Source: Ruania albidiflava DSM 18029 | GTDB lineage: Bacteria > Actinomycetota > Actinomycetes > Actinomycetales > Beutenbergiaceae | Assembly (NCBI RefSeq): GCF_000421225.1 | Contig: NZ_ATWL01000020.1 | Coordinates: 1 to 56,558, forward strand | Length of the DNA: 56,558 bases | Reading direction: 5' to 3' | In this document: one piece after another, positions 1-56,558 of the stretch | How positions within the stretch are numbered: position 1 is the first letter of the stretch | Layout: every line of letters begins with the position of its first letter | Made by a program: the position numbers and the translations under genes | Notes under the pieces: model-generated | Databases searched by the model: none | Told to the model about the DNA's origin: nothing | The model's input: the letters and a program-made list of their open reading frames with translations, nothing else

Positions 1-1
1 C

Positions 2-280
2 GACAACGCCTTCGCCTACCGCCACGGCCGCGACGTCCACAAGGCCCTGGCCGATCTGGGTGCGAAGCAGAAGTTCATCAAGCCCCATTGCCCCTGGCAG
101 AACGGCAAGGTCGAGCGGTTCAACCGCACCCTGCAGACCGAGTGGGCCTACCGCCACGTCTTCACCAGCAACCAAGCCCGCCGCGACGCCCTTGCACCCT
201 GGCTGCACACCTACAACACTGAACGCCGCCACAGCGCACTCGGCGGCCTCCCGCCCCTCAGCCGAGTGTCACCAACCTGA
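2..280 (+). mobile_element. IS481-family transposase, C-terminal part (5' end outside window)
   Basis: The frame open from base 2 encodes the last 92 residues of a DDE integrase-type transposase. It has DNAFAYRHG, then KPHCPWQNGKVERFNRTLQ, which carries the catalytic Glu of the DDE triad in the VERFNRT context, then the family tail YNTERRHSALGG-PP. The frame ends at a TGA at 278-280. Reading two bases out of phase continues as VTNLMAEYI and a TAG at 295-297, which resembles a usual IS481 tail. A 2-nt insertion near base 268 may therefore have changed the last ten residues. The N-terminal HTH and first catalytic Asp lie upstream of the window. No terminal inverted repeat is visible downstream. 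Confidence 0.85.
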
Positions 281-660
281 TGGCCGAGTACATCTAGGTC
301 GGCCAGCCGGTCGGCAGCCTCCGGGCCCAGGACGAGGTCCACGTCGGCAGCCGTGTACCGGTTCTCCGCGACGAGCTTGGTTCGGCCGACGCTGGCGCTC
401 GCGGTGAAGTCCTCGCCTAGCCTGCGCGACAGCGGGAAGTCTGCGGTCATCACGTTGCAGGCGCCCAGCGCGATGGCGAGCAGCTCTCCGGGGGTGAATG
501 CGCCGTCGGTCTCCTCGCCGCCGATCTGCACCTGCGCTCCGCGGGAGTTGGTGGCGACGTAGTGGCGGGTGCCGGTGCGCTCGACGCGCACCACGTCGGG
601 GCCGGTCTCGGGGGCAGCGGGACGTGCCGGTGTGGGTTCGGGCGTGGCGGTGTGGTCCAT
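211..660 (-). pseudogene. OsmC-family protein truncated at its 3' end by the IS481 element
   Basis: Starting at ATG 660, the product has a Pro-rich leader and then an OsmC-like core: RNSRGAQVQIGG-like strand, GELLAIALGACNVMTADFPL with the peroxidatic-type Cys, and VDLVLGPEAADRLADLD. OsmC/Ohr proteins reduce organic peroxides or related thiol-reactive compounds and need a second Cys near the C-terminus. Here homology stops at about base 298, and the rest of the frame (to 211) is antisense of the transposase, so the second Cys is lost. An upstream GTG at 696 would add 12 residues but no family similarity. A weak GGAAG motif precedes ATG 660. Inferred to be non-functional. Confidence 0.6.
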
Positions 661-720
661 CCGCCGATCTTCCCACGGTGGACAGATCCTTCCCACGCTG
701 TCAGCCGGTGGCGGGGTGTG

Positions 721-1176
721 TCAGGCGGTGGTGAGCGCCGCCGTCGCCAGCAGCACCAGCCCGCCGAGGCAGAGCAGCACCCGGAGCAGGTGCCAGCGGT
801 CCCAGCGTCGCACCTGGCGGCGCCAGTCGGCGGGATGGTCGCCCTGGGACCACGCCTTGACCCGGTTGTTGATCGGCACCAGCACGGTCACCGAGAGCAC
901 CACGGTGGCGAGGAACAGTGCGGCGGCGACGCCGCTGAGCCCGCCGGCCGCCGTCGAGCGCAGCAGCACGGTCAGCACCACGGCGAGCGTGACCGTGGCG
1001 ATGTACCACGGCGGCATGACGGCACCGAGCCGGCGTGCAGCCAGGCTGCGGAAGGTCAGCGCGCCAGCGGGGGGAAGGCGGTCGGCGACCGGGTGGACCA
1101 GCACGGCCACGCACAGCTCGACGCCGACGAGCAGGCCGGCCACGACGATCGTGGCACCGGTGATGAGCTCAAGCAT
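721..1176 (-). CDS. DUF1772 (anthrone oxygenase-like) membrane protein
   Basis: A 151-residue protein with four hydrophobic helices (about residues 5-25, 50-72, 78-100 and 130-150). It carries the family-like segment VPINNRVKAW after helix 3 and a WDRWHLLR stretch before helix 4. DUF1772 proteins are small integral membrane proteins whose chemistry is not settled; a few are called anthrone oxygenases. ATG 1176 is chosen because GAGGAGG lies 6 nt upstream. The gene is divergent from a tetR gene, and the shared 102-bp spacer holds two near-identical palindromes, so it is the likely repression target of that regulator. Confidence 0.75.
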   Translation of the reverse strand: MLELITGATIVVAGLLVGVELCVAVLVHPVADRLPPAGALTFRSLAARRLGAVMPPWYIATVTLAVVLTVLLRSTAAGGLSGVAAALFLATVVLSVTVLVPINNRVKAWSQGDHPADWRRQVRRWDRWHLLRVLLCLGGLVLLATAALTTA

Positions 1177-1225
1177 GACGTCCTCCTCGGATCCAGCAGT
1201 GCTACGTCGCGTCGCTACATCGCAC

Positions 1226-1269
1226 CTAGCGGTGCTAGGTAGTGCTGCAGACGAATCTAGCGTTGCTAG
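1226..1269. promoter_or_regulatory. Paired TetR operator candidates (two CTAGCGNTGCTAG palindromes)
   Basis: CTAGCGGTGCTAG at 1226-1238 and CTAGCGTTGCTAG at 1257-1269 differ by one base. Each has perfect 5-bp arms around a 3-bp centre. Their starts are 31 bp apart, about three helical turns. The second overlaps the -10 hexamer of tetR. A weaker match (CAGCAGTGCTAC) lies at 1194-1205. The arrangement fits autoregulation plus control of the divergent DUF1772 gene. Confidence 0.65.
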
Positions 1270-1272
1270 GCT
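1267..1272 (+). promoter_or_regulatory. -10 hexamer TAGGCT for a leaderless tetR transcript
   Basis: TAGGCT ends 6 nt before the GTG start at 1279, so transcription should start at the start codon itself. Confidence 0.5.
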
Positions 1273-1278
1273 GAGGGT

Positions 1279-1833
1279 GTGAAGACGCCAGCACGGACCA
1301 GGTCGACGGCGGCACCCGCCGATCGCGAGGCCGCGATCGTGGCCGCGGCCCGCACCATCGCCGAGACCGAGGGCTGGTCGGCAGTGACGGTGCGCCGGCT
1401 CGCTGCCGCGATCGGCTACAGCCAGCCCGTGCTCTACCAGCACTTCCCGAGGGGGCGCCCGGAGATCATCGCGGCGGTGGCGCGCAGCGGGTTTGCCCAG
1501 CTCGAGGAGCTGGTCGCCGGTGCCGATGACCCCGATGCGCTCGCCCAGACCGCCCGTGCCTACCTCGCCTTCGCGCGCGAGCACGCGGGCCTGTACACCG
1601 CGATGTTCGAGATGCCCTCGCTGAACCGGTTTGCCAGCGCGCAGACACCGCCGGAGCTGCGCCGAGGGTTCGACGCACTGGTGGCCGTGCTCGGGCGAGG
1701 GCCGGGGGCCGACACCCGCGCGGAGCTGTTCTGGAGCATGCTGCACGGGGTGGCGGTGCTGGAACGGGACGGCCGGCTGCCGGCAGCGCAGCGCGAGGAG
1801 CGGATCGCAGAGATCGCCCGGCTCTTCAGCTGA
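1279..1833 (+). CDS. TetR/AcrR-family transcriptional regulator
   Basis: A 184-residue one-component regulator. The N-terminal HTH is clear: AAARTIAETEGWSAVTVRRLAAAIGYSQPVLYQHFPRG, about residues 20-58. The C-terminal ligand domain (from about 75) has the helical WHG-like segment LFWSMLHGVAVL. The GTG start follows a -10 hexamer by 6 nt and has no ribosome binding site. It faces a DUF1772 membrane protein gene, and its own promoter is overlapped by a palindromic operator. The ligand is unknown. Confidence 0.9.
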   Translation: MKTPARTRSTAAPADREAAIVAAARTIAETEGWSAVTVRRLAAAIGYSQPVLYQHFPRGRPEIIAAVARSGFAQLEELVAGADDPDALAQTARAYLAFAREHAGLYTAMFEMPSLNRFASAQTPPELRRGFDALVAVLGRGPGADTRAELFWSMLHGVAVLERDGRLPAAQREERIAEIARLFS

Positions 1834-1842
1834 CCCCCCTTC

Positions 1843-1900
1843 GCGAACGCTCGCCTTTGCGGCGACACGCCGGCCGGGAGCCGCAGAGCAGAGCGTTCGC
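1843..1900 (-). repeat. 58-bp dispersed palindrome, copy A (inverted)
   Basis: This spacer begins GCGAACGCTCGCC and ends AGAGCGTTCGC. Its reverse complement matches copies B (23218-23275) and C (47199-47256) almost base for base, including the loop. The stem is less perfect than in B and C. It lies between the convergent 3' ends of tetR and the next gene. Confidence 0.8.
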
Positions 1901-1908
1901 CGATGGGG

Positions 1909-3024
1909 TTAGGGGTGGGGGGCTGTTTCGGTCTGGCGGTCCAGCAGCTGGTGGTAGATGACCCGGTGGGCGGTGACGTCGGCCATCTTGGTGACCATCT
2001 CGTCCACGAAGTCCGATCGGTACACCGCATCGGTGAGCACCGAGATCGCGTAGTACAGGCCGGTGAACGTAGCCAGCGCCACCGAGACCCGCAGCAACGT
2101 CTGGCTGATCTGCAGCGTCTCGCCCCAGAACGTCAGGTCCACCTGCCAGGTGCCGCCGTCGATGCCCCACTCCTGCAACACCCCGGGAGTGATGGTGAGG
2201 ACCCCCAGAGCGAAGAAGAACACCCCCACCCCCACGCTGACCACGATCACCTGCAGCAGCTGGTTCGCCCCGACCATCGCGGTCACGTTCAGCTCCTGCG
2301 CGCGACTCAGTGGCGGCAGCTGCGTACCGGGATCCTGCTGCGCCTCCGCCCGGGTGAGCAGCTCCTGGGTCTCCGCGCGCAGCCGCATGGACAAGATGAG
2401 CAGGATCAGCGCCGCGAAGAAGATACCCAGGATCACGTCCGAGACGCCGGGGGTGTGGTCGAACACCTGCCAGACCTCAGCGTTGTAGAACAGCGCGATG
2501 GAGAAGATCAGCAGCAGCGGCAGGAACCGGATCAGCCGCACCAGCGAGGCGCCCAGCTCGGTGCCCACCCGGCTCATCCCCCACCAGAGGGTGGCGGCCA
2601 GCCCGTAGCCGACGACCGCCCAGACCAGCAGCAGGATCATGATGTTCACCAGCGCGTTCACCGCTCCGGTGAGCCACTGACCACCGAACAGCAGCGGCAG
2701 CACCGCCGGCGCCAGCACGAAGAACACCAGCTCCGGTCCGCCGACGTCCTGCGGCAGGGTGGACCAGCGCCGCCCGCGCAGCACGTTCAGGCCCGCATAG
2801 GAGGCGCCGAGCGCGAGCATCACCCCCAGCACGGCCAGCAGGTTCAGCCACCACGGCCAGGACAGCTGCACTGTGGCCATCGCCTCCAGGAGCAGGACCA
2901 CCACCAGGAACGGGGCGGCCCGGCCGAAGATGTCCCGGCGGGCGCTGTGGCCGTGCACCAGCAGCGGCAACCCGTAGCGCCGGAAGGTGCGCTCGCAGGC
3001 GGCGATCTGCTCGGTGGTGGTCAC
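1909..3024 (-). CDS. Multi-pass membrane protein of unknown function
   Basis: A protein of about 371 residues with some seven to eight predicted transmembrane helices (for example LVVVLLLEAMATVQL, LVFFVLAPAVLPLLFG, LVNIMILLLVWAVVGYGL and LQVIVVSVGVGVFFFALGV). The cytoplasmic N-terminus is short (TTTEQIAACERTFRRYGLPLLV), and a hydrophilic stretch rich in Arg and Glu runs near residues 215-250. No catalytic motif is visible and I do not recognise a named family. GTG 3024 is the most economical start; GTG 3033 is possible. It converges on tetR across copy A of the 58-bp repeat. Confidence 0.7.
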   Translation of the reverse strand: MTTTEQIAACERTFRRYGLPLLVHGHSARRDIFGRAAPFLVVVLLLEAMATVQLSWPWWLNLLAVLGVMLALGASYAGLNVLRGRRWSTLPQDVGGPELVFFVLAPAVLPLLFGGQWLTGAVNALVNIMILLLVWAVVGYGLAATLWWGMSRVGTELGASLVRLIRFLPLLLIFSIALFYNAEVWQVFDHTPGVSDVILGIFFAALILLILSMRLRAETQELLTRAEAQQDPGTQLPPLSRAQELNVTAMVGANQLLQVIVVSVGVGVFFFALGVLTITPGVLQEWGIDGGTWQVDLTFWGETLQISQTLLRVSVALATFTGLYYAISVLTDAVYRSDFVDEMVTKMADVTAHRVIYHQLLDRQTETAPHP

Positions 3025-3056
3025 GGCGACCACTGTATGGGCCCCGTGCACCCTGG

Positions 3057-3490
3057 TTCTGCTCGCGGCAGCGGGTCCTTCTCCCCATCTGCACCGCGGC
3101 ACCCGCCCGCTCGCCGGTGCGCTGAGTGCCGCCGGGGTCACCGAGGTGCGCGGTGACCTGGCCGACCCCGAGGACCTGGCCCGAGCGCTCGGCGAGGGTG
3201 CGGACCTGCTGGTGGACTGCATCGGCTACGACGCCAGCGATGCCCAGCGGGTGGTGACCGGGTCGGCCGACCTGGGCTCCGCCGTCGTGATCTCCAGTGC
3301 GGCCGTGTACACCGACGCCCAGGGGGCGATCCACGGCCGCTATGCCCGCAACCCACGGGAGTGGAACGTGCTCAAGCACATCCTGGACGGGCGCCGGCAC
3401 GTGGTCCTCGCCCACGGTGGCAGCTCCAGCTTCCAGACGACGGCGGCGCGCACCGGGTGGCGGCCCCGCGGCGATCCGACGAGACGCCGG
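3057..3490 (+). pseudogene. Remnant of an NAD(P)-dependent epimerase/reductase
   Basis: One frame encodes HRGTRPL, GVTEVRGDLADPEDLARAL, LLVDCIGYDASDAQ and AVVISSAAVYTDAQG. These are the second to fifth strand regions of an atypical SDR epimerase. It then jumps to NPREWNVLKHILDGRRHVVL, which in relatives lies much further on. The N-terminal Gly-rich nucleotide loop, the YxxxK catalytic region and the C-terminal domain are all missing. No start codon with a ribosome site precedes it. It is squeezed between a divergent membrane protein gene and putA. Best read as a decayed gene with terminal and internal deletions. Confidence 0.55.
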
Positions 3491-3516
3491 GCCGTCCGTC
3501 GGCGCAAGATGGGGGC

Positions 3517-6500
3517 ATGACATCTGCGACGATCGCCTCTGTCGTCGAGCCCGCCGTACAGCTGGCGCACCGGTGGGCCGCCGCGACCGCACAGTCCACC
3601 ACCAGTGCCGAGTCCCGCACCACCCGTCGGTTGGCCGCGCTGGTGGCCGACCCGGAGGGGCTGGACCTGGCGGTGCGGTTCGTGGACCGGGTGGCTCGGC
3701 CGGAGGACCTGCACGTGGCCGCACGTGAGCTGGCCCGGCTCTCCGCCTCGGCGGCCAGCGGCTTTCTCTCCCCGGTCGACCGCGCGCTGCTCGGTCTAGG
3801 TGCCTCGGTCTCCCGGCTGGCACCGTCCGTGGTGGTGCCGCTGGCGCGGCGCCGGCTGCGGCAGCTGGTCGGGCACCTGGTGGTGGACGCCGAGGACCCA
3901 GCGCTGGCCACCCACCTGGCGCACGCCAAGGCGGACGGGCGCCGGCTGAACATCAACCTCCTCGGTGAAGCGGTGCTCGGGGAGAGCGAGGCCGCCGCCC
4001 GCGCCGAGCGAACCCGCGCCCTGCTGGACCGCCCGGACGTGGACTACGTCTCCATCAAGGTCTCCTCGCTGGTCTCCCAGCTGTCCCACTGGGACGTGCA
4101 GGCGAACGTAGCCCGGGTGCTGGACCGGCTCCGACCGCTGTACCGCACCGCTGCCGCACGAACACCAGCCGCCTTCGTGAACCTGGACATGGAGGAGTAC
4201 AAGGACCTCGACCTGACAGTGGCCGTGTTCGAGGCGATCTGCTCCGAGGCGGAGTTCGCGAACCTTCAGACGGGCCTCGTGCTGCAGGCCTACCTGCCGG
4301 ACTCGGTGGCGGCGCTGCAGCGGCTCACCGCGTTCGCCCAGCAGCGGGTGGCTCGCGGTGGCGCACCGATCAAGATCCGGCTGGTCAAGGGCGCCAACCT
4401 GGCGATGGAGAAGGTGGAGGCGGAGATCCACGGCTGGGCGCAGGCGCCGTACCCCACCAAGGCGGACGTGGACGCGAACTACGTGCGGATGCTCGACCTG
4501 CTGCTCCGGCCCGAGGTGGCCGCTGCAGTGCGCACCGGCGTGGCCTCGCACAACCTGTTCGACCTGGCACTGGCCTACCAGCTGGCTACGGCCCGCGGCG
4601 TGAGCCCGGCGATGGACGTGGAGATGCTGCAAGGGATGGCACCGGCGCAGGCGCGTGCAGTGGCCGCCGACGTGGACACCCACGGACCACTGATCCTCTA
4701 CACCCCGGTCGTGGCACCCAAGGACTTCGACGTGGCCGTCTCCTACCTGGTGCGCCGGCTGGAGGAGAACGCCGCACCGGAGAACTTCGTGCACGCCATG
4801 TTCGCTCCGCACGAGGGAGACGACGTGGGCAGCGCGCCGATGGTCGAGCAGGAAGCGCGGTTCCGGGCGAGCGTGACGGCCGCCGCCACGCTCAGTGCTG
4901 AGCCGCGGCGTTCCACCGAGCGGCCAGGCACCCCGCCGACGTTCCAGAACACCACCGACTCCGACCCAGCGCTGCCGGCGGTGCGCGAGGCAGCCCGGGC
5001 ATGGGTGTCTGCCCCCGCCCGGGAGCTGACCTCGCCGCTGCTGGCCGGTGCGGAGGACGTCGACCACGTCATCGCCACCGCACAGCAGGCCGCCACCGGC
5101 TGGGCCGCCCGGCCCGCAGCCGAGCGGGCGGCAGTGCTGCGCACCGTCTCCGACGAGCTCGAGGCCCGCCGCGGTGAGCTGATCACCGCGATGAGCCACG
5201 AAGGCGGCAAGACTGTGGCCGAAGCCGACCCAGAGGTCTCCGAGGCGATCGACTTCGCCCGGTACTACGCCGACCGCGCCGAAGAGCTGGAGCAGATCGA
5301 GCGGGCCGAGGGTCTCACCTTCACCCCGGCGTCAGTAGTGCTGGTCACCCCGCCATGGAACTTCCCCGTGGCGATCCCGACCGGTGGCATGCTCGCCGCC
5401 CTGGCCGCAGGGGCTGCTGTGGTGATCAAACCGGCACCGCCAGTGCCCGGCTGCTCCGAGGTGGCCGTAGCCGCCGTCCATGCGGCGATGGCCGCCCACG
5501 ACGTACCGGCCGAGACGCTGCAGATCGTGCGCGCCGAGGAGCAGGGCGCCGGGCAGCGGCTGGTCGCCCACCCGGACGTCGACCGGGTCATCCTCACCGG
5601 CGCCTACGAGACCTCCCGGATGTTCTCCTCCTGGCGCGCTGAGCACCCCGGCGGTCCCGGTGTCCTCGCGGAGACTTCCGGGAAGAACGCGCTGATCGTC
5701 ACCCCGAGCGCGGACTACGACCTGGCGGTGGCCGATGCGGTGCGCAGCGCCTTCGGGCATGCCGGGCAGAAGTGCTCGGCCGCCTCGCTGCTCATCCTGG
5801 TGGGCTCAGTGGCCACCTCGGAGCGGTTCCGCCGCCAGCTCATCGACGCGGTGAGCTCACTGCGAGTCGGCTGGCCCACCGACCTGGCGGTGACGATGGG
5901 ACCGGTGATCGAGCCGCCGCAGGGCAAGCTGCACACGGCGCTGACCCGCCTGGAACCGGGGGAGACCTGGCTGGTGCAGCCACGCCAGCTGGACCAGACC
6001 GGCCGGCTCTGGTCCCCCGGGATGAAAGAAGGGGTCTGGCCCGGCTCTCCGTTCCACCTGACCGAGTACTTCGGACCGGTGCTCGGCATCATGACTGCCG
6101 AGACCCTGGAGCAGGCGATCGAGTGGCAGAACGCCACCGCATACGGACTGACCGGTGGTCTGCACAGCCTGGACGAGGATGAGATCCGGCACTGGCTGGC
6201 GCATGTGGAGGTCGGTAACGCCTACGTCAACCGGCACATCACCGGGGCGATCGTGCAACGCCAGTCCTTCGGCGGCTGGAAGCGGTCCTCGGTCGGTCCC
6301 GGCGCCAAGGCCGGTGGACCGAACTACGTGTCCCAGCTGGGCACCTGGACCACCCGGGAACGCCCCAGCGGCCAGGGCATGGTGGGCGCTCGGGTGGCCG
6401 AGCTGCTGGACACCTACGTGCGCCTTGCCGCCGACCCGGCCCAGGCGGAGTGGCTGCGCGCCGCCGTGGCCAGCGACGCCTGGGCGCGCGACGAGCACTT

Positions 6501-6972
6501 CCGCGGTGAGCAGGACCTCACCGGGCTGCGTGCCGAGGCGAACATCTTCCGGTACCAGCCGGTGCCGCTGCTGGCCGTGCGGGCCGGCGCGGACGCGCTG
6601 CCCGTGGAGGTGGGCCGGATGGTGCTCGCCGCGGCCTGCGCCGGTGTGCCGGTGGAGGTCAGTCTGCACCCGGCGGTGGCCACGGCTGCCGAGGAGCTGC
6701 TGCAGGCGAAGGTCATCGACCTGGGCTGGGGCACGGAGACCGACGAGGAGTTCTGCGCCCGCCTCGCTACCGGGGACGTCACCGGCCGGCTGCGCGTGGT
6801 CGGCGAGGTGCCCGGGCTGTGGGAGGCGGCCGCGGACGAGCGCGCCGAGGTCACCCCGCTGACCGGGGAGGTGCTCGCCTCCGGTCGCCGCGAGCTGCTC
6901 TGCGTGCTGCGCGAGCAGGCGATCTCCCGCACCATGCACCGGTTCGGCCACCTGACCACCGACCGGCACTGA
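3517..6972 (+). CDS. putA: Bifunctional proline dehydrogenase / L-glutamate gamma-semialdehyde dehydrogenase (PutA)
   Basis: A 1151-residue enzyme that oxidises proline to glutamate in two steps. The N-terminal FAD-dependent proline dehydrogenase barrel (about residues 90-440) shows DYVSIKVSSLVSQLSHWD, FVNLDMEEYKDLDL, IKIRLVKGANLAMEKVEAE and VASHNLFDLALA. The aldehyde dehydrogenase domain (about 510-1000) has VLVTPPWNFPVAIP, Glu719 in LAETSGKN and the catalytic Cys753 in HAGQKCSA. The C-terminal 150 residues form the extra domain typical of long actinobacterial PutA. There is no N-terminal DNA-binding domain, so it should not be an autorepressor. ATG 3517 follows a run of G residues. Confidence 0.95.
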   Translation: MTSATIASVVEPAVQLAHRWAAATAQSTTSAESRTTRRLAALVADPEGLDLAVRFVDRVARPEDLHVAARELARLSASAASGFLSPVDRALLGLGASVSRLAPSVVVPLARRRLRQLVGHLVVDAEDPALATHLAHAKADGRRLNINLLGEAVLGESEAAARAERTRALLDRPDVDYVSIKVSSLVSQLSHWDVQANVARVLDRLRPLYRTAAARTPAAFVNLDMEEYKDLDLTVAVFEAICSEAEFANLQTGLVLQAYLPDSVAALQRLTAFAQQRVARGGAPIKIRLVKGANLAMEKVEAEIHGWAQAPYPTKADVDANYVRMLDLLLRPEVAAAVRTGVASHNLFDLALAYQLATARGVSPAMDVEMLQGMAPAQARAVAADVDTHGPLILYTPVVAPKDFDVAVSYLVRRLEENAAPENFVHAMFAPHEGDDVGSAPMVEQEARFRASVTAAATLSAEPRRSTERPGTPPTFQNTTDSDPALPAVREAARAWVSAPARELTSPLLAGAEDVDHVIATAQQAATGWAARPAAERAAVLRTVSDELEARRGELITAMSHEGGKTVAEADPEVSEAIDFARYYADRAEELEQIERAEGLTFTPASVVLVTPPWNFPVAIPTGGMLAALAAGAAVVIKPAPPVPGCSEVAVAAVHAAMAAHDVPAETLQIVRAEEQGAGQRLVAHPDVDRVILTGAYETSRMFSSWRAEHPGGPGVLAETSGKNALIVTPSADYDLAVADAVRSAFGHAGQKCSAASLLILVGSVATSERFRRQLIDAVSSLRVGWPTDLAVTMGPVIEPPQGKLHTALTRLEPGETWLVQPRQLDQTGRLWSPGMKEGVWPGSPFHLTEYFGPVLGIMTAETLEQAIEWQNATAYGLTGGLHSLDEDEIRHWLAHVEVGNAYVNRHITGAIVQRQSFGGWKRSSVGPGAKAGGPNYVSQLGTWTTRERPSGQGMVGARVAELLDTYVRLAADPAQAEWLRAAVASDAWARDEHFRGEQDLTGLRAEANIFRYQPVPLLAVRAGADALPVEVGRMVLAAACAGVPVEVSLHPAVATAAEELLQAKVIDLGWGTETDEEFCARLATGDVTGRLRVVGEVPGLWEAAADERAEVTPLTGEVLASGRRELLCVLREQAISRTMHRFGHLTTDRH

Positions 6973-7057
6973 CTACCGAGTGCACCGGCTGCCCTTCCCG
7001 ACTCGCCGGGGGTAGGTTCGACCTGACCGCCGCCGGCGGATGGAGAGGAGCCGACCC

Positions 7058-8035
7058 ATGTCCAGTGTGCTGTTCGTCGGAGGCACCGGCCAGATCAGCG
7101 CGGCGTGCGTGCCGTTGGCACTCGAGCAGGGCTGGGACGTGACCGTGCTCAACCGCGGCACCTCGAGCCTGCGGACGCTGCTGGAGGAGGTGCGCTCGGT
7201 GCATGCCGACGTGCGCGACCCCGCCGCGGTCCGTGCAGCGCTCGGTGATGCGCAGTTCGACGTGGTCGCCGACTTCATCTCCTTCAACCCGGAGCACGCC
7301 GCGACTGCGGTGGAGCTGTACACCGGCCGCACCGGCCAGTACGTGTACATCTCCTCGGCGTCTGCCTACCAGACCCCGCCCCAGCATCTGCCGGTCACCG
7401 AGGAGACCCCGCTGGACAACCCCTACTGGCAGTACTCCCGGGACAAGGCCGACAGCGAGGCCCTGCTGCTCCGGGCGCACGCGGAGCGCGGCTTCCCGGT
7501 GACCGTGGTGCGCCCGTCGGCCACCTTCGACCGCACCCGGGTGCCCACACCGGGCAGCTGGACCGACGTGGAGCGGCTACGCCGCGGGGCGCCGGTGGTG
7601 GTGGTCGGCGACGGCACCACGCTGTGGACCATCACCCGCGCCGCGGACTTCGCCATCGGTTTTGTCGGGCTGTTCGGCCGGGCCGAAGCGATCGGCGAGG
7701 CATTCCACATCACCTCGGACCTCGCGCCGACCTGGAACGAGATCTACCAGGCGCTGGCCGGTCTGCTCGGGGTACCTGCGCACCTGGTGCACGCGCCGGC
7801 GGAGGTCATCGCCGCCGTCGACCAGCGCCTGGGCGACTCTCTCCTCGGGGACAAGGCCTACTCCTTCGTGCTGGACAACAGCAAGATCCGCAGCCTCGTG
7901 CCCGCGTTCGCGCCTACCGCCACGCTGGAGGAAGGACTGCAGGAGAGCCTGGACTGGTACCTCGCCGACCCGGCCCGCCAGGGCAGCGACCCGCACTTGG
8001 AGTCGGTCTTCGACGAGGTGGTCCGCCGGGTCTGA
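7058..8035 (+). CDS. NAD-dependent epimerase/dehydratase, atypical SDR
   Basis: A 325-residue extended SDR protein. Residues 8-14 form the nucleotide loop GGTGQIS, followed by the acidic/Arg switch LNRG after strand 2, then YVYISSASAY and the catalytic-type YSRDK, with VVRPSATFD after it. A substrate-domain segment ITRAADFAIGFVGLF follows. It resembles the reductases that accompany sugar catabolic genes, but the substrate cannot be read from sequence. ATG 7058 follows GAGAGGAG. It is probably transcribed separately from putA, 85 bp upstream. It belongs to the same broad family as the remnant at 3057-3490. Confidence 0.85.
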   Translation: MSSVLFVGGTGQISAACVPLALEQGWDVTVLNRGTSSLRTLLEEVRSVHADVRDPAAVRAALGDAQFDVVADFISFNPEHAATAVELYTGRTGQYVYISSASAYQTPPQHLPVTEETPLDNPYWQYSRDKADSEALLLRAHAERGFPVTVVRPSATFDRTRVPTPGSWTDVERLRRGAPVVVVGDGTTLWTITRAADFAIGFVGLFGRAEAIGEAFHITSDLAPTWNEIYQALAGLLGVPAHLVHAPAEVIAAVDQRLGDSLLGDKAYSFVLDNSKIRSLVPAFAPTATLEEGLQESLDWYLADPARQGSDPHLESVFDEVVRRV

Positions 8036-8145
8036 GCCGGCGCCACCGATCATCCGGGTGCGCGGTCCGACGGCGGACCTCACCGGGGCGGCGACACCTC
8101 ACCGGGGCGAGCATTCCGCTAGGACAGCGAGCGCGCCGTGGGGCA

Positions 8146-8205
8146 GCAAGTGTGCCGCCGGGCGGGCAAGCGCACCGCCGGGCGGGCAAGTGCACCGCCG
8201 GGCGA
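8146..8205. repeat. Three tandem 20-bp repeats in a 340-bp non-coding spacer
   Basis: The spacer 8036-8375 contains no credible gene. Units at 8146-8165, 8166-8185 and 8186-8205 follow the form GCAAGYGYRCCGCCGGGCGR. Degenerate GC-rich copies with the same CCGGGCG core continue to about 8290 (GGGCTTT-containing variants near 8206 and 8232). A palindrome, CGGGCCCG, lies near 8252. The array looks like a minisatellite, not coding DNA. Confidence 0.6.
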
Positions 8206-8328
8206 GGGCTTTACCCTGCCCTGCCGGGCGAGGGCTTTTCCGGGCGGCGAGTGCCGGGCCCGGCACGCAGTGCGCCGCCCGGCGGCAAGCGCGCTATCGG
8301 GGGCAGGGGTTGTCAGCACGCCGCTGAA

Positions 8329-8368
8329 CCAATACGATCGTAACTGTCGAACAAGTCGAACGTATTGG
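8329..8368. promoter_or_regulatory. Candidate TetR operator upstream of the membrane protein/tetR pair
   Basis: CCAATACG at 8329-8336 and CGTATTGG at 8361-8368 are perfect 8-bp inverted arms. Between them GTCGAAC is repeated directly twice (8346-8352 and 8355-8361). The element ends 7 bp before the ATG at 8376. The downstream pair includes a TetR regulator, so autoregulation is likely. Confidence 0.5.
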
Positions 8369-8375
8369 GGATCCC

Positions 8376-8987
8376 ATGTTGCGCATCATCGAGCTGCTCG
8401 GTCTGCTCGCACCCCTCGCGGCGGTCGTGCTGCTGGTGCTCTACCGCACCCGGTCCCGCTCGGCGTTCCTCCTCGGGCTGGCGGGCAGCCTCGTGGCCGC
8501 CCTCGCTACGGCCGTCGGTCTGATCAGCGAACGGGCGAGCCTGGTGGCAGCGATGAGCTCGGGCGGCGGCATGTCGGAGATGCTCGAACAGCTCGACCGG
8601 TGGGCATGGGCACGCTTCGGGCTGCTGGTGCTGGGCGCAGCGCTGCTGGTGGCCGCGGCCCTGGTGGACCGGGCCGAGCAGCGGGCTCCACTCGGGTGGA
8701 TCGCTGGCGGTCTGCTGCTCGCCGTGCTCGGTGTGGCCGCCCGCGGGCTCGACGTGCCCGTACCCGGCCATGACGGACTGGAGATGGTGCTGGGCTTCGT
8801 CATCGAGGCAGTGGAAGCGGCGCTGCTCGGCGTCGGGATCCTGCTGCTGGCGGTCGCGGCGGTCGCGCACCGGCCGGGCCGAGCCGGCGCGAGTGACCGC
8901 CGGCCGGAGCCGACGGACCTGGCGCGCCGGGCTGGGGTGGCAGCATGGCGCCTGTACCAGGGCCATCGCGGGAGTGGGAGCCGATGA
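8376..8987 (+). CDS. Small integral membrane protein, co-transcribed with tetR
   Basis: A 203-residue protein with about five hydrophobic helices: LLGLLAPLAAVVLLVLY near residues 6-22, FLLGLAGSLVAALATAVGL near 30-48, FGLLVLGAALLVAAALV, WIAGGLLLAVLGVAA, and a last helix near 150-170. The C-terminal tail is Arg-rich and cytoplasmic. No family is recognised. Its stop codon overlaps the start of the following tetR gene (ATGA), so the two are translationally coupled and the regulator probably controls this gene. Confidence 0.7.
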   Translation: MLRIIELLGLLAPLAAVVLLVLYRTRSRSAFLLGLAGSLVAALATAVGLISERASLVAAMSSGGGMSEMLEQLDRWAWARFGLLVLGAALLVAAALVDRAEQRAPLGWIAGGLLLAVLGVAARGLDVPVPGHDGLEMVLGFVIEAVEAALLGVGILLLAVAAVAHRPGRAGASDRRPEPTDLARRAGVAAWRLYQGHRGSGSR

Positions 8988-9550
8988 GCACGAGCGCGAG
9001 AGACGGGATCATCGAGGCGGTGATCGCGATCGTCGCCGACGCCGGTTTCGAGGGACTGAGCGTGCGCGCGGTCGCCGCTCGGGCCGGGGTCTCGCTGGGG
9101 GCCGTGCAGCACCACTTCCCGACCAAGGCCGAGATGCTCACTGCCGCGATGTCCTCGATCGCGGCCGGCACGCAGCAGCAGTACGGCCAGCTGGAGCACA
9201 TCGACGACCCGGCCGAACGGCTGCACACCCTGGTCGACTATCTGCTGCCGGGTACGGCCGACAGCACGGTGGCCCGGATCTGGCTGGCGCTGGCCGCGCG
9301 GGCCACGGTGGACGACGATGCGCAGCGCGCCTATGCCGACCTGTGGGGCCGCACGCGCTCGGTGCTGCGGCTGCTGCTGCCGGCCGCGGGCGCCCCGGTC
9401 GCCACCGCCGAGGACTCCGCGACCGAGCTGCTCGCGCTGCTGGACGGCCTCGCGGTGAGCATCGTCGCCGAGGGCGGCAGGATCAGCCCGGAGCAGGCGG
9501 GCCGAATCGCCCACCGCCGGCTGGATGAGCTGCTCGCGGCCGAGCACTGA
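8984..9550 (+). CDS. TetR-family transcriptional regulator
   Basis: A 188-residue regulator starting at the ATG that overlaps the upstream stop by 4 nt. The HTH covers about residues 10-52: AIVADAGFEGLSVRAVAARAGVSLGAVQHHFPTKAEML. The C-terminal domain is helical, with DDPAERLHTLVDYLLPG and LLALLDGLAVSIV. It resembles TetR_C_6/BetI-like regulators. The partner membrane protein and the inverted repeat at 8329-8368 suggest local control. Confidence 0.9.
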   Translation: MSTSARDGIIEAVIAIVADAGFEGLSVRAVAARAGVSLGAVQHHFPTKAEMLTAAMSSIAAGTQQQYGQLEHIDDPAERLHTLVDYLLPGTADSTVARIWLALAARATVDDDAQRAYADLWGRTRSVLRLLLPAAGAPVATAEDSATELLALLDGLAVSIVAEGGRISPEQAGRIAHRRLDELLAAEH

Positions 9551-9612
9551 GCCTGTGGCTGGTCACGGCGCTGTTCCGGCCGTCGGTCACTCCCCGGGTA
9601 CCGCCGCCGCTC

Positions 9613-9684
9613 AGAGCCGCGGTGGCAGCGCCGCTCACCGCCGCGGTGGCAGCGCCGCTCACCGCCGCGGTCGCAGCGGCACCT
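9613..9684. repeat. 24-bp tandem repeats downstream of tetR
   Basis: GGTGGCAGCGCCGCTC occurs at 9621-9636 and 9645-9660, with a diverged third copy from 9669, giving a 24-bp period. The array fills the space between the convergent ends of tetR and the Nudix gene. Confidence 0.55.
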
Positions 9685-10433
9685 CACTCCGGGGAGGGGA
9701 CGTGCCCGAGCAGCTGCGCCCCGCGGGCCTCGTCCCAGCTCATCGTGTGCCGCACCGCCGGGTCCCACTCCCGGGCCCAGCCGAGCTGGGTGAACAGGTG
9801 GTCCAGCAGGTTGCCGGTGAACCCCCACACCCAGCCGCTGGGCAGCCGGAAGCCGCTGGAGCCGTGACCGCCGATCCAGACCGTCGCCCGCGCTCGGGGG
9901 TCGAGCAGATCGTCCACGCCCACCCGCAACGTGTGCAGCACCTCGGAGGTGTCCAGTGGCGCCTCCGGCTCCACCGATGGCGCCCAGGCCAGCACCGGCG
10001 TGACCACGAACTCGCTGATCGGCACCAGCACCGGCGGCAGCGCCCCGAGCACCTCGACCTGGCCGGCCGGAATCCCGGTCTCCTCCTGCGTCTCCCGCAG
10101 CGCGGCGGCCACTGGGCCGTCGTCGCCGGCCTCGAGGGAGCCGCCCGGCAAGGCGATCTGTCCCGGGTGGTGCCGCAGCAGCGGAGAGCGCTGCACCAGG
10201 AAGAGGTCCGCCTGATGGCGCCCTACGGCGGGGGAGGACTGATCACCCGGACGGGCTGCGCCGTCGTGCTGGCCCTCCTGCTGCACGGGCGTGAACAGGG
10301 CCAGCACCGCGGCCTGCCGGTAGTCGATGGCGGTGGCCGCGTCGTAGGAGTGCGGGCCGGCCAGCTCCTCGAAGGTCCCGCTCAGCGCCCGCTCGGCGAG
10401 GGCGAGGAGGTCGTCACGGGCAGGGTGCGGCAC
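9684..10433 (-). CDS. Nudix hydrolase, CoA pyrophosphatase-like
   Basis: A 249-residue Nudix protein. The Nudix box begins GSLEAGDDGPVAAALRET and continues QEETGI, fitting GX5EX7REUXEEXGU; the Glu residues bind the metals that cleave the diphosphate bond. The upstream LFLVQRSPLLRHHPGQIALPGG resembles the UPF0035/CoA diphosphatase signature. An unusual Gln/Gly-rich loop lies at about residues 50-70. GTG 10433 is supported by a -10 hexamer ending 6 nt upstream. Substrate specificity is inferred from that signature only. Confidence 0.85.
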   Translation of the reverse strand: MPHPARDDLLALAERALSGTFEELAGPHSYDAATAIDYRQAAVLALFTPVQQEGQHDGAARPGDQSSPAVGRHQADLFLVQRSPLLRHHPGQIALPGGSLEAGDDGPVAAALRETQEETGIPAGQVEVLGALPPVLVPISEFVVTPVLAWAPSVEPEAPLDTSEVLHTLRVGVDDLLDPRARATVWIGGHGSSGFRLPSGWVWGFTGNLLDHLFTQLGWAREWDPAVRHTMSWDEARGAQLLGHVPSPE

Positions 10434-10439
10434 GCCCCG

Positions 10440-10445
10440 AGCCTA
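10440..10445 (-). promoter_or_regulatory. -10 hexamer TAGGCT, leaderless Nudix transcript
   Basis: TAGGCT on the minus strand ends 6 nt before GTG 10433; no ribosome binding site is present. Confidence 0.45.
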
Positions 10446-10510
10446 CGCGGCCCGCAGCCCTGGGTAGGATTCTCCGCGGGCAACGTTGACTTCCACAGAT
10501 CGGGCAGGTG

Positions 10511-11464
10511 ATGGGGCAGGACGGGACCAGTACGGACGTCGTGCAGGTGCAGGACGTGACCCGTTCCTTCGGCGACCTGCAGGCCGTGGCCGGGGTGTCG
10601 CTGCGGATCGCGCCCGGGGAGACCTACGGACTGCTCGGCCCGAACGGCGCCGGCAAGACCACCACGATCTCGATGATCGCCGGGCTGCTCGAGCCGGACT
10701 CCGGCACTGTCCAGCTGTGCGGGGAGCCGATGGGACCGCGGCACACGAAGATCCGGTCCCGGCTCGGGCTGGTGCCGCAGGACCTCGCGCTCTACCCGGA
10801 CCTGAAGGGCCGGGAGAACCTCAACTACTTCGGGGCGCTGCAGAACCTGCGTGGCAAGGAGCTGCGCGCCCGGGTGGACGAGGTGCTCGAGGTGGTCGGG
10901 CTCGCCGACCGGGCCAAGGACCCGGTCAAGGAGTACTCCGGCGGGATGAAGCGCCGGCTGAACATCGCCGCCGGACTGCTGCACCGGCCCGCGCTGCTCA
11001 TCCTGGACGAGCCGACGGTCGGCGTGGACCCGCAGTCCCGGAACGCGATCCTGGAGTCGGTCGAAGCGCTCTCCGGCGAAGGCATGGCGGTGCTCTACAC
11101 CACGCACTACATGGAGGAGGCCGAGCGGCTCTGTGACCGGATCGGCATCATCGACTCCGGCCGGGTCCAGGCCGAGGGCACCCGTGACGAGCTGATCCAC
11201 CTGGTCGGCGAGCTCGACCAGGTGCGGATGGACGGCACCGGAGACCTCACCGCCGCGACCGACGCGCTGCAGCAGGTACCCGGGGTGCAGCGGGTGGACC
11301 CGGTCGGCGGCGGGCTGGTCTGCGCAGTGGCGGACGCGCCAGTGCACCTGGCCGCGATCGTGACCGCCGCCTCGGCCCACCTGGAGCTCTCCGACGTGGA
11401 GATCACCCGGCCCGACCTGGAGCAGGTCTTCCTGCACCTGACCGGCAAGGAGCTGCGGGACTAG
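10511..11464 (+). CDS. ABC transporter ATP-binding protein (ABC-2 type exporter)
   Basis: A 317-residue ATPase. Walker A is GPNGAGKTTT, the signature is YSGGMKRRLNIA, and Walker B is LLILDEPTVGVD with the D-loop PQSRNAI; the switch His is in TTHYMEEAERL. A C-terminal extension of about 80 residues is typical of drug-export DrrA-like ATPases. ATG 10511 directly follows a GTG (10508) that could also serve. It is the first gene of a three-gene operon with two permeases. The exported substrate is unknown. Confidence 0.92.
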   Translation: MGQDGTSTDVVQVQDVTRSFGDLQAVAGVSLRIAPGETYGLLGPNGAGKTTTISMIAGLLEPDSGTVQLCGEPMGPRHTKIRSRLGLVPQDLALYPDLKGRENLNYFGALQNLRGKELRARVDEVLEVVGLADRAKDPVKEYSGGMKRRLNIAAGLLHRPALLILDEPTVGVDPQSRNAILESVEALSGEGMAVLYTTHYMEEAERLCDRIGIIDSGRVQAEGTRDELIHLVGELDQVRMDGTGDLTAATDALQQVPGVQRVDPVGGGLVCAVADAPVHLAAIVTAASAHLELSDVEITRPDLEQVFLHLTGKELRD

Positions 11465-11467
11465 CTC

Positions 11468-12628
11468 ATGCGCGCGTTGCTGACGATGACCGCGGTGGAC
11501 CTGCGCCGCCGGCTGCGGGACAAGTCCGTGCTGATCTTCTCGCTCGCAGTGCCGCTGGCGCTGATGACCGTGCTCAACCTGCTCCTCGGCGGGGTGAGCG
11601 AGGGTGACCTGGAGCCGGTGGACCTGGCGGTGTCCTCCGACGCCGACGACCAGCTCGCCGGGGTGGTTGTCGATGCGCTCGCCAGCACCGGCATCGTGGA
11701 CGTCACAGTGACCGACAGCGACGATCCGCATGCCGACGTGGGAGCGGGGTCGGCCGACCTGGGCATGGTGGTCCCCTCGGGATTCACCGCAGCGCTCACC
11801 TCGGGTGAACCTGCGCCGGTGCAGTTCGTCATGGGCGACGGCGCAGGCTTGTCCGGGCAGGTGCTGGTCACCGTGGCGCAGGGCGTGGTGGAGCAGCTCC
11901 GAGGCGCCTCGGTCGCCGCTGTCGCGGCCGGTGCGGCGGGTCTGGAACCAGACCGGGCGAGCCAGCTCGCCCAGCAGGTGCTCGATGCGCAGGCGCAGGT
12001 GCAGCTGACCCAGGGCGAGGCATCATCGGAGCAGCTGAGCACCGGCGGCATGCTGATCGCCGGGCAGGCTGGGCTGTTCCTGATGTTCACAGTGGGGTTC
12101 GGGGTGCTCGGCCTGATCGCCGAGCGGGAGGAAGGGACCCTGGTGCGGCTGCGGTCGATGCCGGTGCGTTCGTCGACGATCGTGGCCGCCAAGGCGCTCA
12201 CCGCGTTCGTGCTCGGCGTGGTTGCCACCGGGGTGCTGCTGACCGTCGGGTCCGTGCTGTTCGACGTGGACTTCGGGGCTGTGCCTGCTGTAGCGGTGCT
12301 GGTGGTCGCGGCGGTGCTGGCGGCGACCTCGCTCACGTTCGTGGTGGTGCGCCTGGCGCGGACCGCCGAGCAGGCGAACGTGGTGCAGTCGATCATCGCG
12401 CTGGTGCTGGGCATGTCCGGCGGAGCGTTCTTCCCGATCACCGCGACCGGTCTGGTCGGCACGATCGTCGACCTGAACCCGATCGCGGCGTTCACCCGCG
12501 GGCTGGGGATCACCTCCGGCGGTGGGGGTCTGGACGCGATCGGGCTGCCGGTGGCGATCATGCTCGGGTTCGCGGCGGTGTGCCTGCTGCTGTCCCGGCT
12601 GATCCCGAACCGGGGGGTGGCGGCATGA
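11468..12628 (+). CDS. ABC-2 type transporter permease (first)
   Basis: A 386-residue permease of the YhgE/NodJ-DrrB type. A single N-terminal helix near residues 20-40 (LIFSLAVPLALMTVLNLLL) is followed by a large extracytoplasmic domain (about 45-185) and then five helices ending LGFAAVCLLLSRLIP. An IAEREEGTLVRLR coupling segment near residue 217 should contact the ATPase. It lies 3 nt after the ATPase gene and overlaps the next permease by an ATGA. The two permeases probably form a heterodimeric channel. Confidence 0.9.
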   Translation: MRALLTMTAVDLRRRLRDKSVLIFSLAVPLALMTVLNLLLGGVSEGDLEPVDLAVSSDADDQLAGVVVDALASTGIVDVTVTDSDDPHADVGAGSADLGMVVPSGFTAALTSGEPAPVQFVMGDGAGLSGQVLVTVAQGVVEQLRGASVAAVAAGAAGLEPDRASQLAQQVLDAQAQVQLTQGEASSEQLSTGGMLIAGQAGLFLMFTVGFGVLGLIAEREEGTLVRLRSMPVRSSTIVAAKALTAFVLGVVATGVLLTVGSVLFDVDFGAVPAVAVLVVAAVLAATSLTFVVVRLARTAEQANVVQSIIALVLGMSGGAFFPITATGLVGTIVDLNPIAAFTRGLGITSGGGGLDAIGLPVAIMLGFAAVCLLLSRLIPNRGVAA

Positions 12629-13788
12629 GGGCGGCATGGGCGGTGGCCCTGGTGGAGCTGCGCCGGTTCCTGCGCGACCGGTCGAACATCTTCTTCACGT
12701 TCGTGTTCCCGCTGATGCTCGTGGTGGTGATCGGCGCCCAGTTCGGTGGTGGAGCCGGCAGTGGGCGGGTGGTGCTCACCGACGAATCCAGCACCCTGGG
12801 TCAGCGCATCGCTGCGGAGCTGGACGCCCGGGACGTGACGGTCGACGTGGGCGAGGCCGGGCAGGCGCGCGAGACGCTCGCGCGCGGACGTGCCGATGCC
12901 GCAGTGTTCATCGACGACGCCGCTGCGGCCGCGTTCGACGCTGGGGACCCGGTGCAGCTCGACCTGGTGCTCGCCTCGACCAGCGGCTCCTCGGCTGTGG
13001 CGCAGCAGGTGCAGTCCGCAGTTGCCGAGCTCGACCGGGAGCAGGCGGGTGTGGCGGCGCTGGTGCAGTCCGGAGTGGACCCGGACCTGGCGCAGGACGC
13101 CTGGTGGGACGGGGAGGGGCAGGTGCCGCCAGCACGCGTGGACGTCGTCGACGTGGACGATGTCAGCCAGGCGTTCGCCGGGGTGACTGGGTTCGACGTG
13201 GGCGCCTCCTCCCAGGTGCTGCTGTTCGTGTTCCTCACCGCGCTGGCCGGGTCGGCCACGCTCATCGACGCCCGCCGTCACCGGGTGATCGCCCGCACGC
13301 TCGCAGCGCCGGTGTCGGCTGGTTCGGTGGTGGCCGGTCAGGCGCTCGGCCGGTGGGTGATCGCGTTCTTCCAGGGCACGTACGTGATGGCCGGCACGTC
13401 GCTGTTGTTCGGGGTGCAGTGGGGGAACGTGGCACTGTGCCTGCTGGTAGTTGCGGTGTTCTCCACAGTGGCGGCCGGGGCGGCGATGGCCATCGGTGCT
13501 GTGCTCGACAACGAGGGAGCGGCCTCCGGGCTCGGCGTCGGTCTCGCTCTGGTGCTCGCGGCGCTCGGCGGTTGCATGGTGCCGCAAGAGCTGTTCCCGT
13601 CCTCGCTCCAGTTCGTCGCCTCACTCACCCCGCACGGGTGGGGCTACCGCGCGTTCGCCGAGATCCAGCGGCACGGTGGCACCCTGGTGGACATCGCCGG
13701 GTCGCTCGCCGTGCTGGCGGGGTTCGCAGCAGCGGTGCTGGCGCTGGGCAGCCTGCTGCTGCGGCGGAGCATCGCGCGGGCGCTGTAG
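12625..13788 (+). CDS. ABC-2 type transporter permease (second)
   Basis: A 387-residue permease with the same plan as its neighbour. The N-terminal helix is IFFTFVFPLMLVVVIGAQFG, an extracytoplasmic domain spans about residues 45-190, and five helices follow. The IDARRHRVIARTLAAPV segment near residue 213 replaces the coupling motif of its partner. ATG 12625 overlaps the preceding stop by 4 nt. It is the last gene of the operon, with a strong hairpin 17 bp downstream. Confidence 0.9.
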   Translation: MRAAWAVALVELRRFLRDRSNIFFTFVFPLMLVVVIGAQFGGGAGSGRVVLTDESSTLGQRIAAELDARDVTVDVGEAGQARETLARGRADAAVFIDDAAAAAFDAGDPVQLDLVLASTSGSSAVAQQVQSAVAELDREQAGVAALVQSGVDPDLAQDAWWDGEGQVPPARVDVVDVDDVSQAFAGVTGFDVGASSQVLLFVFLTALAGSATLIDARRHRVIARTLAAPVSAGSVVAGQALGRWVIAFFQGTYVMAGTSLLFGVQWGNVALCLLVVAVFSTVAAGAAMAIGAVLDNEGAASGLGVGLALVLAALGGCMVPQELFPSSLQFVASLTPHGWGYRAFAEIQRHGGTLVDIAGSLAVLAGFAAAVLALGSLLLRRSIARAL

Positions 13789-13804
13789 CCGGTATGCCAC
13801 GTGG

Positions 13805-13831
13805 CCGCGCGTGGCGGGGAGCCACGCGCGG
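13805..13831. terminator. Hairpin terminator after the ABC-2 operon
   Basis: CCGCGCGTGGC (13805-13815) pairs perfectly with GCCACGCGCGG (13821-13831) around a 5-nt loop. It sits between the convergent ABC and isomerase genes. There is no T-run, as is common in this group. Confidence 0.5.
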
Positions 13832-13888
13832 TGCGGTCGTGGTGAGCGCGGCGCCGAGAGTGCACCGCCAGGTGCAGTGGCGCGCCGC

Positions 13889-14377
13889 TCAGGCGCGCTC
13901 AGTGCCTGCTGCTGCGCGCTCTTCGTCCTCGATGGCGGCGATCTTGTTGAACCGGCTGACGAACTCCGGGTCGGTCTCACCGCGGAAGGTGGCGCCGAGG
14001 AAGGCGTCCACGATGCTCTTGGCCATGGCCGGGCCGACGACGAACGAGCCGAACGAGATGATCTGCGAGCCGTTGTTCTCCCGGGTGTGGCGGGCGGTGA
14101 AGGGCTCCGAGCAGACCGCGGCGCGGATACCGCGGACCTTGTTCGCCGAGATGGAGATGCCGATCCCGGTGCCGCAGATCAGCACTCCGCGCTCCACGTC
14201 CTCGTCCCGGATCGCGTGGGCGACCTTGCGGGCGTACGTGGCAGAGTACTCCGGGTCCTCACCGGTGGAACAGGTGTAGCCGAAGTCGACCACGTCATGG
14301 CCCTGCTCGCGCAGGTGGTCGATCACCACGGACTTCAGGTCGCTGCCGGACTCATCGCTGCCGATACCGATTCGCAT
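13889..14377 (-). CDS. RpiB/LacA/LacB-family sugar-phosphate isomerase
   Basis: A 162-residue aldose-ketose phosphate isomerase. The family core is present: CGTGIGISISANKVRGIRAA with the catalytic-type Cys, EPFTARHTRENN, and a GxxVVGPAMAKSIVDAFL end. The N-terminal motif is GIGSDESGSDLK where ribose-5-phosphate isomerase B has SDHAG, so a conserved substrate-contacting His is replaced by Glu. This points away from plain RpiB towards another sugar phosphate, such as the tetrulose phosphates handled by DerI-like homologues. ATG 14377 is supported by TACTAT 7 nt upstream. Function inferred from the family only. Confidence 0.8.
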   Translation of the reverse strand: MRIGIGSDESGSDLKSVVIDHLREQGHDVVDFGYTCSTGEDPEYSATYARKVAHAIRDEDVERGVLICGTGIGISISANKVRGIRAAVCSEPFTARHTRENNGSQIISFGSFVVGPAMAKSIVDAFLGATFRGETDPEFVSRFNKIAAIEDEERAAAGTERA

Positions 14378-14384
14378 GCCATCG

Positions 14385-14390
14385 ATAGTA
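14385..14390 (-). promoter_or_regulatory. -10 hexamer TACTAT for the isomerase gene
   Basis: TACTAT on the minus strand ends 7 nt before ATG 14377, consistent with a leaderless mRNA. Confidence 0.45.
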
Positions 14391-14493
14391 CGCGCGAGGC
14401 TAGGGTGCAGGCCTCCAGCTCCACGATCCGCGAGCAGTGACCGTCCGCCGCGATGACCAGATCCGGACCCAGGTGGGCGGACGTTGTGCTGCC

Positions 14494-16089
14494 TCAGGCC
14501 TCGGCCACTCCGGGCACTCCGGCTTCGACCACGAACGAGGAGCGGGTGGAGACCGGCGCGCCGGTGGTGGTCACGTACGGCACCTCCCGATAGTCGACCT
14601 GCAGCAGGTCTTCGTCCAGGTGGCATCGGACGTAGCCGCGCTGCAGCGAGGCCCAGTGCAGGTGGGGGTTCGCGGCGTAACGATCGTCGAGGCCGCCGTC
14701 GTCATCGGCTCCGTCGGAGCCACTGGTCAACGAGGTGCCGGCGAACTCGGCGCCCACTGTTGCCGAGTCCGGATCGTCGTAGTCGGCCTTGAGGTCGAGT
14801 ACGTAGTTGCGGTGGATGTCCCCGGTGAGCACGACGAAGTTGCGGACGTCGTGCTCGGCCACCGTGCTCAGGACACGCTGTTGGGAGGCCTGGTAGCCGT
14901 CCCAACCGCCGGGAGCGAACCGGGAGGCCTCACCGGGTTGGCTGTCCAGCATCCCCATCAGGACCTGCTGCGGGACGATGTTCCAGCGGGCTGGCGAGGA
15001 GGTCAGGCTGTTCAGGAACCATGACTCCTGCTCGGCTCCGAGCATCGTCCGGTGTTCGGCCCGCCGTTCGGGCGAGTCCGGGATCGGCTCGTCAGCAACC
15101 TCCGCGCTGCGGTACTGGCGGACGTCCAGGACGGTGAATCGCGCCAGCCGGCCGAAGTCGAAGCTCCGGTACATGCGGGCTTCCGGTCCCACCGGTCGTT
15201 GCGGCTTGCGCAGCGGCATGTGCTCCCAGTAGGCCCGGTAGGCGTTCGCTCTGCGCAGCACATCGTCGGCATCTGCCTCTTCGACGGGATAGTCGTTCTG
15301 CACCTCGTGGTCGTCCCAGGTGGCGATCCACGGTGCCTGTCGGTGCGCATAGATCATGTCCGGGTCGGACTTGTACAACGAGTACTGCAAGCGGTAGCGA
15401 TCCAGTGAGCCCGTCTCGACGTTGAGCTCGGAGGGTACGGGTTCCATCCCCACCCGTAGGCTCGTCTCCGCGCTGATGGCGTACTCGTAGATGTAGTCAC
15501 CGAGGAAGAAGACGAGGTCCACGTCTTCGTCGCCCAGGTGCCGTGCGGATGTGAAGTAGCCAGCCCCGAACGAGTTGCACGAGGCGAACGCGAAGCTGAG
15601 CTCACCGAGGCGTGTTCCGGCGGCGGGGGCGGTGCGGGTGCGGCCGGTGTCGCTGACGTAGTCACCGGCGATGAACCGGTAGAAGTAGGTGTAGCCGGGT
15701 CGAAGGCCCGATGCGTCCACATGCACCGAGAAGTAGTACTCGGGGTGGGCGAGCTCGATGCCCTCCCGGGCGATAGAGGTGAAGTTCTCGTCCTTGGACA
15801 CTTGCCAGCGCACGGGGATCGATGCGCTCGGGTCCAGTCCGCCGTACGGGGCGAACTTCTCCGGGGCCAGCCTTGTCCAGAGCACCACGGCGTTGCGCAC
15901 CGGGTCTCCGGAGGCGACGCCCAGCGTGAACGGAGTGGAGTGGAACCGTGGTTCCCGGATCCGGGCGGAGGCCGGGTGAGGCGTGTTGAACGTGAAGGCC
16001 AGAGTTGCGGCGCCGAGCCCGCCCAACAGGGCCCGTCGGCCCACAGTGGTGCCACGAAGTAGAGAGTCAGACTGCCGTGTCACAACCAT
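14494..16089 (-). CDS. phoD: PhoD-type alkaline phosphatase/phosphodiesterase
   Basis: A 531-residue secreted metallophosphatase that releases phosphate from mono- and diesters. The N-terminus has VGRRALLGGLGAATLAF, a twin-arginine-like signal, consistent with folded export of this metal enzyme. An Fn3-like PhoD_N domain follows (TLGVASGDPVRNAVVLWTRL, about residues 55-150). The catalytic domain has FASCNSF, FFLGDYIYEY, TWDDHEVQNDY and VLTGDIHRNYV, the metal-binding Asp/His/Asn set. It lies 32 bp downstream of iclR on the same strand, but a -10 hexamer 6 nt before ATG 16089 suggests its own leaderless transcript. Confidence 0.9.
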   Translation of the reverse strand: MVVTRQSDSLLRGTTVGRRALLGGLGAATLAFTFNTPHPASARIREPRFHSTPFTLGVASGDPVRNAVVLWTRLAPEKFAPYGGLDPSASIPVRWQVSKDENFTSIAREGIELAHPEYYFSVHVDASGLRPGYTYFYRFIAGDYVSDTGRTRTAPAAGTRLGELSFAFASCNSFGAGYFTSARHLGDEDVDLVFFLGDYIYEYAISAETSLRVGMEPVPSELNVETGSLDRYRLQYSLYKSDPDMIYAHRQAPWIATWDDHEVQNDYPVEEADADDVLRRANAYRAYWEHMPLRKPQRPVGPEARMYRSFDFGRLARFTVLDVRQYRSAEVADEPIPDSPERRAEHRTMLGAEQESWFLNSLTSSPARWNIVPQQVLMGMLDSQPGEASRFAPGGWDGYQASQQRVLSTVAEHDVRNFVVLTGDIHRNYVLDLKADYDDPDSATVGAEFAGTSLTSGSDGADDDGGLDDRYAANPHLHWASLQRGYVRCHLDEDLLQVDYREVPYVTTTGAPVSTRSSFVVEAGVPGVAEA

Positions 16090-16095
16090 CGTGGC

Positions 16096-16101
16096 ACGCT
16101 A
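16096..16101 (-). promoter_or_regulatory. -10 hexamer TAGCGT for phoD
   Basis: TAGCGT on the minus strand ends 6 nt before ATG 16089; the gene has no ribosome binding site. Confidence 0.45.
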
Positions 16102-16121
16102 ACACGCATGTCCACAGGCGT

Positions 16122-16907
16122 CTATGCGTCATGTGCATGACGAGGGGGCTTCTGGAGCGTCTCCTCGACCTCACGACGGAAGTCGTGCAGCCAGATGCGC
16201 ACTGTGGCGTCGTCGGCGATCTCGCCAGGTCCGGACAGGGCGAGCGCCACCGGGTACGGCTCATCCGCGCGGATCGGTATGGCGGCGCCCATCTCGCCTG
16301 GCTTGTGCCAGTCGCGGAGCACCAGGACATCGTGCTCTGTCCGCTCCCGTGCTGCGGCGAGCACCGCATCCTCGGTCGCGGGCAGCACATCGTGGTTGCC
16401 GTACCATCCGTGCCGCGTCCGGGACGTCCGCAGGGTGGCCAGCGCGTGCTCCTCCGGCTGGTCGAGAAGTAGCCGCATGCCCGGAGCCGAGACCTGGATC
16501 GGGTAGTTGGACCACCAGAAGTCGATCATCTCGCCTGAGGCCAGCCTGCGCAGGAAGTAGATCATCTGTCTGCGCCAGAGCATCCCGAGGGACACGTTCA
16601 AACCCCCTGCCTGCTCGCCGATGCGCTGCATCGCCGCCCGGGGCCGGTCGATGAGCGGGAACTGCTCGATCGAGGAAGCCAGGGACAGCACACCGAAGTC
16701 CGGGGTGAACCCCGCCGCGGTCTTGCGGACGAAGCCGGTGTCGGCCAGTGTTGCCAGCAGTCGGGAGACCGATGATTGGTGCAGGCCCATCTCCCGTGCG
16801 ATGGCTGTCGCACTGAGTGGCCGACCGGCATCGACCAGGCTCCGCAACACAGTGAGGCCACGAGCGAGCGCCTCGACTCGCTGACCCTCTTGACGGCCAG
16901 ATCGCAT
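16122..16907 (-). CDS. IclR-family transcriptional regulator
   Basis: A 261-residue regulator. The winged HTH occupies about residues 8-70 (VEALARGLTVLRSLVDAG and ATAIAREMGLHQSSVSRLLATL). The C-terminal effector domain contains AMQRIGEQAGGLNVSLGML and AAIPIRADEPYPVALALSG. ATG 16907 is preferred to 16949 because TACGCT ends 6 nt upstream of it. It sits just upstream of phoD in the same direction. IclR proteins usually sense small carboxylates or sugars, so a link with phosphate is not established. Confidence 0.88.
   Translation of the reverse strand: MRSGRQEGQRVEALARGLTVLRSLVDAGRPLSATAIAREMGLHQSSVSRLLATLADTGFVRKTAAGFTPDFGVLSLASSIEQFPLIDRPRAAMQRIGEQAGGLNVSLGMLWRRQMIYFLRRLASGEMIDFWWSNYPIQVSAPGMRLLLDQPEEHALATLRTSRTRHGWYGNHDVLPATEDAVLAAARERTEHDVLVLRDWHKPGEMGAAIPIRADEPYPVALALSGPGEIADDATVRIWLHDFRREVEETLQKPPRHAHDA
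16127..16142. promoter_or_regulatory. 16-bp palindrome upstream of phoD
   Basis: CGTCATG, a TG centre and CATGACG form a near-perfect palindrome inside the last codons of iclR, 38 bp before the phoD start. It could be an operator for the IclR protein. Confidence 0.35.
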
Positions 16908-16913
16908 GGCGAC

Positions 16914-16919
16914 AGCGTA
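16914..16919 (-). promoter_or_regulatory. -10 hexamer TACGCT for iclR
   Basis: TACGCT on the minus strand ends 6 nt before ATG 16907 and decides the start codon. The rest of 16920-17187 holds no gene that I can support. Confidence 0.45.
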
Positions 16920-17187
16920 GTTTGCGGCTGACGCGTATCCAACCACCACTCCCAGCGGGACCCGACAGTGCAGTCCGGGGACGTTCTCAGCAGCGCCGAG
17001 AGCGCCTCAGTGATCACGGCCCGGACGCGGAGGCTCTGGGCTCCGCCGCACCCAGCGGCTGATCACCGCAGCGCAGTGGGTGCTCACCGGACCCGATGGC
17101 GGGATGCAGCGGGCCGACGATCCCGGAGGTTCGCTTCCTGCGGTCGTGCCGGCATGGCTCGATGCGAGCCCCACCCTGGACGATGCG

Positions 17188-17193
17188 TAGGCT
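17188..17193 (+). promoter_or_regulatory. -10 hexamer TAGGCT for the PdtaS-like kinase
   Basis: TAGGCT ends 6 nt before GTG 17200, indicating a leaderless transcript. Confidence 0.5.
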
Positions 17194-17199
17194 TAGCGC

Positions 17200-18663
17200 G
17201 TGTCCACGATGGGTGAATTGATCGAGCAGCACAGCGGACTGAGCGCGCAGGATGCCGAGTGGCTGCACCTGCTGGTGGGGGACTGGCAGGTGATCTCCGA
17301 CCTGGCGTTCGCCGACCTGGTGCTCTGGCTGCCCACCACGGAGGGCGACTTCGTGGCCGTCGCGCACGCCCGGCCCTCCACCGGTGCCACGGTGCACCAC
17401 GACGACGTGGTCGGCTCCACTGTGCCGGAGAGCCTGCGGGACACGCTGCACCAGGCGCGGGAACGCGAGGGCATCAGCCGGGCCAAGGAGGCCCGGTGGA
17501 ACGGTACCTACGCCATCCGTGAGGAGATCATCCCCGTGGTCCGCGCGGGCAAGACGTTGGCGTTGATCGCCCGGGAGACGTACCTGGGAGCCAGCCGCAC
17601 GCCCAGCCGGCTCGAGGTGAACTACGTCGAGTCCGCCGACGAGCTGTGCGGGATGATCTCCCGTGGCGAGTTCCCGCTGCCGAACGCGGCCACCGGACCG
17701 CGCCGCGGCGCACCGCGGGTGGGTGACGGGCTGGTACGGCTGAACAGCGAGGGGGACGTGCTCTATGCCAGCCCGAACGCGCTGTCCGCGTTCCACCGGC
17801 TGGGCGTCACCGACGAGATCGTGGGCCGGCCGCTGGCGGAGGTGGTGACCCCGCTGATCGAGGCCAGCTCACCAGTGGACGAGTCTCTGCCGCTGGTGGT
17901 GATGGGCCGGGCTGCCTGGCGCACCGAGGTGGAAGCCCGCGGAGTGAGTCTCTCGCTGCGCGCGGTGCCAGTGACCGAGTACAGCCAACGGGTCGGTGCA
18001 GTGCTGCTGGTCCGGGACGTCTCCGAGCTGCGCCGGCGGGAGCGGGAGCTGCTCACCAAGGACGCGACCATCCGGGAGATCCACCACCGGGTGAAGAACA
18101 ACTTGCAGACCGTGGCCGCGCTGCTGCGGCTGCAGGCGCGTCGCACTGACTCCACCGACGCCCGCTCCGCCCTGGAGGAGGCGATGCGCCGGGTGGCCAC
18201 GATCGCCACCGTGCACGAGGCGCTCTCGCAGACCATCGACGAGGTGGTCGACTTTGACGAGGTGTTCGGCCGGACCCTGCGCCTGGCTGCCGACGTGGCT
18301 TCCGGCGAGGCGCACGTGAAGACCGTCCGGACCGGCACCTTCGGCCGGGTTCCCGCCACCGACGCCACCGCCCTGGCGGTGGTGCTCACCGAGCTGGTCA
18401 CCAATGCTGTCGAGCACGGGCTGGCGAAGGTCGGTGGCACGGTGACCATCGAAGCGGAACGGTCCGGCACGATGCTCCGGGTGCGGGTGATGGACGACGG
18501 CAGCGGGATGGAACCGCAGGCCGCGATGAACGGCCTCGGTACCCAGATCGTGCGCACCCTCGTGGCTACTGAGCTGGACGGCAGCATCGACTGGGCGCCG
18601 CTGGAGGGTGGGGGTACCGAAGTGGTGCTCAAGGCGCGGCTGGCCGAGATCCGGGACACCTGA
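17200..18663 (+). CDS. pdtaS: Sensor histidine kinase, PdtaS type
   Basis: A 487-residue soluble kinase. Residues 1-150 form the GAF-like domain (VSTMGELIEQHSGLS, WLHLLVGDWQVISDLAFADLVLW), about 175-280 is a PAS domain, and then a HisKA_2 domain follows with IREIHHRVKNNLQTVAALL and the likely phospho-acceptor His295. The HATPase domain has VLTELVTNAVEHGL and DDGSGM. In Mycobacterium tuberculosis, PdtaS pairs with the antiterminator-type response regulator PdtaR and lies beside whiB1. The same adjacency occurs here. No PdtaR gene is in the window. The GTG start matches the mycobacterial N-terminus. Confidence 0.92.
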   Translation: MSTMGELIEQHSGLSAQDAEWLHLLVGDWQVISDLAFADLVLWLPTTEGDFVAVAHARPSTGATVHHDDVVGSTVPESLRDTLHQAREREGISRAKEARWNGTYAIREEIIPVVRAGKTLALIARETYLGASRTPSRLEVNYVESADELCGMISRGEFPLPNAATGPRRGAPRVGDGLVRLNSEGDVLYASPNALSAFHRLGVTDEIVGRPLAEVVTPLIEASSPVDESLPLVVMGRAAWRTEVEARGVSLSLRAVPVTEYSQRVGAVLLVRDVSELRRRERELLTKDATIREIHHRVKNNLQTVAALLRLQARRTDSTDARSALEEAMRRVATIATVHEALSQTIDEVVDFDEVFGRTLRLAADVASGEAHVKTVRTGTFGRVPATDATALAVVLTELVTNAVEHGLAKVGGTVTIEAERSGTMLRVRVMDDGSGMEPQAAMNGLGTQIVRTLVATELDGSIDWAPLEGGGTEVVLKARLAEIRDT

Positions 18664-18673
18664 ACACAGACGA

Positions 18674-18703
18674 ACGGCCGACCCCCGAGCGGGGATCGGC
18701 CGT
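18674..18703. terminator. Bidirectional hairpin between pdtaS and whiB1
   Basis: ACGGCCGACCCC and GGGGATCGGCCGT form a long stem with one mismatch around the loop CGAGC. It lies between the convergent 3' ends. Confidence 0.65.
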
Positions 18704-18722
18704 CAGTCACGGTCGCGGAGAG

Positions 18723-18971
18723 TCAGCCAGCGCGGCGAGCCCGGGCGGTGCGGCGCTTGAGGGCGCGGCGCTCGTCCTCGGACATACCACCCCAGACACC
18801 GGCGTCCTGACCGGTCTCGATCGCCCACTTCAGGCAGGTGTCCACCACCGGGCACCGGCGGCACACGGCCTTGGCCTCCTCGATCTGGACCAGCGCCGGG
18901 CCGGTGTTCCCGATCGGGAAGAACAGCTCGGGGTCCTCGGTGAGACAGGCCGCGTCGTGACGCCAATCCAT
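18723..18971 (-). CDS. whiB1: WhiB1-type iron-sulfur transcription factor
   Basis: An 82-residue Wbl protein. The four cluster ligands are Cys9, Cys37, Cys40 and Cys46. The turn is GVWGG, followed by the basic tail SEDERRALKRRTARARR that contacts DNA. It starts MDWRHDAACLTEDPELFFP, almost as in mycobacterial WhiB1, an essential nitric-oxide-sensitive regulator that binds the principal sigma factor. ATG 18971 has AGAAGGAG upstream, so the longer frame to 19076 is rejected. It converges on pdtaS as in mycobacteria. Confidence 0.95.
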   Translation of the reverse strand: MDWRHDAACLTEDPELFFPIGNTGPALVQIEEAKAVCRRCPVVDTCLKWAIETGQDAGVWGGMSEDERRALKRRTARARRAG

Positions 18972-18994
18972 GCGTATTCTCCTTCTAGGGGCAT

Positions 18995-19077
18995 GCAGAC
19001 GCAGATAAGGTCCGAATCGATACACGGGGAACTGAGAATCGCGCGTCTGCGTCATTTCTCTGTTAACAACTGTCACA
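18995..19077 (-). promoter_or_regulatory. whiB1 upstream region: inverted repeat and CRP-like site
   Basis: GCAGACGC (18995-19002) and GCGTCTGC (19043-19050) are perfect inverted 8-mers 40 bp apart, flanking the probable promoter. Further out, on the minus strand at 19077-19061, lies TGTGACAGTTGTTAACA, which keeps one perfect half of a CRP site (TGTGA). Mycobacterial whiB1 is CRP-controlled, so the match is suggestive but weak. Confidence 0.3.
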
Positions 19078-19216
19078 CGGTTCAGGCGGCGTACACAAGA
19101 CCTTCGTGCGAAGATTCAACCAAGTTGGCCTGAGATATCAGTCACAGCAGTGGCGGTTTCCTGCGCTTCGGAGCAGACACCACGTCTCCGCCGGTCGCAA
19201 CTGTGGTAGCGGTGGC

Positions 19217-19222
19217 TAGGGT
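19217..19222 (+). promoter_or_regulatory. -10 hexamer TAGGGT for the 19229 gene
   Basis: TAGGGT ends 6 nt before GTG 19229, as expected for a leaderless mRNA. Confidence 0.45.
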
Positions 19223-19228
19223 GATCAG

Positions 19229-19642
19229 GTGACTGAGGACTCCGCCGCACCCCGCGGGACACCATTGCGCGTCGGACTCGCGCTGGTGCTCCTCGAAGCG
19301 GTCGTGCTGGTGGTGCTCGGTATCGCCGTGGTGGTCGCCTCGATCCTCGACCATGGTGACCTGCTCGGCACCAACGCTGGAGTGCTGCTGGTGCTGGTGC
19401 TGATCGGCGGCCTCCTCGTCCTCGCCGTCCGCGGGTTGTGGCAGGGCAAGCGGTGGGGGCGCGGTCCGGTGATCACCTGGCAGCTGTTGCAGTTCGCGGT
19501 CGCGGTCACTTCTTGGGGTGTGCTCCAGTGGTGGGCACTGGTACCGGCCTTGGTGCTCCCGGTGGTGGTGACGATCTGCCTGCTCCTGCCGGCTTCGCTT
19601 GCGGCCACCGCCCAGCACGGGCGCCCGGACGGCGTTCTCTAG
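19229..19642 (+). CDS. Small four-helix membrane protein near whiB1
   Basis: A 137-residue integral membrane protein with four helices: VGLALVLLEAVVLVVLGIAVVV, GVLLVLVLIGGLLVLAVRGLW, LLQFAVAVTSWGVLQWW and LVPALVLPVVVTICLLLPASL. A basic QGKRWGRGP loop lies between helices 2 and 3. Similar small membrane proteins are found near whiB1 in other actinobacteria, but their role is unknown. The stop overlaps the stop of the convergent FtsK-like gene by 3 nt. Confidence 0.75.
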   Translation: MTEDSAAPRGTPLRVGLALVLLEAVVLVVLGIAVVVASILDHGDLLGTNAGVLLVLVLIGGLLVLAVRGLWQGKRWGRGPVITWQLLQFAVAVTSWGVLQWWALVPALVLPVVVTICLLLPASLAATAQHGRPDGVL

Positions 19643-22600
19643 CTCGTAGGCTCCCGACGCGCCGCTGTGGCCACCTGGAGCGGTGTGCTGCCGCCCGGGT
19701 CCACCAGCACCCCGCGGCCAGGCCTGGTGACTGGATCTTGCACCGGTCGCAGGTCCACGTTCGGCAGGTGCGCAGGGCGTGGGTCCGCGAGCACCAGGCT
19801 CAGGTCGGGTTCTCGGAGCCGCACGGCCAGCGGGTGGAAGGTGGTCGCCACCGACTCGGCGCGCCCCGTACCGAGAACCGCCACCTCCGGATGGGCGTCC
19901 AGGTAGGTCGTCCACTCCTCGGCTGTCGTGCCGGGCAGCCGGTCGACGTCGTCGACCACCAGGGCGGTGCCGGCCGCCGCGGGCACCGGCTCCGGCACCG
20001 GCGCCCGCGCATCGAGCACCCGCCAGCCGGAGCGCCGGAGCTGCGCGCTGATCGTCTCCACTGCGGTGGACCGGCCCGAACGGGGCGGCCCGCAGACGAG
20101 CCACGTGCCGCCTGGTGCCAACGAACGGCGGAGCCAGCGGGCGTCGTCGCCACCACGGCCGAGCAGGAGCTGCTGGGTATGGTCGGCCGTTCCCGGCACC
20201 GAGACGGGGGCATCCTCGAGGTGCACGATGGCAGGCAGTGCTGCCAGCCGTAACGGGGTGTCCTCGGGGTCCTGCCACTCCTCTGGCTCCGGCTGGGGCA
20301 GCAGCACCTGCGCCACCCACGCGTCGCCGCGCTCGAGCAGCACACCACGTCCAGGCGGCCAGCCCGCTGCGACCAGCTTCCGTGGCGCCCCAGCGAGCAC
20401 TGCGTCCGCGGGGTCGCGAGGGCACAGCACCAGCTGTTGGTCCGTGGCCATCGCCCATCGGCGCGAGCTCTCCGTGGCGCTGAGCACCACGTCCAGCCCG
20501 AGCCGTCGGGCCCGGCGCAGCACTGTCAGCACCAGGTCGACACCCTCACCCAGGTTGCCGGTCTCGTCCAGCGACTCGGCGACCGCATCGACATCATCGA
20601 GCACCAGCAGCCCCGGGCTGTCCCCAGCGAGCAGCCGTTCCAGCAGCCGCCGCAGCCGACGAGGGTCGGAGAGCGGGCACCAGGTACCGGCCCCCGGAGC
20701 CTCGCCTCCTGGCCAGTCCTGGGCCTCCTCGGCGATCACCTGCACGGCCGTGCCAGCACGCAGGGCGGCCTCGGTGAGCATGTGCAGAGCAGTGGAGCGG
20801 CCGCTCCCCGGGCCGCCGCTGACCAGCAGCGTGCCGCCAGCGAACGACCGCGGCCCGAGGCGTTGCTCCTCCGGCAGGTCCAGCAGCGCCCAGGGGAGGC
20901 GGTAGCCGGCTGGCTCAGCGATGCTGACCTGCTGCGCTGCTACACCTGCTCCTGGGTGCGGTGCGGTGGTGCCACCGCGAGGCACGTGCTCGACGGCCGA
21001 CACGGCCCGCACCGGCAGCCCGTACGTGTCCAGGTCAGCGACCTCGCAGGCGTCCGGCAACGGGGGTGCCCAGGGACGGCGCAACGACCGGCGCCACGGT
21101 TCGACCTCCGCCAGCTGCTCGGCTGCGGCGTTCAACGTGGCGACCCGGTCGGTGACCCACCCGTCTGCTGCGGCACCGCACCAGGCGGTCTGCAGCTCAT
21201 CGCTCTCCTCGGTGCGCAGCACCGCCCGCCCGGGCACCCGCGGCAGCTTCGCGGCACGGGTATCGCCGAGCATGTCCAGCGAGTCGGTCTCCTCCAGCAC
21301 CCGCAGGCAGACTCGCACGGTCAAGTTCGCGCGCATGTCCGGGGTGATGGCCCCGCCCGGCCGCTGGGTCGCGAGCACCAGGTGGATACCCAGAGAGCGG
21401 CCCTGCGCGGCCAACCGCACCAGCGCATCGAGCTGCTCCGGGTGGGCATCAGCCATCACCCGGAACTCGTCGACGACCACCAGCAGCCTGCCGAGCCGGT
21501 CCGCACCCGAGGTGCGGCGGCGCTGCTCGACCAGGTCGTGCGCGCCCACGGCCGCCAGCGCTCGCTCCCGTGCCCGCAGCTCCGCCTGCAGACTAGCCAG
21601 CGCCCGCGCGGTGGCGGCCTCGTCCAGGTCGGTGAGCACCCCGACGACGTGCGCCAGCGTGCGCAGCGGTGCGAACGTGGCACCACCCTTGTAGTCGAAC
21701 AGCACGAACTGGGTGTCCGCCGGTGAGGCCTGGTGCGCCAGACCAAGGATCCAGGCCAGCAGCAGCTCGGACTTGCCCGAGCCGGTGGTGCCGGCCACCA
21801 AGGCGTGTGGCCCGTGCTCGGCCAGGTCGAGCCACACCGGACCGTGGCTGCCCATGCCCAACGGGGCGTGCACCACCGGGTCGGACCAGGCACGGGGAGG
21901 GGTGGCGGGCTCACCCGGCTCTGCCTGCTCGAGCAGCTCAGCCAGGTGCACCGACGTGGGCACGGAGGCTCCGCCGTCATCGGCAGAACCCAGCTCGGCC
22001 AGCACTGCGGCGGCCCACTCCGGGCTCACCTGGCGGTTGTGCGCAGCACGCACCTCCAGCACCGCCGCGCACCATCGCGGTACGGCGGCCATCGTCGGGG
22101 CCAGCACCAGGTGTCGCGCAGTGCGATCGGGCCTGGTGAGCAGGTCGGCAGTCCCGGTGTGCACCCGCAGGCCGGGGTTGGCACACTCCGCGTCCTGCCC
22201 GGCCAGCCCAGTCAGCTCGGACCACGGCGCGTCGACTCGTTCACCAGTGACTGCGTGGTGCCGCAACGCCAACCATCGCCCCAGTCCGGCCACTGCGCCC
22301 GCGTCGCCCACCAGCGCCAGCCCGGAACCGGGCTCCGGGACCGGCACGAACCGCATCTGCTCAGCCCGCCGGCCCGCTCGCCCGCGCAGACCCCGACCCG
22401 GTCGGTGCGGCACCGGTGCGCGTGTGTTGGCGTTGCCGATCTCCCAGCGGGGCCCCTCCTCCGGCAGCGGCACCGGCGCCCCGGCTGCGGCCAGCAACGC
22501 GGCGGGGTCGGCTACCGGCTGCGGCACCGGCGGCTTCTGCTCGTCGTGCTGCCCGGTGCGGCGCAGCCGCCGCGCCCGGTCCCGCAGCGCCGGCCAGAGG

Positions 22601-23139
22601 ATCGCCGCCAGCAGCACCACCGGCAGCGCGACCAGCAACACCAGCCGCCAGGCGCCACCACCGCCACCGAGCAGCAACGGCAGTGCCGAGACAGACATCA
22701 GCAGCGGGAACAGCAACCGGCCGAGCAGCCCGCCGCTCAGGTCTGAGTGCTCCTCCAGCTCGACCGGCAGCACCATCCCCGGGTGCACCCGCAGCTCGAG
22801 CACCACCGAACCGGCCAGCACCCGGCTGCCCACCGGCAACGGCTGCCAGCGCCGCCCCAAGCGCCGGGGCCGGCGTGCCAACCGCGCGGACGAACCGGTC
22901 ACCGGTGCGCCCCGTGCCGGGATGACACGGGTGCCGTTCACTGAACCCAGGTCGCGGATGCGGACCAGACCGCCACGGTCGCGTACCTGCAGGTGCGCCC
23001 GGGACAGCTGCGGGTCGGCCAGCACCAGGTCGGCCGCGGTGCCACGGCCCACGACTGCAGCACCGGAGACCAGGGGCAGCACCCAACCTACCCCGGGTCC
23101 GTACACCACGGCGAGGTGGTGACGAGCGGCAACATCCAT
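19639..23139 (-). CDS. FHA-domain FtsK/SpoIIIE (EssC-like) ATPase
   Basis: An 1166-residue protein. An FHA domain lies at about residues 18-115 (VVGRGTAADLVLADPQLSR and DLGSVNGT), then two helices (FPLLMSVSALPLLLG and LVLLVALPVVLLAAILWPAL), then three FtsK-type ATPase modules. Module 1 is intact, with GTTGSGKSE (Lys456) and LLVVVDEF. Modules 2 and 3 have GPGSGRST (Arg781) and GPPRSGRST (Arg1023), an Arg replacing the Walker A Lys. The plan resembles EssC/EccC motors of type VII secretion, but no WXG100, EccB, EccD or MycP gene is nearby. ATG 23139 follows a CACGAT hexamer by 6 nt. Confidence 0.85.
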   Translation of the reverse strand: MDVAARHHLAVVYGPGVGWVLPLVSGAAVVGRGTAADLVLADPQLSRAHLQVRDRGGLVRIRDLGSVNGTRVIPARGAPVTGSSARLARRPRRLGRRWQPLPVGSRVLAGSVVLELRVHPGMVLPVELEEHSDLSGGLLGRLLFPLLMSVSALPLLLGGGGGAWRLVLLVALPVVLLAAILWPALRDRARRLRRTGQHDEQKPPVPQPVADPAALLAAAGAPVPLPEEGPRWEIGNANTRAPVPHRPGRGLRGRAGRRAEQMRFVPVPEPGSGLALVGDAGAVAGLGRWLALRHHAVTGERVDAPWSELTGLAGQDAECANPGLRVHTGTADLLTRPDRTARHLVLAPTMAAVPRWCAAVLEVRAAHNRQVSPEWAAAVLAELGSADDGGASVPTSVHLAELLEQAEPGEPATPPRAWSDPVVHAPLGMGSHGPVWLDLAEHGPHALVAGTTGSGKSELLLAWILGLAHQASPADTQFVLFDYKGGATFAPLRTLAHVVGVLTDLDEAATARALASLQAELRARERALAAVGAHDLVEQRRRTSGADRLGRLLVVVDEFRVMADAHPEQLDALVRLAAQGRSLGIHLVLATQRPGGAITPDMRANLTVRVCLRVLEETDSLDMLGDTRAAKLPRVPGRAVLRTEESDELQTAWCGAAADGWVTDRVATLNAAAEQLAEVEPWRRSLRRPWAPPLPDACEVADLDTYGLPVRAVSAVEHVPRGGTTAPHPGAGVAAQQVSIAEPAGYRLPWALLDLPEEQRLGPRSFAGGTLLVSGGPGSGRSTALHMLTEAALRAGTAVQVIAEEAQDWPGGEAPGAGTWCPLSDPRRLRRLLERLLAGDSPGLLVLDDVDAVAESLDETGNLGEGVDLVLTVLRRARRLGLDVVLSATESSRRWAMATDQQLVLCPRDPADAVLAGAPRKLVAAGWPPGRGVLLERGDAWVAQVLLPQPEPEEWQDPEDTPLRLAALPAIVHLEDAPVSVPGTADHTQQLLLGRGGDDARWLRRSLAPGGTWLVCGPPRSGRSTAVETISAQLRRSGWRVLDARAPVPEPVPAAAGTALVVDDVDRLPGTTAEEWTTYLDAHPEVAVLGTGRAESVATTFHPLAVRLREPDLSLVLADPRPAHLPNVDLRPVQDPVTRPGRGVLVDPGGSTPLQVATAARREPTS

Positions 23140-23217
23140 CTCTCGATCGTGCCTGGACCCGGACAACCGCATCCGAGGGGCTGTGGACAGCGGCTGCGGG
23201 CCCGCTTCCCGCGCAGT

Positions 23218-23275
23218 GCGAACGCTCTGCTTCGCGGTTCCCGCCCGGCGTGTCGCCGCGAAGCAGAGCGTTCGC
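23218..23275 (+). repeat. 58-bp dispersed palindrome, copy B
   Basis: Arms of 20 bp (GCGAACGCTCTGCTTCGCGG and its complement) flank a loop matching copies A and C. It lies between the FtsK-like start and the end of the ABC permease gene. Confidence 0.85.
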
Positions 23276-23282
23276 GACCCGG

Positions 23283-25838
23283 TCAGTCCACGGCCAGCGC
23301 CGCAGCGGGTGAGGTCCGGGCCGCTGTCCGTGCCGGGAGCGCGGAGGCGAGCAGCCCGGCCGCGAGCGCCACCAGCGCCACCAGGCCCAGGTCACGCCAC
23401 GGCACCACCAGGTCCACGTCGGCCATCCCAGCGAGGATGATCGCCGAGCCCGCCCAGCCGTACACCAGACCAGCGACGACCCCGATCAGTGCTCCCGCAC
23501 CGGCGATCATCAGACCCTCGATGCCGAGCATCGCGCGCAGCTGACCTCGGGTGAGCCCCAGGGCCCGCAGCATCGCCGACTCTCGCCGCCGCTCGATGAC
23601 CGACAGGGACAGCGTGTTCGCCACCCCGATCAGCGCGATCACCACCGAGACTGCGAGCAGCCCGACCACCACCGCCAGCATCGTGTTCACCACCTGCTGG
23701 AACGCGGACCGCTCCACTGCGGCCCCGCTGACCTGCGGTGTCTCTGCGTCCGCCTGGACCTGGGCGTTCTCGGTGAGGTTCGTCTGCACCGTGGTGACCG
23801 TGCCGTACGCGTCGTCGTCGGCCACCCGCGCCCAGAGCATGGCCACCGGCGCGTCCGGGTCGAGCTCGGTGAGCACCTGCGGAGCGACCAGCGTGGTGCG
23901 GCCGTCCAGGCTGGACACCGCCACGGTGAGCGGCACCTCCTGGTCGCTGGGGCCGGTCAGCGTGACCTGGTCGCCGCTGTGGAGGTCGTAGCTCTCCGCC
24001 AGCTGGTGACCGACGACGATGCTGTCCTCGGCCAGACCGGCGATCGCCTCGGTGGAGCGCACCACGGCCGCCAGGTCGCCCTCCTGGGCGGCGGCCACGT
24101 CGAGCTGGGTCTCGCCGAGGTCCGCTAGCTCGGTGGATGCGGTGGTGCGTGAGAGCAGCACCGTGTCCTGCACCCCGTCTGTCCCGGTGACGGCCTGGAT
24201 CTGCTCGTCCGGCAGCGCCGTGGCGGTGCTCACCTCCAGGTCCACCGGGAAGCTGGAGGCCAGCTCGGAGGTGAGTGCCCGGTTGGCCGCCAACGCACCG
24301 GTGCTCATCATCGTCACCAGGGTCACCCCGATCACCAGGGCGCTCGCCGTGGCGGCGGTGCGGCGCGGGTTACGTACTGCGTTGGCGACGGCCACCCGGG
24401 CCGGCACGCTGCGGCCGAGGAGGCGGCCGGCGAGGCGGATCAGTGCCGGCACCACCAGCACGCAGCCGAGCAGCAGCCCGAACAGGGACACCAGCCCGCC
24501 GAGCATGCCCACGCCGAGGCCGAGGAGCAGGTTGGCCGCGCTGTCGCCGCCGCGGGCGAGCAGCACGCCGAGGGCGAGCAGCCCGGCACCGCCGAGGACT
24601 GCGACGGTAGCCACGACGATGCGCACCTTCGAGGCACGGGCACCGGCTGGGGCGTCCGCGGGCCGCAGCGCGGCCAACGGAGCCACCCGGGTGGCCAGTC
24701 GAGCCGGCAGCAGTGCGGCCGCCACGGTCACCAGCAGACCGGTGAGCAGCGGCACGACCACGGCGGTCGGGGTGATCACCAGGTCGGTGGACAGTGGCAG
24801 GTCGCTGGTGGACTGGGCGAGCACACGCAGCCCGAGCGCCATCAGACCCGTGCCCAGCCCGACGCCGACCAACGAGCTGACCAGGCCGAGGATGGCTGCC
24901 TCGGTGAGCACCGAGGTGTGCACCTGACGGCGGTCCGCGCCCACGCAGCGCAGCAGCGCCAAGGTCCGCGTCCGTTGGGCGACCAGCACCTGGAAGGTGT
25001 TCGCGATCACCAGGGCCGCCACGATCAGCGCGACCGCCGCGAACGCCAGCAGCAGGGCCACCATCGTTGCACTGTCTCCGGTGATGGCAGCGGTCTGCTC
25101 CTCGGCAACCTCGTTCACGGTCTGCACCTGCGCGGTGCCGTCGGTGATGCTGCTGAGCTCACTGGCGACGGTCTGCGGGTCGGCGCCCTGCTGCACGGCG
25201 ACCATCGCCTCATAGCTGGTGCCGGCCTCCTCCGGAGCGGTGAACGCCCGGATGTCGGCCAGGTCGCCCGGAGTGACCACGGCTTCGGTCGGGGCGAACA
25301 GGTACAGCGTGGGTGAGGCGATCAGCCCGACCACCTGCGCAGTGGTCTCCTGGGTGGTGGGCCCTGCGTCCGGGTCGTCGGTCCATTGCTCCTGCACCAC
25401 AGTCAGCTCGTCCCCGACGGACAGGCCGAGCCGCTCGGCCACATCCTCGGCGACGGCGATCTGACCGGTGCCGGTGGGCAGGTCACCGTCGGTGAGGGTC
25501 TCGCTGCGCAGCCGCTCGTCGCTGGCGGAGGCACCCAGACCGACGTACTGGCTGCGGGTCCCGTGCTCGAGCTCGACCGAAGCGGTCTGGGTCGAGGCCG
25601 CGGCTGCGACGCCGTCCGCGGCGCGCACCTGCTCGAGCTGGTCGGCGCTGATCGTCCCGGAGAGCACCAGGTCGGCATCGGCGTAACGGGCGGTGACCGC
25701 ATCGTGGGTGGTCCGTTCCATCACGGCACCGGCCATCAGCGAGGCGGCCACGAACGCGGTGCCGAGCACGATCGCGAGGCCGGCGGCGACCAGACGCCCG
25801 GCGGACGCGCGCATCTGGGTCAGGGTCAGGCGCAGCAT
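23283..25838 (-). CDS. ABC transporter permease, MacB/FtsX type
   Basis: An 851-residue permease with two FtsX units. The N-terminal helix (RLVAAGLAIVLGTAFVAASLMAG) is followed by a large extracytoplasmic domain (about 45-240), then helix blocks, a second extracytoplasmic domain (about 500-690), and the closing unit VIALIGVANTLSLSVIERRRESAMLRALG. Such permeases work in efflux, envelope signalling or lipoprotein handling and do not follow a classical transport cycle. ATG 25838 shares its last base with the TGA of the ATPase gene (ATGA-like coupling). The local two-component system probably controls it. Confidence 0.9.
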   Translation of the reverse strand: MLRLTLTQMRASAGRLVAAGLAIVLGTAFVAASLMAGAVMERTTHDAVTARYADADLVLSGTISADQLEQVRAADGVAAAASTQTASVELEHGTRSQYVGLGASASDERLRSETLTDGDLPTGTGQIAVAEDVAERLGLSVGDELTVVQEQWTDDPDAGPTTQETTAQVVGLIASPTLYLFAPTEAVVTPGDLADIRAFTAPEEAGTSYEAMVAVQQGADPQTVASELSSITDGTAQVQTVNEVAEEQTAAITGDSATMVALLLAFAAVALIVAALVIANTFQVLVAQRTRTLALLRCVGADRRQVHTSVLTEAAILGLVSSLVGVGLGTGLMALGLRVLAQSTSDLPLSTDLVITPTAVVVPLLTGLLVTVAAALLPARLATRVAPLAALRPADAPAGARASKVRIVVATVAVLGGAGLLALGVLLARGGDSAANLLLGLGVGMLGGLVSLFGLLLGCVLVVPALIRLAGRLLGRSVPARVAVANAVRNPRRTAATASALVIGVTLVTMMSTGALAANRALTSELASSFPVDLEVSTATALPDEQIQAVTGTDGVQDTVLLSRTTASTELADLGETQLDVAAAQEGDLAAVVRSTEAIAGLAEDSIVVGHQLAESYDLHSGDQVTLTGPSDQEVPLTVAVSSLDGRTTLVAPQVLTELDPDAPVAMLWARVADDDAYGTVTTVQTNLTENAQVQADAETPQVSGAAVERSAFQQVVNTMLAVVVGLLAVSVVIALIGVANTLSLSVIERRRESAMLRALGLTRGQLRAMLGIEGLMIAGAGALIGVVAGLVYGWAGSAIILAGMADVDLVVPWRDLGLVALVALAAGLLASALPARTAARTSPAAALAVD

Positions 25839-26608
25839 CAGCGGGCCATCCCGGTGGTCTCGGCGCTGCGGAGCGCGTCCAGACCGGCCAGCACCGAGTC
25901 TGGGGTGGGTTCGTTGATCGTGCCGGCGATCCGGCCGTCGGCCAGCAGCACCACCTCGTCGGCGTAGGAGGCTGCGGCGGGGTCGTGGGTGACCATCACG
26001 ATCGTCTGACCCAGCTCGCGCACGCTGCGTCGCAGGAACGCGAGTACCTCCACCCCGGAACGGGAGTCCAGGTTCCCGGTCGGCTCGTCGGCGAACACCA
26101 CGTCCGGTCGGGTGCTCAGCGCCCGGGCGATCGCCACCCGCTGCTGCTGGCCGCCGGAGAGCTCGTGCGGCTTGTGGGTCAGCCGGTCGGTCAGCCCGAA
26201 CGTGCTGGTGAGCAGGTCTAGCCAGTCGGAGTCCACTGTGGTGCCGGCCAGCTGGGAGGGCAGCGCGATGTTCTGCGCCGCGGTGAACATCGGCAGCAGG
26301 TTGAAGGACTGGAACACGAACCCGATCCGCTCCCGGCGCAGCACGGTCAGCTGCTTGTCACTGAGGCTGGTCAGCTCGGTACCACCGAGGACCACCCGGC
26401 CGGAGGTGGCCGAGTCCAGGCCGGCGAGCAGGTGCATGAGCGTGGACTTGCCGGAGCCGCTGGGACCCATGATCGCGGTGAAAGCGCCGCGAGCGAAGTC
26501 CACGTCCACCGAGTCGAGGGCGGTCACGGCCACGTCGCCACTGCCGTAGACCTTGGTGAGGTCGCGGGCGCTGACGGCGGCCGGGGAGGTGTGCGCTGTT
26601 GTCGTCAT
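25838..26608 (-). CDS. ABC transporter ATP-binding protein, MacB/LolD type
   Basis: A 256-residue ATPase. Walker A is GPSGSGKST, followed by the Q-loop region [14 protein letters not shown], the signature [15 protein letters not shown] and Walker [13 protein letters not shown], with the H-loop VTHDP. A -10 hexamer TAGCGT covers 26616-26621 and ends 7 nt before ATG 26608, so the in-frame GTG at 26617 lies inside the promoter and is rejected as start. It is the first gene of the ATPase/permease operon. Confidence 0.9.
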
Positions 26609-26615
26609 GGTGCTC

Positions 26616-26621
26616 ACGCTA
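26616..26621 (-). promoter_or_regulatory. -10 hexamer TAGCGT for the MacB-like operon
   Basis: On the minus strand it ends 7 nt before ATG 26608, consistent with leaderless transcription. Confidence 0.5.
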
Positions 26622-26649
26622 CGGAGCAGGTGGGCTCGTGCGCGTCGCG

Positions 26650-26683
26650 CCGTAGGTGGGTTCTGCGGTCATACCGTAGGTGG
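26650..26683 (-). promoter_or_regulatory. Direct repeat CCACCTACGG, candidate response-regulator site
   Basis: On the minus strand CCACCTACGG occurs at 26683-26674 and 26659-26650, 24 bp apart. The inner copy is about 30 bp upstream of the operon's -10. It lies between the operon and the NarL-type regulator gene, so it is the natural place for that regulator to act. Confidence 0.45.
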
Positions 26684-26791
26684 ACCCGCGACTCCTCCGC
26701 CTCCACCTGAGCCGGTCCACCGGCGACGCGGTGCGAAGAGATCCCGGGTATCGCACCGGCGGTGGAGGTGCCGCGGCCTCCGCAGTGGTGC

Positions 26792-27496
26792 CTAGGTACC
26801 CGGGCTGACCAGCCCGGTCTCGTAGGCGGTCACCACGGCCTGCACCCGGTCCCGGGCGCCCAGCTTGGCCAGCACCCGGCCCACGTGCGTCTTCACTGTG
26901 GCCTCGGCGACGAACAGGTCGGTGGCGATCTCGGCGTTGGTGCGACCGCGAGCCATCAGCACCAGCACCTCGCGCTCCCGGTCGGTGAGCGTGTCCAGCA
27001 CCGCGGCCGGTGCCTTCTGCTCCGCGGGCAGCACGGTGGCCAGGTGCTCGATGAGCCGGCGGGTGCTGGAGGGAGCGATCACGGCGTCCCCGCTGTGCAC
27101 GGTGCGGATCGCACTGAGCATCTCCTCGGGTGGGGCGTCCTTGAGCAGGAAACCGCTGGCACCGGCCTTGATCGCCTGCAGCACGTACTCGTCCAGGTCG
27201 AACGTGGTGAGGATGACCACCTTCGGCGGCTCGCCCACCTGGCGGGTGCCGGGGTCGGTGAGGTGGGCGGTTGCGGCCAGGCCGTCCATCGTGGGCATCC
27301 GCACGTCCATCAGCACCACGTCCACCGGGTGGGAGGTGAGCAGCCGCAGCGCCTGCGCGCCGTCGCCGGCCTCCAGCACCACCTCCATGTCCGGCTGAGA
27401 GTTGATCACCAGCGCGAACCCGGCCCGGACCAGCTGCTGGTCGTCCACCAGGGCGACACGGATGGGAGCGGTGGCGGCGGACGGGTCGGCGGTCAT
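26792..27496 (-). CDS. NarL/FixJ-family response regulator
   Basis: A 234-residue regulator. The receiver domain (about 12-130) has the acidic pair VDDQQ, phospho-acceptor Asp64 in LMDVRMP, a Thr in LTTFD and the Lys in LLKD. The LuxR-type HTH (about 165-228) is LTDREREVLVLMARGRTNAE followed by VKTHVGRVLAKLG. ATG 27496 overlaps the stop of the kinase gene by 4 nt. The ABC transporter immediately downstream on the same strand is the likely regulon, as in LiaRS- or DesKR-like systems. Confidence 0.93.
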   Translation of the reverse strand: MTADPSAATAPIRVALVDDQQLVRAGFALVINSQPDMEVVLEAGDGAQALRLLTSHPVDVVLMDVRMPTMDGLAATAHLTDPGTRQVGEPPKVVILTTFDLDEYVLQAIKAGASGFLLKDAPPEEMLSAIRTVHSGDAVIAPSSTRRLIEHLATVLPAEQKAPAAVLDTLTDREREVLVLMARGRTNAEIATDLFVAEATVKTHVGRVLAKLGARDRVQAVVTAYETGLVSPGT

Positions 27497-28863
27497 GGTC
27501 GCTGCTGGTCCTCGTGCTCGGCGTCGGTGGGTGGTGCGGCAGGCTCAGTCTGCCACCCAGGGTTCTGCTCGGGCCCAGCGGGAGGTGACGTGTGGGCAGC
27601 AGGCGGCGGCGCCGTCGGCGGGTGCTGCGGCTGTCGCTGCACGTCGGGGGCCCCCGCCGGCACCGGTATCTCTGCCCGCACCCGGTAGCCGCCGCCGGTG
27701 CGCGGCCCTGCGGCGAGCGTGCCACCGAGCATCGTCGCCCGCTCCCGCATCCCGAGCAGCCCGTGCCCGGCGCCGTCGGAGCTGGCGGCCGCACCCCGTC
27801 CGTCGTCGTCGACCTGCAGCACCAGGCTGCCCGGAGTCCACTGCACCAGCACAGTGGCGCTCGCACCCGGTCCGGCGTGCTTGAGGATGTTCGTCAGCGA
27901 CTCCTGCGCGATCCGGTAGATCGTCAGCCCCGCACCCGGTGGCAGTGCCCGCGGGGTGCCCATCCGCACCAGCGAGACCTCCAGACCGGCGTCGCGCACG
28001 TGCGCCACCAGGGTGTCCAGGTCCGCCTGGGCCGGCTGCGGTGCGAGCGCTGCATCCCCGCGCTCGTCGTCGCGCAGCACGCCGAGGATGCGGCGCATGT
28101 CCGCCAGTGCGTCCCGCCCGGTCTCGGAGATGGTGGTCAGTGCGTGCGTGGCCGCCTCCGGAGAGGTCGCCGCGGCGTACCTCCCGCCGTCGGCCTGGGC
28201 GATGATCACCGACAGCGAGTGCGCCACGATGTCGTGCATCTCCCGGGCGATCCGGGCGCGTTCGGCGGCGGTGGCGATCTGTGCCTGCTGGTCCCGCTCC
28301 ACCTCCAGCCGGGCGGCGCGCTCGGCGAGCGTCTCGATCTGCACCACCCGGGCCCGGCGCATCAGCCCGATCGCCCAGGAGGCGAGCACCAGCGCACCGA
28401 GCAGCCCGGCGACCGTGAGCGCACTGACCACCCCACGCAGGTCGATCGGCACCGGGTCCATCGCCAGGTACCAGCCCCCCACGATCAGGCAGCCCAGCAG
28501 CGCCGATCCCAGAGCGGTGCGCCTGGCCCACACCGGCCCGTACACGGTGACCGAGTACAGGGCCACGAAGATCACCAGGTCCGAGCCGGTGAGGATCACC
28601 CCGGCGAGCACGTGCGCGAGCGCCATCGCATACACCGCGACCGACGAGGCCACCGGGCGGGTGCGCCGCCAGGCCAGGGCCGCCGGCATGCCCACGCTGG
28701 TCAGGGCGGACACCACAGCGCCCACGGTGTTGCCCATGGACACCCCGATCGCCAGCGAGAGCGGACCGAGGGTGAACACCAGCAGCGCCGCGATGATGGC
28801 GTCGACGACGAACGGGGAGGTCGCAGACGTCCTCACCCGTTGCGGTGGGGGCGGGTAGGTCAC
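27493..28863 (-). CDS. Sensor histidine kinase, HisKA_3 type
   Basis: A 456-residue membrane kinase. About five to six helices occupy residues 18-160, a coiled-coil-like linker rich in Glu/Arg/Gln follows, then the HisKA_3 motif ARIAREMHDIVAHSLSVII with the phospho-acceptor His. The ATPase domain has YRIAQESLTNILKHA, VDDDGRG and GHGLLGMRERA. A Pro/Gln-rich tail of about 45 residues (QPQHPPTAPPPAAHT) is unusual. No large extracytoplasmic sensor is present, so it probably senses within the membrane. The GTG start follows TAGGCT by 6 nt. Confidence 0.92.
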   Translation of the reverse strand: MTYPPPPQRVRTSATSPFVVDAIIAALLVFTLGPLSLAIGVSMGNTVGAVVSALTSVGMPAALAWRRTRPVASSVAVYAMALAHVLAGVILTGSDLVIFVALYSVTVYGPVWARRTALGSALLGCLIVGGWYLAMDPVPIDLRGVVSALTVAGLLGALVLASWAIGLMRRARVVQIETLAERAARLEVERDQQAQIATAAERARIAREMHDIVAHSLSVIIAQADGGRYAAATSPEAATHALTTISETGRDALADMRRILGVLRDDERGDAALAPQPAQADLDTLVAHVRDAGLEVSLVRMGTPRALPPGAGLTIYRIAQESLTNILKHAGPGASATVLVQWTPGSLVLQVDDDGRGAAASSDGAGHGLLGMRERATMLGGTLAAGPRTGGGYRVRAEIPVPAGAPDVQRQPQHPPTAPPPAAHTSPPAGPEQNPGWQTEPAAPPTDAEHEDQQRP

Positions 28864-28869
28864 GTCGCC

Positions 28870-28875
28870 AGCCTA
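28870..28875 (-). promoter_or_regulatory. -10 hexamer TAGGCT for the histidine kinase
   Basis: On the minus strand it ends 6 nt before GTG 28863. Confidence 0.45.
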
Positions 28876-28954
28876 CGAGCGGCTGGCTCTGCGCGGCGTC
28901 CGACCGCAGGGGGAGCACGACGACGGAGCATCAGCCGGCGGGGGTATCGCCAGG

Positions 28955-29006
28955 TTGTGGACAACTCACCGTGATCACCGCCGTTGCGATCCGGTGCTGT
29001 GGATAG
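28955..29006. promoter_or_regulatory. Two DnaA-box-like motifs
   Basis: On the minus strand TTGTCCACAA (28964-28955) is a perfect actinobacterial-type DnaA box, and CTATCCACAG (29006-28997) is a near match. They lie in the divergent spacer between the kinase and the 29043 gene. They may be chance, or a minor DnaA-binding site. Confidence 0.3.
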
Positions 29007-29042
29007 CGCGGGTGGCGGGTGTTCTGGGCCCAGCCTGGAGCG

Positions 29043-29465
29043 ATGGAGATCGAACCTGTCAACTCTGGAGAACCGCTGCGCACCGATGCCGACCTGTTGC
29101 GTTGGGCGCGATTCGTCAACCATGGCGTGCACCCGCGGCGGCGCACGCTGTGGGTGCTGCTGCTGGACGCCGACGATGTGCCACGGCCGGTGATCATCCC
29201 GATCGAGGACGTCCCTGACCTGCCGGACGCCCAGGGCACCGCCCGCATCGCGGAGGCACTCGCGTCAGTGCTGGAGGAAGAGGCTCCGGCGGGGAGCGTG
29301 GTGATGATGCTGGAACGGCCCGGCCCACCGCTTCGCGCGCAGGCCGACCATGCGTGGCACACCATGCTGCGCTGGTCGATGGCCGAGGCGGGCGTGCGGG
29401 TGCGGGCGGTGTTCCTGGCCGCGGCCGGCGAGGTGCTGGCGTTCGCGCTCGACGACGCCGCCTGA
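29043..29465 (+). CDS. Conserved hypothetical protein
   Basis: A 140-residue soluble, acidic protein: MEIEPVNSGEPLRTDADLLRW, RTLWVLLLDADDVPRPVIIPIED, VVMMLERPGPPLRAQADHAWH and VRVRAVFLAAAGEVLAFALDD. Alternating strands and helices suggest a compact alpha/beta fold. No catalytic motif or named family is recognised. ATG 29043 has a GGAG upstream. It converges on the SRAP gene 10 bp away. Confidence 0.7.
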   Translation: MEIEPVNSGEPLRTDADLLRWARFVNHGVHPRRRTLWVLLLDADDVPRPVIIPIEDVPDLPDAQGTARIAEALASVLEEEAPAGSVVMMLERPGPPLRAQADHAWHTMLRWSMAEAGVRVRAVFLAAAGEVLAFALDDAA

Positions 29466-29475
29466 GTCCCGCTGC

Positions 29476-30309
29476 TCAGACCGGCTCGATCAGGCTGGGA
29501 TCGTTGTTGCGCACCGAACCCACCCGGGCGGAGACCTCGTACCAGGACAGAGCCGGAGACGGCTGCTCCAGCACCGCCAGCGCCTCGTCCGCACCGGTCA
29601 GGTCGGGGGTGAGCCAGGCGTCGGCTTCGTCCTCGGCGAGCACCACCGGTTCCCGGTCGTGGATCTGCTCCAGACCGCCGCGGGCGTCGGCGGTGACGAT
29701 CGTGGCCGAGAGCACCCACCGGTCCGGATCTCCCTTCTCCTTGCTCGGGTCCGGCCACCAGGCGTACAGGCCGGCGAACGCGAGCGGGGCACCGTCGGTG
29801 CGGTGGATGTAGAACGGGGTCCGCCGCGGCTTGGACTGCCCGGGCACCTCCTCCTTGAGCCACTCGTAGTACCCGTCGGCCACCACCAGGCAGCGCCGGT
29901 TCGCCAGCGATGGAGCGAACGAACGCTTCGTGGCCAGGGAGTCCGAGCGGGCGTTGAACATCCGCGACCCGATGCTCAGGTCCTTCGCCCAGCCGGGCAC
30001 CAGGCCCCACCGGGCCAGGTGCATCTCCCGGCGCGCGGGGACGACCTGCTCGGCAGGTGCGCCGTCCTGGGCAGGTGAGGCTGCGCCGTCGCCGGTGGTA
30101 CCGCCCTGGGCGGGGGAGGAACTCTGAGCAGGCGAGGCTGCGCCGTCACTGGTGGCCTTCGGGGTGCGCGCGATGATCATCCGCACCCCGTCGGTGGGCG
30201 CCACGTTGTAGCTGGCCGGCGCCTGCCGCGCGGCCTCGCTGATCTCCTCGACGTCGAACGCATCGGCCAGGTCCTGCGCCTCCCGGAACGAGGCGTACCG
30301 TCCGCACAT
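29476..30309 (-). CDS. SOS response-associated peptidase-family (SRAP/HMCES) protein
   Basis: A 277-residue protein that should crosslink to abasic sites in single-stranded DNA through Cys2 (MCGRYAS) after Met removal. Other active-site parts are YNVAPTDGVRMI, ARWGLVPGWAKD, NARSDSLATKRSF and the C-terminal HDREPVVL His. A low-complexity insert of about 35 residues (SDGAASPAQSSSPAQGG and TTGDGAASPAQDGAPAEQ) splits the strand after Asn/Pro, and is not usual in the family. ATG 30309 has AGGAGC upstream. Confidence 0.9.
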   Translation of the reverse strand: MCGRYASFREAQDLADAFDVEEISEAARQAPASYNVAPTDGVRMIIARTPKATSDGAASPAQSSSPAQGGTTGDGAASPAQDGAPAEQVVPARREMHLARWGLVPGWAKDLSIGSRMFNARSDSLATKRSFAPSLANRRCLVVADGYYEWLKEEVPGQSKPRRTPFYIHRTDGAPLAFAGLYAWWPDPSKEKGDPDRWVLSATIVTADARGGLEQIHDREPVVLAEDEADAWLTPDLTGADEALAVLEQPSPALSWYEVSARVGSVRNNDPSLIEPV

Positions 30310-30338
30310 GCTCCTACTGTGCCACCCGCCGGTGACAC

Positions 30339-30677
30339 TCAGCCCACCGGTACCAGCGTCCAGCCCAGGTGCGGGGCGGCGACCACGCCGAGCAGGTACC
30401 AGCTCGCGGCCATCATCCCGGCCAGCAGCAGCGGGGCCAGTGGCCGGGTCGAGCGCCAGTGCACCCCGAGGGTGAAACCCGCCAGCCACACACCCCCCAG
30501 CAGCACCCGCGCACCCAGGGGTGCGGTGAGCGCGATGGAGACGAAGAACGGTACCTGCGCCACCATCAGCACCAGCCCCGTGGCCACGCACAGCACACCC
30601 AGCACGGTGCGCACCCGGGGCCGAGCGGCAGCGTGCTGCCGGGGGAGGCGGGGGAGCGGGGCGCCGACGCTGGCCAT
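30339..30677 (-). CDS. Small membrane protein of unknown function
   Basis: A 112-residue protein with four short hydrophobic segments: LGVLCVATGLVLMVAQVPFFV, ALTAPLGARVLLGGVWLAGF, LLLAGMMAASWYLLG and a short C-terminal stretch. The N-terminus is basic (RLPRQHAAARPRVR) and probably cytoplasmic. It lies 30 bp upstream of the SRAP gene on the same strand. A TAGGGT hexamer ends 5 nt before the ATG. Confidence 0.65.
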   Translation of the reverse strand: MASVGAPLPRLPRQHAAARPRVRTVLGVLCVATGLVLMVAQVPFFVSIALTAPLGARVLLGGVWLAGFTLGVHWRSTRPLAPLLLAGMMAASWYLLGVVAAPHLGWTLVPVG

Positions 30678-30729
30678 ACCTGACCCTAGACGGCCGACGA
30701 GGAATCTGCAGGGCGAACGTGCATGCGCG

Positions 30730-30735
30730 TAGGCT
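30730..30735 (+). promoter_or_regulatory. -10 hexamer TAGGCT for the GNAT gene
   Basis: It ends 7 nt before GTG 30743; no ribosome binding site precedes that start. Confidence 0.45.
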
Positions 30736-30742
30736 CGCGTGC

Positions 30743-31165
30743 GTGCCGACTGTGGAGCTGATCGACCCGCAGACCCTCACCGAGGCCGACCTGGTGGGAC
30801 TGTACGAGTCTGTGGGCTGGAGTGCCTACACCCGCGACCCGGAGAAGCTGCTCGCCTCCGTGCGCGGCTCGCACCGGGTGGCCGTGGCCCGGTCCGGTGC
30901 GGACCTGGTGGGGCTGGCGCGCACCATCTCCGACGGCGCGACGATCGTGTACCTGCAGGACGTGCTGGTGCGGCCGGAGGTCCGGCGGGATGGGCTCGGT
31001 TCGCGGCTGGTGCGCGCGGTGCTCGATGCCGATCCGGACGTGCGCCAGCGGGTGCTGCTCACCGACGCCGAACCGGGCCAGCGGGCGTTCTACACCGCGC
31101 TCGGTTTCACCGAGGCCCATGACCACGACCCGGGGCTGCGGGCGTTCGTGCGGATGAGCGTGTGA
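30743..31165 (+). CDS. GNAT-family N-acetyltransferase
   Basis: A 140-residue acetyltransferase. VAVARSGADLVGLARTISDG and IVYLQDVLVRPEVRRDGLGSRL form strand 4 and the acetyl-CoA loop, here written R-x-x-G-L-G. The C-terminal part AEPGQRAFYTALGF is the typical Tyr-containing motif B. The acceptor is unknown. GTG 30743 is chosen over the ATG 24 bases earlier because of the promoter position. It precedes the formylglycine enzyme gene by 32 bp. Confidence 0.88.
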   Translation: MPTVELIDPQTLTEADLVGLYESVGWSAYTRDPEKLLASVRGSHRVAVARSGADLVGLARTISDGATIVYLQDVLVRPEVRRDGLGSRLVRAVLDADPDVRQRVLLTDAEPGQRAFYTALGFTEAHDHDPGLRAFVRMSV

Positions 31166-31197
31166 AGATGGACCCAGGTCGGGTGGAAGGAGCCGGG

Positions 31198-32166
31198 ATG
31201 TCCTCGTGCTGTGCGCCGATGCGCGACGACGGCGCCGAGAAGCAGCCGGCCGCGATAGGTCCGGTGCCGGTGGACCTCGCCGGCGGTGGCGGTCCTGGGC
31301 CACGGCACACCATCGAGCAGGCGGTGGTGCCCGCGCAGACGTTCCTGATGGGCGATACGGACGGGGTCGGCTACCACGCCGACGGGGAGACGCCGGTGCA
31401 CCCGGTCACCCTCGAGGAGTTCAGCATCGACGCCACGTCGGTGACCAACGCCGACTTCGCCCGCTTCGTGGCCGCCACCGGATACCGCACCGAGGCGGAA
31501 CTGTTCGGCTTCTCCGCGGTGTTCCACCTGGCGCTGGCCGCCCCGAAGGACGCGGTGATGGGTCCGGCCGCGGGCACCCCGTGGTGGCTCGGGGTCAAGG
31601 GCGCCGACTGGGCCCACCCCGGCGGCCCGGACTCCTCGATCGAGGGTTTGGGCGACCACCCGGTGGTGCACGTGTCCCACAACGACGCGCTCGCCTACTG
31701 CACCTGGGCCGGCCGGGCACTGCCCACCGAGGCGCAGTGGGAGGCGGCCAGCCGCGGCGGCCTCGAAGGCGCCCGCTACCCGTGGGGAGGTGACTTCCCC
31801 GGCAAGGGTGGGAAGTGGCGGGCGAACATCTGGCAGGGCAGCTTCCCCCGCTCCAACACGACTGAGGACGGCTACCTGACCACCGCCCCGGTGCGCACCT
31901 TCGCCCCGAACGGCTACGGACTGTGGCAGACCGTGGGCAACGTGTGGGAGTGGTGCGCGGACTGGTTCGACCCGCGCTACTACGGCCGCTCGCCAGAACA
32001 TGAGCCGACGGGTGCGAAGATCGGCATGGCCCGGGTGATGCGCGGCGGCTCCTACCTGTGCCATGACTCCTACTGCAACCGGTACCGCAACGCCGCCCGC
32101 TCCTCCAACACCCCGGACTCCTCGATGGGCAATGCGGGGTTCCGCACCGTGGCGGTGCGCGGCTAG
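31198..32166 (+). CDS. Formylglycine-generating enzyme (sulfatase-modifying factor)
   Basis: A 322-residue copper-dependent oxidase that converts a Cys in type I sulfatases to formylglycine. The copper-binding pair is Cys288 and Cys293 in GGSYLCHDSYCNRYR. Other core motifs are HPVTLEEFSIDATSVTNADF, ALPTEAQWEAASRGG, GNVWEWCADWFD and GNAGFRTV. The N-terminus, SSCCAPMR, is Cys-rich and also seen in homologues. No sulfatase gene lies in the window, so the substrate must be encoded elsewhere. ATG 31198 has GGAAGGAG upstream. Confidence 0.93.
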   Translation: MSSCCAPMRDDGAEKQPAAIGPVPVDLAGGGGPGPRHTIEQAVVPAQTFLMGDTDGVGYHADGETPVHPVTLEEFSIDATSVTNADFARFVAATGYRTEAELFGFSAVFHLALAAPKDAVMGPAAGTPWWLGVKGADWAHPGGPDSSIEGLGDHPVVHVSHNDALAYCTWAGRALPTEAQWEAASRGGLEGARYPWGGDFPGKGGKWRANIWQGSFPRSNTTEDGYLTTAPVRTFAPNGYGLWQTVGNVWEWCADWFDPRYYGRSPEHEPTGAKIGMARVMRGGSYLCHDSYCNRYRNAARSSNTPDSSMGNAGFRTVAVRG

Positions 32167-32287
32167 GTCGGCCGGGTCTGAGCGTTCAGCCCTGGTAGCC
32201 GGTCCGCCAGCGGATGCCGTACCTGTCAGTTGCCGGACCGTCGTGGTCGCCCCAGGGGCGCCGCTGCAGCCACCGCGCCACGGAGAC

Positions 32288-32296
32288 TTATCCACA
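32288..32296 (+). promoter_or_regulatory. Consensus DnaA box upstream of the tad operon
   Basis: TTATCCACA, the consensus DnaA box, lies 95 bp before the TadA start. A single box does not make an origin. Confidence 0.3.
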
Positions 32297-32390
32297 ATCG
32301 CACCACGCGCCCCGCGCGATTCCGCTACCTTGGATCGCACTCACCGCACCGGGGCGGACGGTGCAGACAGCGACCAGTGGGGCGTTCGGG

Positions 32391-33617
32391 ATGGCTGACG
32401 GCGTGGCACTCCTCGAGGGAGAGGTGCGTGAGCTCATCCGCCGCCGCGGCCTGGACCCGGGCCGGGATACCGGTGACGTGCACACCTTGATCAGGGACGC
32501 CGTCGCCGACTACGACGACCGCTCCCTGCAGGGCCTGGTGCCGCGCCTGGAGGACCTGGACCAGGCGATCAAGGCTGTGCGCGATGCCATCGTGGGCCTG
32601 GGCGCCTTGCAGCAGCACCTCGATGACCCTGAGGTGGAAGAGATCTGGATCAACGCGCCCGGCCAAATATTCGTCGCGCGCCACGGCCGCCCCGAGTTGA
32701 CCACCACGATGCTCACCGAGCAAGAGGTGCACGAGCTGGTGGAACGCATGCTGCGCACCTCGGGGCGGCGTCTCGACTTGAGTACCCCGTTCGTGGACGC
32801 CACCTTGCCCACCGGAGAACGCCTGCACGCGGTGATCCCGGACGTCACCCGCCGGCACTGGGCGGTGAACATCCGCAAGTTCCTGGTCCGCTCGCGCAAC
32901 CTGGACGGCCTGGTCGCGCTCGGGTCGCTCACCGAGCAGGCCGCCGGCTTCCTGCACGCAGCGGTCGCCAGCGGGCTGAACATCCTCGTCTCTGGTGCGA
33001 CCCAGGCGGGCAAGACGACGATGATCAACTCGCTCGCCGGCTCCATCCCCGCCCACGAGCACGTGGTCACCTGTGAAGAGGTCTTCGAGCTCCAGCTGGA
33101 CTGCCGCGACTGGGTGGCGATGCAGTGCCGCCAGCCGAACCTGGAGGGCACCGGCGAGATCCCGCTACGCCGCCTCGTCAAGGAAGCGTTGCGGATGCGG
33201 CCAGACCGGCTGATCATCGGTGAGGTCCGCGAGGCCGAGGCGTTGGACATGCTCATCGCGCTCAACGCGGGCATCCCGGGTGCCTGCACCGTGCACGCCA
33301 ACTCCGCCCGCGACGCGGTCACGAAGATGACCACGCTGCCGCTGCTGGCCGGCGAGAACGTCTCCGCCCACTTCGTCGTCCCGACAGTTGCCGCCGCCTT
33401 CGACCTGGTGGTGCACCTGGACTTGCGTGCGGACGCGCACCGCGAGGTGGCTGAGATCGTGGCATTGTCCGGTCGGGTCGAGCAGGGGGTCGTCGAGATC
33501 TCACCGCTGTTCGTTCGCACCGGGGGTGAGCTGGTGCGCACCGACGGTTTCCCCCCACACCCGGAACGGTTCGAGCGTGCCGGGTTCAACCTGCCGGACC
33601 TGCTGGCCGGGAGCTGA
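32391..33617 (+). CDS. tadA: Tad pilus secretion ATPase (TadA/CpaF family)
   Basis: A 408-residue hexameric ATPase that powers Flp/Tad pilus assembly. The N-terminal domain (about 1-190) has PEVEEIWINAPGQIFVARHG. Walker A is SGATQAGKTT, the Asp box is EEVFELQLD, Walker B is RPDRLIIGEVREAEALDML, and the His box is CTVHANSARDAVTK. ATG 32391 is the first sensible start; GTG 32361 is possible. It leads an operon of seven genes. Its prepilin peptidase and TadZ-type localisation ATPase are not in this window. Confidence 0.93.
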   Translation: MADGVALLEGEVRELIRRRGLDPGRDTGDVHTLIRDAVADYDDRSLQGLVPRLEDLDQAIKAVRDAIVGLGALQQHLDDPEVEEIWINAPGQIFVARHGRPELTTTMLTEQEVHELVERMLRTSGRRLDLSTPFVDATLPTGERLHAVIPDVTRRHWAVNIRKFLVRSRNLDGLVALGSLTEQAAGFLHAAVASGLNILVSGATQAGKTTMINSLAGSIPAHEHVVTCEEVFELQLDCRDWVAMQCRQPNLEGTGEIPLRRLVKEALRMRPDRLIIGEVREAEALDMLIALNAGIPGACTVHANSARDAVTKMTTLPLLAGENVSAHFVVPTVAAAFDLVVHLDLRADAHREVAEIVALSGRVEQGVVEISPLFVRTGGELVRTDGFPPHPERFERAGFNLPDLLAGS

Positions 33618-33620
33618 GCC

Positions 33621-34478
33621 GTGGGTGCCGTTGCGGGACTGCTGCTCGGGGCCGGACTGGTCTGCCTCTGGTGGTCCTGCTGGCCGCCCATCCCGCGACG
33701 GGCGCGCCGCAACCAGCGCACGAGCGGTCTGCACGATCTGCTCACCCAGGCGGGCATGCCCAGCCTCACCCCGACGGCGGTGCTCACCACGTCCGTGGCT
33801 GTCGGCCTGGTCGTGGGGTTGGTGGTGCTCGGCCTGTCTTCCTCGCCCACGATTGCAGCGGCCTTCGGAGTGCTCGCCACGCTCGCGCCCCAGGCCTACA
33901 TCCAGGTGCGCGCACGCCGGCGCCGGGTGGCGCTTCGGGAGCTGTGGCCCGACGCGGTCGATGACCTCGCCTCCGCGATCCGCGCTGGCATGTCGCTGCC
34001 AGAAGCGGTGAGCAGCCTGGCCGAACGCGGACCAGAACCGCTCCGGCCCGCGTTCGCCGAGTTCGCCGAGGACTACCGGGCCACCGGCCGGTTCATCGAT
34101 GCCTTGGACCGGCTCAAGGCTCGTCTCGCTGACCCGGTGGCGGACCGGATCTTCGAGGCCCTCCGGCTCACCCGCGAGGTGGGCGGGACAGACCTGGGTA
34201 CGTTGCTGCGGACGCTCTCGCAGTTTCTCCGCCAGGATCTGCGCGCCCGCGGCGAGCTGGAGGCGCGGCAGTCCTGGACGGTGAACGGAGCCCGGTTGGC
34301 CGCGGCCGCCCCGTGGCTGATCCTGGCGATGCTGAGTACCCGGCCGCAGACTGTCGACGCGTTCAACAGCCCGGCCGGTGCCGTGGTGCTGCTGGTCGGT
34401 GGGGTGGCGTCGATCGGCGCCTACCTGGCGATGGTGCGGGTCGGACGGCTGCCCGAGGACGAGCGGGTGCTGCGCTGA
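33621..34478 (+). CDS. tadB: Tad pilus inner-membrane protein TadB (T2SSF domain)
   Basis: A 285-residue platform protein. A short N-terminal helix (VAGLLLGAGLVCLWWSCW) and two further helices (LTTSVAVGLVVGLVVLGL, IAAAFGVLATLAPQAYI) precede the T2SSF four-helix bundle (about 105-230, LPEAVSSLAERGPEPLRPAFAEF), and two helices close the protein (LILAMLSTR and VLLVGGVASIGAYLAMVRVG). GTG 33621 lies 3 nt after the tadA stop. Its last base is shared with the next gene's ATG. Confidence 0.88.
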   Translation: MGAVAGLLLGAGLVCLWWSCWPPIPRRARRNQRTSGLHDLLTQAGMPSLTPTAVLTTSVAVGLVVGLVVLGLSSSPTIAAAFGVLATLAPQAYIQVRARRRRVALRELWPDAVDDLASAIRAGMSLPEAVSSLAERGPEPLRPAFAEFAEDYRATGRFIDALDRLKARLADPVADRIFEALRLTREVGGTDLGTLLRTLSQFLRQDLRARGELEARQSWTVNGARLAAAAPWLILAMLSTRPQTVDAFNSPAGAVVLLVGGVASIGAYLAMVRVGRLPEDERVLR

Positions 34479-35413
34479 TGGTGACTGCACCTGCACTGAC
34501 CGGCGCCACGCTCGGCTTGGCCTTCGGGTTCGGGCTGGTGCTCATCCTGTCGCGGGTCAGTGCGCGCCGCGTGCGCCTGATCGATCGCGTCTCGCCCTAC
34601 CTGAGAGAGCGGCCGAGCACCTCGCGCTTGCTGCGCAGCAGGCCGGTGCACACTCCCTTCCCGACCCTGGAACGGATGCTGCAGCCGGTGCTCGGTGACT
34701 TGGTGGCAGCGTTCGAGCGGCTCGGGAGCCCTGCCGCCGGGGTGCAGCGTCGTCTCATCCGTGCCGGCTCGCCGCTGCCCGTCGAGCACTTCCGGGTGGA
34801 GCAGGTGATCTGGGCAGCGCTCGGCCTCGCCGGAGGGTTGGCCGCGGCGCTGCTGCTGGGGACGCTTCGGGATACGCCGTTGGGAGCTCTGGTTGTGCTC
34901 GTGCTGCTGTCCGGCCTAGGTGGGGCGCTCGCCCGCGACCAGCTCCTCAGTCGCCAGGTGACAGCACGGGAGAAGCGGATCATGGCCGAGTTCCCGACGG
35001 TCGCCGAGCTGCTCGCTCTGGCCGTGGGGGCCGGTGAGGCCCCGGTGGCTGCCCTGGAGCGAGTCGCTCGCAGCACGCGTGGTGAGTTGTCCGCAGAGCT
35101 TGAGCTCACGCTGACCGAGGTCCGCTCCGGGCTTCCGCTGACCCAGGCGCTGGACCGGATGGCAGCGCGCACTGATGTGCCGGCCATCGCACGCTTCACC
35201 GACGGCGTGGCTACCGCTGTCGATCGGGGCACCCCGTTGGGTGACGTGCTTCGCGCCCAGGCTCAGGACGCCCGCGAGGTCGGCCACCGCGCGCTGATGG
35301 AGGAGGGCGGGCGCCGAGAGATCGCGATGATGGTCCCGGTCGTCTTCGTGATCCTGCCGATCTCGATCCTGTTCGCGATCTTCCCTGGGTTGGTGGTGTT
35401 GCGCATCGGGTGA
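34478..35413 (+). CDS. tadC: Tad pilus inner-membrane protein TadC (T2SSF domain)
   Basis: A 311-residue partner of TadB. The N-terminal helix is GATLGLAFGFGLVLILSRVS and the helices near 115-160 are ALGLAGGLAAALLLG and LVVLVLLSGLGGALA. The T2SSF bundle follows (about 175-295; MAEFPTVAELLALAVGAGEAP, RREIAMMVPVVFVILPISILFAIFPGLVVLRIG). Its ATG overlaps the tadB stop (TGATG). TadB and TadC together form the platform on which TadA acts. Confidence 0.88.
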   Translation: MVTAPALTGATLGLAFGFGLVLILSRVSARRVRLIDRVSPYLRERPSTSRLLRSRPVHTPFPTLERMLQPVLGDLVAAFERLGSPAAGVQRRLIRAGSPLPVEHFRVEQVIWAALGLAGGLAAALLLGTLRDTPLGALVVLVLLSGLGGALARDQLLSRQVTAREKRIMAEFPTVAELLALAVGAGEAPVAALERVARSTRGELSAELELTLTEVRSGLPLTQALDRMAARTDVPAIARFTDGVATAVDRGTPLGDVLRAQAQDAREVGHRALMEEGGRREIAMMVPVVFVILPISILFAIFPGLVVLRIG

Positions 35414-35499
35414 GCCGCACCGACGGCGTGGGGGAGACGCCGTCCAGGAGGAGAGGAGAGACCTGGCAGCAGCCGGTCCGGGAGCAAAGGAGCACAAAG

Positions 35500-35703
35500 A
35501 TGAAGCCGATACGAGACCATGCTCGTAGCTGGTGGCAGCACAGGATCGAACAGGTGCGCGCTGAACCCGAGCGTGGTGATGTGCCCGGCTGGGTGATGGT
35601 CACGCTGATGACAGCAGGATTGGTCGTGCTGATCTGGGCACTGGCCGGTGAAGCGCTCAGCCAGGTGTTCCAGACCGCGATGGACCGTGTCCTCGGGGCC
35701 TGA
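35500..35703 (+). CDS. Small pilin-like membrane protein of the tad operon
   Basis: A 67-residue protein with a basic N-terminus (MKPIRDHARSWWQHRIEQVR) and one helix (GWVMVTLMTAGLVVLIWALAG), followed by an amphipathic tail. It sits where the Flp pilin gene is expected. The segment after Gly is DVPGWVM, so the Glu at +5 and the Tyr at +6 of classical Flp prepilins are missing and normal peptidase cleavage is doubtful. AAAGGAG lies 8 nt upstream of the ATG. It could be the major subunit of a divergent type or a helper protein. Confidence 0.65.
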   Translation: MKPIRDHARSWWQHRIEQVRAEPERGDVPGWVMVTLMTAGLVVLIWALAGEALSQVFQTAMDRVLGA

Positions 35704-36082
35704 GTCACCCCGCGCCGAGAGCGGTTCGGCACTGGTCGACTTCTTGCTGGTGGCAGTGCTGGTCACCGTGCTGGTGCTCGGTGTGGTCCAGCTGGCGCTG
35801 GTCCTGCATGTGCGCACTGTGCTCATCGACAGCGCCGCGGAGGGGGCCCGGTACGCCGCGCTGGAGGGCAGCTCGCTGACCGGTGGCGCCGCCCGGACCC
35901 GTTGGCTGATCGACTCCACCCTGCCGTCCCGGTACGCCGACCAGGTGGAGATCGGCCGCGCGGACTTTCGCGGGGTGGACGTCGTGGAGGTTCGGGTCTC
36001 TGCCCCGGTCCCGGTGCTCGGGCTGCTCGGTCCCTCCGGGATGATCGACGTGACCGGACGAGCCGTGGACGAGCAACGATGA
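35687..36082 (+). CDS. TadE-like pseudopilin
   Basis: A 131-residue pseudopilin, starting from GTG 35687 inside the 3' end of the previous gene. After AESGSALVDFLLV comes one helix (LVAVLVTVLVLGVVQLALVLHV), then VRTVLIDSAAEGARYAALEG, the conserved TadE core. The residue five after the cleavage-site Gly is Asp, not the usual Glu. The rest is a beta-rich domain ending in VTGRAVDEQR. Its stop overlaps the next start (ATGA). Confidence 0.8.
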   Translation: MSSGPESPRAESGSALVDFLLVAVLVTVLVLGVVQLALVLHVRTVLIDSAAEGARYAALEGSSLTGGAARTRWLIDSTLPSRYADQVEIGRADFRGVDVVEVRVSAPVPVLGLLGPSGMIDVTGRAVDEQR

Positions 36083-36552
36083 AGCTGCTGCGTCGGCTCC
36101 GTGTCCGGCTCTCCCGGTGCGGTCCAGGAGAGAGCGGTAGTGCCGTGGTGGAGTTCCTCGGCGTCGGGCTCGTCCTGCTGGTACCGGTCGTGTACCTGAT
36201 CATCACCCTCGGCCGAGTGGAGGCGGCAACCTTCGCCGCCGACGGTGCCGCACGTGACGCGGGCCGGCTGATCGCGCAGGCGGACACCTTCGACCAAGGG
36301 CTGGCGGAAGCGGCGCTCGCCGTCGAGCTCGCGTTCGCTGACCAAGGGCTGGATGTCGACGGTGGCCGTGTGCTGCAGGTGACCTGCGAGGAGGACCCGT
36401 GCCTGTCACCAGGCGCCTACCTGCACCTCGAGGTCGCCACGGACGTGCCGCTGCCGCTGGTCCCGCCATTCCTGGACGAGGCGCTCGGGACCACGGTGCA
36501 CGTACAGGCCCAGGCGATGACCGCCGTCGACGACTTCCGGGAGGCACCGTGA
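36079..36552 (+). CDS. TadE/TadF-like pseudopilin
   Basis: A 157-residue protein with a basic leader (MKLLRRLRVRLSRCG) and the classical pseudopilin site ESGSAVVEFLGVG, with Glu at +5. One helix follows (GLVLLVPVVYLIITLG), then VEAATFAADGAARDAGRL, as in TadE-family proteins. Two Cys (QVTCEEDPC) near residue 100 may form a disulfide outside the membrane. It overlaps both neighbours by 4 nt and is part of the tight tad operon. Confidence 0.8.
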   Translation: MKLLRRLRVRLSRCGPGESGSAVVEFLGVGLVLLVPVVYLIITLGRVEAATFAADGAARDAGRLIAQADTFDQGLAEAALAVELAFADQGLDVDGGRVLQVTCEEDPCLSPGAYLHLEVATDVPLPLVPPFLDEALGTTVHVQAQAMTAVDDFREAP

Positions 36553-37055
36553 ACCGCCGGTGGCCAACCCGCATGAGCAGATGGTGGCGCGCGCGGTGGG
36601 CGCGAGCAACCAGCGGGTCGGAGGACGAGGGCCAGATCCTGCTGCTCTCCCTGGTCTTCGGCGTGCTCACCCTCACCCTGGTGCTGGTGGTCGCCTCCGT
36701 CTCGGCCATCTACCTGGAACGCAAAGAGCTGCTCGCCCTCGCCGACGCGCTCGCAGCAGACGCCGCCGATGCAGTCGACGCCGAGCGCTACTACACCGAC
36801 CCGGGCGTGGACCACCTGCCGCTGACCGACGCCTCGGTGCACGCTGCCGTGCAGGAGTACCTGGCCGCGGCCCCGGCTGCCGTCACCGACGAGTTCGAGG
36901 CCTTCGCGGTGGTGCCACCCACCGGCACGCCGGACGGCAGCGTGGCGGAGGTGACCCTCTCCGCCCGGGTCCGCCCGCCGGTGCTGCCCTGGGTGCTGAT
37001 GCCCTGGGCCGACGGGTTCCCGGTCGAGGTCACTGCTCGCGGGGTGGCCCGGTGA
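36549..37055 (+). CDS. TadG-like Flp pilus protein
   Basis: A 168-residue protein starting at the GTG that overlaps the upstream stop. EDEGQILLLSLVFGV with the helix VLTLTLVLVVASVSAIYL matches the pilus-assembly TadE/G N-terminal type, followed by ERKELLALADALAADAADAVD, the typical helical stretch. The C-terminal 80 residues are beta-rich. It lacks the large von Willebrand-like domain of full TadG proteins. It is the last gene of the operon, and its 3' 26 bp overlap the convergent hydrolase gene. Confidence 0.78.
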   Translation: MNRRWPTRMSRWWRARWARATSGSEDEGQILLLSLVFGVLTLTLVLVVASVSAIYLERKELLALADALAADAADAVDAERYYTDPGVDHLPLTDASVHAAVQEYLAAAPAAVTDEFEAFAVVPPTGTPDGSVAEVTLSARVRPPVLPWVLMPWADGFPVEVTARGVAR

Positions 37056-38163
37056 GCGCATCGTCGGCCGCCTCCACTGCCGCTGACAGCCTCCGTACCT
37101 CCTCCACCAGGCGCTCCAGCGACCCAGGGGCGAACGGACCGGGCATCCCGTAGTACCGGTGCGCATCGCACACCTCATAGCCACCGAACGGGTACTCCGC
37201 AGCGGTGGGCAGATAGCCCGGACAGCCGTCGGTGTAGCCCAGCACGAACACGGCGGCCGCCCCCTGGATGTGCGCTCGCAGCTCGAGACCGGCCTGGCAG
37301 AACGGCTCCCCCGGCAGTGTGAGGAGCACCGCAGGACCCCAACGCACCGCAGTCACCCGACCCTGCCAGCGGGCCCGGCCGTGCCGCAGCTCGGTGGCAG
37401 TGGGCAGATCGAGATCCAGCTCGACGGCGGTGCTCGCGGCGGCGACATCGCCGGTACCGCTGCGCAGCTCGGCCTTCTGCGCAGCGGCAGCGATCAGGCC
37501 GGCCACCTGTGCGCAGCGGGCGAAGGTGCGGTCGGTCGGGTCGTACGGTCTCCCGCCGTCGACTGCGTGGCCGGTGTTCTGGTCACCGGCACAGCCGGTG
37601 GCGAACAGCACGGTCCCGCCGCCGTGCTGCTCCAGCAGCCGGCGCACACCGCCCGGGTAGTCCGCGCTGAGCTGGTGGTTGTCCGGGCCGAGGACCACCG
37701 GGTGACAGGCGTAGGAGACCAGCGTCGCCAACGCGCTGCCATCGGCGCGCACCAGCTGGAGCACCGGCAGTGCCGGGTCCTCCGGCCCGCCCGGGCGGCG
37801 CCGGTTGCTCGCGACACCGGGATCCGGGCCGTAGCCGGTCAGCACCGTGACCTCCTGCTGCCTGCTGCTGGCCTCGGCGACGGCGTCCCGACACGCCTCC
37901 ACCACCGCCGGCAACCAGCTCTCCACCAGCCCGGCGCCAAGCCGCCCAGGCATGCTCACCGGCCCGCTGTGGGTATGGGTCGCGTGCACCAGCACGTGGT
38001 CAGCCCACGGTCGGCACACGGCCCGCACCTGAGCGCAGGTGTCCTCGTGCAGCCCGACGACGTCCACGGTCACCAGCGCGGTGCGCTCCACCACGAGCGC
38101 ACGGACGGTCAGTGGGTCGTGCACCCCTGCTGAGGGCGCCGTCCGGGCGGCGTAGCCGGACAT
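37030..38163 (-). CDS. Neutral/alkaline ceramidase-like hydrolase with a probable 5' frameshift
   Basis: The continuous frame encodes 377 residues of a ceramidase-N-like metalloenzyme: HATHTHSGP with the zinc-binding His pair, YACHPVVLGPDNHQLSADYP, and GCAGDQNTGH with the nucleophile region. It begins abruptly at MSGYAARTAPSAGVHDP, whereas relatives have about 20 residues before this. Upstream, one base out of phase, the DNA encodes VRAGAAVRDITPDQEV, exactly the expected leader, starting at GTG 38213 behind GAGGAG. A missing base near 38164 therefore seems to split the gene. Short relatives occur in sugar or lipid catabolic loci; the true substrate is unknown. Confidence 0.75.
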   Translation of the reverse strand: MSGYAARTAPSAGVHDPLTVRALVVERTALVTVDVVGLHEDTCAQVRAVCRPWADHVLVHATHTHSGPVSMPGRLGAGLVESWLPAVVEACRDAVAEASSRQQEVTVLTGYGPDPGVASNRRRPGGPEDPALPVLQLVRADGSALATLVSYACHPVVLGPDNHQLSADYPGGVRRLLEQHGGGTVLFATGCAGDQNTGHAVDGGRPYDPTDRTFARCAQVAGLIAAAAQKAELRSGTGDVAAASTAVELDLDLPTATELRHGRARWQGRVTAVRWGPAVLLTLPGEPFCQAGLELRAHIQGAAAVFVLGYTDGCPGYLPTAAEYPFGGYEVCDAHRYYGMPGPFAPGSLERLVEEVRRLSAAVEAADDALTGPPREQ

Positions 38164-38213
38164 CGGACCTCCTGGTCAGGGGTGATGTCCCGAACCGCTG
38201 CCCCTGCGCGCAC
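38164..38213 (-). pseudogene. Out-of-frame N-terminus of the ceramidase-like gene
   Basis: From GTG 38213 the frame reads VRAGAAVRDITPDQEV, the conserved start of this family (RAG-x-DITP). It runs into the main frame after a deficit of one base between 38166 and 38163. GAGGAG lies 6 nt before the GTG. Confidence 0.55.
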
Positions 38214-38327
38214 GGTCTGCTCCTCGCCGTCTCGGATGCCCTCGTTCCGCACACCCTATCGACGACGCCTCATTACGTCGCTAGCGTGGGCCGGATAGAG
38301 CCTGTCCGTAATGGAAGGAGATCGTCC

Positions 38328-39557
38328 ATGGCGGACCTTGCCGTGCACGGCGGCACGCCTGCACTGCGGGATCTGGGCGAGTTCCCTGCCTGGCCGCAAC
38401 CGGATGAAGCCGGGGAGGCTGCGCTCGTGGAGGTCTACCGGTCCGGGAGATGGGGGAGCACCGCCGGGTCGGTGGTGGCGGACTTCGAGCGGGAGTTCGC
38501 CCGGTACCAGGACTCCAGGCACGGCACCGCTGTGGTGAACGGCACGTTGGCGATCGTCGCAGCACTGCGTGCCTGCGGTGTGGGCCCGGGCGATGAGGTG
38601 ATCGTGCCGCCGTACACGTTCATCGCGACCGCCTCCGCCGCCCTCTTCCTCGGTGCGGTGCCGGTGTTCGCCGATGTGGACCCGCAGACGCACCTGCTGG
38701 ATCCGGCGGCCGCTGCGGCTGCCATCACCGAACGCACCCGGGCGATCATCCCGGTGCACCTGGCCGGGCGCGCCGCCGACATGGATGCCTTCAGCGAGCT
38801 GGGCCGCTCCCGCAGCATCACGGTGGTCGAGGACTGTGCCCAGGCGATCGGCACCCGCTTCCGGGGCCGAGCAGTGGGCTCGATGGGCGATGTGGGCACG
38901 TTCAGCTTCCAGAGCAGCAAGAACATCACCGCCGGTGAGGGCGGTCTGGTCACCACCTCAGATCCCGCGCTCGCCGAGGCGCTGTACTCACAGGTGAACG
39001 TCGGCCGGACCCGCGGCGGAGGCTGGTACGAGCACCAGCACGTGGGCTACAACCTCCGACTGACTGAGTTCCAGGCCGCGGTGCTGCGCACCCAGCTGCG
39101 TCGCCACCCTGCCGACCAGGTGCTCCGGGAGCATCGCAGCCAGCTGCTGCGCGCTGACCTCGACCAGGTCGAGGGCGTCCAGCTCGCACCGCCCGACCCG
39201 CACCTGACCAGCCACGGGCACCACCTGTTCCTCCTGCGGCTGCCCGAGCTGGGGCGACGCGGGCTCCGGGACGCCGCGGTGAAGGCTCTGGCCGCCGAGG
39301 GTGTCGCCGCTTCGCCCGGATACGTGCCGCTGCACCGGAACGAGGCGGTGCTCACCGAAGCCCGAGCAGCTGCCGACCGCCTCGGACAGCCCTACCCGGA
39401 GGCGCCGTGCCCGCGGGCGGACCTGGTTGCCACCGACACCATCTGGCTGCCGCACCGCTACCTCTCCGGGACTGAGGAGCAGACCCGGGCCGTGGCCGCC
39501 GCGATCGCCAAGGTCGCCCGTTCAGCCGCGGAGCTGGACGAGGTGCTGCTTCGATAG
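38328..39557 (+). CDS. DegT/DnrJ/EryC1/StrS-family aminotransferase
   Basis: A 409-residue PLP enzyme. The N-terminus HGGTPALRD and GSTAGSVVADFEREFARYQ are family landmarks. VVEDCAQAIGTRFRGR contains the Asp that holds the pyridine nitrogen, and GTFSFQSSKNITAGEGG contains the PLP-binding Lys. These enzymes aminate or dehydrate keto-sugars, although homologues in catabolic gene groups (often called SMc04015-like) may act on inositol or amino sugars. ATG 38328 has AAGGAG upstream. It is divergent from the ceramidase-like gene, with a 114-bp spacer to its GTG start. Confidence 0.9.
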   Translation: MADLAVHGGTPALRDLGEFPAWPQPDEAGEAALVEVYRSGRWGSTAGSVVADFEREFARYQDSRHGTAVVNGTLAIVAALRACGVGPGDEVIVPPYTFIATASAALFLGAVPVFADVDPQTHLLDPAAAAAAITERTRAIIPVHLAGRAADMDAFSELGRSRSITVVEDCAQAIGTRFRGRAVGSMGDVGTFSFQSSKNITAGEGGLVTTSDPALAEALYSQVNVGRTRGGGWYEHQHVGYNLRLTEFQAAVLRTQLRRHPADQVLREHRSQLLRADLDQVEGVQLAPPDPHLTSHGHHLFLLRLPELGRRGLRDAAVKALAAEGVAASPGYVPLHRNEAVLTEARAAADRLGQPYPEAPCPRADLVATDTIWLPHRYLSGTEEQTRAVAAAIAKVARSAAELDEVLLR

Positions 39558-39582
39558 CACCGGTGTGCTGGCACCGGGCTGT

Positions 39583-40956
39583 TCAGGCACGCCGGGAGGC
39601 AGTGTCATGATCGGCCGGGTCTGCGTCCCGGATCCGTTCGTCCAAGAGCTGGTACCGCACCGCAGGGCGGCCTGCGCGCTGCTGCCGGACCGGTGGCATC
39701 GGCCAGGCGAGGCCCGCATCGACAAGAGTCCGCAGCGTCCGGCGGGCGGTGCGCACGGTGACCCCTTGCACGCTGGCGACCTGCTCGGCGTCGACCACAT
39801 AGTTGTGGTCCCCGTCCGCGCCCAGGGCCTCGACGATGTGCCGCAGCGTCTCGAGGTGCCGGGCCGGGATCGGTGCACCGGGCGCGGGTGGGCTGTGCCC
39901 GGGTGACGCCGGAAGCGAGAGCGGACCGCCGTGCCCGCCGATGAGGTACGCCCGGTCCCCGGGCCGCTCGGCGGAGAGATTCACCGCGTCCTGTGCGTTC
40001 GCCTCAGCCTGCAGCGCGGTGCTCCCCAGCCCGATACCGACCTCGGTCCCGATGCCCAGGTCAGCGGAGATCCTGGCCAGGAACGGGGCGCGGCGCAGGT
40101 CCTCGGTCCCGGTGCGGAGCGAACCCATCGTCGTGATCACCAGAAAGCTCTGCTCGTCACGCTGGAGCACGGCAGCGTCCATGCGACGTGCTTCGTGCAG
40201 CAGAGCCCGGTGGAGCGAGAGCGTGAGCTCTTGGAACCAGTAGTTGCTCGAGCTGGTGCGGTTCGGCAGGTCAGAGGCAGGGAGCCGGACGATCACGATG
40301 GCGATCCTGGAGTCCTCCATCTTCGCCCCGCTGGCGAGCAACCGTGCCGTGTGCAGAGAGTTGCGCAGCGTCAGCGGTGCTGGAGCCATGGTCAGGTTCG
40401 CGATTCCTGCACCGGTCAGCCGTTCGGCCACCTCCGGCACTGTGGTGATCGCGCCGCTGGTCCGCCCGGACCGGTAGTGCTCCACGTGGAAGTCGACGAA
40501 CTCCTCCGGCGAGATCGACTCCCGGTACTCGATGACGTGCACCGAGTCCATCGCCAGGTCGAGCTCTGCGTAGATCTCCTGCACCTCACGCGGGCTCACC
40601 GAGTCGATGCTGATCCGCGCGGTCTCGATCGTGCTGGTCAGCGCACCACGCAGCAGCACGGTCGGCAGCGCGACCCCGCCAAGAGGAACGAACGTGGCCG
40701 GTACCGGCAGCGGTTCACCCGCCATCGCGAGGTCGTAGGGGAGCGGTCCGGAGAACAGCAGCACATCAACGTCCTTGGCGATGCGCAGCGCCTGTCCGTA
40801 GGAGCCACCGGTACCGGCGTCCGACGCGGTGACGAGCCGATAGGGCGCGCGCACCTCCGTGCGCGCAACCTCGGCGACCCGGTGCAGGAAGGTGTCTGCG
40901 CCGACCACCCCGACGATGACGTCGTCCAGAGCGGGAGCCCTGCGGTGCCTGCTCAT
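39583..40956 (-). CDS. Putative three-domain transcriptional regulator
   Basis: A 457-residue soluble protein that I do not recognise as a named regulator. Residues 10-190 look like a two-lobed ligand domain (VIVGVVGADTFLHRVAEVA, VDVLLFSGPLPYDLA), as in PrpR-N or periplasmic-type sensors. Residues about 230-370 resemble a degenerate GGDEF or GTP-cyclohydrolase-III fold (MDAAVLQRDEQSFLVITTM, VGIGLGSTALQAEANAQDAV), without an intact GGDEF motif. The C-terminus (about 395-445) is a winged helix (VASVQGVTVRTARRTLRTLV). AGGAGGGA precedes ATG 40956. It converges on the DegT gene and may control the local catabolic genes. Confidence 0.6.
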   Translation of the reverse strand: MSRHRRAPALDDVIVGVVGADTFLHRVAEVARTEVRAPYRLVTASDAGTGGSYGQALRIAKDVDVLLFSGPLPYDLAMAGEPLPVPATFVPLGGVALPTVLLRGALTSTIETARISIDSVSPREVQEIYAELDLAMDSVHVIEYRESISPEEFVDFHVEHYRSGRTSGAITTVPEVAERLTGAGIANLTMAPAPLTLRNSLHTARLLASGAKMEDSRIAIVIVRLPASDLPNRTSSSNYWFQELTLSLHRALLHEARRMDAAVLQRDEQSFLVITTMGSLRTGTEDLRRAPFLARISADLGIGTEVGIGLGSTALQAEANAQDAVNLSAERPGDRAYLIGGHGGPLSLPASPGHSPPAPGAPIPARHLETLRHIVEALGADGDHNYVVDAEQVASVQGVTVRTARRTLRTLVDAGLAWPMPPVRQQRAGRPAVRYQLLDERIRDADPADHDTASRRA

Positions 40957-41080
40957 CTTCCCTCCTGGCCCTGTCGCAGACCTGAGCCTAGCGTTCGGCG
41001 CAGGGGCGAATCGGGGTGCTCGAGCCGCTGGCGGCAGCTGTGTCCGACTCATGGTGCGCATGATCATCGGCTTCCTCACC

Positions 41081-41086
41081 TACGAT
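41081..41086 (+). promoter_or_regulatory. -10 hexamer TACGAT for the lipoprotein gene
   Basis: TACGAT lies about 37 nt upstream of GTG 41124. That start also has GAAGGG before it, which argues against the earlier ATG 41085, which overlaps the hexamer. Confidence 0.4.
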
Positions 41087-41123
41087 GTACCCGGCAACGA
41101 TCGCATCGGCGAAGGGTTCATCG

Positions 41124-41687
41124 GTGGCACGTAAGTCTCGACCGCTGGGTATCGCGGCGTCCCTGGTGGCAGCCGGGCTCGCCCTGACCGCATGCTCCGC
41201 ACATCCCGGTGCTGCCGCCGTGGTGGACGGTCAGCGGATCTCCGAGCAGACCTTGTCCGAGTCCAGCCAGGCGTTGCAGCCGTTCCTGCAGACCCAGCTG
41301 GCACCAGCCACCATGCTCAGCTCGATGATCCAGGCGCAGGTGACCCTCGAGGTCGCTGCCAACCACGGGTTCTCCGCCTCCGCAGAGGATGCCGAGGCCT
41401 ACCTGGACTCGATCGCCGAGCAGGCCAACGTGGACGCCCCGGAGACCTTCCCGGAGGGCGCCCTGGAGGTGACCCGGATGCTGATGGTCACCGAGATGTA
41501 CACCGGCAGCCAGGCGGACGCCGAAGGCATCCAGGCGGAGATCACCGAGGAGCTCGCCGCCCTGGACGTGACCGTCAACCCCCGCTACGGCGAGTGGGAT
41601 CCCTCCTCCACCACGGGACTGTTCATCGCCCAGACCACCCCGGACTGGTTGATCGACACCTCGGACGACACCCAGGCGGCCGGCTGA
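41124..41687 (+). CDS. SurA N-domain-like lipoprotein
   Basis: A 187-residue lipoprotein. The signal peptide (VARKSRPLGIAASLVAAGLALTAC) ends in a lipobox with Cys24. AAVVDGQRISEQTLSESSQAL is the start of a SurA_N/trigger-factor-like helical domain. No peptidyl-prolyl isomerase domain follows, so it should be a chaperone-type domain only. The gene lies 3 nt before mazG; in mycobacteria a lipoprotein gene (lpqU) also accompanies mazG and eno. Its role is unknown. Confidence 0.8.
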   Translation: MARKSRPLGIAASLVAAGLALTACSAHPGAAAVVDGQRISEQTLSESSQALQPFLQTQLAPATMLSSMIQAQVTLEVAANHGFSASAEDAEAYLDSIAEQANVDAPETFPEGALEVTRMLMVTEMYTGSQADAEGIQAEITEELAALDVTVNPRYGEWDPSSTTGLFIAQTTPDWLIDTSDDTQAAG

Positions 41688-41690
41688 GCC

Positions 41691-42434
41691 GTGACCGAGG
41701 AGGCAGAGCCCGAGCAGCCCAGCACGGGTGCGCCGACCGGGCACGCCCTGCTGCGCGCCGTCGCCGTGATGGACCGGCTCCGCTCCCCGGGCGGCTGCCC
41801 GTGGGATGCGGAGCAGACGCACGCCTCCCTCGCCCCGTACGCGGTGGAGGAGGCGCACGAGCTGGCCGAGGTCGCCGAGACCGGTGACCGGGACGCTCTG
41901 GTCGAGGAGCTCGGCGACCTGCTGCTGCAGGTGCTGTTCCACGCCCGGGTCGGCACTGAGGGCAGCATCGGTGCCCCGTTCGACATCGACGACGTCGCCG
42001 CCGGCCTGGTCGCCAAGCTGGTCCGCCGGCATCCGCACGTGTTCTCCGACGGCGACGCCAGCACCGCTGAGCAGGTGAACCGGCGCTGGGAGGAGATCAA
42101 GGCCACCGAGAAGCCGCGGGCCTCCGTGCTCGAGGGCATCCCCGCCTCCCTGCCGGCCCTGGCCCGGGCGCAGAAGGTGCTCTCCCGCGCCGACCGTGCC
42201 GGCATCGCCCTGGACCAGCCCACCGGCGCCGCCGGCGACACCGGGAGCGGTGCCGCCCGCGACTCGGACGCCGAGGCCACCCGTGCTGTGCCGGAGGGCC
42301 CCACCGTGGCCGACGACCTGCTCGCCGCCGTGCGCCGCGCCCGCGCCGAGGGCATCGACGCCGAGGCCGCGCTGCGAGCCCGCGTGCGCGAGCTGGAGGC
42401 AGCGATCCACGCAGCGGAGGCCGACCGCTCCTGA
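41691..42434 (+). CDS. mazG: MazG nucleoside triphosphate pyrophosphohydrolase
   Basis: A 247-residue house-cleaning enzyme that hydrolyses non-canonical or oxidised NTPs to NMP and diphosphate. The catalytic core is LRSPGGCPWDAEQTHASL, then the metal-binding EEAHELAEV and ELGDLLLQVLFHARV, and NRRWEEIKATEK at the end. An Ala/Asp/Gly-rich insert (about residues 180-205) precedes the last helices. The GTG start is used. It lies in the same order as in mycobacteria, between the lipoprotein and eno. Confidence 0.93.
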   Translation: MTEEAEPEQPSTGAPTGHALLRAVAVMDRLRSPGGCPWDAEQTHASLAPYAVEEAHELAEVAETGDRDALVEELGDLLLQVLFHARVGTEGSIGAPFDIDDVAAGLVAKLVRRHPHVFSDGDASTAEQVNRRWEEIKATEKPRASVLEGIPASLPALARAQKVLSRADRAGIALDQPTGAAGDTGSGAARDSDAEATRAVPEGPTVADDLLAAVRRARAEGIDAEAALRARVRELEAAIHAAEADRS

Positions 42435-42562
42435 GGGTGGCAGGTCCACGTGTGCGGGCGGCCGCCGAGAGCCCGGGGCAGCCCAGGGCCCGCGCCGTGA
42501 TCCGCAACGGGCGCCGGCGACTACAGTGGAGCGCGAAAACCTCAAGCTGAACTCGTCAATAA

Positions 42563-43852
<1,290 letters not shown>

Positions 43853-43859
43853 TCAGTCC

Positions 43860-43941
43860 GGCCAGGTGCGCCGTGCGCGGCGCACCTGGCCACCACCCAC
43901 GACGGCGGAGCTCACCCTGCCAGGGTGGGCTCCGCCGTCGT
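43860..43941 (+). terminator. Double terminator hairpins after eno
   Basis: Arms GGCCAGGTGCGCC (43860-43872) and its perfect complement (43879-43891) form a 13-bp stem. A second stem, ACGACGGCGGAGC (43899-43911) with its complement at 43929-43941, has an inner CACCCTG/CAGGGTG hairpin and is followed by TTCTTC. The remaining stretch to 44142 shows no gene. Confidence 0.75.
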
Positions 43942-44142
43942 TCTTCTCCTCCACGCGCTGCTGCCGGCGCTTGTATCGGAGGTACCCGCAGCGATCCGAG
44001 GGAAGCGCCGCCAGCCTCCGACCGCCAGAGCGACCTCCGATGGCCGCCGGCCGAGCTCGCAGCGCCGCGATGGCAGTGCTGCCCCGCGACTCGCGCCCCC
44101 ACGTTCCCCGCCAATCGCGCCGCGCTGAGAGAACATGAACTC

Positions 44143-44811
44143 GTGACCACGCGACGCCCACCCACGCCGCGCAGCCGCACCCGGGCTGCGGGCAGCGGAG
44201 CGTCCACGCCTGCCGGCAGCACCACGCGCGGCACAGCCACCGGCCGCCGGGCCAGCACCCGGCGGACCAGCACCCGCAGCGCCAGCCAGCGGGCTGCCAG
44301 CACTCGGAAAGCCCCACCGTCGGTGCCCCCGCGCCCCCGCGGCAAACCGGCCGGTGCCACCACCCGCAAGGCCGCAACCCGGAAGGCGCCAGTGGCCGCG
44401 GAGACCCCGAAGGAGCCCCGGCAGATCACCGTGCGCGGCCTGGTGCTGTTCGTCGTGGCGCTGATGGCGTTCATCGTGCTCGCGCCCACGTTGCGCGCCT
44501 ACGTCTCCCAGCAGGAGCAGACTCGCACCCTCGCCGCCCAGATCGCCGCCAGCGAAGAACGCACCACTGTGCTGGAGGGCGAGATCGAGAAGTGGGACGA
44601 TCCGGCGTTCGTGCAGGCCCGCGCCCGCGAGCGGCTCGGCTACGTGATGCCGGGGGAGACCCCCTACCGGGTGGTCGACCCGCAGACCGTCACCGGTGAA
44701 GAGGTGCCAGGCGAGGACGACGAGGACGGGCCGGTCTCGGTGCCGCAGGACGGCCCCTGGTACCTGACCGTGTGGGACTCCGTGCAGGTGGCCGGTGAGG
44801 TGGACGAGTGA
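44143..44811 (+). CDS. ftsB: FtsB/DivIC-family septum formation initiator
   Basis: A 222-residue divisome protein. Residues 1-90 are a disordered cytoplasmic tail rich in Thr, Arg, Ala and Lys with repeated TRKA and TRR words, longer than in Gram-negative FtsB. One helix follows (LVLFVVALMAFIVLAPTL, about 105-123) and a coiled coil (QTRTLAAQIAASEERTTVLEGEIEKW). ARERLGYVMPGETPYRVVDP is the conserved end of the family core. It acts with FtsL and FtsQ at the septum. GTG 44143 is chosen because the frame upstream has no start. Its order after eno matches mycobacteria. Confidence 0.88.
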   Translation: MTTRRPPTPRSRTRAAGSGASTPAGSTTRGTATGRRASTRRTSTRSASQRAASTRKAPPSVPPRPRGKPAGATTRKAATRKAPVAAETPKEPRQITVRGLVLFVVALMAFIVLAPTLRAYVSQQEQTRTLAAQIAASEERTTVLEGEIEKWDDPAFVQARARERLGYVMPGETPYRVVDPQTVTGEEVPGEDDEDGPVSVPQDGPWYLTVWDSVQVAGEVDE

Positions 44812-45302
44812 GCGTTGAGGCGCTGCGCCCCGGTGACCTGGAGGTGATCGCCGAGCAGCTCGGCCGCCCGCCGCGAGGGGTGGTCGGAGTGGCGGCCCGG
44901 TGCGTGTGCGGCCGTCCGCTCGTGGTGCGTACCGCGCCTCGGTTGGAGGACGGCACCCCGTTCCCGACCACCTACTACCTCACCAGCCCTGGGGCGGTGC
45001 GCGTGGTCGGCACCCTGGAGGCCGAGGGGCTGATGCGGCAGATGACCGAGCGCCTGGCCGAGGACGAGGAGCTCGCCGCCGCCTACCAGCGCGCCCATGA
45101 GGACTATCTGCGCCGGCGCGCCGAGCTCGGCGAGGTGCCCGAGATCGAGGGCATCTCCGCCGGCGGCATGCCTACCCGGGTGAAATGCCTGCACGTGCTG
45201 GTGGCCCACTCCCTGGCGGTCGGCCCGGGCGTGAACCCGCTCGGGGACGAGGCGCTGGCGCTCATCGCACCGGTGTGGCGCCCAGACCGCTGCACCTGCT
45301 GA
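44808..45302 (+). CDS. DUF501-family protein
   Basis: A 164-residue protein. EVIAEQLGRPPRGVVGVAARC and GTPFPTTYYLTSPGAVRVVGTLEAEG are the family hallmark, and GGMPTRVKCLHVLVAHSLAVGPGVNPLGDEALAL forms the second half. Three Cys-containing spots (CVCG, VKCLH, RCTC) could bind a metal. DUF501 proteins have no assigned biochemical role but are nearly always found between ftsB and ppx in actinobacteria. The GTG overlaps the end of ftsB by 4 nt. Confidence 0.9.
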   Translation: MSVEALRPGDLEVIAEQLGRPPRGVVGVAARCVCGRPLVVRTAPRLEDGTPFPTTYYLTSPGAVRVVGTLEAEGLMRQMTERLAEDEELAAAYQRAHEDYLRRRAELGEVPEIEGISAGGMPTRVKCLHVLVAHSLAVGPGVNPLGDEALALIAPVWRPDRCTC

Positions 45303-45413
45303 GAGCCATCGGGCACGTGCCGTCCTGTCATCGGCTGGTTCCTGCACGCACACGTGCTCGAAGCGCTGGAAGCACAGCTGCTGGACGAGCCGAGCCCCGA
45401 CCGCCGAACTAGC

Positions 45414-46159
45414 ATGGGCGCAACGGTCGCGGTGCGTGGAGAGGCTCGGGTGGGCGCAGAAGAGCTGGGCAGCACGGCACGAGCCGCAGGCCGCGAGGCG
45501 GAGGAGAGCGCCACGCTCGACCATGCGGTACGGGTCGGGCTGGTCAGCTACGGAGTGGTGCACCTGCTGCTCGCGTGGCTGATGCTGCAGCTGGCGCTCG
45601 GCACCCGCGGCGCGGACGTGAGCACGTCCGGTGCGCTGCACGAGCTGGCGGGCGACGCCTTCGGCCGGGTGCTGCTGGTGGTGCTCGCCGGCGGGTTCGC
45701 CGCCCTGGTGCTCTGGCAGCTGCTGGACGCCCTGGTCGGGCACCGCCAGGAGCACGGGATGCGGCGGTGGTTCCGCCGGGCGGTCTCCCTGGGCCGAGCA
45801 GTCGTCTACAGCGCGCTGGCGGTGAGCGCAGCGAAGATCGCGGTCGGCGCAGGCTCGGCCGGGGGCGGCACGCGGCCGGACACGATCACGGCCCGGCTGA
45901 TGGAGGTGCCCTACGGCCGGCTGCTGGTGGCGGCTACAGCGCGCGGGCGGTGGGCTTCCTGCTGGTCGGGCTGCTGTTCGTGTGGGCCGCGGTGACCCGG
46001 CAGCCGGAGCACTCCGGTGGGCTGGACGAAGCCCTGGGCCGTCTGCTCGGAGAACCGTTCGGCCCCGCAGCGCTGGTGGCGATGGCGGTCGGGTTCGCCT
46101 GCTTCGGCCTGTACGCATTCGCCTGGGCCTGGCACCTGCCGCGGCACCTGTCCCGCTGA
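45414..46159 (+). pseudogene. DUF1206 membrane protein gene with internal deletion and frameshift
   Basis: DUF1206 proteins have three repeats of a two-helix unit. The first frame (45414-45930) encodes unit 1 (VGLVSYGVVHLLLAWLMLQLALG, GRVLLVVLAGGFAALVLWQLLD) and half of unit 2 (RAVVYSALAVSAAKIAVGA, VPYGRLLVA). The rest of unit 2 is absent. Unit 3 continues in another frame from about 45931: GYSARAVGFLLVGLLFVWAA, GFACFGLYAFAWAWHLPRH. The reading length of 746 nt is not a multiple of three. It interrupts the usual DUF501-ppx pairing. Confidence 0.7.
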
Positions 46160-46226
46160 CCGGCGGCACCTGTCCCGCTGAGCGGTGTGCGCAGAGAGCA
46201 TCCCGGGACGTGGCAGGCTGTGCTGC

Positions 46227-47174
46227 GTGACTCGTGTGGCAGCCATCGACTGTGGGACCAACTCCATCCGCCTGCTGATCGCCGACCGGTCCGCCGACGG
46301 CACGCTCACCGACCTGGTCCGCCGGATGGAGATCGTCCGCCTCGGGCAGGGGGTGGACCGCACCGGCCGGTTCGACCCGGTCGCGCTGCAGCGCACGCTG
46401 GCCACCACCGGCGAGTACGCCGCAGAGTGCCGCACGCACCAGGTGCAGGCGGTGCGGTTCGTGGCCACCTCCGCCTCCCGGGACGCCGCCAACTCCGAGG
46501 AGTTCTTCACCGGCGTGCGCGCGGCGCTCGGTGTGGACGCCGAGGTGATCACCGGAACCGAGGAGGCAGCGCTCTCCTTCGCCGGTGCGGTGCGCATCCT
46601 CGGCCCCGACGACCCACCGGCACGCCTGGTGGTGGACATCGGCGGCGGGTCCACCGAGCTGGTGCTGGGCGGGCAGAGCGTGCAGCAGTCGATCTCCCTG
46701 GACATCGGCTCGGTGCGGATGACCGAACGGCACATCCACACCGATCCGCCGACCGTCGCCGAGCTGGACGCGGCTCGTGCCGACATCCGCGCAGCGCTCG
46801 AGGAGGCGGCAGCCGCCCTGCCGCTGGCGTCCGTGCGCACCCTGGTGGGCGTAGCCGGGTCGGTCACCACCATCACCGCTGCGGCTCTCGGGCTCCAGGA
46901 GTACCAGCGGGAGCGGATCGACGGTGCGCGGCTCACCCCGGAGCAGGTGCGCGCGGCCTGCGAGCAGATGCTCACCCTGCCGCGGGAGGCCCGCGCTGCG
47001 CTCGGTTTCCTGCACCCGGGCCGGGTGGACGTGATCGGGGCCGGCGCCCTGATCTGGTCCGAGGTGGTCTCCAGGGTCGCCCAGGAGGTCGCCGACGGCG
47101 GAGGTCACCTGGACCAGGTCATCACCAGCGAGCACGACATCCTCGACGGTATCGCCCGCTCCATCCGGGCCTGA
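46227..47174 (+). CDS. Ppx/GppA exopolyphosphatase/phosphatase family protein
   Basis: A 315-residue phosphatase of the ASKHA fold. AAIDCGTNSIRLLIAD is the first phosphate loop, VATSASRDAANSEEFF and VVDIGGGSTELVLGG the second, VGVAGSVTTITAAAL the third. It is shorter than E. coli Ppx, like the mycobacterial Ppx1 type. It hydrolyses polyphosphate or pppGpp in relatives; which applies here is unknown. The GTG start 46227 follows CAGGCT by 7 nt. It closes the eno-ftsB-DUF501 block. Confidence 0.9.
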   Translation: MTRVAAIDCGTNSIRLLIADRSADGTLTDLVRRMEIVRLGQGVDRTGRFDPVALQRTLATTGEYAAECRTHQVQAVRFVATSASRDAANSEEFFTGVRAALGVDAEVITGTEEAALSFAGAVRILGPDDPPARLVVDIGGGSTELVLGGQSVQQSISLDIGSVRMTERHIHTDPPTVAELDAARADIRAALEEAAAALPLASVRTLVGVAGSVTTITAAALGLQEYQRERIDGARLTPEQVRAACEQMLTLPREARAALGFLHPGRVDVIGAGALIWSEVVSRVAQEVADGGGHLDQVITSEHDILDGIARSIRA

Positions 47175-47198
47175 GCCAGCACCTCACCCCCGCCACCC

Positions 47199-47256
47199 GC
47201 GAACGCTCTGCTTCGCGGCTCCCGCCCGGCGTGTCGCCGCGAAGCAGAGCGTTCGC
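47199..47256 (+). repeat. 58-bp dispersed palindrome, copy C
   Basis: Copy C differs from B at one base of the loop border, with arms of 21 bp. It lies between the convergent ends of ppx and the VOC gene. Confidence 0.85.
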
Positions 47257-47265
47257 GGAACCAGG

Positions 47266-47631
47266 TCAGGGGGTCTCGGTGGTGCCCTCGTACAGGCCGA
47301 TCACGTTGCCGTCGTGGTCCCGGAACGCCGCCCACCAGGACGTCTCGCTGATCGGGGACTTCTCCGCGACCACTTCGGCGCCGAGCGCGTTGACCTTCGC
47401 GAGCACGTCGTCGATGGAGTCCACCTCCACATAGGAACGAGGCTGGGTGAAGCCCTCTCCGCGCGGGGCGAGCCCGCCGCCGGAGATCTTGTTCGGGGCC
47501 TGCCACATCGGGTATCCCTCGTACCCGGGAACCTCGCTGATCTGCCAGCCGAACAGGTCGCTGTAGAACCGGCCGGCCCGGTCCAGGTCGCCGACCGGGA
47601 TGTCGATGTGCGTGATGTCGCCGTGTGCCAT
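47266..47631 (-). CDS. VOC (glyoxalase/bleomycin resistance) family protein
   Basis: A 121-residue single-VOC-module protein. HIDIPVGDLDRAGRFYSDLFGWQ is the first beta-alpha-beta half, SYVEVDSIDDVLAKVNALGAEVV and AFRDHDGNVIGLYEG the second. The metal-binding set is only partly visible (His at the first strand, Glu at the last). Substrate unknown. ATG 47631 has GGAGG upstream. It converges on ppx. Confidence 0.88.
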   Translation of the reverse strand: MAHGDITHIDIPVGDLDRAGRFYSDLFGWQISEVPGYEGYPMWQAPNKISGGGLAPRGEGFTQPRSYVEVDSIDDVLAKVNALGAEVVAEKSPISETSWWAAFRDHDGNVIGLYEGTTETP

Positions 47632-47710
47632 GGTGCGCCTCCGTGCGCTCGTCGGTGAGGTGACACTCTGCGCCCTCACCGGATCGCCGTCAATACCCCG
47701 GCCCGCGCGC

Positions 47711-49165
47711 TCAGTCCGTGGCGACCACCTTGCCGCGCTTGACCACCGGGTTCTCGCCCATGTCCTCCAGCTCGAGCCCCTTGGTCTCCGGGATCTTCCA
47801 GAGCACGAAGAAGAACGAGAGCAGCGCGAACGTGGCGTAGAAGCCGTAGGCGAAGGTGAGGCCGATCTGGGCGAAGGTGGGGAACGTCGTCGAGATGAAG
47901 AAGTTCGCCACCCACTGTGCGGCGGCGGCCACCGACAGGGCAGCGGCGCGGATGCGGTTCGGGAACATCTCGCCGAGCAGCACCCACACCAGCGGGCCCC
48001 AGCTTGCGCCGAACCCGACCACGAACACGTTCGCGCTGATCAGCGCGATCAGCGACCACGGTTCGCCGAGCTCGGCAGTGGCCTCACCGTCCGGACCGGT
48101 GACCATCGTGGCGAACGAGAACGCCACGGCCATCAGCCCCAGCGACAGCGTCATCAGCACCGACCCGGCGAGCAAGATCGGGCGCCGGCCGACCCGGTCC
48201 ACCAGCAGGATCGCCACGATCGTCACCACGATGTTCGTCACCGAGGTGATCACCGTGATCGTCAACGCGTCCGACTCCTCGAAGCCGACCGAGCGCCACA
48301 GCGTGGTGGAGTAGTAGAAGATCACGTTGATTCCGACGAACTGCTGGAACACCGAGAGCAGGATGCCTAGCCAGACGATCGGCTTCAGGCCCAGCCGGTG
48401 CCCACGCAGGTCGCCCAGCGACTCTCGCTTCTCCGCCTGCAAGGTCTTGCGGATCTGCTCGATCTTCAGGTTGACGTCGAGCTCGCCGGTGAAGTCGTGC
48501 AGCACCTGCGAGGCTTTGTCCACCTTCCCGCGGGCTACCAGGAACCGGGGCGACTCCGGCAGCTTGATGGCGATCAGTCCGTACACCGCAGCGGGGATCG
48601 CCTCGGCGAGGAACATCCACCGCCAGGCCTCCTGCCCGGCCCACAGCTGCTCCGCCGCGCCGCCAGCGGTGTTTGCCAGCAGAGCGTCGGAGAGCAGGGC
48701 GACGAAGATGCCGGTCACGATCGCCAGCTGCTGCAGCGACCCGAGCCGGCCGCGCACCCGGGCAGGGGAGACCTCGGCGATGTAGGCCGGAGCGATCACC
48801 GAGGCTGCGCCGACACCGAAGCCGCCGATCACCCGCCAGATGATCAGGTCCACCACGCCGAACGCCAGCCCCGAGCCGACCGCGGAGACGAAGAACATCA
48901 CCGCGGCGATGATCATCGTGGGCACCCGGCCGAGCTTGTTCGCCACCGGACCGGCGAACCAGGCTCCCACTGCGCAACCGATCAGTGCCGAGGAGACGGC
49001 GAACCCCTTGAGCCCGGCCCCGAGCTCGAACTGCCCGGCCAGCGCATCCACCGCCCCGTTGATCACTGCGGTGTCGAACCCGAACAGGAACCCGCCCAGC
49101 GCTGCGGCGATGCAGATGCCGACCACGCGAGCATTCAGGCGGCTGACCGCCGGCTTGTCCTCCAC
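47711..49165 (-). CDS. Sugar porter (MFS), XylE/GlcP-like
   Basis: A 484-residue twelve-helix symporter. The first helix has GGFLFGFDTAVINGAV. NKLGRVPTMI and VDRVGRRPILL are the repeated loop-2/3 motifs, PESPRFLVARG is the central sugar porter signature and PETKGLELEDM the C-terminal one. QQFVGINVIFYYST and its Gln/Asn residues bind sugar. The substrate is probably a hexose, pentose or inositol. GTG 49165 has GGAGGAG upstream. No regulator or kinase gene is adjacent. Confidence 0.93.
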   Translation of the reverse strand: MEDKPAVSRLNARVVGICIAAALGGFLFGFDTAVINGAVDALAGQFELGAGLKGFAVSSALIGCAVGAWFAGPVANKLGRVPTMIIAAVMFFVSAVGSGLAFGVVDLIIWRVIGGFGVGAASVIAPAYIAEVSPARVRGRLGSLQQLAIVTGIFVALLSDALLANTAGGAAEQLWAGQEAWRWMFLAEAIPAAVYGLIAIKLPESPRFLVARGKVDKASQVLHDFTGELDVNLKIEQIRKTLQAEKRESLGDLRGHRLGLKPIVWLGILLSVFQQFVGINVIFYYSTTLWRSVGFEESDALTITVITSVTNIVVTIVAILLVDRVGRRPILLAGSVLMTLSLGLMAVAFSFATMVTGPDGEATAELGEPWSLIALISANVFVVGFGASWGPLVWVLLGEMFPNRIRAAALSVAAAAQWVANFFISTTFPTFAQIGLTFAYGFYATFALLSFFFVLWKIPETKGLELEDMGENPVVKRGKVVATD

Positions 49166-49258
49166 GACTGTGGCTCCTCCCTCGGCACCAAGGCTCGGCG
49201 CCGTGGCAGTGAGAGTACGGCCTCCGTCAGTGGTTCGCGCGCCGAGGGGGTGCGACAG

Positions 49259-49957
49259 TCACCGGGAGACCGAGTCCGGCCCGGCTGATGCAGCGGCGTG
49301 ACGATAGGGCACCCGGAAGGTCGCCATGAATCTGCTGAACAGGTCGCGATCGCCGCGAGCCGTGATCTCTCCGGACTCGACTGCTTCGTTCAGGTCGAGC
49401 TCGCCAGCCAGCACATCGCGCACAGCGACACCGCCCGACAGGCGGAGGTCGGCGTCCTCGTGCGTCCCGACGGCCACCTGTACCGAGCCATCGATGACGA
49501 CCGCATGGGCCACGGCGTCGCCGACGCGGACCTCATAGACAACGGTGCCAGCGCTGTTCTTGGCCGGGTCCGCCCAGCGGAATCCCGATCGCAGCGCACT
49601 TGCCAGAGCGGCAGAGGTGAGGATTTCGCCGGGCCGCGGCTCGCGCATCTGCTCGGCACCCCACAGGGATAGCGCGTCCAGAGCGGGGCGGAGCTCCTCG
49701 GCACGTGCGCTCGCGCGGTAGCGGACAGATCGGTCCGGGCCCGTGCTCAACTCGCGCACGACCAACCCGTCTGCCTCCAGCTCCTTCAAGCGCCGTGCCA
49801 GCCCGTTCGAGGGGATGCCGGGCAGTCCCTCCTGAAGGTCGGAGTACCGGTGGGGTCCGAGCAGCAGATCGCGCAGCACGAGCAGCGTCCACCGCTGCCC
49901 CAGCACCTCAGCGGCCCGAGCCAGTCCGCAGAACTGGCCATAGGAACGGTCTCGCAT
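49259..49957 (-). CDS. HxlR-family transcriptional regulator with C-terminal SCP2-like domain
   Basis: A 232-residue regulator. The winged HTH with N-terminal Cys10 covers about residues 8-100: CGLARAAEVLGQRWTLLVLRD, RYSDLQEGLPGIPSNGLARR. Residues about 115-225 form an SCP2/sterol-transfer-like domain (VVIDGSVQVAVGTHEDADLRLSGG). This fusion is known in actinobacteria. A TAACAT hexamer 6 nt upstream of ATG 49957 suggests leaderless transcription. It is divergent from the RibD_C gene. Confidence 0.9.
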   Translation of the reverse strand: MRDRSYGQFCGLARAAEVLGQRWTLLVLRDLLLGPHRYSDLQEGLPGIPSNGLARRLKELEADGLVVRELSTGPDRSVRYRASARAEELRPALDALSLWGAEQMREPRPGEILTSAALASALRSGFRWADPAKNSAGTVVYEVRVGDAVAHAVVIDGSVQVAVGTHEDADLRLSGGVAVRDVLAGELDLNEAVESGEITARGDRDLFSRFMATFRVPYRHAAASAGPDSVSR

Positions 49958-49963
49958 ACCTGG

Positions 49964-50021
49964 ATGTTACCGGAGCTGCTTCTATTATAAAAGTATGCTT
50001 GTCTAAATGAAGTCAGCCTCA
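49964..50021. promoter_or_regulatory. AT-rich divergent promoter of the HxlR and RibD_C genes
   Basis: TAACAT (49969-49964, minus) serves HxlR. Further out TATAAT lies on the minus strand (49989-49984), and TTGTCT (49999-50004, plus) may be the -35 of the RibD_C gene. The stretch is markedly richer in A and T than its surroundings. Confidence 0.35.
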
Positions 50022-50077
50022 GTGCTAAGCCGGGCGACGCGGTCGCCGGACTCAACGCATCAAGAAAAGGGACTCAG

Positions 50078-50686
50078 ATGAGCAGAATCGTGGTGCAGGC
50101 ATTCGTCACCCTCGACGGTGTGGTGCAGTCGAGCGTCCGGCCGGGCGAGCCCGCCATCGAACAACCACACTGGACGCTCGACTACGACGCAGAGCATGGT
50201 GGGGGAGAGATCAACGATCTGGTCCGCCACTGGGAGAGGCGCACCGCTGCGCTGTTGCTCGGCCGGACTACCTACGAGATCTGGGCCAATGCTTGGGGCG
50301 TGTGGGACGAGAATGCCGATGGGTTGGAAGGTGAGCTCACCCGCCACTACAACCGCGTGCCCAAATATGTGGCCTCGTCCACCCTGGAGGAGCTCAGCTG
50401 GAAGAATTCTTACCTCCTCGGTGCAGACACGGCGGCAGCGGTCGGCAGACTGAAGAGCCAGGTCGACGGCGAGATCCGCGTCTGGGGCAGCACACAGCTG
50501 ATCGGCACTCTCGCCAAGCACGACCTCATCGACGAGTACCGGCTAGCCCTCTACCCGTTGGTGCTGGGTGGTGGGACGAGGTTGTTCGGTCCCGGGTTTC
50601 CGTCGGCCTCCTTCACCCGAACCATGACCCAGCCGCTGTCCAGCGGCGTCGTGGTGAGTACGTACCAGCGGACGAGGAGTCGCTGA
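50078..50686 (+). CDS. Dihydrofolate reductase (RibD C-terminal) family protein
   Basis: A 202-residue reductase-fold protein: MSRIVVQAFVTLDGVVQSS, AALLLGRTTYEIWANAW with the NADPH-binding Arg-Thr, EIRVWGSTQLIGTLAKHDLIDEYRLALYPLVLGGGTRLF, a conserved end of the family. The substrate is unknown; relatives of this YyaP/YqjY type are not true DHFR. ATG 50078 has AAAAGGG upstream. Codons such as AAT, TAT and TTC-poor stretches look slightly less GC-biased than in neighbours. The HxlR regulator divergent to it is the likely controller. Confidence 0.88.
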   Translation: MSRIVVQAFVTLDGVVQSSVRPGEPAIEQPHWTLDYDAEHGGGEINDLVRHWERRTAALLLGRTTYEIWANAWGVWDENADGLEGELTRHYNRVPKYVASSTLEELSWKNSYLLGADTAAAVGRLKSQVDGEIRVWGSTQLIGTLAKHDLIDEYRLALYPLVLGGGTRLFGPGFPSASFTRTMTQPLSSGVVVSTYQRTRSR

Positions 50687-50767
50687 GCCCACCGCTGACC
50701 GGCGGTGCGCGATCACCTGCGGTCCGGAAAGACTCAGCGATGCGGGTCGAGAAGCTGTACGGCTCGG

Positions 50768-50773
50768 TAGAGT
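50768..50773 (+). promoter_or_regulatory. -10 hexamer TAGAGT for the YbaK gene
   Basis: TAGAGT ends 6 nt before GTG 50780. Confidence 0.45.
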
Positions 50774-50779
50774 GAAGAG

Positions 50780-51256
50780 GTGACCGATGCCGCACCGTCC
50801 ACGCCAGCCACCGAGGCCCTCGCCGCCTCCGGGCTCGAGCACCAGGTCACCCGGCACGGCATGGTCCGCTCCCTGGCGGAAGCAGCGGCAGCCCGCGGGG
50901 TGGCGCCGGCCGACATCATCAAGACGATGGTGGTGCGTCGCGGCGAGGGCGACTTCCTGTTCGTGCTCGTGCCCGGAGACCGCACCATCTCCTGGCCGAA
51001 GCTGCGCGCTCTGCTGGGCGTGAACCGGCTGTCCATGCCGGATGCGACCACCGCCAAGGAGGTCACCGGCTACGAGCGCGGCACGATCACCCCGTTCGGC
51101 GCCAGCCACCCCTGGCCGGTCATCGCCGACGAACGCATCCGCGCCCACGCGGTCTCCATCGGCGGCGGCGCCCACGGCGTGGCCGCCACTGTGGACGGTG
51201 ACGCGCTCACCGAGCACCTGCACGCCCAGGTGGCGGACGTGACCGACCCCGCGTGA
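50780..51256 (+). CDS. YbaK/EbsC-family aminoacyl-tRNA deacylase-like protein
   Basis: A 158-residue editing-type protein: [67 protein letters not shown]. Lys in IIKTMV is the residue that aligns with the essential Lys of YbaK. It may remove misacylated amino acids from tRNA. GTG start with a leaderless-type promoter. The next gene follows 7 nt after the stop. Confidence 0.88.
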
Positions 51257-51263
51257 CGCCGTC

Positions 51264-52118
51264 GTGACCCTGCTCCCGCACCCCCGCACGGGAGACCTGT
51301 ACCCCTCCCCGGTGCCACCGGGCACCGGCTGGCCCGGTGACCCCGCCGCGCCCCGGACCACCCGCGCCACCGACGCCGACCAGGTGACCCGCCTGGCCGC
51401 CTCCGCCCGCAGCCTGGAGGTGCTCGACGCCCGCTCCAGCGTGTGCCGGGCGTGCCCACGGCTGGTGGCCTGGCGCGAGGAGGTGGCCCACCGCCGTCGG
51501 CGGGCGTTCGCCGACGAACCCTACTGGGGCCGGCCCGCACCCGGGTTCGGTGACCCACGGGCCCGTCTGCTGCTGGTCGGGCTGGCGCCGGCCGCGCACG
51601 GAGCGAACCGCACCGGGCGGGTGTTCACCGGCGACCGGTCCGGGGACTGGATCTTCGCCGCCCTGCACCGGGTGGGCTACGCCAACCAGCCGCTCAGCGT
51701 GGACGCCGCCGACGGGCTGACGCTGACCGGTGCCCGGATGGTCGCAGCGGTGCGCTGCGCCCCACCGGACAACAAGCCCAGCACCACCGAGCGGCACACC
51801 TGCGCCCCCTGGCTGGACCGGGAGATCGAGCTGCTCACCCCCACGGTGACCGCGATCGTGGCTCTCGGTGGCATCAGCTGGCAGGCTACCCTGGCGGCAC
51901 TGCGCCGGCTCGGTTGGAGCGTGCCCCGGCCGCTGCCGAAGTTCGGCCACGGCGCTGAGGCGCTGGTGCTGCCACCGGCCCCGCGCGGCACCCAGCCGCC
52001 AGCCGTGCACCTGCTCGGCTGCTACCACGTGTCCCAGCAGAACACCTTCACTGGCCGGCTCACCGAGCAGATGCTCGACGACGTACTCATCCGGGCCCGT
52101 GACGTGCGACCGGCCTAG
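51264..52118 (+). CDS. Uracil-DNA glycosylase, family 5 (UdgB)
   Basis: A 284-residue iron-sulfur glycosylase that removes uracil and deaminated purines from [18 protein letters not shown] gives the first Cys pair; [14 protein letters not shown] and [10 protein letters not shown] give the others of the 4Fe-4S cluster. The active-site loop is [20 protein letters not shown] followed by DRSGDW, lacking the catalytic Asp of family 1, as in Udg[23 protein letters not shown] is the DNA-binding end. GTG 51264 is used; it is likely co-transcribed with ybaK. Confidence 0.92.
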
Positions 52119-52166
52119 CGCTGCTGGCGTGTGCAAGACCACGCTGCCAGGGCCGGTCCCTCGCCC

Positions 52167-52172
52167 TAGAGT
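52167..52172 (+). promoter_or_regulatory. -10 hexamer TAGAGT for ndh
   Basis: TAGAGT ends 6 nt before ATG 52179; GGAGG also lies there but would fall upstream of the transcript start. Confidence 0.4.
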
Positions 52173-52178
52173 GGAGGT

Positions 52179-53576
52179 ATGACGCACGCACCTGCCAGCA
52201 GTGCCCGCGCCGAACGCACTCGCAAGGTCCCCCGGATCTTGGTCCTCGGTGGCGGTTACGTCGGGCTGTTCACAGCGCTGCAGATCCGCAAGCGGATGGG
52301 TCGGCGCGAAGCCGCGATCGTCGTGGTGGACCCGCGCTCCTACATGACCTACCAGCCGTTCCTGCCGGAGGCGGCCGCCGGGTCGATCGAACCGCGGCAC
52401 GTGGTCGCCCCGCACCGCCGGCTGCTGCGCGGCACCACGGTGCTCTCCGGCCGGGTGACCCACCTGGACCACGGCGAGCGGAAGGCCACCATCACCCCGG
52501 TGGAGGGGGAGTCCTACGACGTCTCCTACGACCACGTGGTGGTGGCCCTCGGTGCCGTCGCCCGGGTGCTGCCCATCCCTGGCCTGGCGGAGAACGGCAT
52601 CGGCTTCAAGCAGATCGAAGAGGCCATCGCGCTGCGCAACCAGGTGCTGAACAAGATGGACGTGGCCGCGTCCACCTGGGACCCGGACGCGCGCCGCCGG
52701 ATGCTCACCTTCACCTTCGTCGGTGGCGGGTTCGCCGGTATCGAGGCGATCGGCGAGATCGAGGACATGGCCCGCGCCGCGTGCAAGGACTTCGACTCCA
52801 TCCGGCCTGAGGACATGCGGTTCGTGCTCATCGAGGGCACCCGGCGCATCCTGCCGGAGGTGGGTGACGAGCTCGGCGGCTACGCCCTGGAGCAGCTGCG
52901 CCGCCGCGGTATCGAGATCAAGCTGAACACCTTCCTGAACTCCGCCGAGGACGGGCACATGGTCTGCTCCGACGGCGACGAGTTCGACTCCGACACCCTG
53001 GTGTGGACCGCCGGGGTGAAGGCCAACCCGGTGATCGCCGACTCCGACCTGCCGATCGACTCCCAGGGTCGGGTGCGCACCCTGCCCACGCTGCAGGTGG
53101 TCGACGCCGACGGTGAGATCGTCGAGGGGGCCTGGGCCGCGGGGGACTGCGCGGCCGTCCCGGACATCTCCACCGGCGAGGTGGACAAGCTCTGCGGTCC
53201 GACGGCGCAGCACGCCGTGCGTCAGGCCCGTCACCTGGGCGACAACATCGTCCGGTTCCTCACCGGTGAGCCGGTCACCGACTACTCGCACAAGAACATG
53301 GGTACGGTCGCCTCGCTGGGTCTGTACAAAGGGGTGGCGCAGATCCAGGGGATCAAGTTCCGCGGTCCGCTCGCCTGGTTCATGCACCGCACCTACCACA
53401 TGTGGGCGATGCCCAGCCTGAACCGGAAGGCCCGCATCCTGCTGGACTGGACCACCGCGCTGGTGTTCGACCGCGAGCTGGTGGCACTGGGCTCGCTGCA
53501 GAGCCCGCGGGAGGCGTTCATCGCTGCCGCAGCCGGCCGGGTGAGCAGGCCGAACAAGGAGCCGGTGCAGAAGTAG
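52179..53576 (+). CDS. ndh: Type II NADH dehydrogenase (NDH-2)
   Basis: A 465-residue FAD-dependent, non-proton-pumping dehydrogenase that passes electrons from NADH to menaquinone. The FAD loop is RILVLGGGYVGLFTA and the NADH loop FTFVGGGFAGIEAIGEIEDM. GAWAAGDCAAVPD ends the FAD site, and GPTAQHAVRQARHLGDNI the quinone region. The C-terminal amphipathic part (HRTYHMWAMPSLNRKARILLDW) should attach it to the membrane. It is followed directly by a tRNA gene. It may share the respiratory role of the cytochrome oxidase genes nearby. Confidence 0.92.
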   Translation: MTHAPASSARAERTRKVPRILVLGGGYVGLFTALQIRKRMGRREAAIVVVDPRSYMTYQPFLPEAAAGSIEPRHVVAPHRRLLRGTTVLSGRVTHLDHGERKATITPVEGESYDVSYDHVVVALGAVARVLPIPGLAENGIGFKQIEEAIALRNQVLNKMDVAASTWDPDARRRMLTFTFVGGGFAGIEAIGEIEDMARAACKDFDSIRPEDMRFVLIEGTRRILPEVGDELGGYALEQLRRRGIEIKLNTFLNSAEDGHMVCSDGDEFDSDTLVWTAGVKANPVIADSDLPIDSQGRVRTLPTLQVVDADGEIVEGAWAAGDCAAVPDISTGEVDKLCGPTAQHAVRQARHLGDNIVRFLTGEPVTDYSHKNMGTVASLGLYKGVAQIQGIKFRGPLAWFMHRTYHMWAMPSLNRKARILLDWTTALVFDRELVALGSLQSPREAFIAAAAGRVSRPNKEPVQK

Positions 53577-53604
53577 CCGTCGGCGGGGCCGTAGGATCGC
53601 AGCG

Positions 53605-53678
53605 GCCCCCATAGCCCAACCGGCAGAGGCAGCCGACTTAAAATCGGTGCAGTCTGGGTTCGAGTCCCAGTGGGGGCA
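53605..53678 (+). tRNA. tRNA with anticodon UAA (class I shape, short variable loop)
   Basis: A complete cloverleaf: acceptor GCCCCCA/TGGGGGC, 3-bp D stem GCC/GGC with an 11-nt loop containing GG, anticodon stem GCCGA/TCGGT with loop CTTAAAA (anticodon at 53639-53641), T stem CTGGG/CCCAG with loop TTCGAGT, discriminator A53678. The variable loop is only GCAGT. A UAA anticodon is leucine by codon, but leucine tRNAs have a long variable arm, which is absent. CCA is not fully encoded (ACCG). A TAGGAT hexamer at 53592-53597 is a likely -10. The identity is therefore uncertain. Confidence 0.8.
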
Positions 53679-53899
53679 CCGGCAACGGCGAGACAGTCAT
53701 GCCCAGCCGCTGGGCTGTGCGCACAGGGCGGCTGCCTGTTGTCCGATCCGGTAGCAGCTGCGGACGACGGCGCTGCGAGCCGAACAGAGGCCCAGGAGGG
53801 CGCCGCGCCCGACGCCCCTAGGTGCCGCCCGCTCACTGATGGGTGCGCCCGTGCGCCGCGCCGTTCCGCGCCGATGCCTGGCCTGCTGGGCCGGTGGCG
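53679..53899. other. Spacer with no supported gene
   Basis: Short open frames on both strands have no family motif and no credible start, so I see nothing here apart from the promoter of the next gene at the end. Confidence 0.5.
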
Positions 53900-53929
53900 T
53901 TGACAAGTCTCGACCAACCTCTCTACGTT
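53900..53929 (+). promoter_or_regulatory. Consensus-like promoter TTGACA / TACGTT
   Basis: TTGACA (53900-53905) and TACGTT (53924-53929) are 18 bp apart. The -10 ends 7 nt before ATG 53937, so the mRNA should begin at or next to the start codon. The palindrome GGAACATGTTCC (53932-53943) covers the transcription and translation starts and is a likely operator. Confidence 0.55.
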
Positions 53930-53936
53930 ATGGAAC

Positions 53937-54419
53937 ATGTTCCGAAATAAGCGAGAAGACGATGCTGCAAGTACGGCTCGGCCCGGGGCGACCTCGTCGC
54001 GAGGAGTCCTGCTGCTGCCGATGGTGCTGTCCTTCGCCCTGGTGGTCGGGGCGGCGGTGGACCAGCTGACGACCGGTGCGCTGGAGGCGTACTCGGTCTC
54101 GATGTACAGCGCCCACGGCGTGGCCGCCGAGCCGGGAGCGATCTACGGCCTGGTCTACACGGCTGGAGGAGTGCTCGTCGTCCTCTGGCTGCTGGTCGGC
54201 CTGGGGGCGAGGGCCGGTCGACGCTGGGGGTCCGGGGCGGTTGTCGCCGCGGTCGTGGTGAACGTCGTGCTGGCGCTGACGATGCTGTTCGTCACCGAGT
54301 ACGCCGAGCCGGTGTTCCCGCCGATGTGGGGGCTGCTGGCGGCCCTGCCTGCCGCCGCCGGTATCGGCGCAGCTGCGGTGCTCATCCGCGGCCGGGCCGG
54401 CCGCTCCACTGCCGCATGA
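53937..54419 (+). CDS. Small membrane protein co-transcribed with beta-lactamase
   Basis: A 160-residue protein with a polar N-terminus and four helices: LLLPMVLSFALVVGAAVDQL, GLVYTAGGVLVVLWLLVGLG, VVAAVVVNVVLALTMLFV, and LLAALPAAAGIGAAAVLI. TGALEAYSVSMYSAHG lies in the first outer loop. No family is recognised. The stop overlaps the ATG of the beta-lactamase gene (ATGA), and the operator-like palindrome sits on its start. This suggests a regulated two-gene operon. Confidence 0.7.
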   Translation: MFRNKREDDAASTARPGATSSRGVLLLPMVLSFALVVGAAVDQLTTGALEAYSVSMYSAHGVAAEPGAIYGLVYTAGGVLVVLWLLVGLGARAGRRWGSGAVVAAVVVNVVLALTMLFVTEYAEPVFPPMWGLLAALPAAAGIGAAAVLIRGRAGRSTAA

Positions 54420-55411
54420 CGACGACCGCGCCATCGGGACCGTGTGCACCAGACACCCCACCAGTGGATGAGGAATGTGTCCGGCAGCGGGCCTCGTCGA
54501 GGCGCCGGGGCCCGACTCGCCGGAGCCTGCTGGCCACCGGGGGACTGGCCGCTGTTCTGGCCGCGACTGCCTGCAGCCGACAGCCCTCGCCCGCCGCCGG
54601 AGACGCAGAGCTGCAGAACCCGGCCGGAGAAACAGAGCTGCAGAACCTGGAGGAGAGGACCGGGCGCACGATCGGCCTGTACGCCACGAACCTCAGCACA
54701 GGTCGCGAGGTCGCCTACCGGCACACCGAACCCTTCCCGATGTGCTCGCTGTTCAAGGTGCTCGCCGTCGCAGGGCTCCTGACCGAGCACTCCCCCTACG
54801 GTGACTACTGGGAGGAGAAGATTCCGTTCGGACCTGAGGACATCGTGGAGAACTCGCCGATCACCTCAGCCCACCAGGAGCGGGAGATGACCGTGTCGGA
54901 GCTGGCTGACGCGGCGCTGCGGTTCAGCGACAACACCGCAGGCAACTTGCTGCTGGAAGAGCTGGGCGGGCCTGCCGCCGTTACCCGGTTCGCTCGTCGG
55001 TTCCAGGCCACGGCCACGCGTCTGGACCGGTGGGAGCCGGAGCTGAACGAGGCCGAACCCGGCGACCTACGGGACACGACCACACCGGCCGACATCGCCA
55101 GGCTCTACCAGGCCTTCCTGGTCGAGGGCAGGCTCGGCCAGCTCGGGCAGACCAGGCTCCGCGACTGGATGCTGCGGAACACCACTGCCGACGAGCGGCT
55201 CCGCGCTGCCCTGGATGGCGAGTACGAGCTGGCCGACAAGACCGGTGCCGGTGAGTTCGGCGTGGTCAACGACGCCGGTATCGTCTGGCGACCCGACGGT
55301 TCAGTCACTGTGATCTCGGTCCTCACCCGTAGCGACAGCCGCTCAGCCGACAACGACAACACGGTGCTCGTCGCGGCAGCACGTGCAGCGCTGACTGCCG
55401 TGGGGCACTGA
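54416..55411 (+). CDS. Class A beta-lactamase, probable Tat-exported lipoprotein
   Basis: A 331-residue serine beta-lactamase. The signal region has RRRGPTRRSLL (twin Arg) and ATAC with Cys53 as lipobox Cys, so it is probably a folded, lipid-anchored enzyme. The active-site serine is Ser111 in MCSLFK (S-x-x-K, Lys114), then SDN (Ser171), the omega-loop Glu207 in EPELNEA and KTG at 275-277. All catalytic residues are intact. Between the lipobox and enzyme the DNA carries a 27-bp imperfect duplication encoding AELQNPAG and TELQNLEE. No BlaR/BlaI gene is adjacent. Confidence 0.93.
   Translation: MTTTAPSGPCAPDTPPVDEECVRQRASSRRRGPTRRSLLATGGLAAVLAATACSRQPSPAAGDAELQNPAGETELQNLEERTGRTIGLYATNLSTGREVAYRHTEPFPMCSLFKVLAVAGLLTEHSPYGDYWEEKIPFGPEDIVENSPITSAHQEREMTVSELADAALRFSDNTAGNLLLEELGGPAAVTRFARRFQATATRLDRWEPELNEAEPGDLRDTTTPADIARLYQAFLVEGRLGQLGQTRLRDWMLRNTTADERLRAALDGEYELADKTGAGEFGVVNDAGIVWRPDGSVTVISVLTRSDSRSADNDNTVLVAAARAALTAVGH
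54606..54647 (+). repeat. 27-bp-period direct repeat in the beta-lactamase linker
   Basis: CAGAGCTGCAGAACC occurs at 54606-54620 and again at 54633-54647, both in frame, giving a 9-residue duplication. Confidence 0.6.
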
Positions 55412-55465
55412 ACCTGCTGGCCTGGTCCAGGGCGGCAGGCTCTCCAGGAAGGCGCAGACCACGCC

Positions 55466-55936
55466 TCAGTGCGCGTGCGGCCCGGTGTTGTACTCCATGA
55501 CGTGCCCGACCAGGCCACCGAGACCGACCATGAACCCGATCCCGGTGAGCCACCAGCCGATCGCGGCACCGACGAACGCGAACCCCACACCGATGGCGAT
55601 CACCAGCGGCCACCAGCTCCACGGGGAGAACGTGCCGTACTCGCCGGCCCCGTCGGCCACCTCCGCCACCGGGTCGTCCTCCGGTCGGGCGTCGATGCGG
55701 CGCCCGACCAGGGCCAGGTAGCCCCCGGTCAGCCCCCACAGCCCGACGCAGACCGCCAGCGCCGTCGAGCCGATCGGCTCCCAGTAGGACCAGAAGCCGT
55801 AGAGCAGGAACACCGGCAGGAAGAAGCCGACCAACGCGCCGAAGAACACCGCCTCGGGTCGCATCGGCTTGTACGGCTCGGTGCGCGGCTGGTGGTGCGC
55901 CGTCGTCTGTCGCGGCCCTCGGACCTTGACGCTCAT
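55466..55936 (-). CDS. ctaF: Cytochrome c oxidase subunit IV (actinobacterial CtaF)
   Basis: A 156-residue membrane subunit found only in actinobacterial aa3 oxidases. Four helices: [58 protein letters not shown], and [19 protein letters not shown]. Between helices 2 and 3 lies a conserved-type acidic loop [22 protein letters not shown]. The ATG at 55936 overlaps the stop of ctaD (ATGA), so the two are one operon. Confidence 0.93.
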
Positions 55937-56558
55937 CGGTCTCGTCCTTCCATCGTGCTGGCGGTCTTCCCCCCTGCTGTGCCCTCCGGCTCGGCGTGGT
56001 CCAGGGCGAACACCTCGGGGTGGTGCAGGTCGAAGGCCGGTCGCTCGGAACGGATCCGCGGCAGGGTGACGAAGTTGTGCCGCGGCGGCGGGCAGGAGGT
56101 AGCCCACTCCAAAGAGTTACCAAAACCCCACGGGTCGTCCACGGTGACCTTCGGTGCGTGCCGCCAGGTCTGGTACACGTTCCACAGGAACGGCAGCGTC
56201 GAGATCGCCAGCAGCACGGCCGAGACCGAGGACACCTGGTTCATCCAGACGAAGTCCGGTTCCGGCAGGTAGTCCGGGATGCGGCGCTGCATGCCCATCA
56301 CGCCCAGCCAGTGCTGGATCAGGAACGTGCCGTGGAAGCCGAAGAACAGCATCCAGAAGTGGATCTTGCCGAGCTTGTCGTCGAGCATCTTGCCGGTGAA
56401 CTTCGGCCACCAGAAGTAGAACCCGGCGAACATCGCGAACACCACGGTGCCGAAGACCACGTAGTGGAAGTGGGCCACCACGAAGTACGTGTCGGTCACG
56501 TGGAAGTCCAGCGGCGGACTGGCCAGGATCACGCCGGTCAACCCGCCGAACAGGAACG
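55933..56558 (-). CDS. ctaD: Cytochrome c oxidase subunit I (CtaD), C-terminal part
   Basis: The last about 208 residues of subunit I, cut by the window end. [21 protein letters not shown] contains the His ligands of heme a and a3, followed by three more helices ([40 protein letters not shown]). The hydrophilic C-terminus ends in [12 protein letters not shown]. The reading frame continues upstream past 56558 ([10 protein letters not shown]), so no start lies in the window. It is the oxygen-reducing core subunit of the aa3 oxidase. Confidence 0.96.

Follow-up and report, generated by a model that had tools for sequence, protein, structure and literature searches.

We analysed the 56,558-nucleotide stretch of Ruania albidiflava DSM 18029 DNA presented above (the window), which is an entire contig (C20) of a 4.17-Mb draft assembly in 60 contigs. 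Towards its right-hand end, on the forward strand, lies a complete tRNA with the anticodon UAA and a variable loop of only 5 nucleotides (Table 1). It was the sole tRNA that ARAGORN called in the window, as tRNA-Leu(taa) at 53605-53680, and its match to Rfam RF00005 over 53605-53678 scored 57.4 bits (gathering score 29; E = 8.2e-10). Both programs agree with the class I form, the anticodon, the anticodon loop CTTAAAA and the variable loop that a sequence-only reading of the same DNA had proposed. The genomic CCA end is partial, with the two Cs present on the 3′ side and the final A absent. Upstream lie an ndh-like oxidoreductase gene and, 7 nucleotides from the tRNA, a box resembling a -10 promoter element. 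An intact class A beta-lactamase gene (54416-55411, forward strand; NF033103, 267.8 bits against a cut-off of 200) starts 738 nucleotides downstream of the tRNA.

Table 1 Features at the tRNA locus (positions of the window)
Feature	Position	Strand	Basis
ndh-like oxidoreductase gene, upstream, context only	52179..53576	+	no NCBIfam model over cut-off
TAGGAT, -10-like promoter box	53592..53597	+	TANNNT motif
Class I tRNA-Leu(UAA), positions 1-73	53605..53678	+	ARAGORN, RF00005, covariation
D loop AACCGGCAGA: A14, A15, G18, G19, A20a = leucine identity nucleotides	53618..53627	+	numbered tRNAs of the genome; PMC9976931 (accessible part)
Anticodon TAA (UAA): UUA, possibly UUG by wobble	53639..53641	+	ARAGORN, sequence
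Variable loop GCAGT, 5 nt, positions 44-48	53649..53653	+	tRNA numbering
Discriminator A73	53678..53678	+	numbering; also at least 119/119 short forms of the named-genome scan and at least 120/120 of the viral scan

We examined the fold in an alignment of 22 sequences (the window tRNA and 21 relatives), which was compared with 500 shuffles by five measures. The cloverleaf was paired in 99.5% of cells, 8 of its 20 pairs showed changes on both sides, and its covariation score was reached by none of the 500 shuffles; when the structure was slid along the alignment, pairing fell to 29.5–53.7%. Compensatory changes occurred in three of the four stems, the fourth being invariant, and the UAA anticodon was also invariant. 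The exception among the five measures was the tally of further pair types, which did not rise above the shuffles (158 of 500). Single-strand folding gave z = -2.6 against shuffles, with a minimum-energy D arm that is not the cloverleaf one. The complete cloverleaf of the sequence-only reading thus stood, while its D stem required correction: it has three pairs and a 13-22 mismatch, like the class II leucine tRNAs of the same genome. The variable loop (5 nucleotides) is well below the more than 10 nucleotides that define a class II variable arm. Also, the acceptor and T stems have 7/5 pairs, unlike the 8/4 and 9/3 types that the accessible part of PMC7609411 names for allo-tRNAs. The tRNA is a real feature and is under selection.

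A DNA search with the window tRNA found a match in all 59 genomes examined, its own included. The first 30 loci that we typed (its own and 29 relatives) all carried short Leu(taa), as did four more UAA loci (in G016, G024, G028 and G032). In the nearest relative, G007, the same 74 nucleotides recur identically amid different surroundings, which argues against a base-calling error; despite the draft state of the assembly, this identity and the same type at 30/30 loci make a sequencing or assembly artefact a negligible prospect, and the gene is not missing from close relatives, the other way in which it might have been discounted. The sequence-only reading had suggested looking for the same short gene next to ndh in relatives: the gene itself was present at 30/30 loci, and an ndh-like neighbour lay near it at 19 of the 30, the window included. 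Not every member of the order has short Leu(UAA): G026, where the DNA match spanned only 26 bases, has class II Leu(UAA) and short Leu(CAA), the reverse of the window genome. Class I Leu(CAA) with the same D arm was seen in several relatives (L105, L106, L108-L114 and L122; L119 and L120), G026 among them; short Leu(CAA) was found at eleven picked relative loci, one of them in G026.

The motif TANNNT is short and degenerate. At 25 of the 30 loci it occurred 5-45 nucleotides upstream of the tRNA (in shuffles, a mean of 3.1 loci and at most 7), compared with 4 of 30 in the next 35 nucleotides further upstream. It was likewise present upstream in 80 of 117 named loci among the matches listed (shuffled mean 25.9, maximum 40). 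The window tRNA would probably be expressed from this -10-like box. These observations bear on whether the gene works outside translation, as a tRNA-derived regulator or a decaying pseudogene. The genome offers almost no UUA codons to be read, which speaks for such a role. However, the conservation with compensatory changes, the invariant anticodon, the box at 25/30 loci and the lack of any other UAA tRNA among those found in the genome speak against it, and we regard this explanation, part of which the sequence-only reading had raised, as highly improbable.

We then surveyed the tRNAs of the genome. The search with RF00005 returned 44 tRNAs, which were typed with ARAGORN; a 45th, class II Leu(CAA) at C1:348237-348320, escaped RF00005 and emerged from a search with a model of the other leucine tRNAs. 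The idea that UUG is left to the window tRNA, raised by the absence of Leu(CAA) from the RF00005 list, was dropped in view of this gene. The anticodon UAA occurred in only one of the 45 tRNAs found, that of the window, and a pattern for class II UAA tRNAs had no match in this genome among the matches listed; the listing that the sequence-only reading had proposed thus turned up no class II tRNA-Leu(UAA). The remaining leucine tRNAs, Leu(CAA), Leu(CAG), Leu(GAG) and Leu(UAG), are class II, with variable arms of 13-17 nucleotides.

Since the structural class is unusual for leucine, we asked which identity nucleotides the tRNA carries. In E. coli, the leucine determinants are A73, A15-U48, G18-G19 and A20a, and the long arm is not crucial for leucine identity, as minimal RNAs without it are still active (accessible part of PMC9976931). 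All 45 tRNAs were numbered with a custom script. A73 together with A15-U48 is also seen in Lys tRNA, in one Ala tRNA and in one Arg tRNA, whereas the combination of A73, A15-U48 and a GG(C/U)AG D loop (hence A20a) was confined to the five leucine tRNAs, including that of the window. With the leucine set complete and the arm not crucial in E. coli, a short leucine tRNA should be chargeable. At one related locus (L068, in G051), the short tRNA-Leu(UAA) carries G73 and its variable region is one base longer, which should weaken leucine identity there.

The genome has two LeuRS genes over the family cut-off of 548.4 bits, at C6:189339-191732 (G000; L198:5304-7739) and C7:105806-108634 (L199), which score 823.8 and 876.3 bits. 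Among 30 genomes, a similar second LeuRS was seen only in the nearest relative, G007, where pieces of at least two copies lie on short contigs and one is over the cut-off. The idea that the short tRNA needs a second LeuRS was dropped, as the congeneric G002 has the short tRNA and one strong LeuRS match.

In line with the expected rarity, only 2 of the 3768 leucine codons were UUA in a set of 119 roughly called genes, taken from the window and from sampled stretches that partly overlap. In the window, a single one of 44 roughly called genes bears TTA, at codon 974 of 1177 (19639-23172, reverse strand). The codon is too rare for its meaning to be tested in the genome itself, and we therefore turned to codon columns in other genomes. 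For LeuRS, we used 28 short-form genomes, 26 of them assigned by typed locus or pattern match and two (G041 and G057) by DNA similarity alone, together with two class II genomes of family f21 as aligned rows only, giving 32 rows, one of which duplicates the gene of the window genome. At the TTA sites (n = 25), the mean leucine share of the column in the other sequences was 0.426, compared with 0.462 for CTG, 0.484 for CTC, 0.282 for ATG, 0.151 for ATT/ATC and 0.150 for TTC/TTT; 13 of the 25 sites had leucine as their commonest residue and the other 12 did not. In rpoB from 35 genomes, TTA sites (n = 16) had a leucine share of 0.691, with leucine commonest at 12 and not at 4. Because sequences with any CTN codon had been left out of the column, the pooled CTN control of that set was not comparable, so controls were taken from a 30-row rpoB set, in which the shares were 0.66 for TTA (n = 7), 0.649 for CTG, 0.401 for ATG and 0.209 for TTC/TTT. 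UUA is thus leucine-like in the average profile of short-form genomes, as judged from these columns, and not at each site.

The actinobacterium IMCC26103, which has a complete genome (its fetched loci have 47% GC), provides a closer view. Its rpoB contains five TTA codons, all in leucine-majority columns (28/32, 34/34, 22 of at least 32, 30/33 and 31/32 of the other sequences). There, the UAA pattern matched two tRNAs, each typed by ARAGORN as short Leu(taa), and a further stretch without the look of a tRNA. UUA is leucine in IMCC26103 and, as far as these matches go, is read there by the short form.

These data also address the proposal that the window tRNA is charged with another amino acid, with UUA reassigned or ambiguous in the lineage. 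The unusual class is consistent with such a role, and the extreme rarity of UUA means that a reassignment would be tolerated. Against it stand the leucine identity set, which in this genome is unique to leucine tRNAs, and the leucine-like UUA columns of genomes with the same short form; charging with serine is further countered by the recognition of class II tRNAs alone by SerRS (accessible part of PMC7609411). Charging with another amino acid, also put forward by the sequence-only reading, is therefore very unlikely. We conclude instead, with a probability of about 0.92, that the gene encodes a true leucine tRNA without a long variable arm, which is the only known UUA reader of the cell and should be charged with leucine by LeuRS. 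LeuRS would recognise it through A73, A15-U48, G18-G19 and A20a, the nucleotides used by the E. coli enzyme, and the LeuRS of the cell would presumably charge it with leucine; U34 would read UUA and may help with UUG. The long arm was probably lost from a class II ancestor.

The sequence-only reading had started from the rule that leucine tRNAs in bacteria are class II. The rule does not hold for many Actinomycetota. A short UAA pattern matched 88 of 396 genomes of this phylum, of which three (G428, G103 and G167) look false, leaving about 85; a typed subset of 30 loci were all Leu(taa), while the pattern counts themselves are inexact. Family f22 had the short UAA pattern in 17 of 20 genomes, and family f21, with large genomes of 6-11 Mb, had it in 0 of 19 and the class II UAA pattern in 19 of 19 among the matches listed; matches to the class II pattern include many chance ones, and its co-occurrence with the short form can be judged only among those listed. 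A short Leu(CAA) pattern matched 37 of the 396 genomes, where eleven matches are false and two (G335 and G261) doubtful; the eleven, from family f29, look class II, with the arm giving a chance match.

A scan of named genomes for short UAA tRNAs returned at least 119 loci, 118 of which were short Leu(taa) by ARAGORN. By title, 109 were actinobacterial, one was from an unplaced bacterium and nine were others, among the matches listed. The named actinobacterial carriers include Mycobacterium, Nocardia, Rhodococcus, Corynebacterium, Arthrobacter, Microbacterium, Nocardioides and Bifidobacteriaceae. Outside the phylum, the listed matches comprise one metagenome-assembled genome (MAG) each from Planctomycetota, Rokubacteria, Deltaproteobacteria and Acidobacteria, where binning can err, and multi-tRNA loci from Cyanobacteria (three) and Chloroflexi (two). 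The search pattern imposed GGYAGAGG and AA, so that their presence in these tRNAs proves nothing; A73 and U48, which it did not impose, were present in 119 of 119 among the matches listed. In Cyanobacteria and Chloroflexi, multi-tRNA loci carry short tRNA-Leu of several anticodons (L249, L233, L278, L300 and L313); at L249, from Cylindrospermum, all five leucine tRNAs (UAA, CAA, CAG, GAG and UAG) are short.

The short form also occurs on mobile elements. The window tRNA matched 24 phage records and 6 plasmid records, and five phage loci that we fetched (from Pseudomonas, Vibrio, Rhodococcus and Myxococcus phages and a cyanophage) each carried a tRNA that ARAGORN typed as short Leu(taa). Viral contigs, scanned in the same search for the short form, gave at least 120 loci, 118 of these with short Leu(taa); among the matches listed, A73 was present in 120/120 and A15-U48 in 115/120. 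Phage records annotate such genes as tRNA-Leu. The short form is thus a systematic exception, widespread in Actinomycetota and found also in other phyla, tRNA arrays and phages.

How the short form arose is a separate question. We built a tree of 96 leucine tRNAs from 69 columns, leaving out the variable region. On it, 63 of the 69 short rows fell on one branch with support 97/93, although the bootstrap had not settled, and the other six, from arrays and phages, lay outside. When the D-arm columns were removed, the short branch dissolved (11 changes; AU p 0.010, for a group that was named after the first tree was seen and with few columns). The branch thus owes its signal to the D-arm core that the short forms share, A9, C12-G23 and C13-A22. 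In place of the latter two, G12-C23 and G13-A22 are found in three of the genome's four class II leucine tRNAs, and the class II Leu(CAA) has G9. In the Rokubacteria MAG, Gly(gcc) and Cys(gca) are followed by short Leu(taa), and E. coli has class II leuZ (87 nucleotides) at the corresponding place of glyW-cysT-leuZ, an operon that we read by accession, as the best three E. coli matches to the Rokubacteria Gly-Cys pair covered the Gly gene only. This position suggests a switch in place.

One account of the origin, compatible with the leucine reading, is that the short leucine tRNAs are a single mobile lineage, which was spread by phages and arrays and took the place of the class II gene in many actinobacteria. 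This is favoured by the single main branch and by the occurrence of one and the same D arm in phages of Pseudomonas, Vibrio, Rhodococcus and Myxococcus, in a cyanophage and in cyanobacterial and Chloroflexi arrays; the six rows outside the branch, its dissolution without the D-arm columns and the apparent in-place switch in Rokubacteria point away, and we consider a single mobile lineage unlikely. From the tree, the history of the short form would be either one origin with recombination or repeated loss of the arm with a required change of the core. A broader proposal, which we advance tentatively and give less than even odds, is that leucine tRNAs for UUA/UUG may repeatedly have given up the class II form for class I, in most cases with one D-arm core (A9, C12-G23 and C13-A22). 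The class to which a core bacterial tRNA belongs would then not be fixed, and much of Actinomycetota would have exchanged its class II gene for a short form that phages and arrays also carry.

Streptomyces bldA is a class II tRNA-Leu(UAA). Together with E. coli leuZ, it has the same anticodon and codon as the window tRNA, which differs from class II leucine tRNAs, and thus from bldA, in its 5-nucleotide variable loop without a long arm. With the class II leucine tRNAs of its own genome it shares A73, A15-U48, G18-G19 and A20a. Rhodococcus phage Trina tRNA-Leu(taa) and the other phage and array leucine tRNAs have the same short form and D arm; they are borne on phages and arrays, whereas the genome of the window tRNA yielded no second UAA tRNA. 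Human mitochondrial tRNA-Leu(UUR) is likewise a leucine UUR tRNA without a long arm, being recognised without one and specified by A73 and A14 (accessible part of PMC9976931), but its anticodon branch is partly unfolded, whereas the window tRNA is a bacterial chromosomal one with well-paired stems. A mycobacterial tRNA cluster includes a tRNA-Leu(TAG) with a short variable loop (accessible part of PMC6582537), which differs in its anticodon and is an additional copy, carried by the cluster, where a normal long-armed one is present as well.

In the accessible text of PMC11541572, Leu-2, 3 and 5 of M. tuberculosis are named as especially long-looped and two others are left unnamed, which would imply that the remaining ones are short-looped. 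A tRNA phylogeny places several short-armed Leu, Ser and Tyr tRNAs as derived, and its accessible part neither singles out UAA nor gives the organisms or organelles (PMC2474678). Bacterial leucine tRNAs are described as class II or long-armed (accessible parts of PMC9976931 and PMC13206607). In the accessible parts of the literature covered, we found no account of class I tRNA-Leu(UAA) as one of the core genes of bacteria (PMC4255298, PMC4932002, PMC7609411, PMC11541572, PMC6582537, PMC4524478, PMC9976931, PMC2474678, PMC9569102, PMC10272220, PMC12803027, PMC6297222 and PMC13206607). The databases certainly hold short-form genes already. The function is thus a known one, that of a UUA leucine tRNA, and it is the form that departs from the long-arm rule.

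Actinobacteria in which a class I tRNA is the apparent only UUA reader provide a natural test of whether bacterial LeuRS ignores the long arm, as has been claimed. Also, short leucine tRNAs could be mislabelled where the call of the isotype gives weight to tRNA class. The bldA switch of Streptomyces is now set against related lineages that read UUA with a differently built tRNA.
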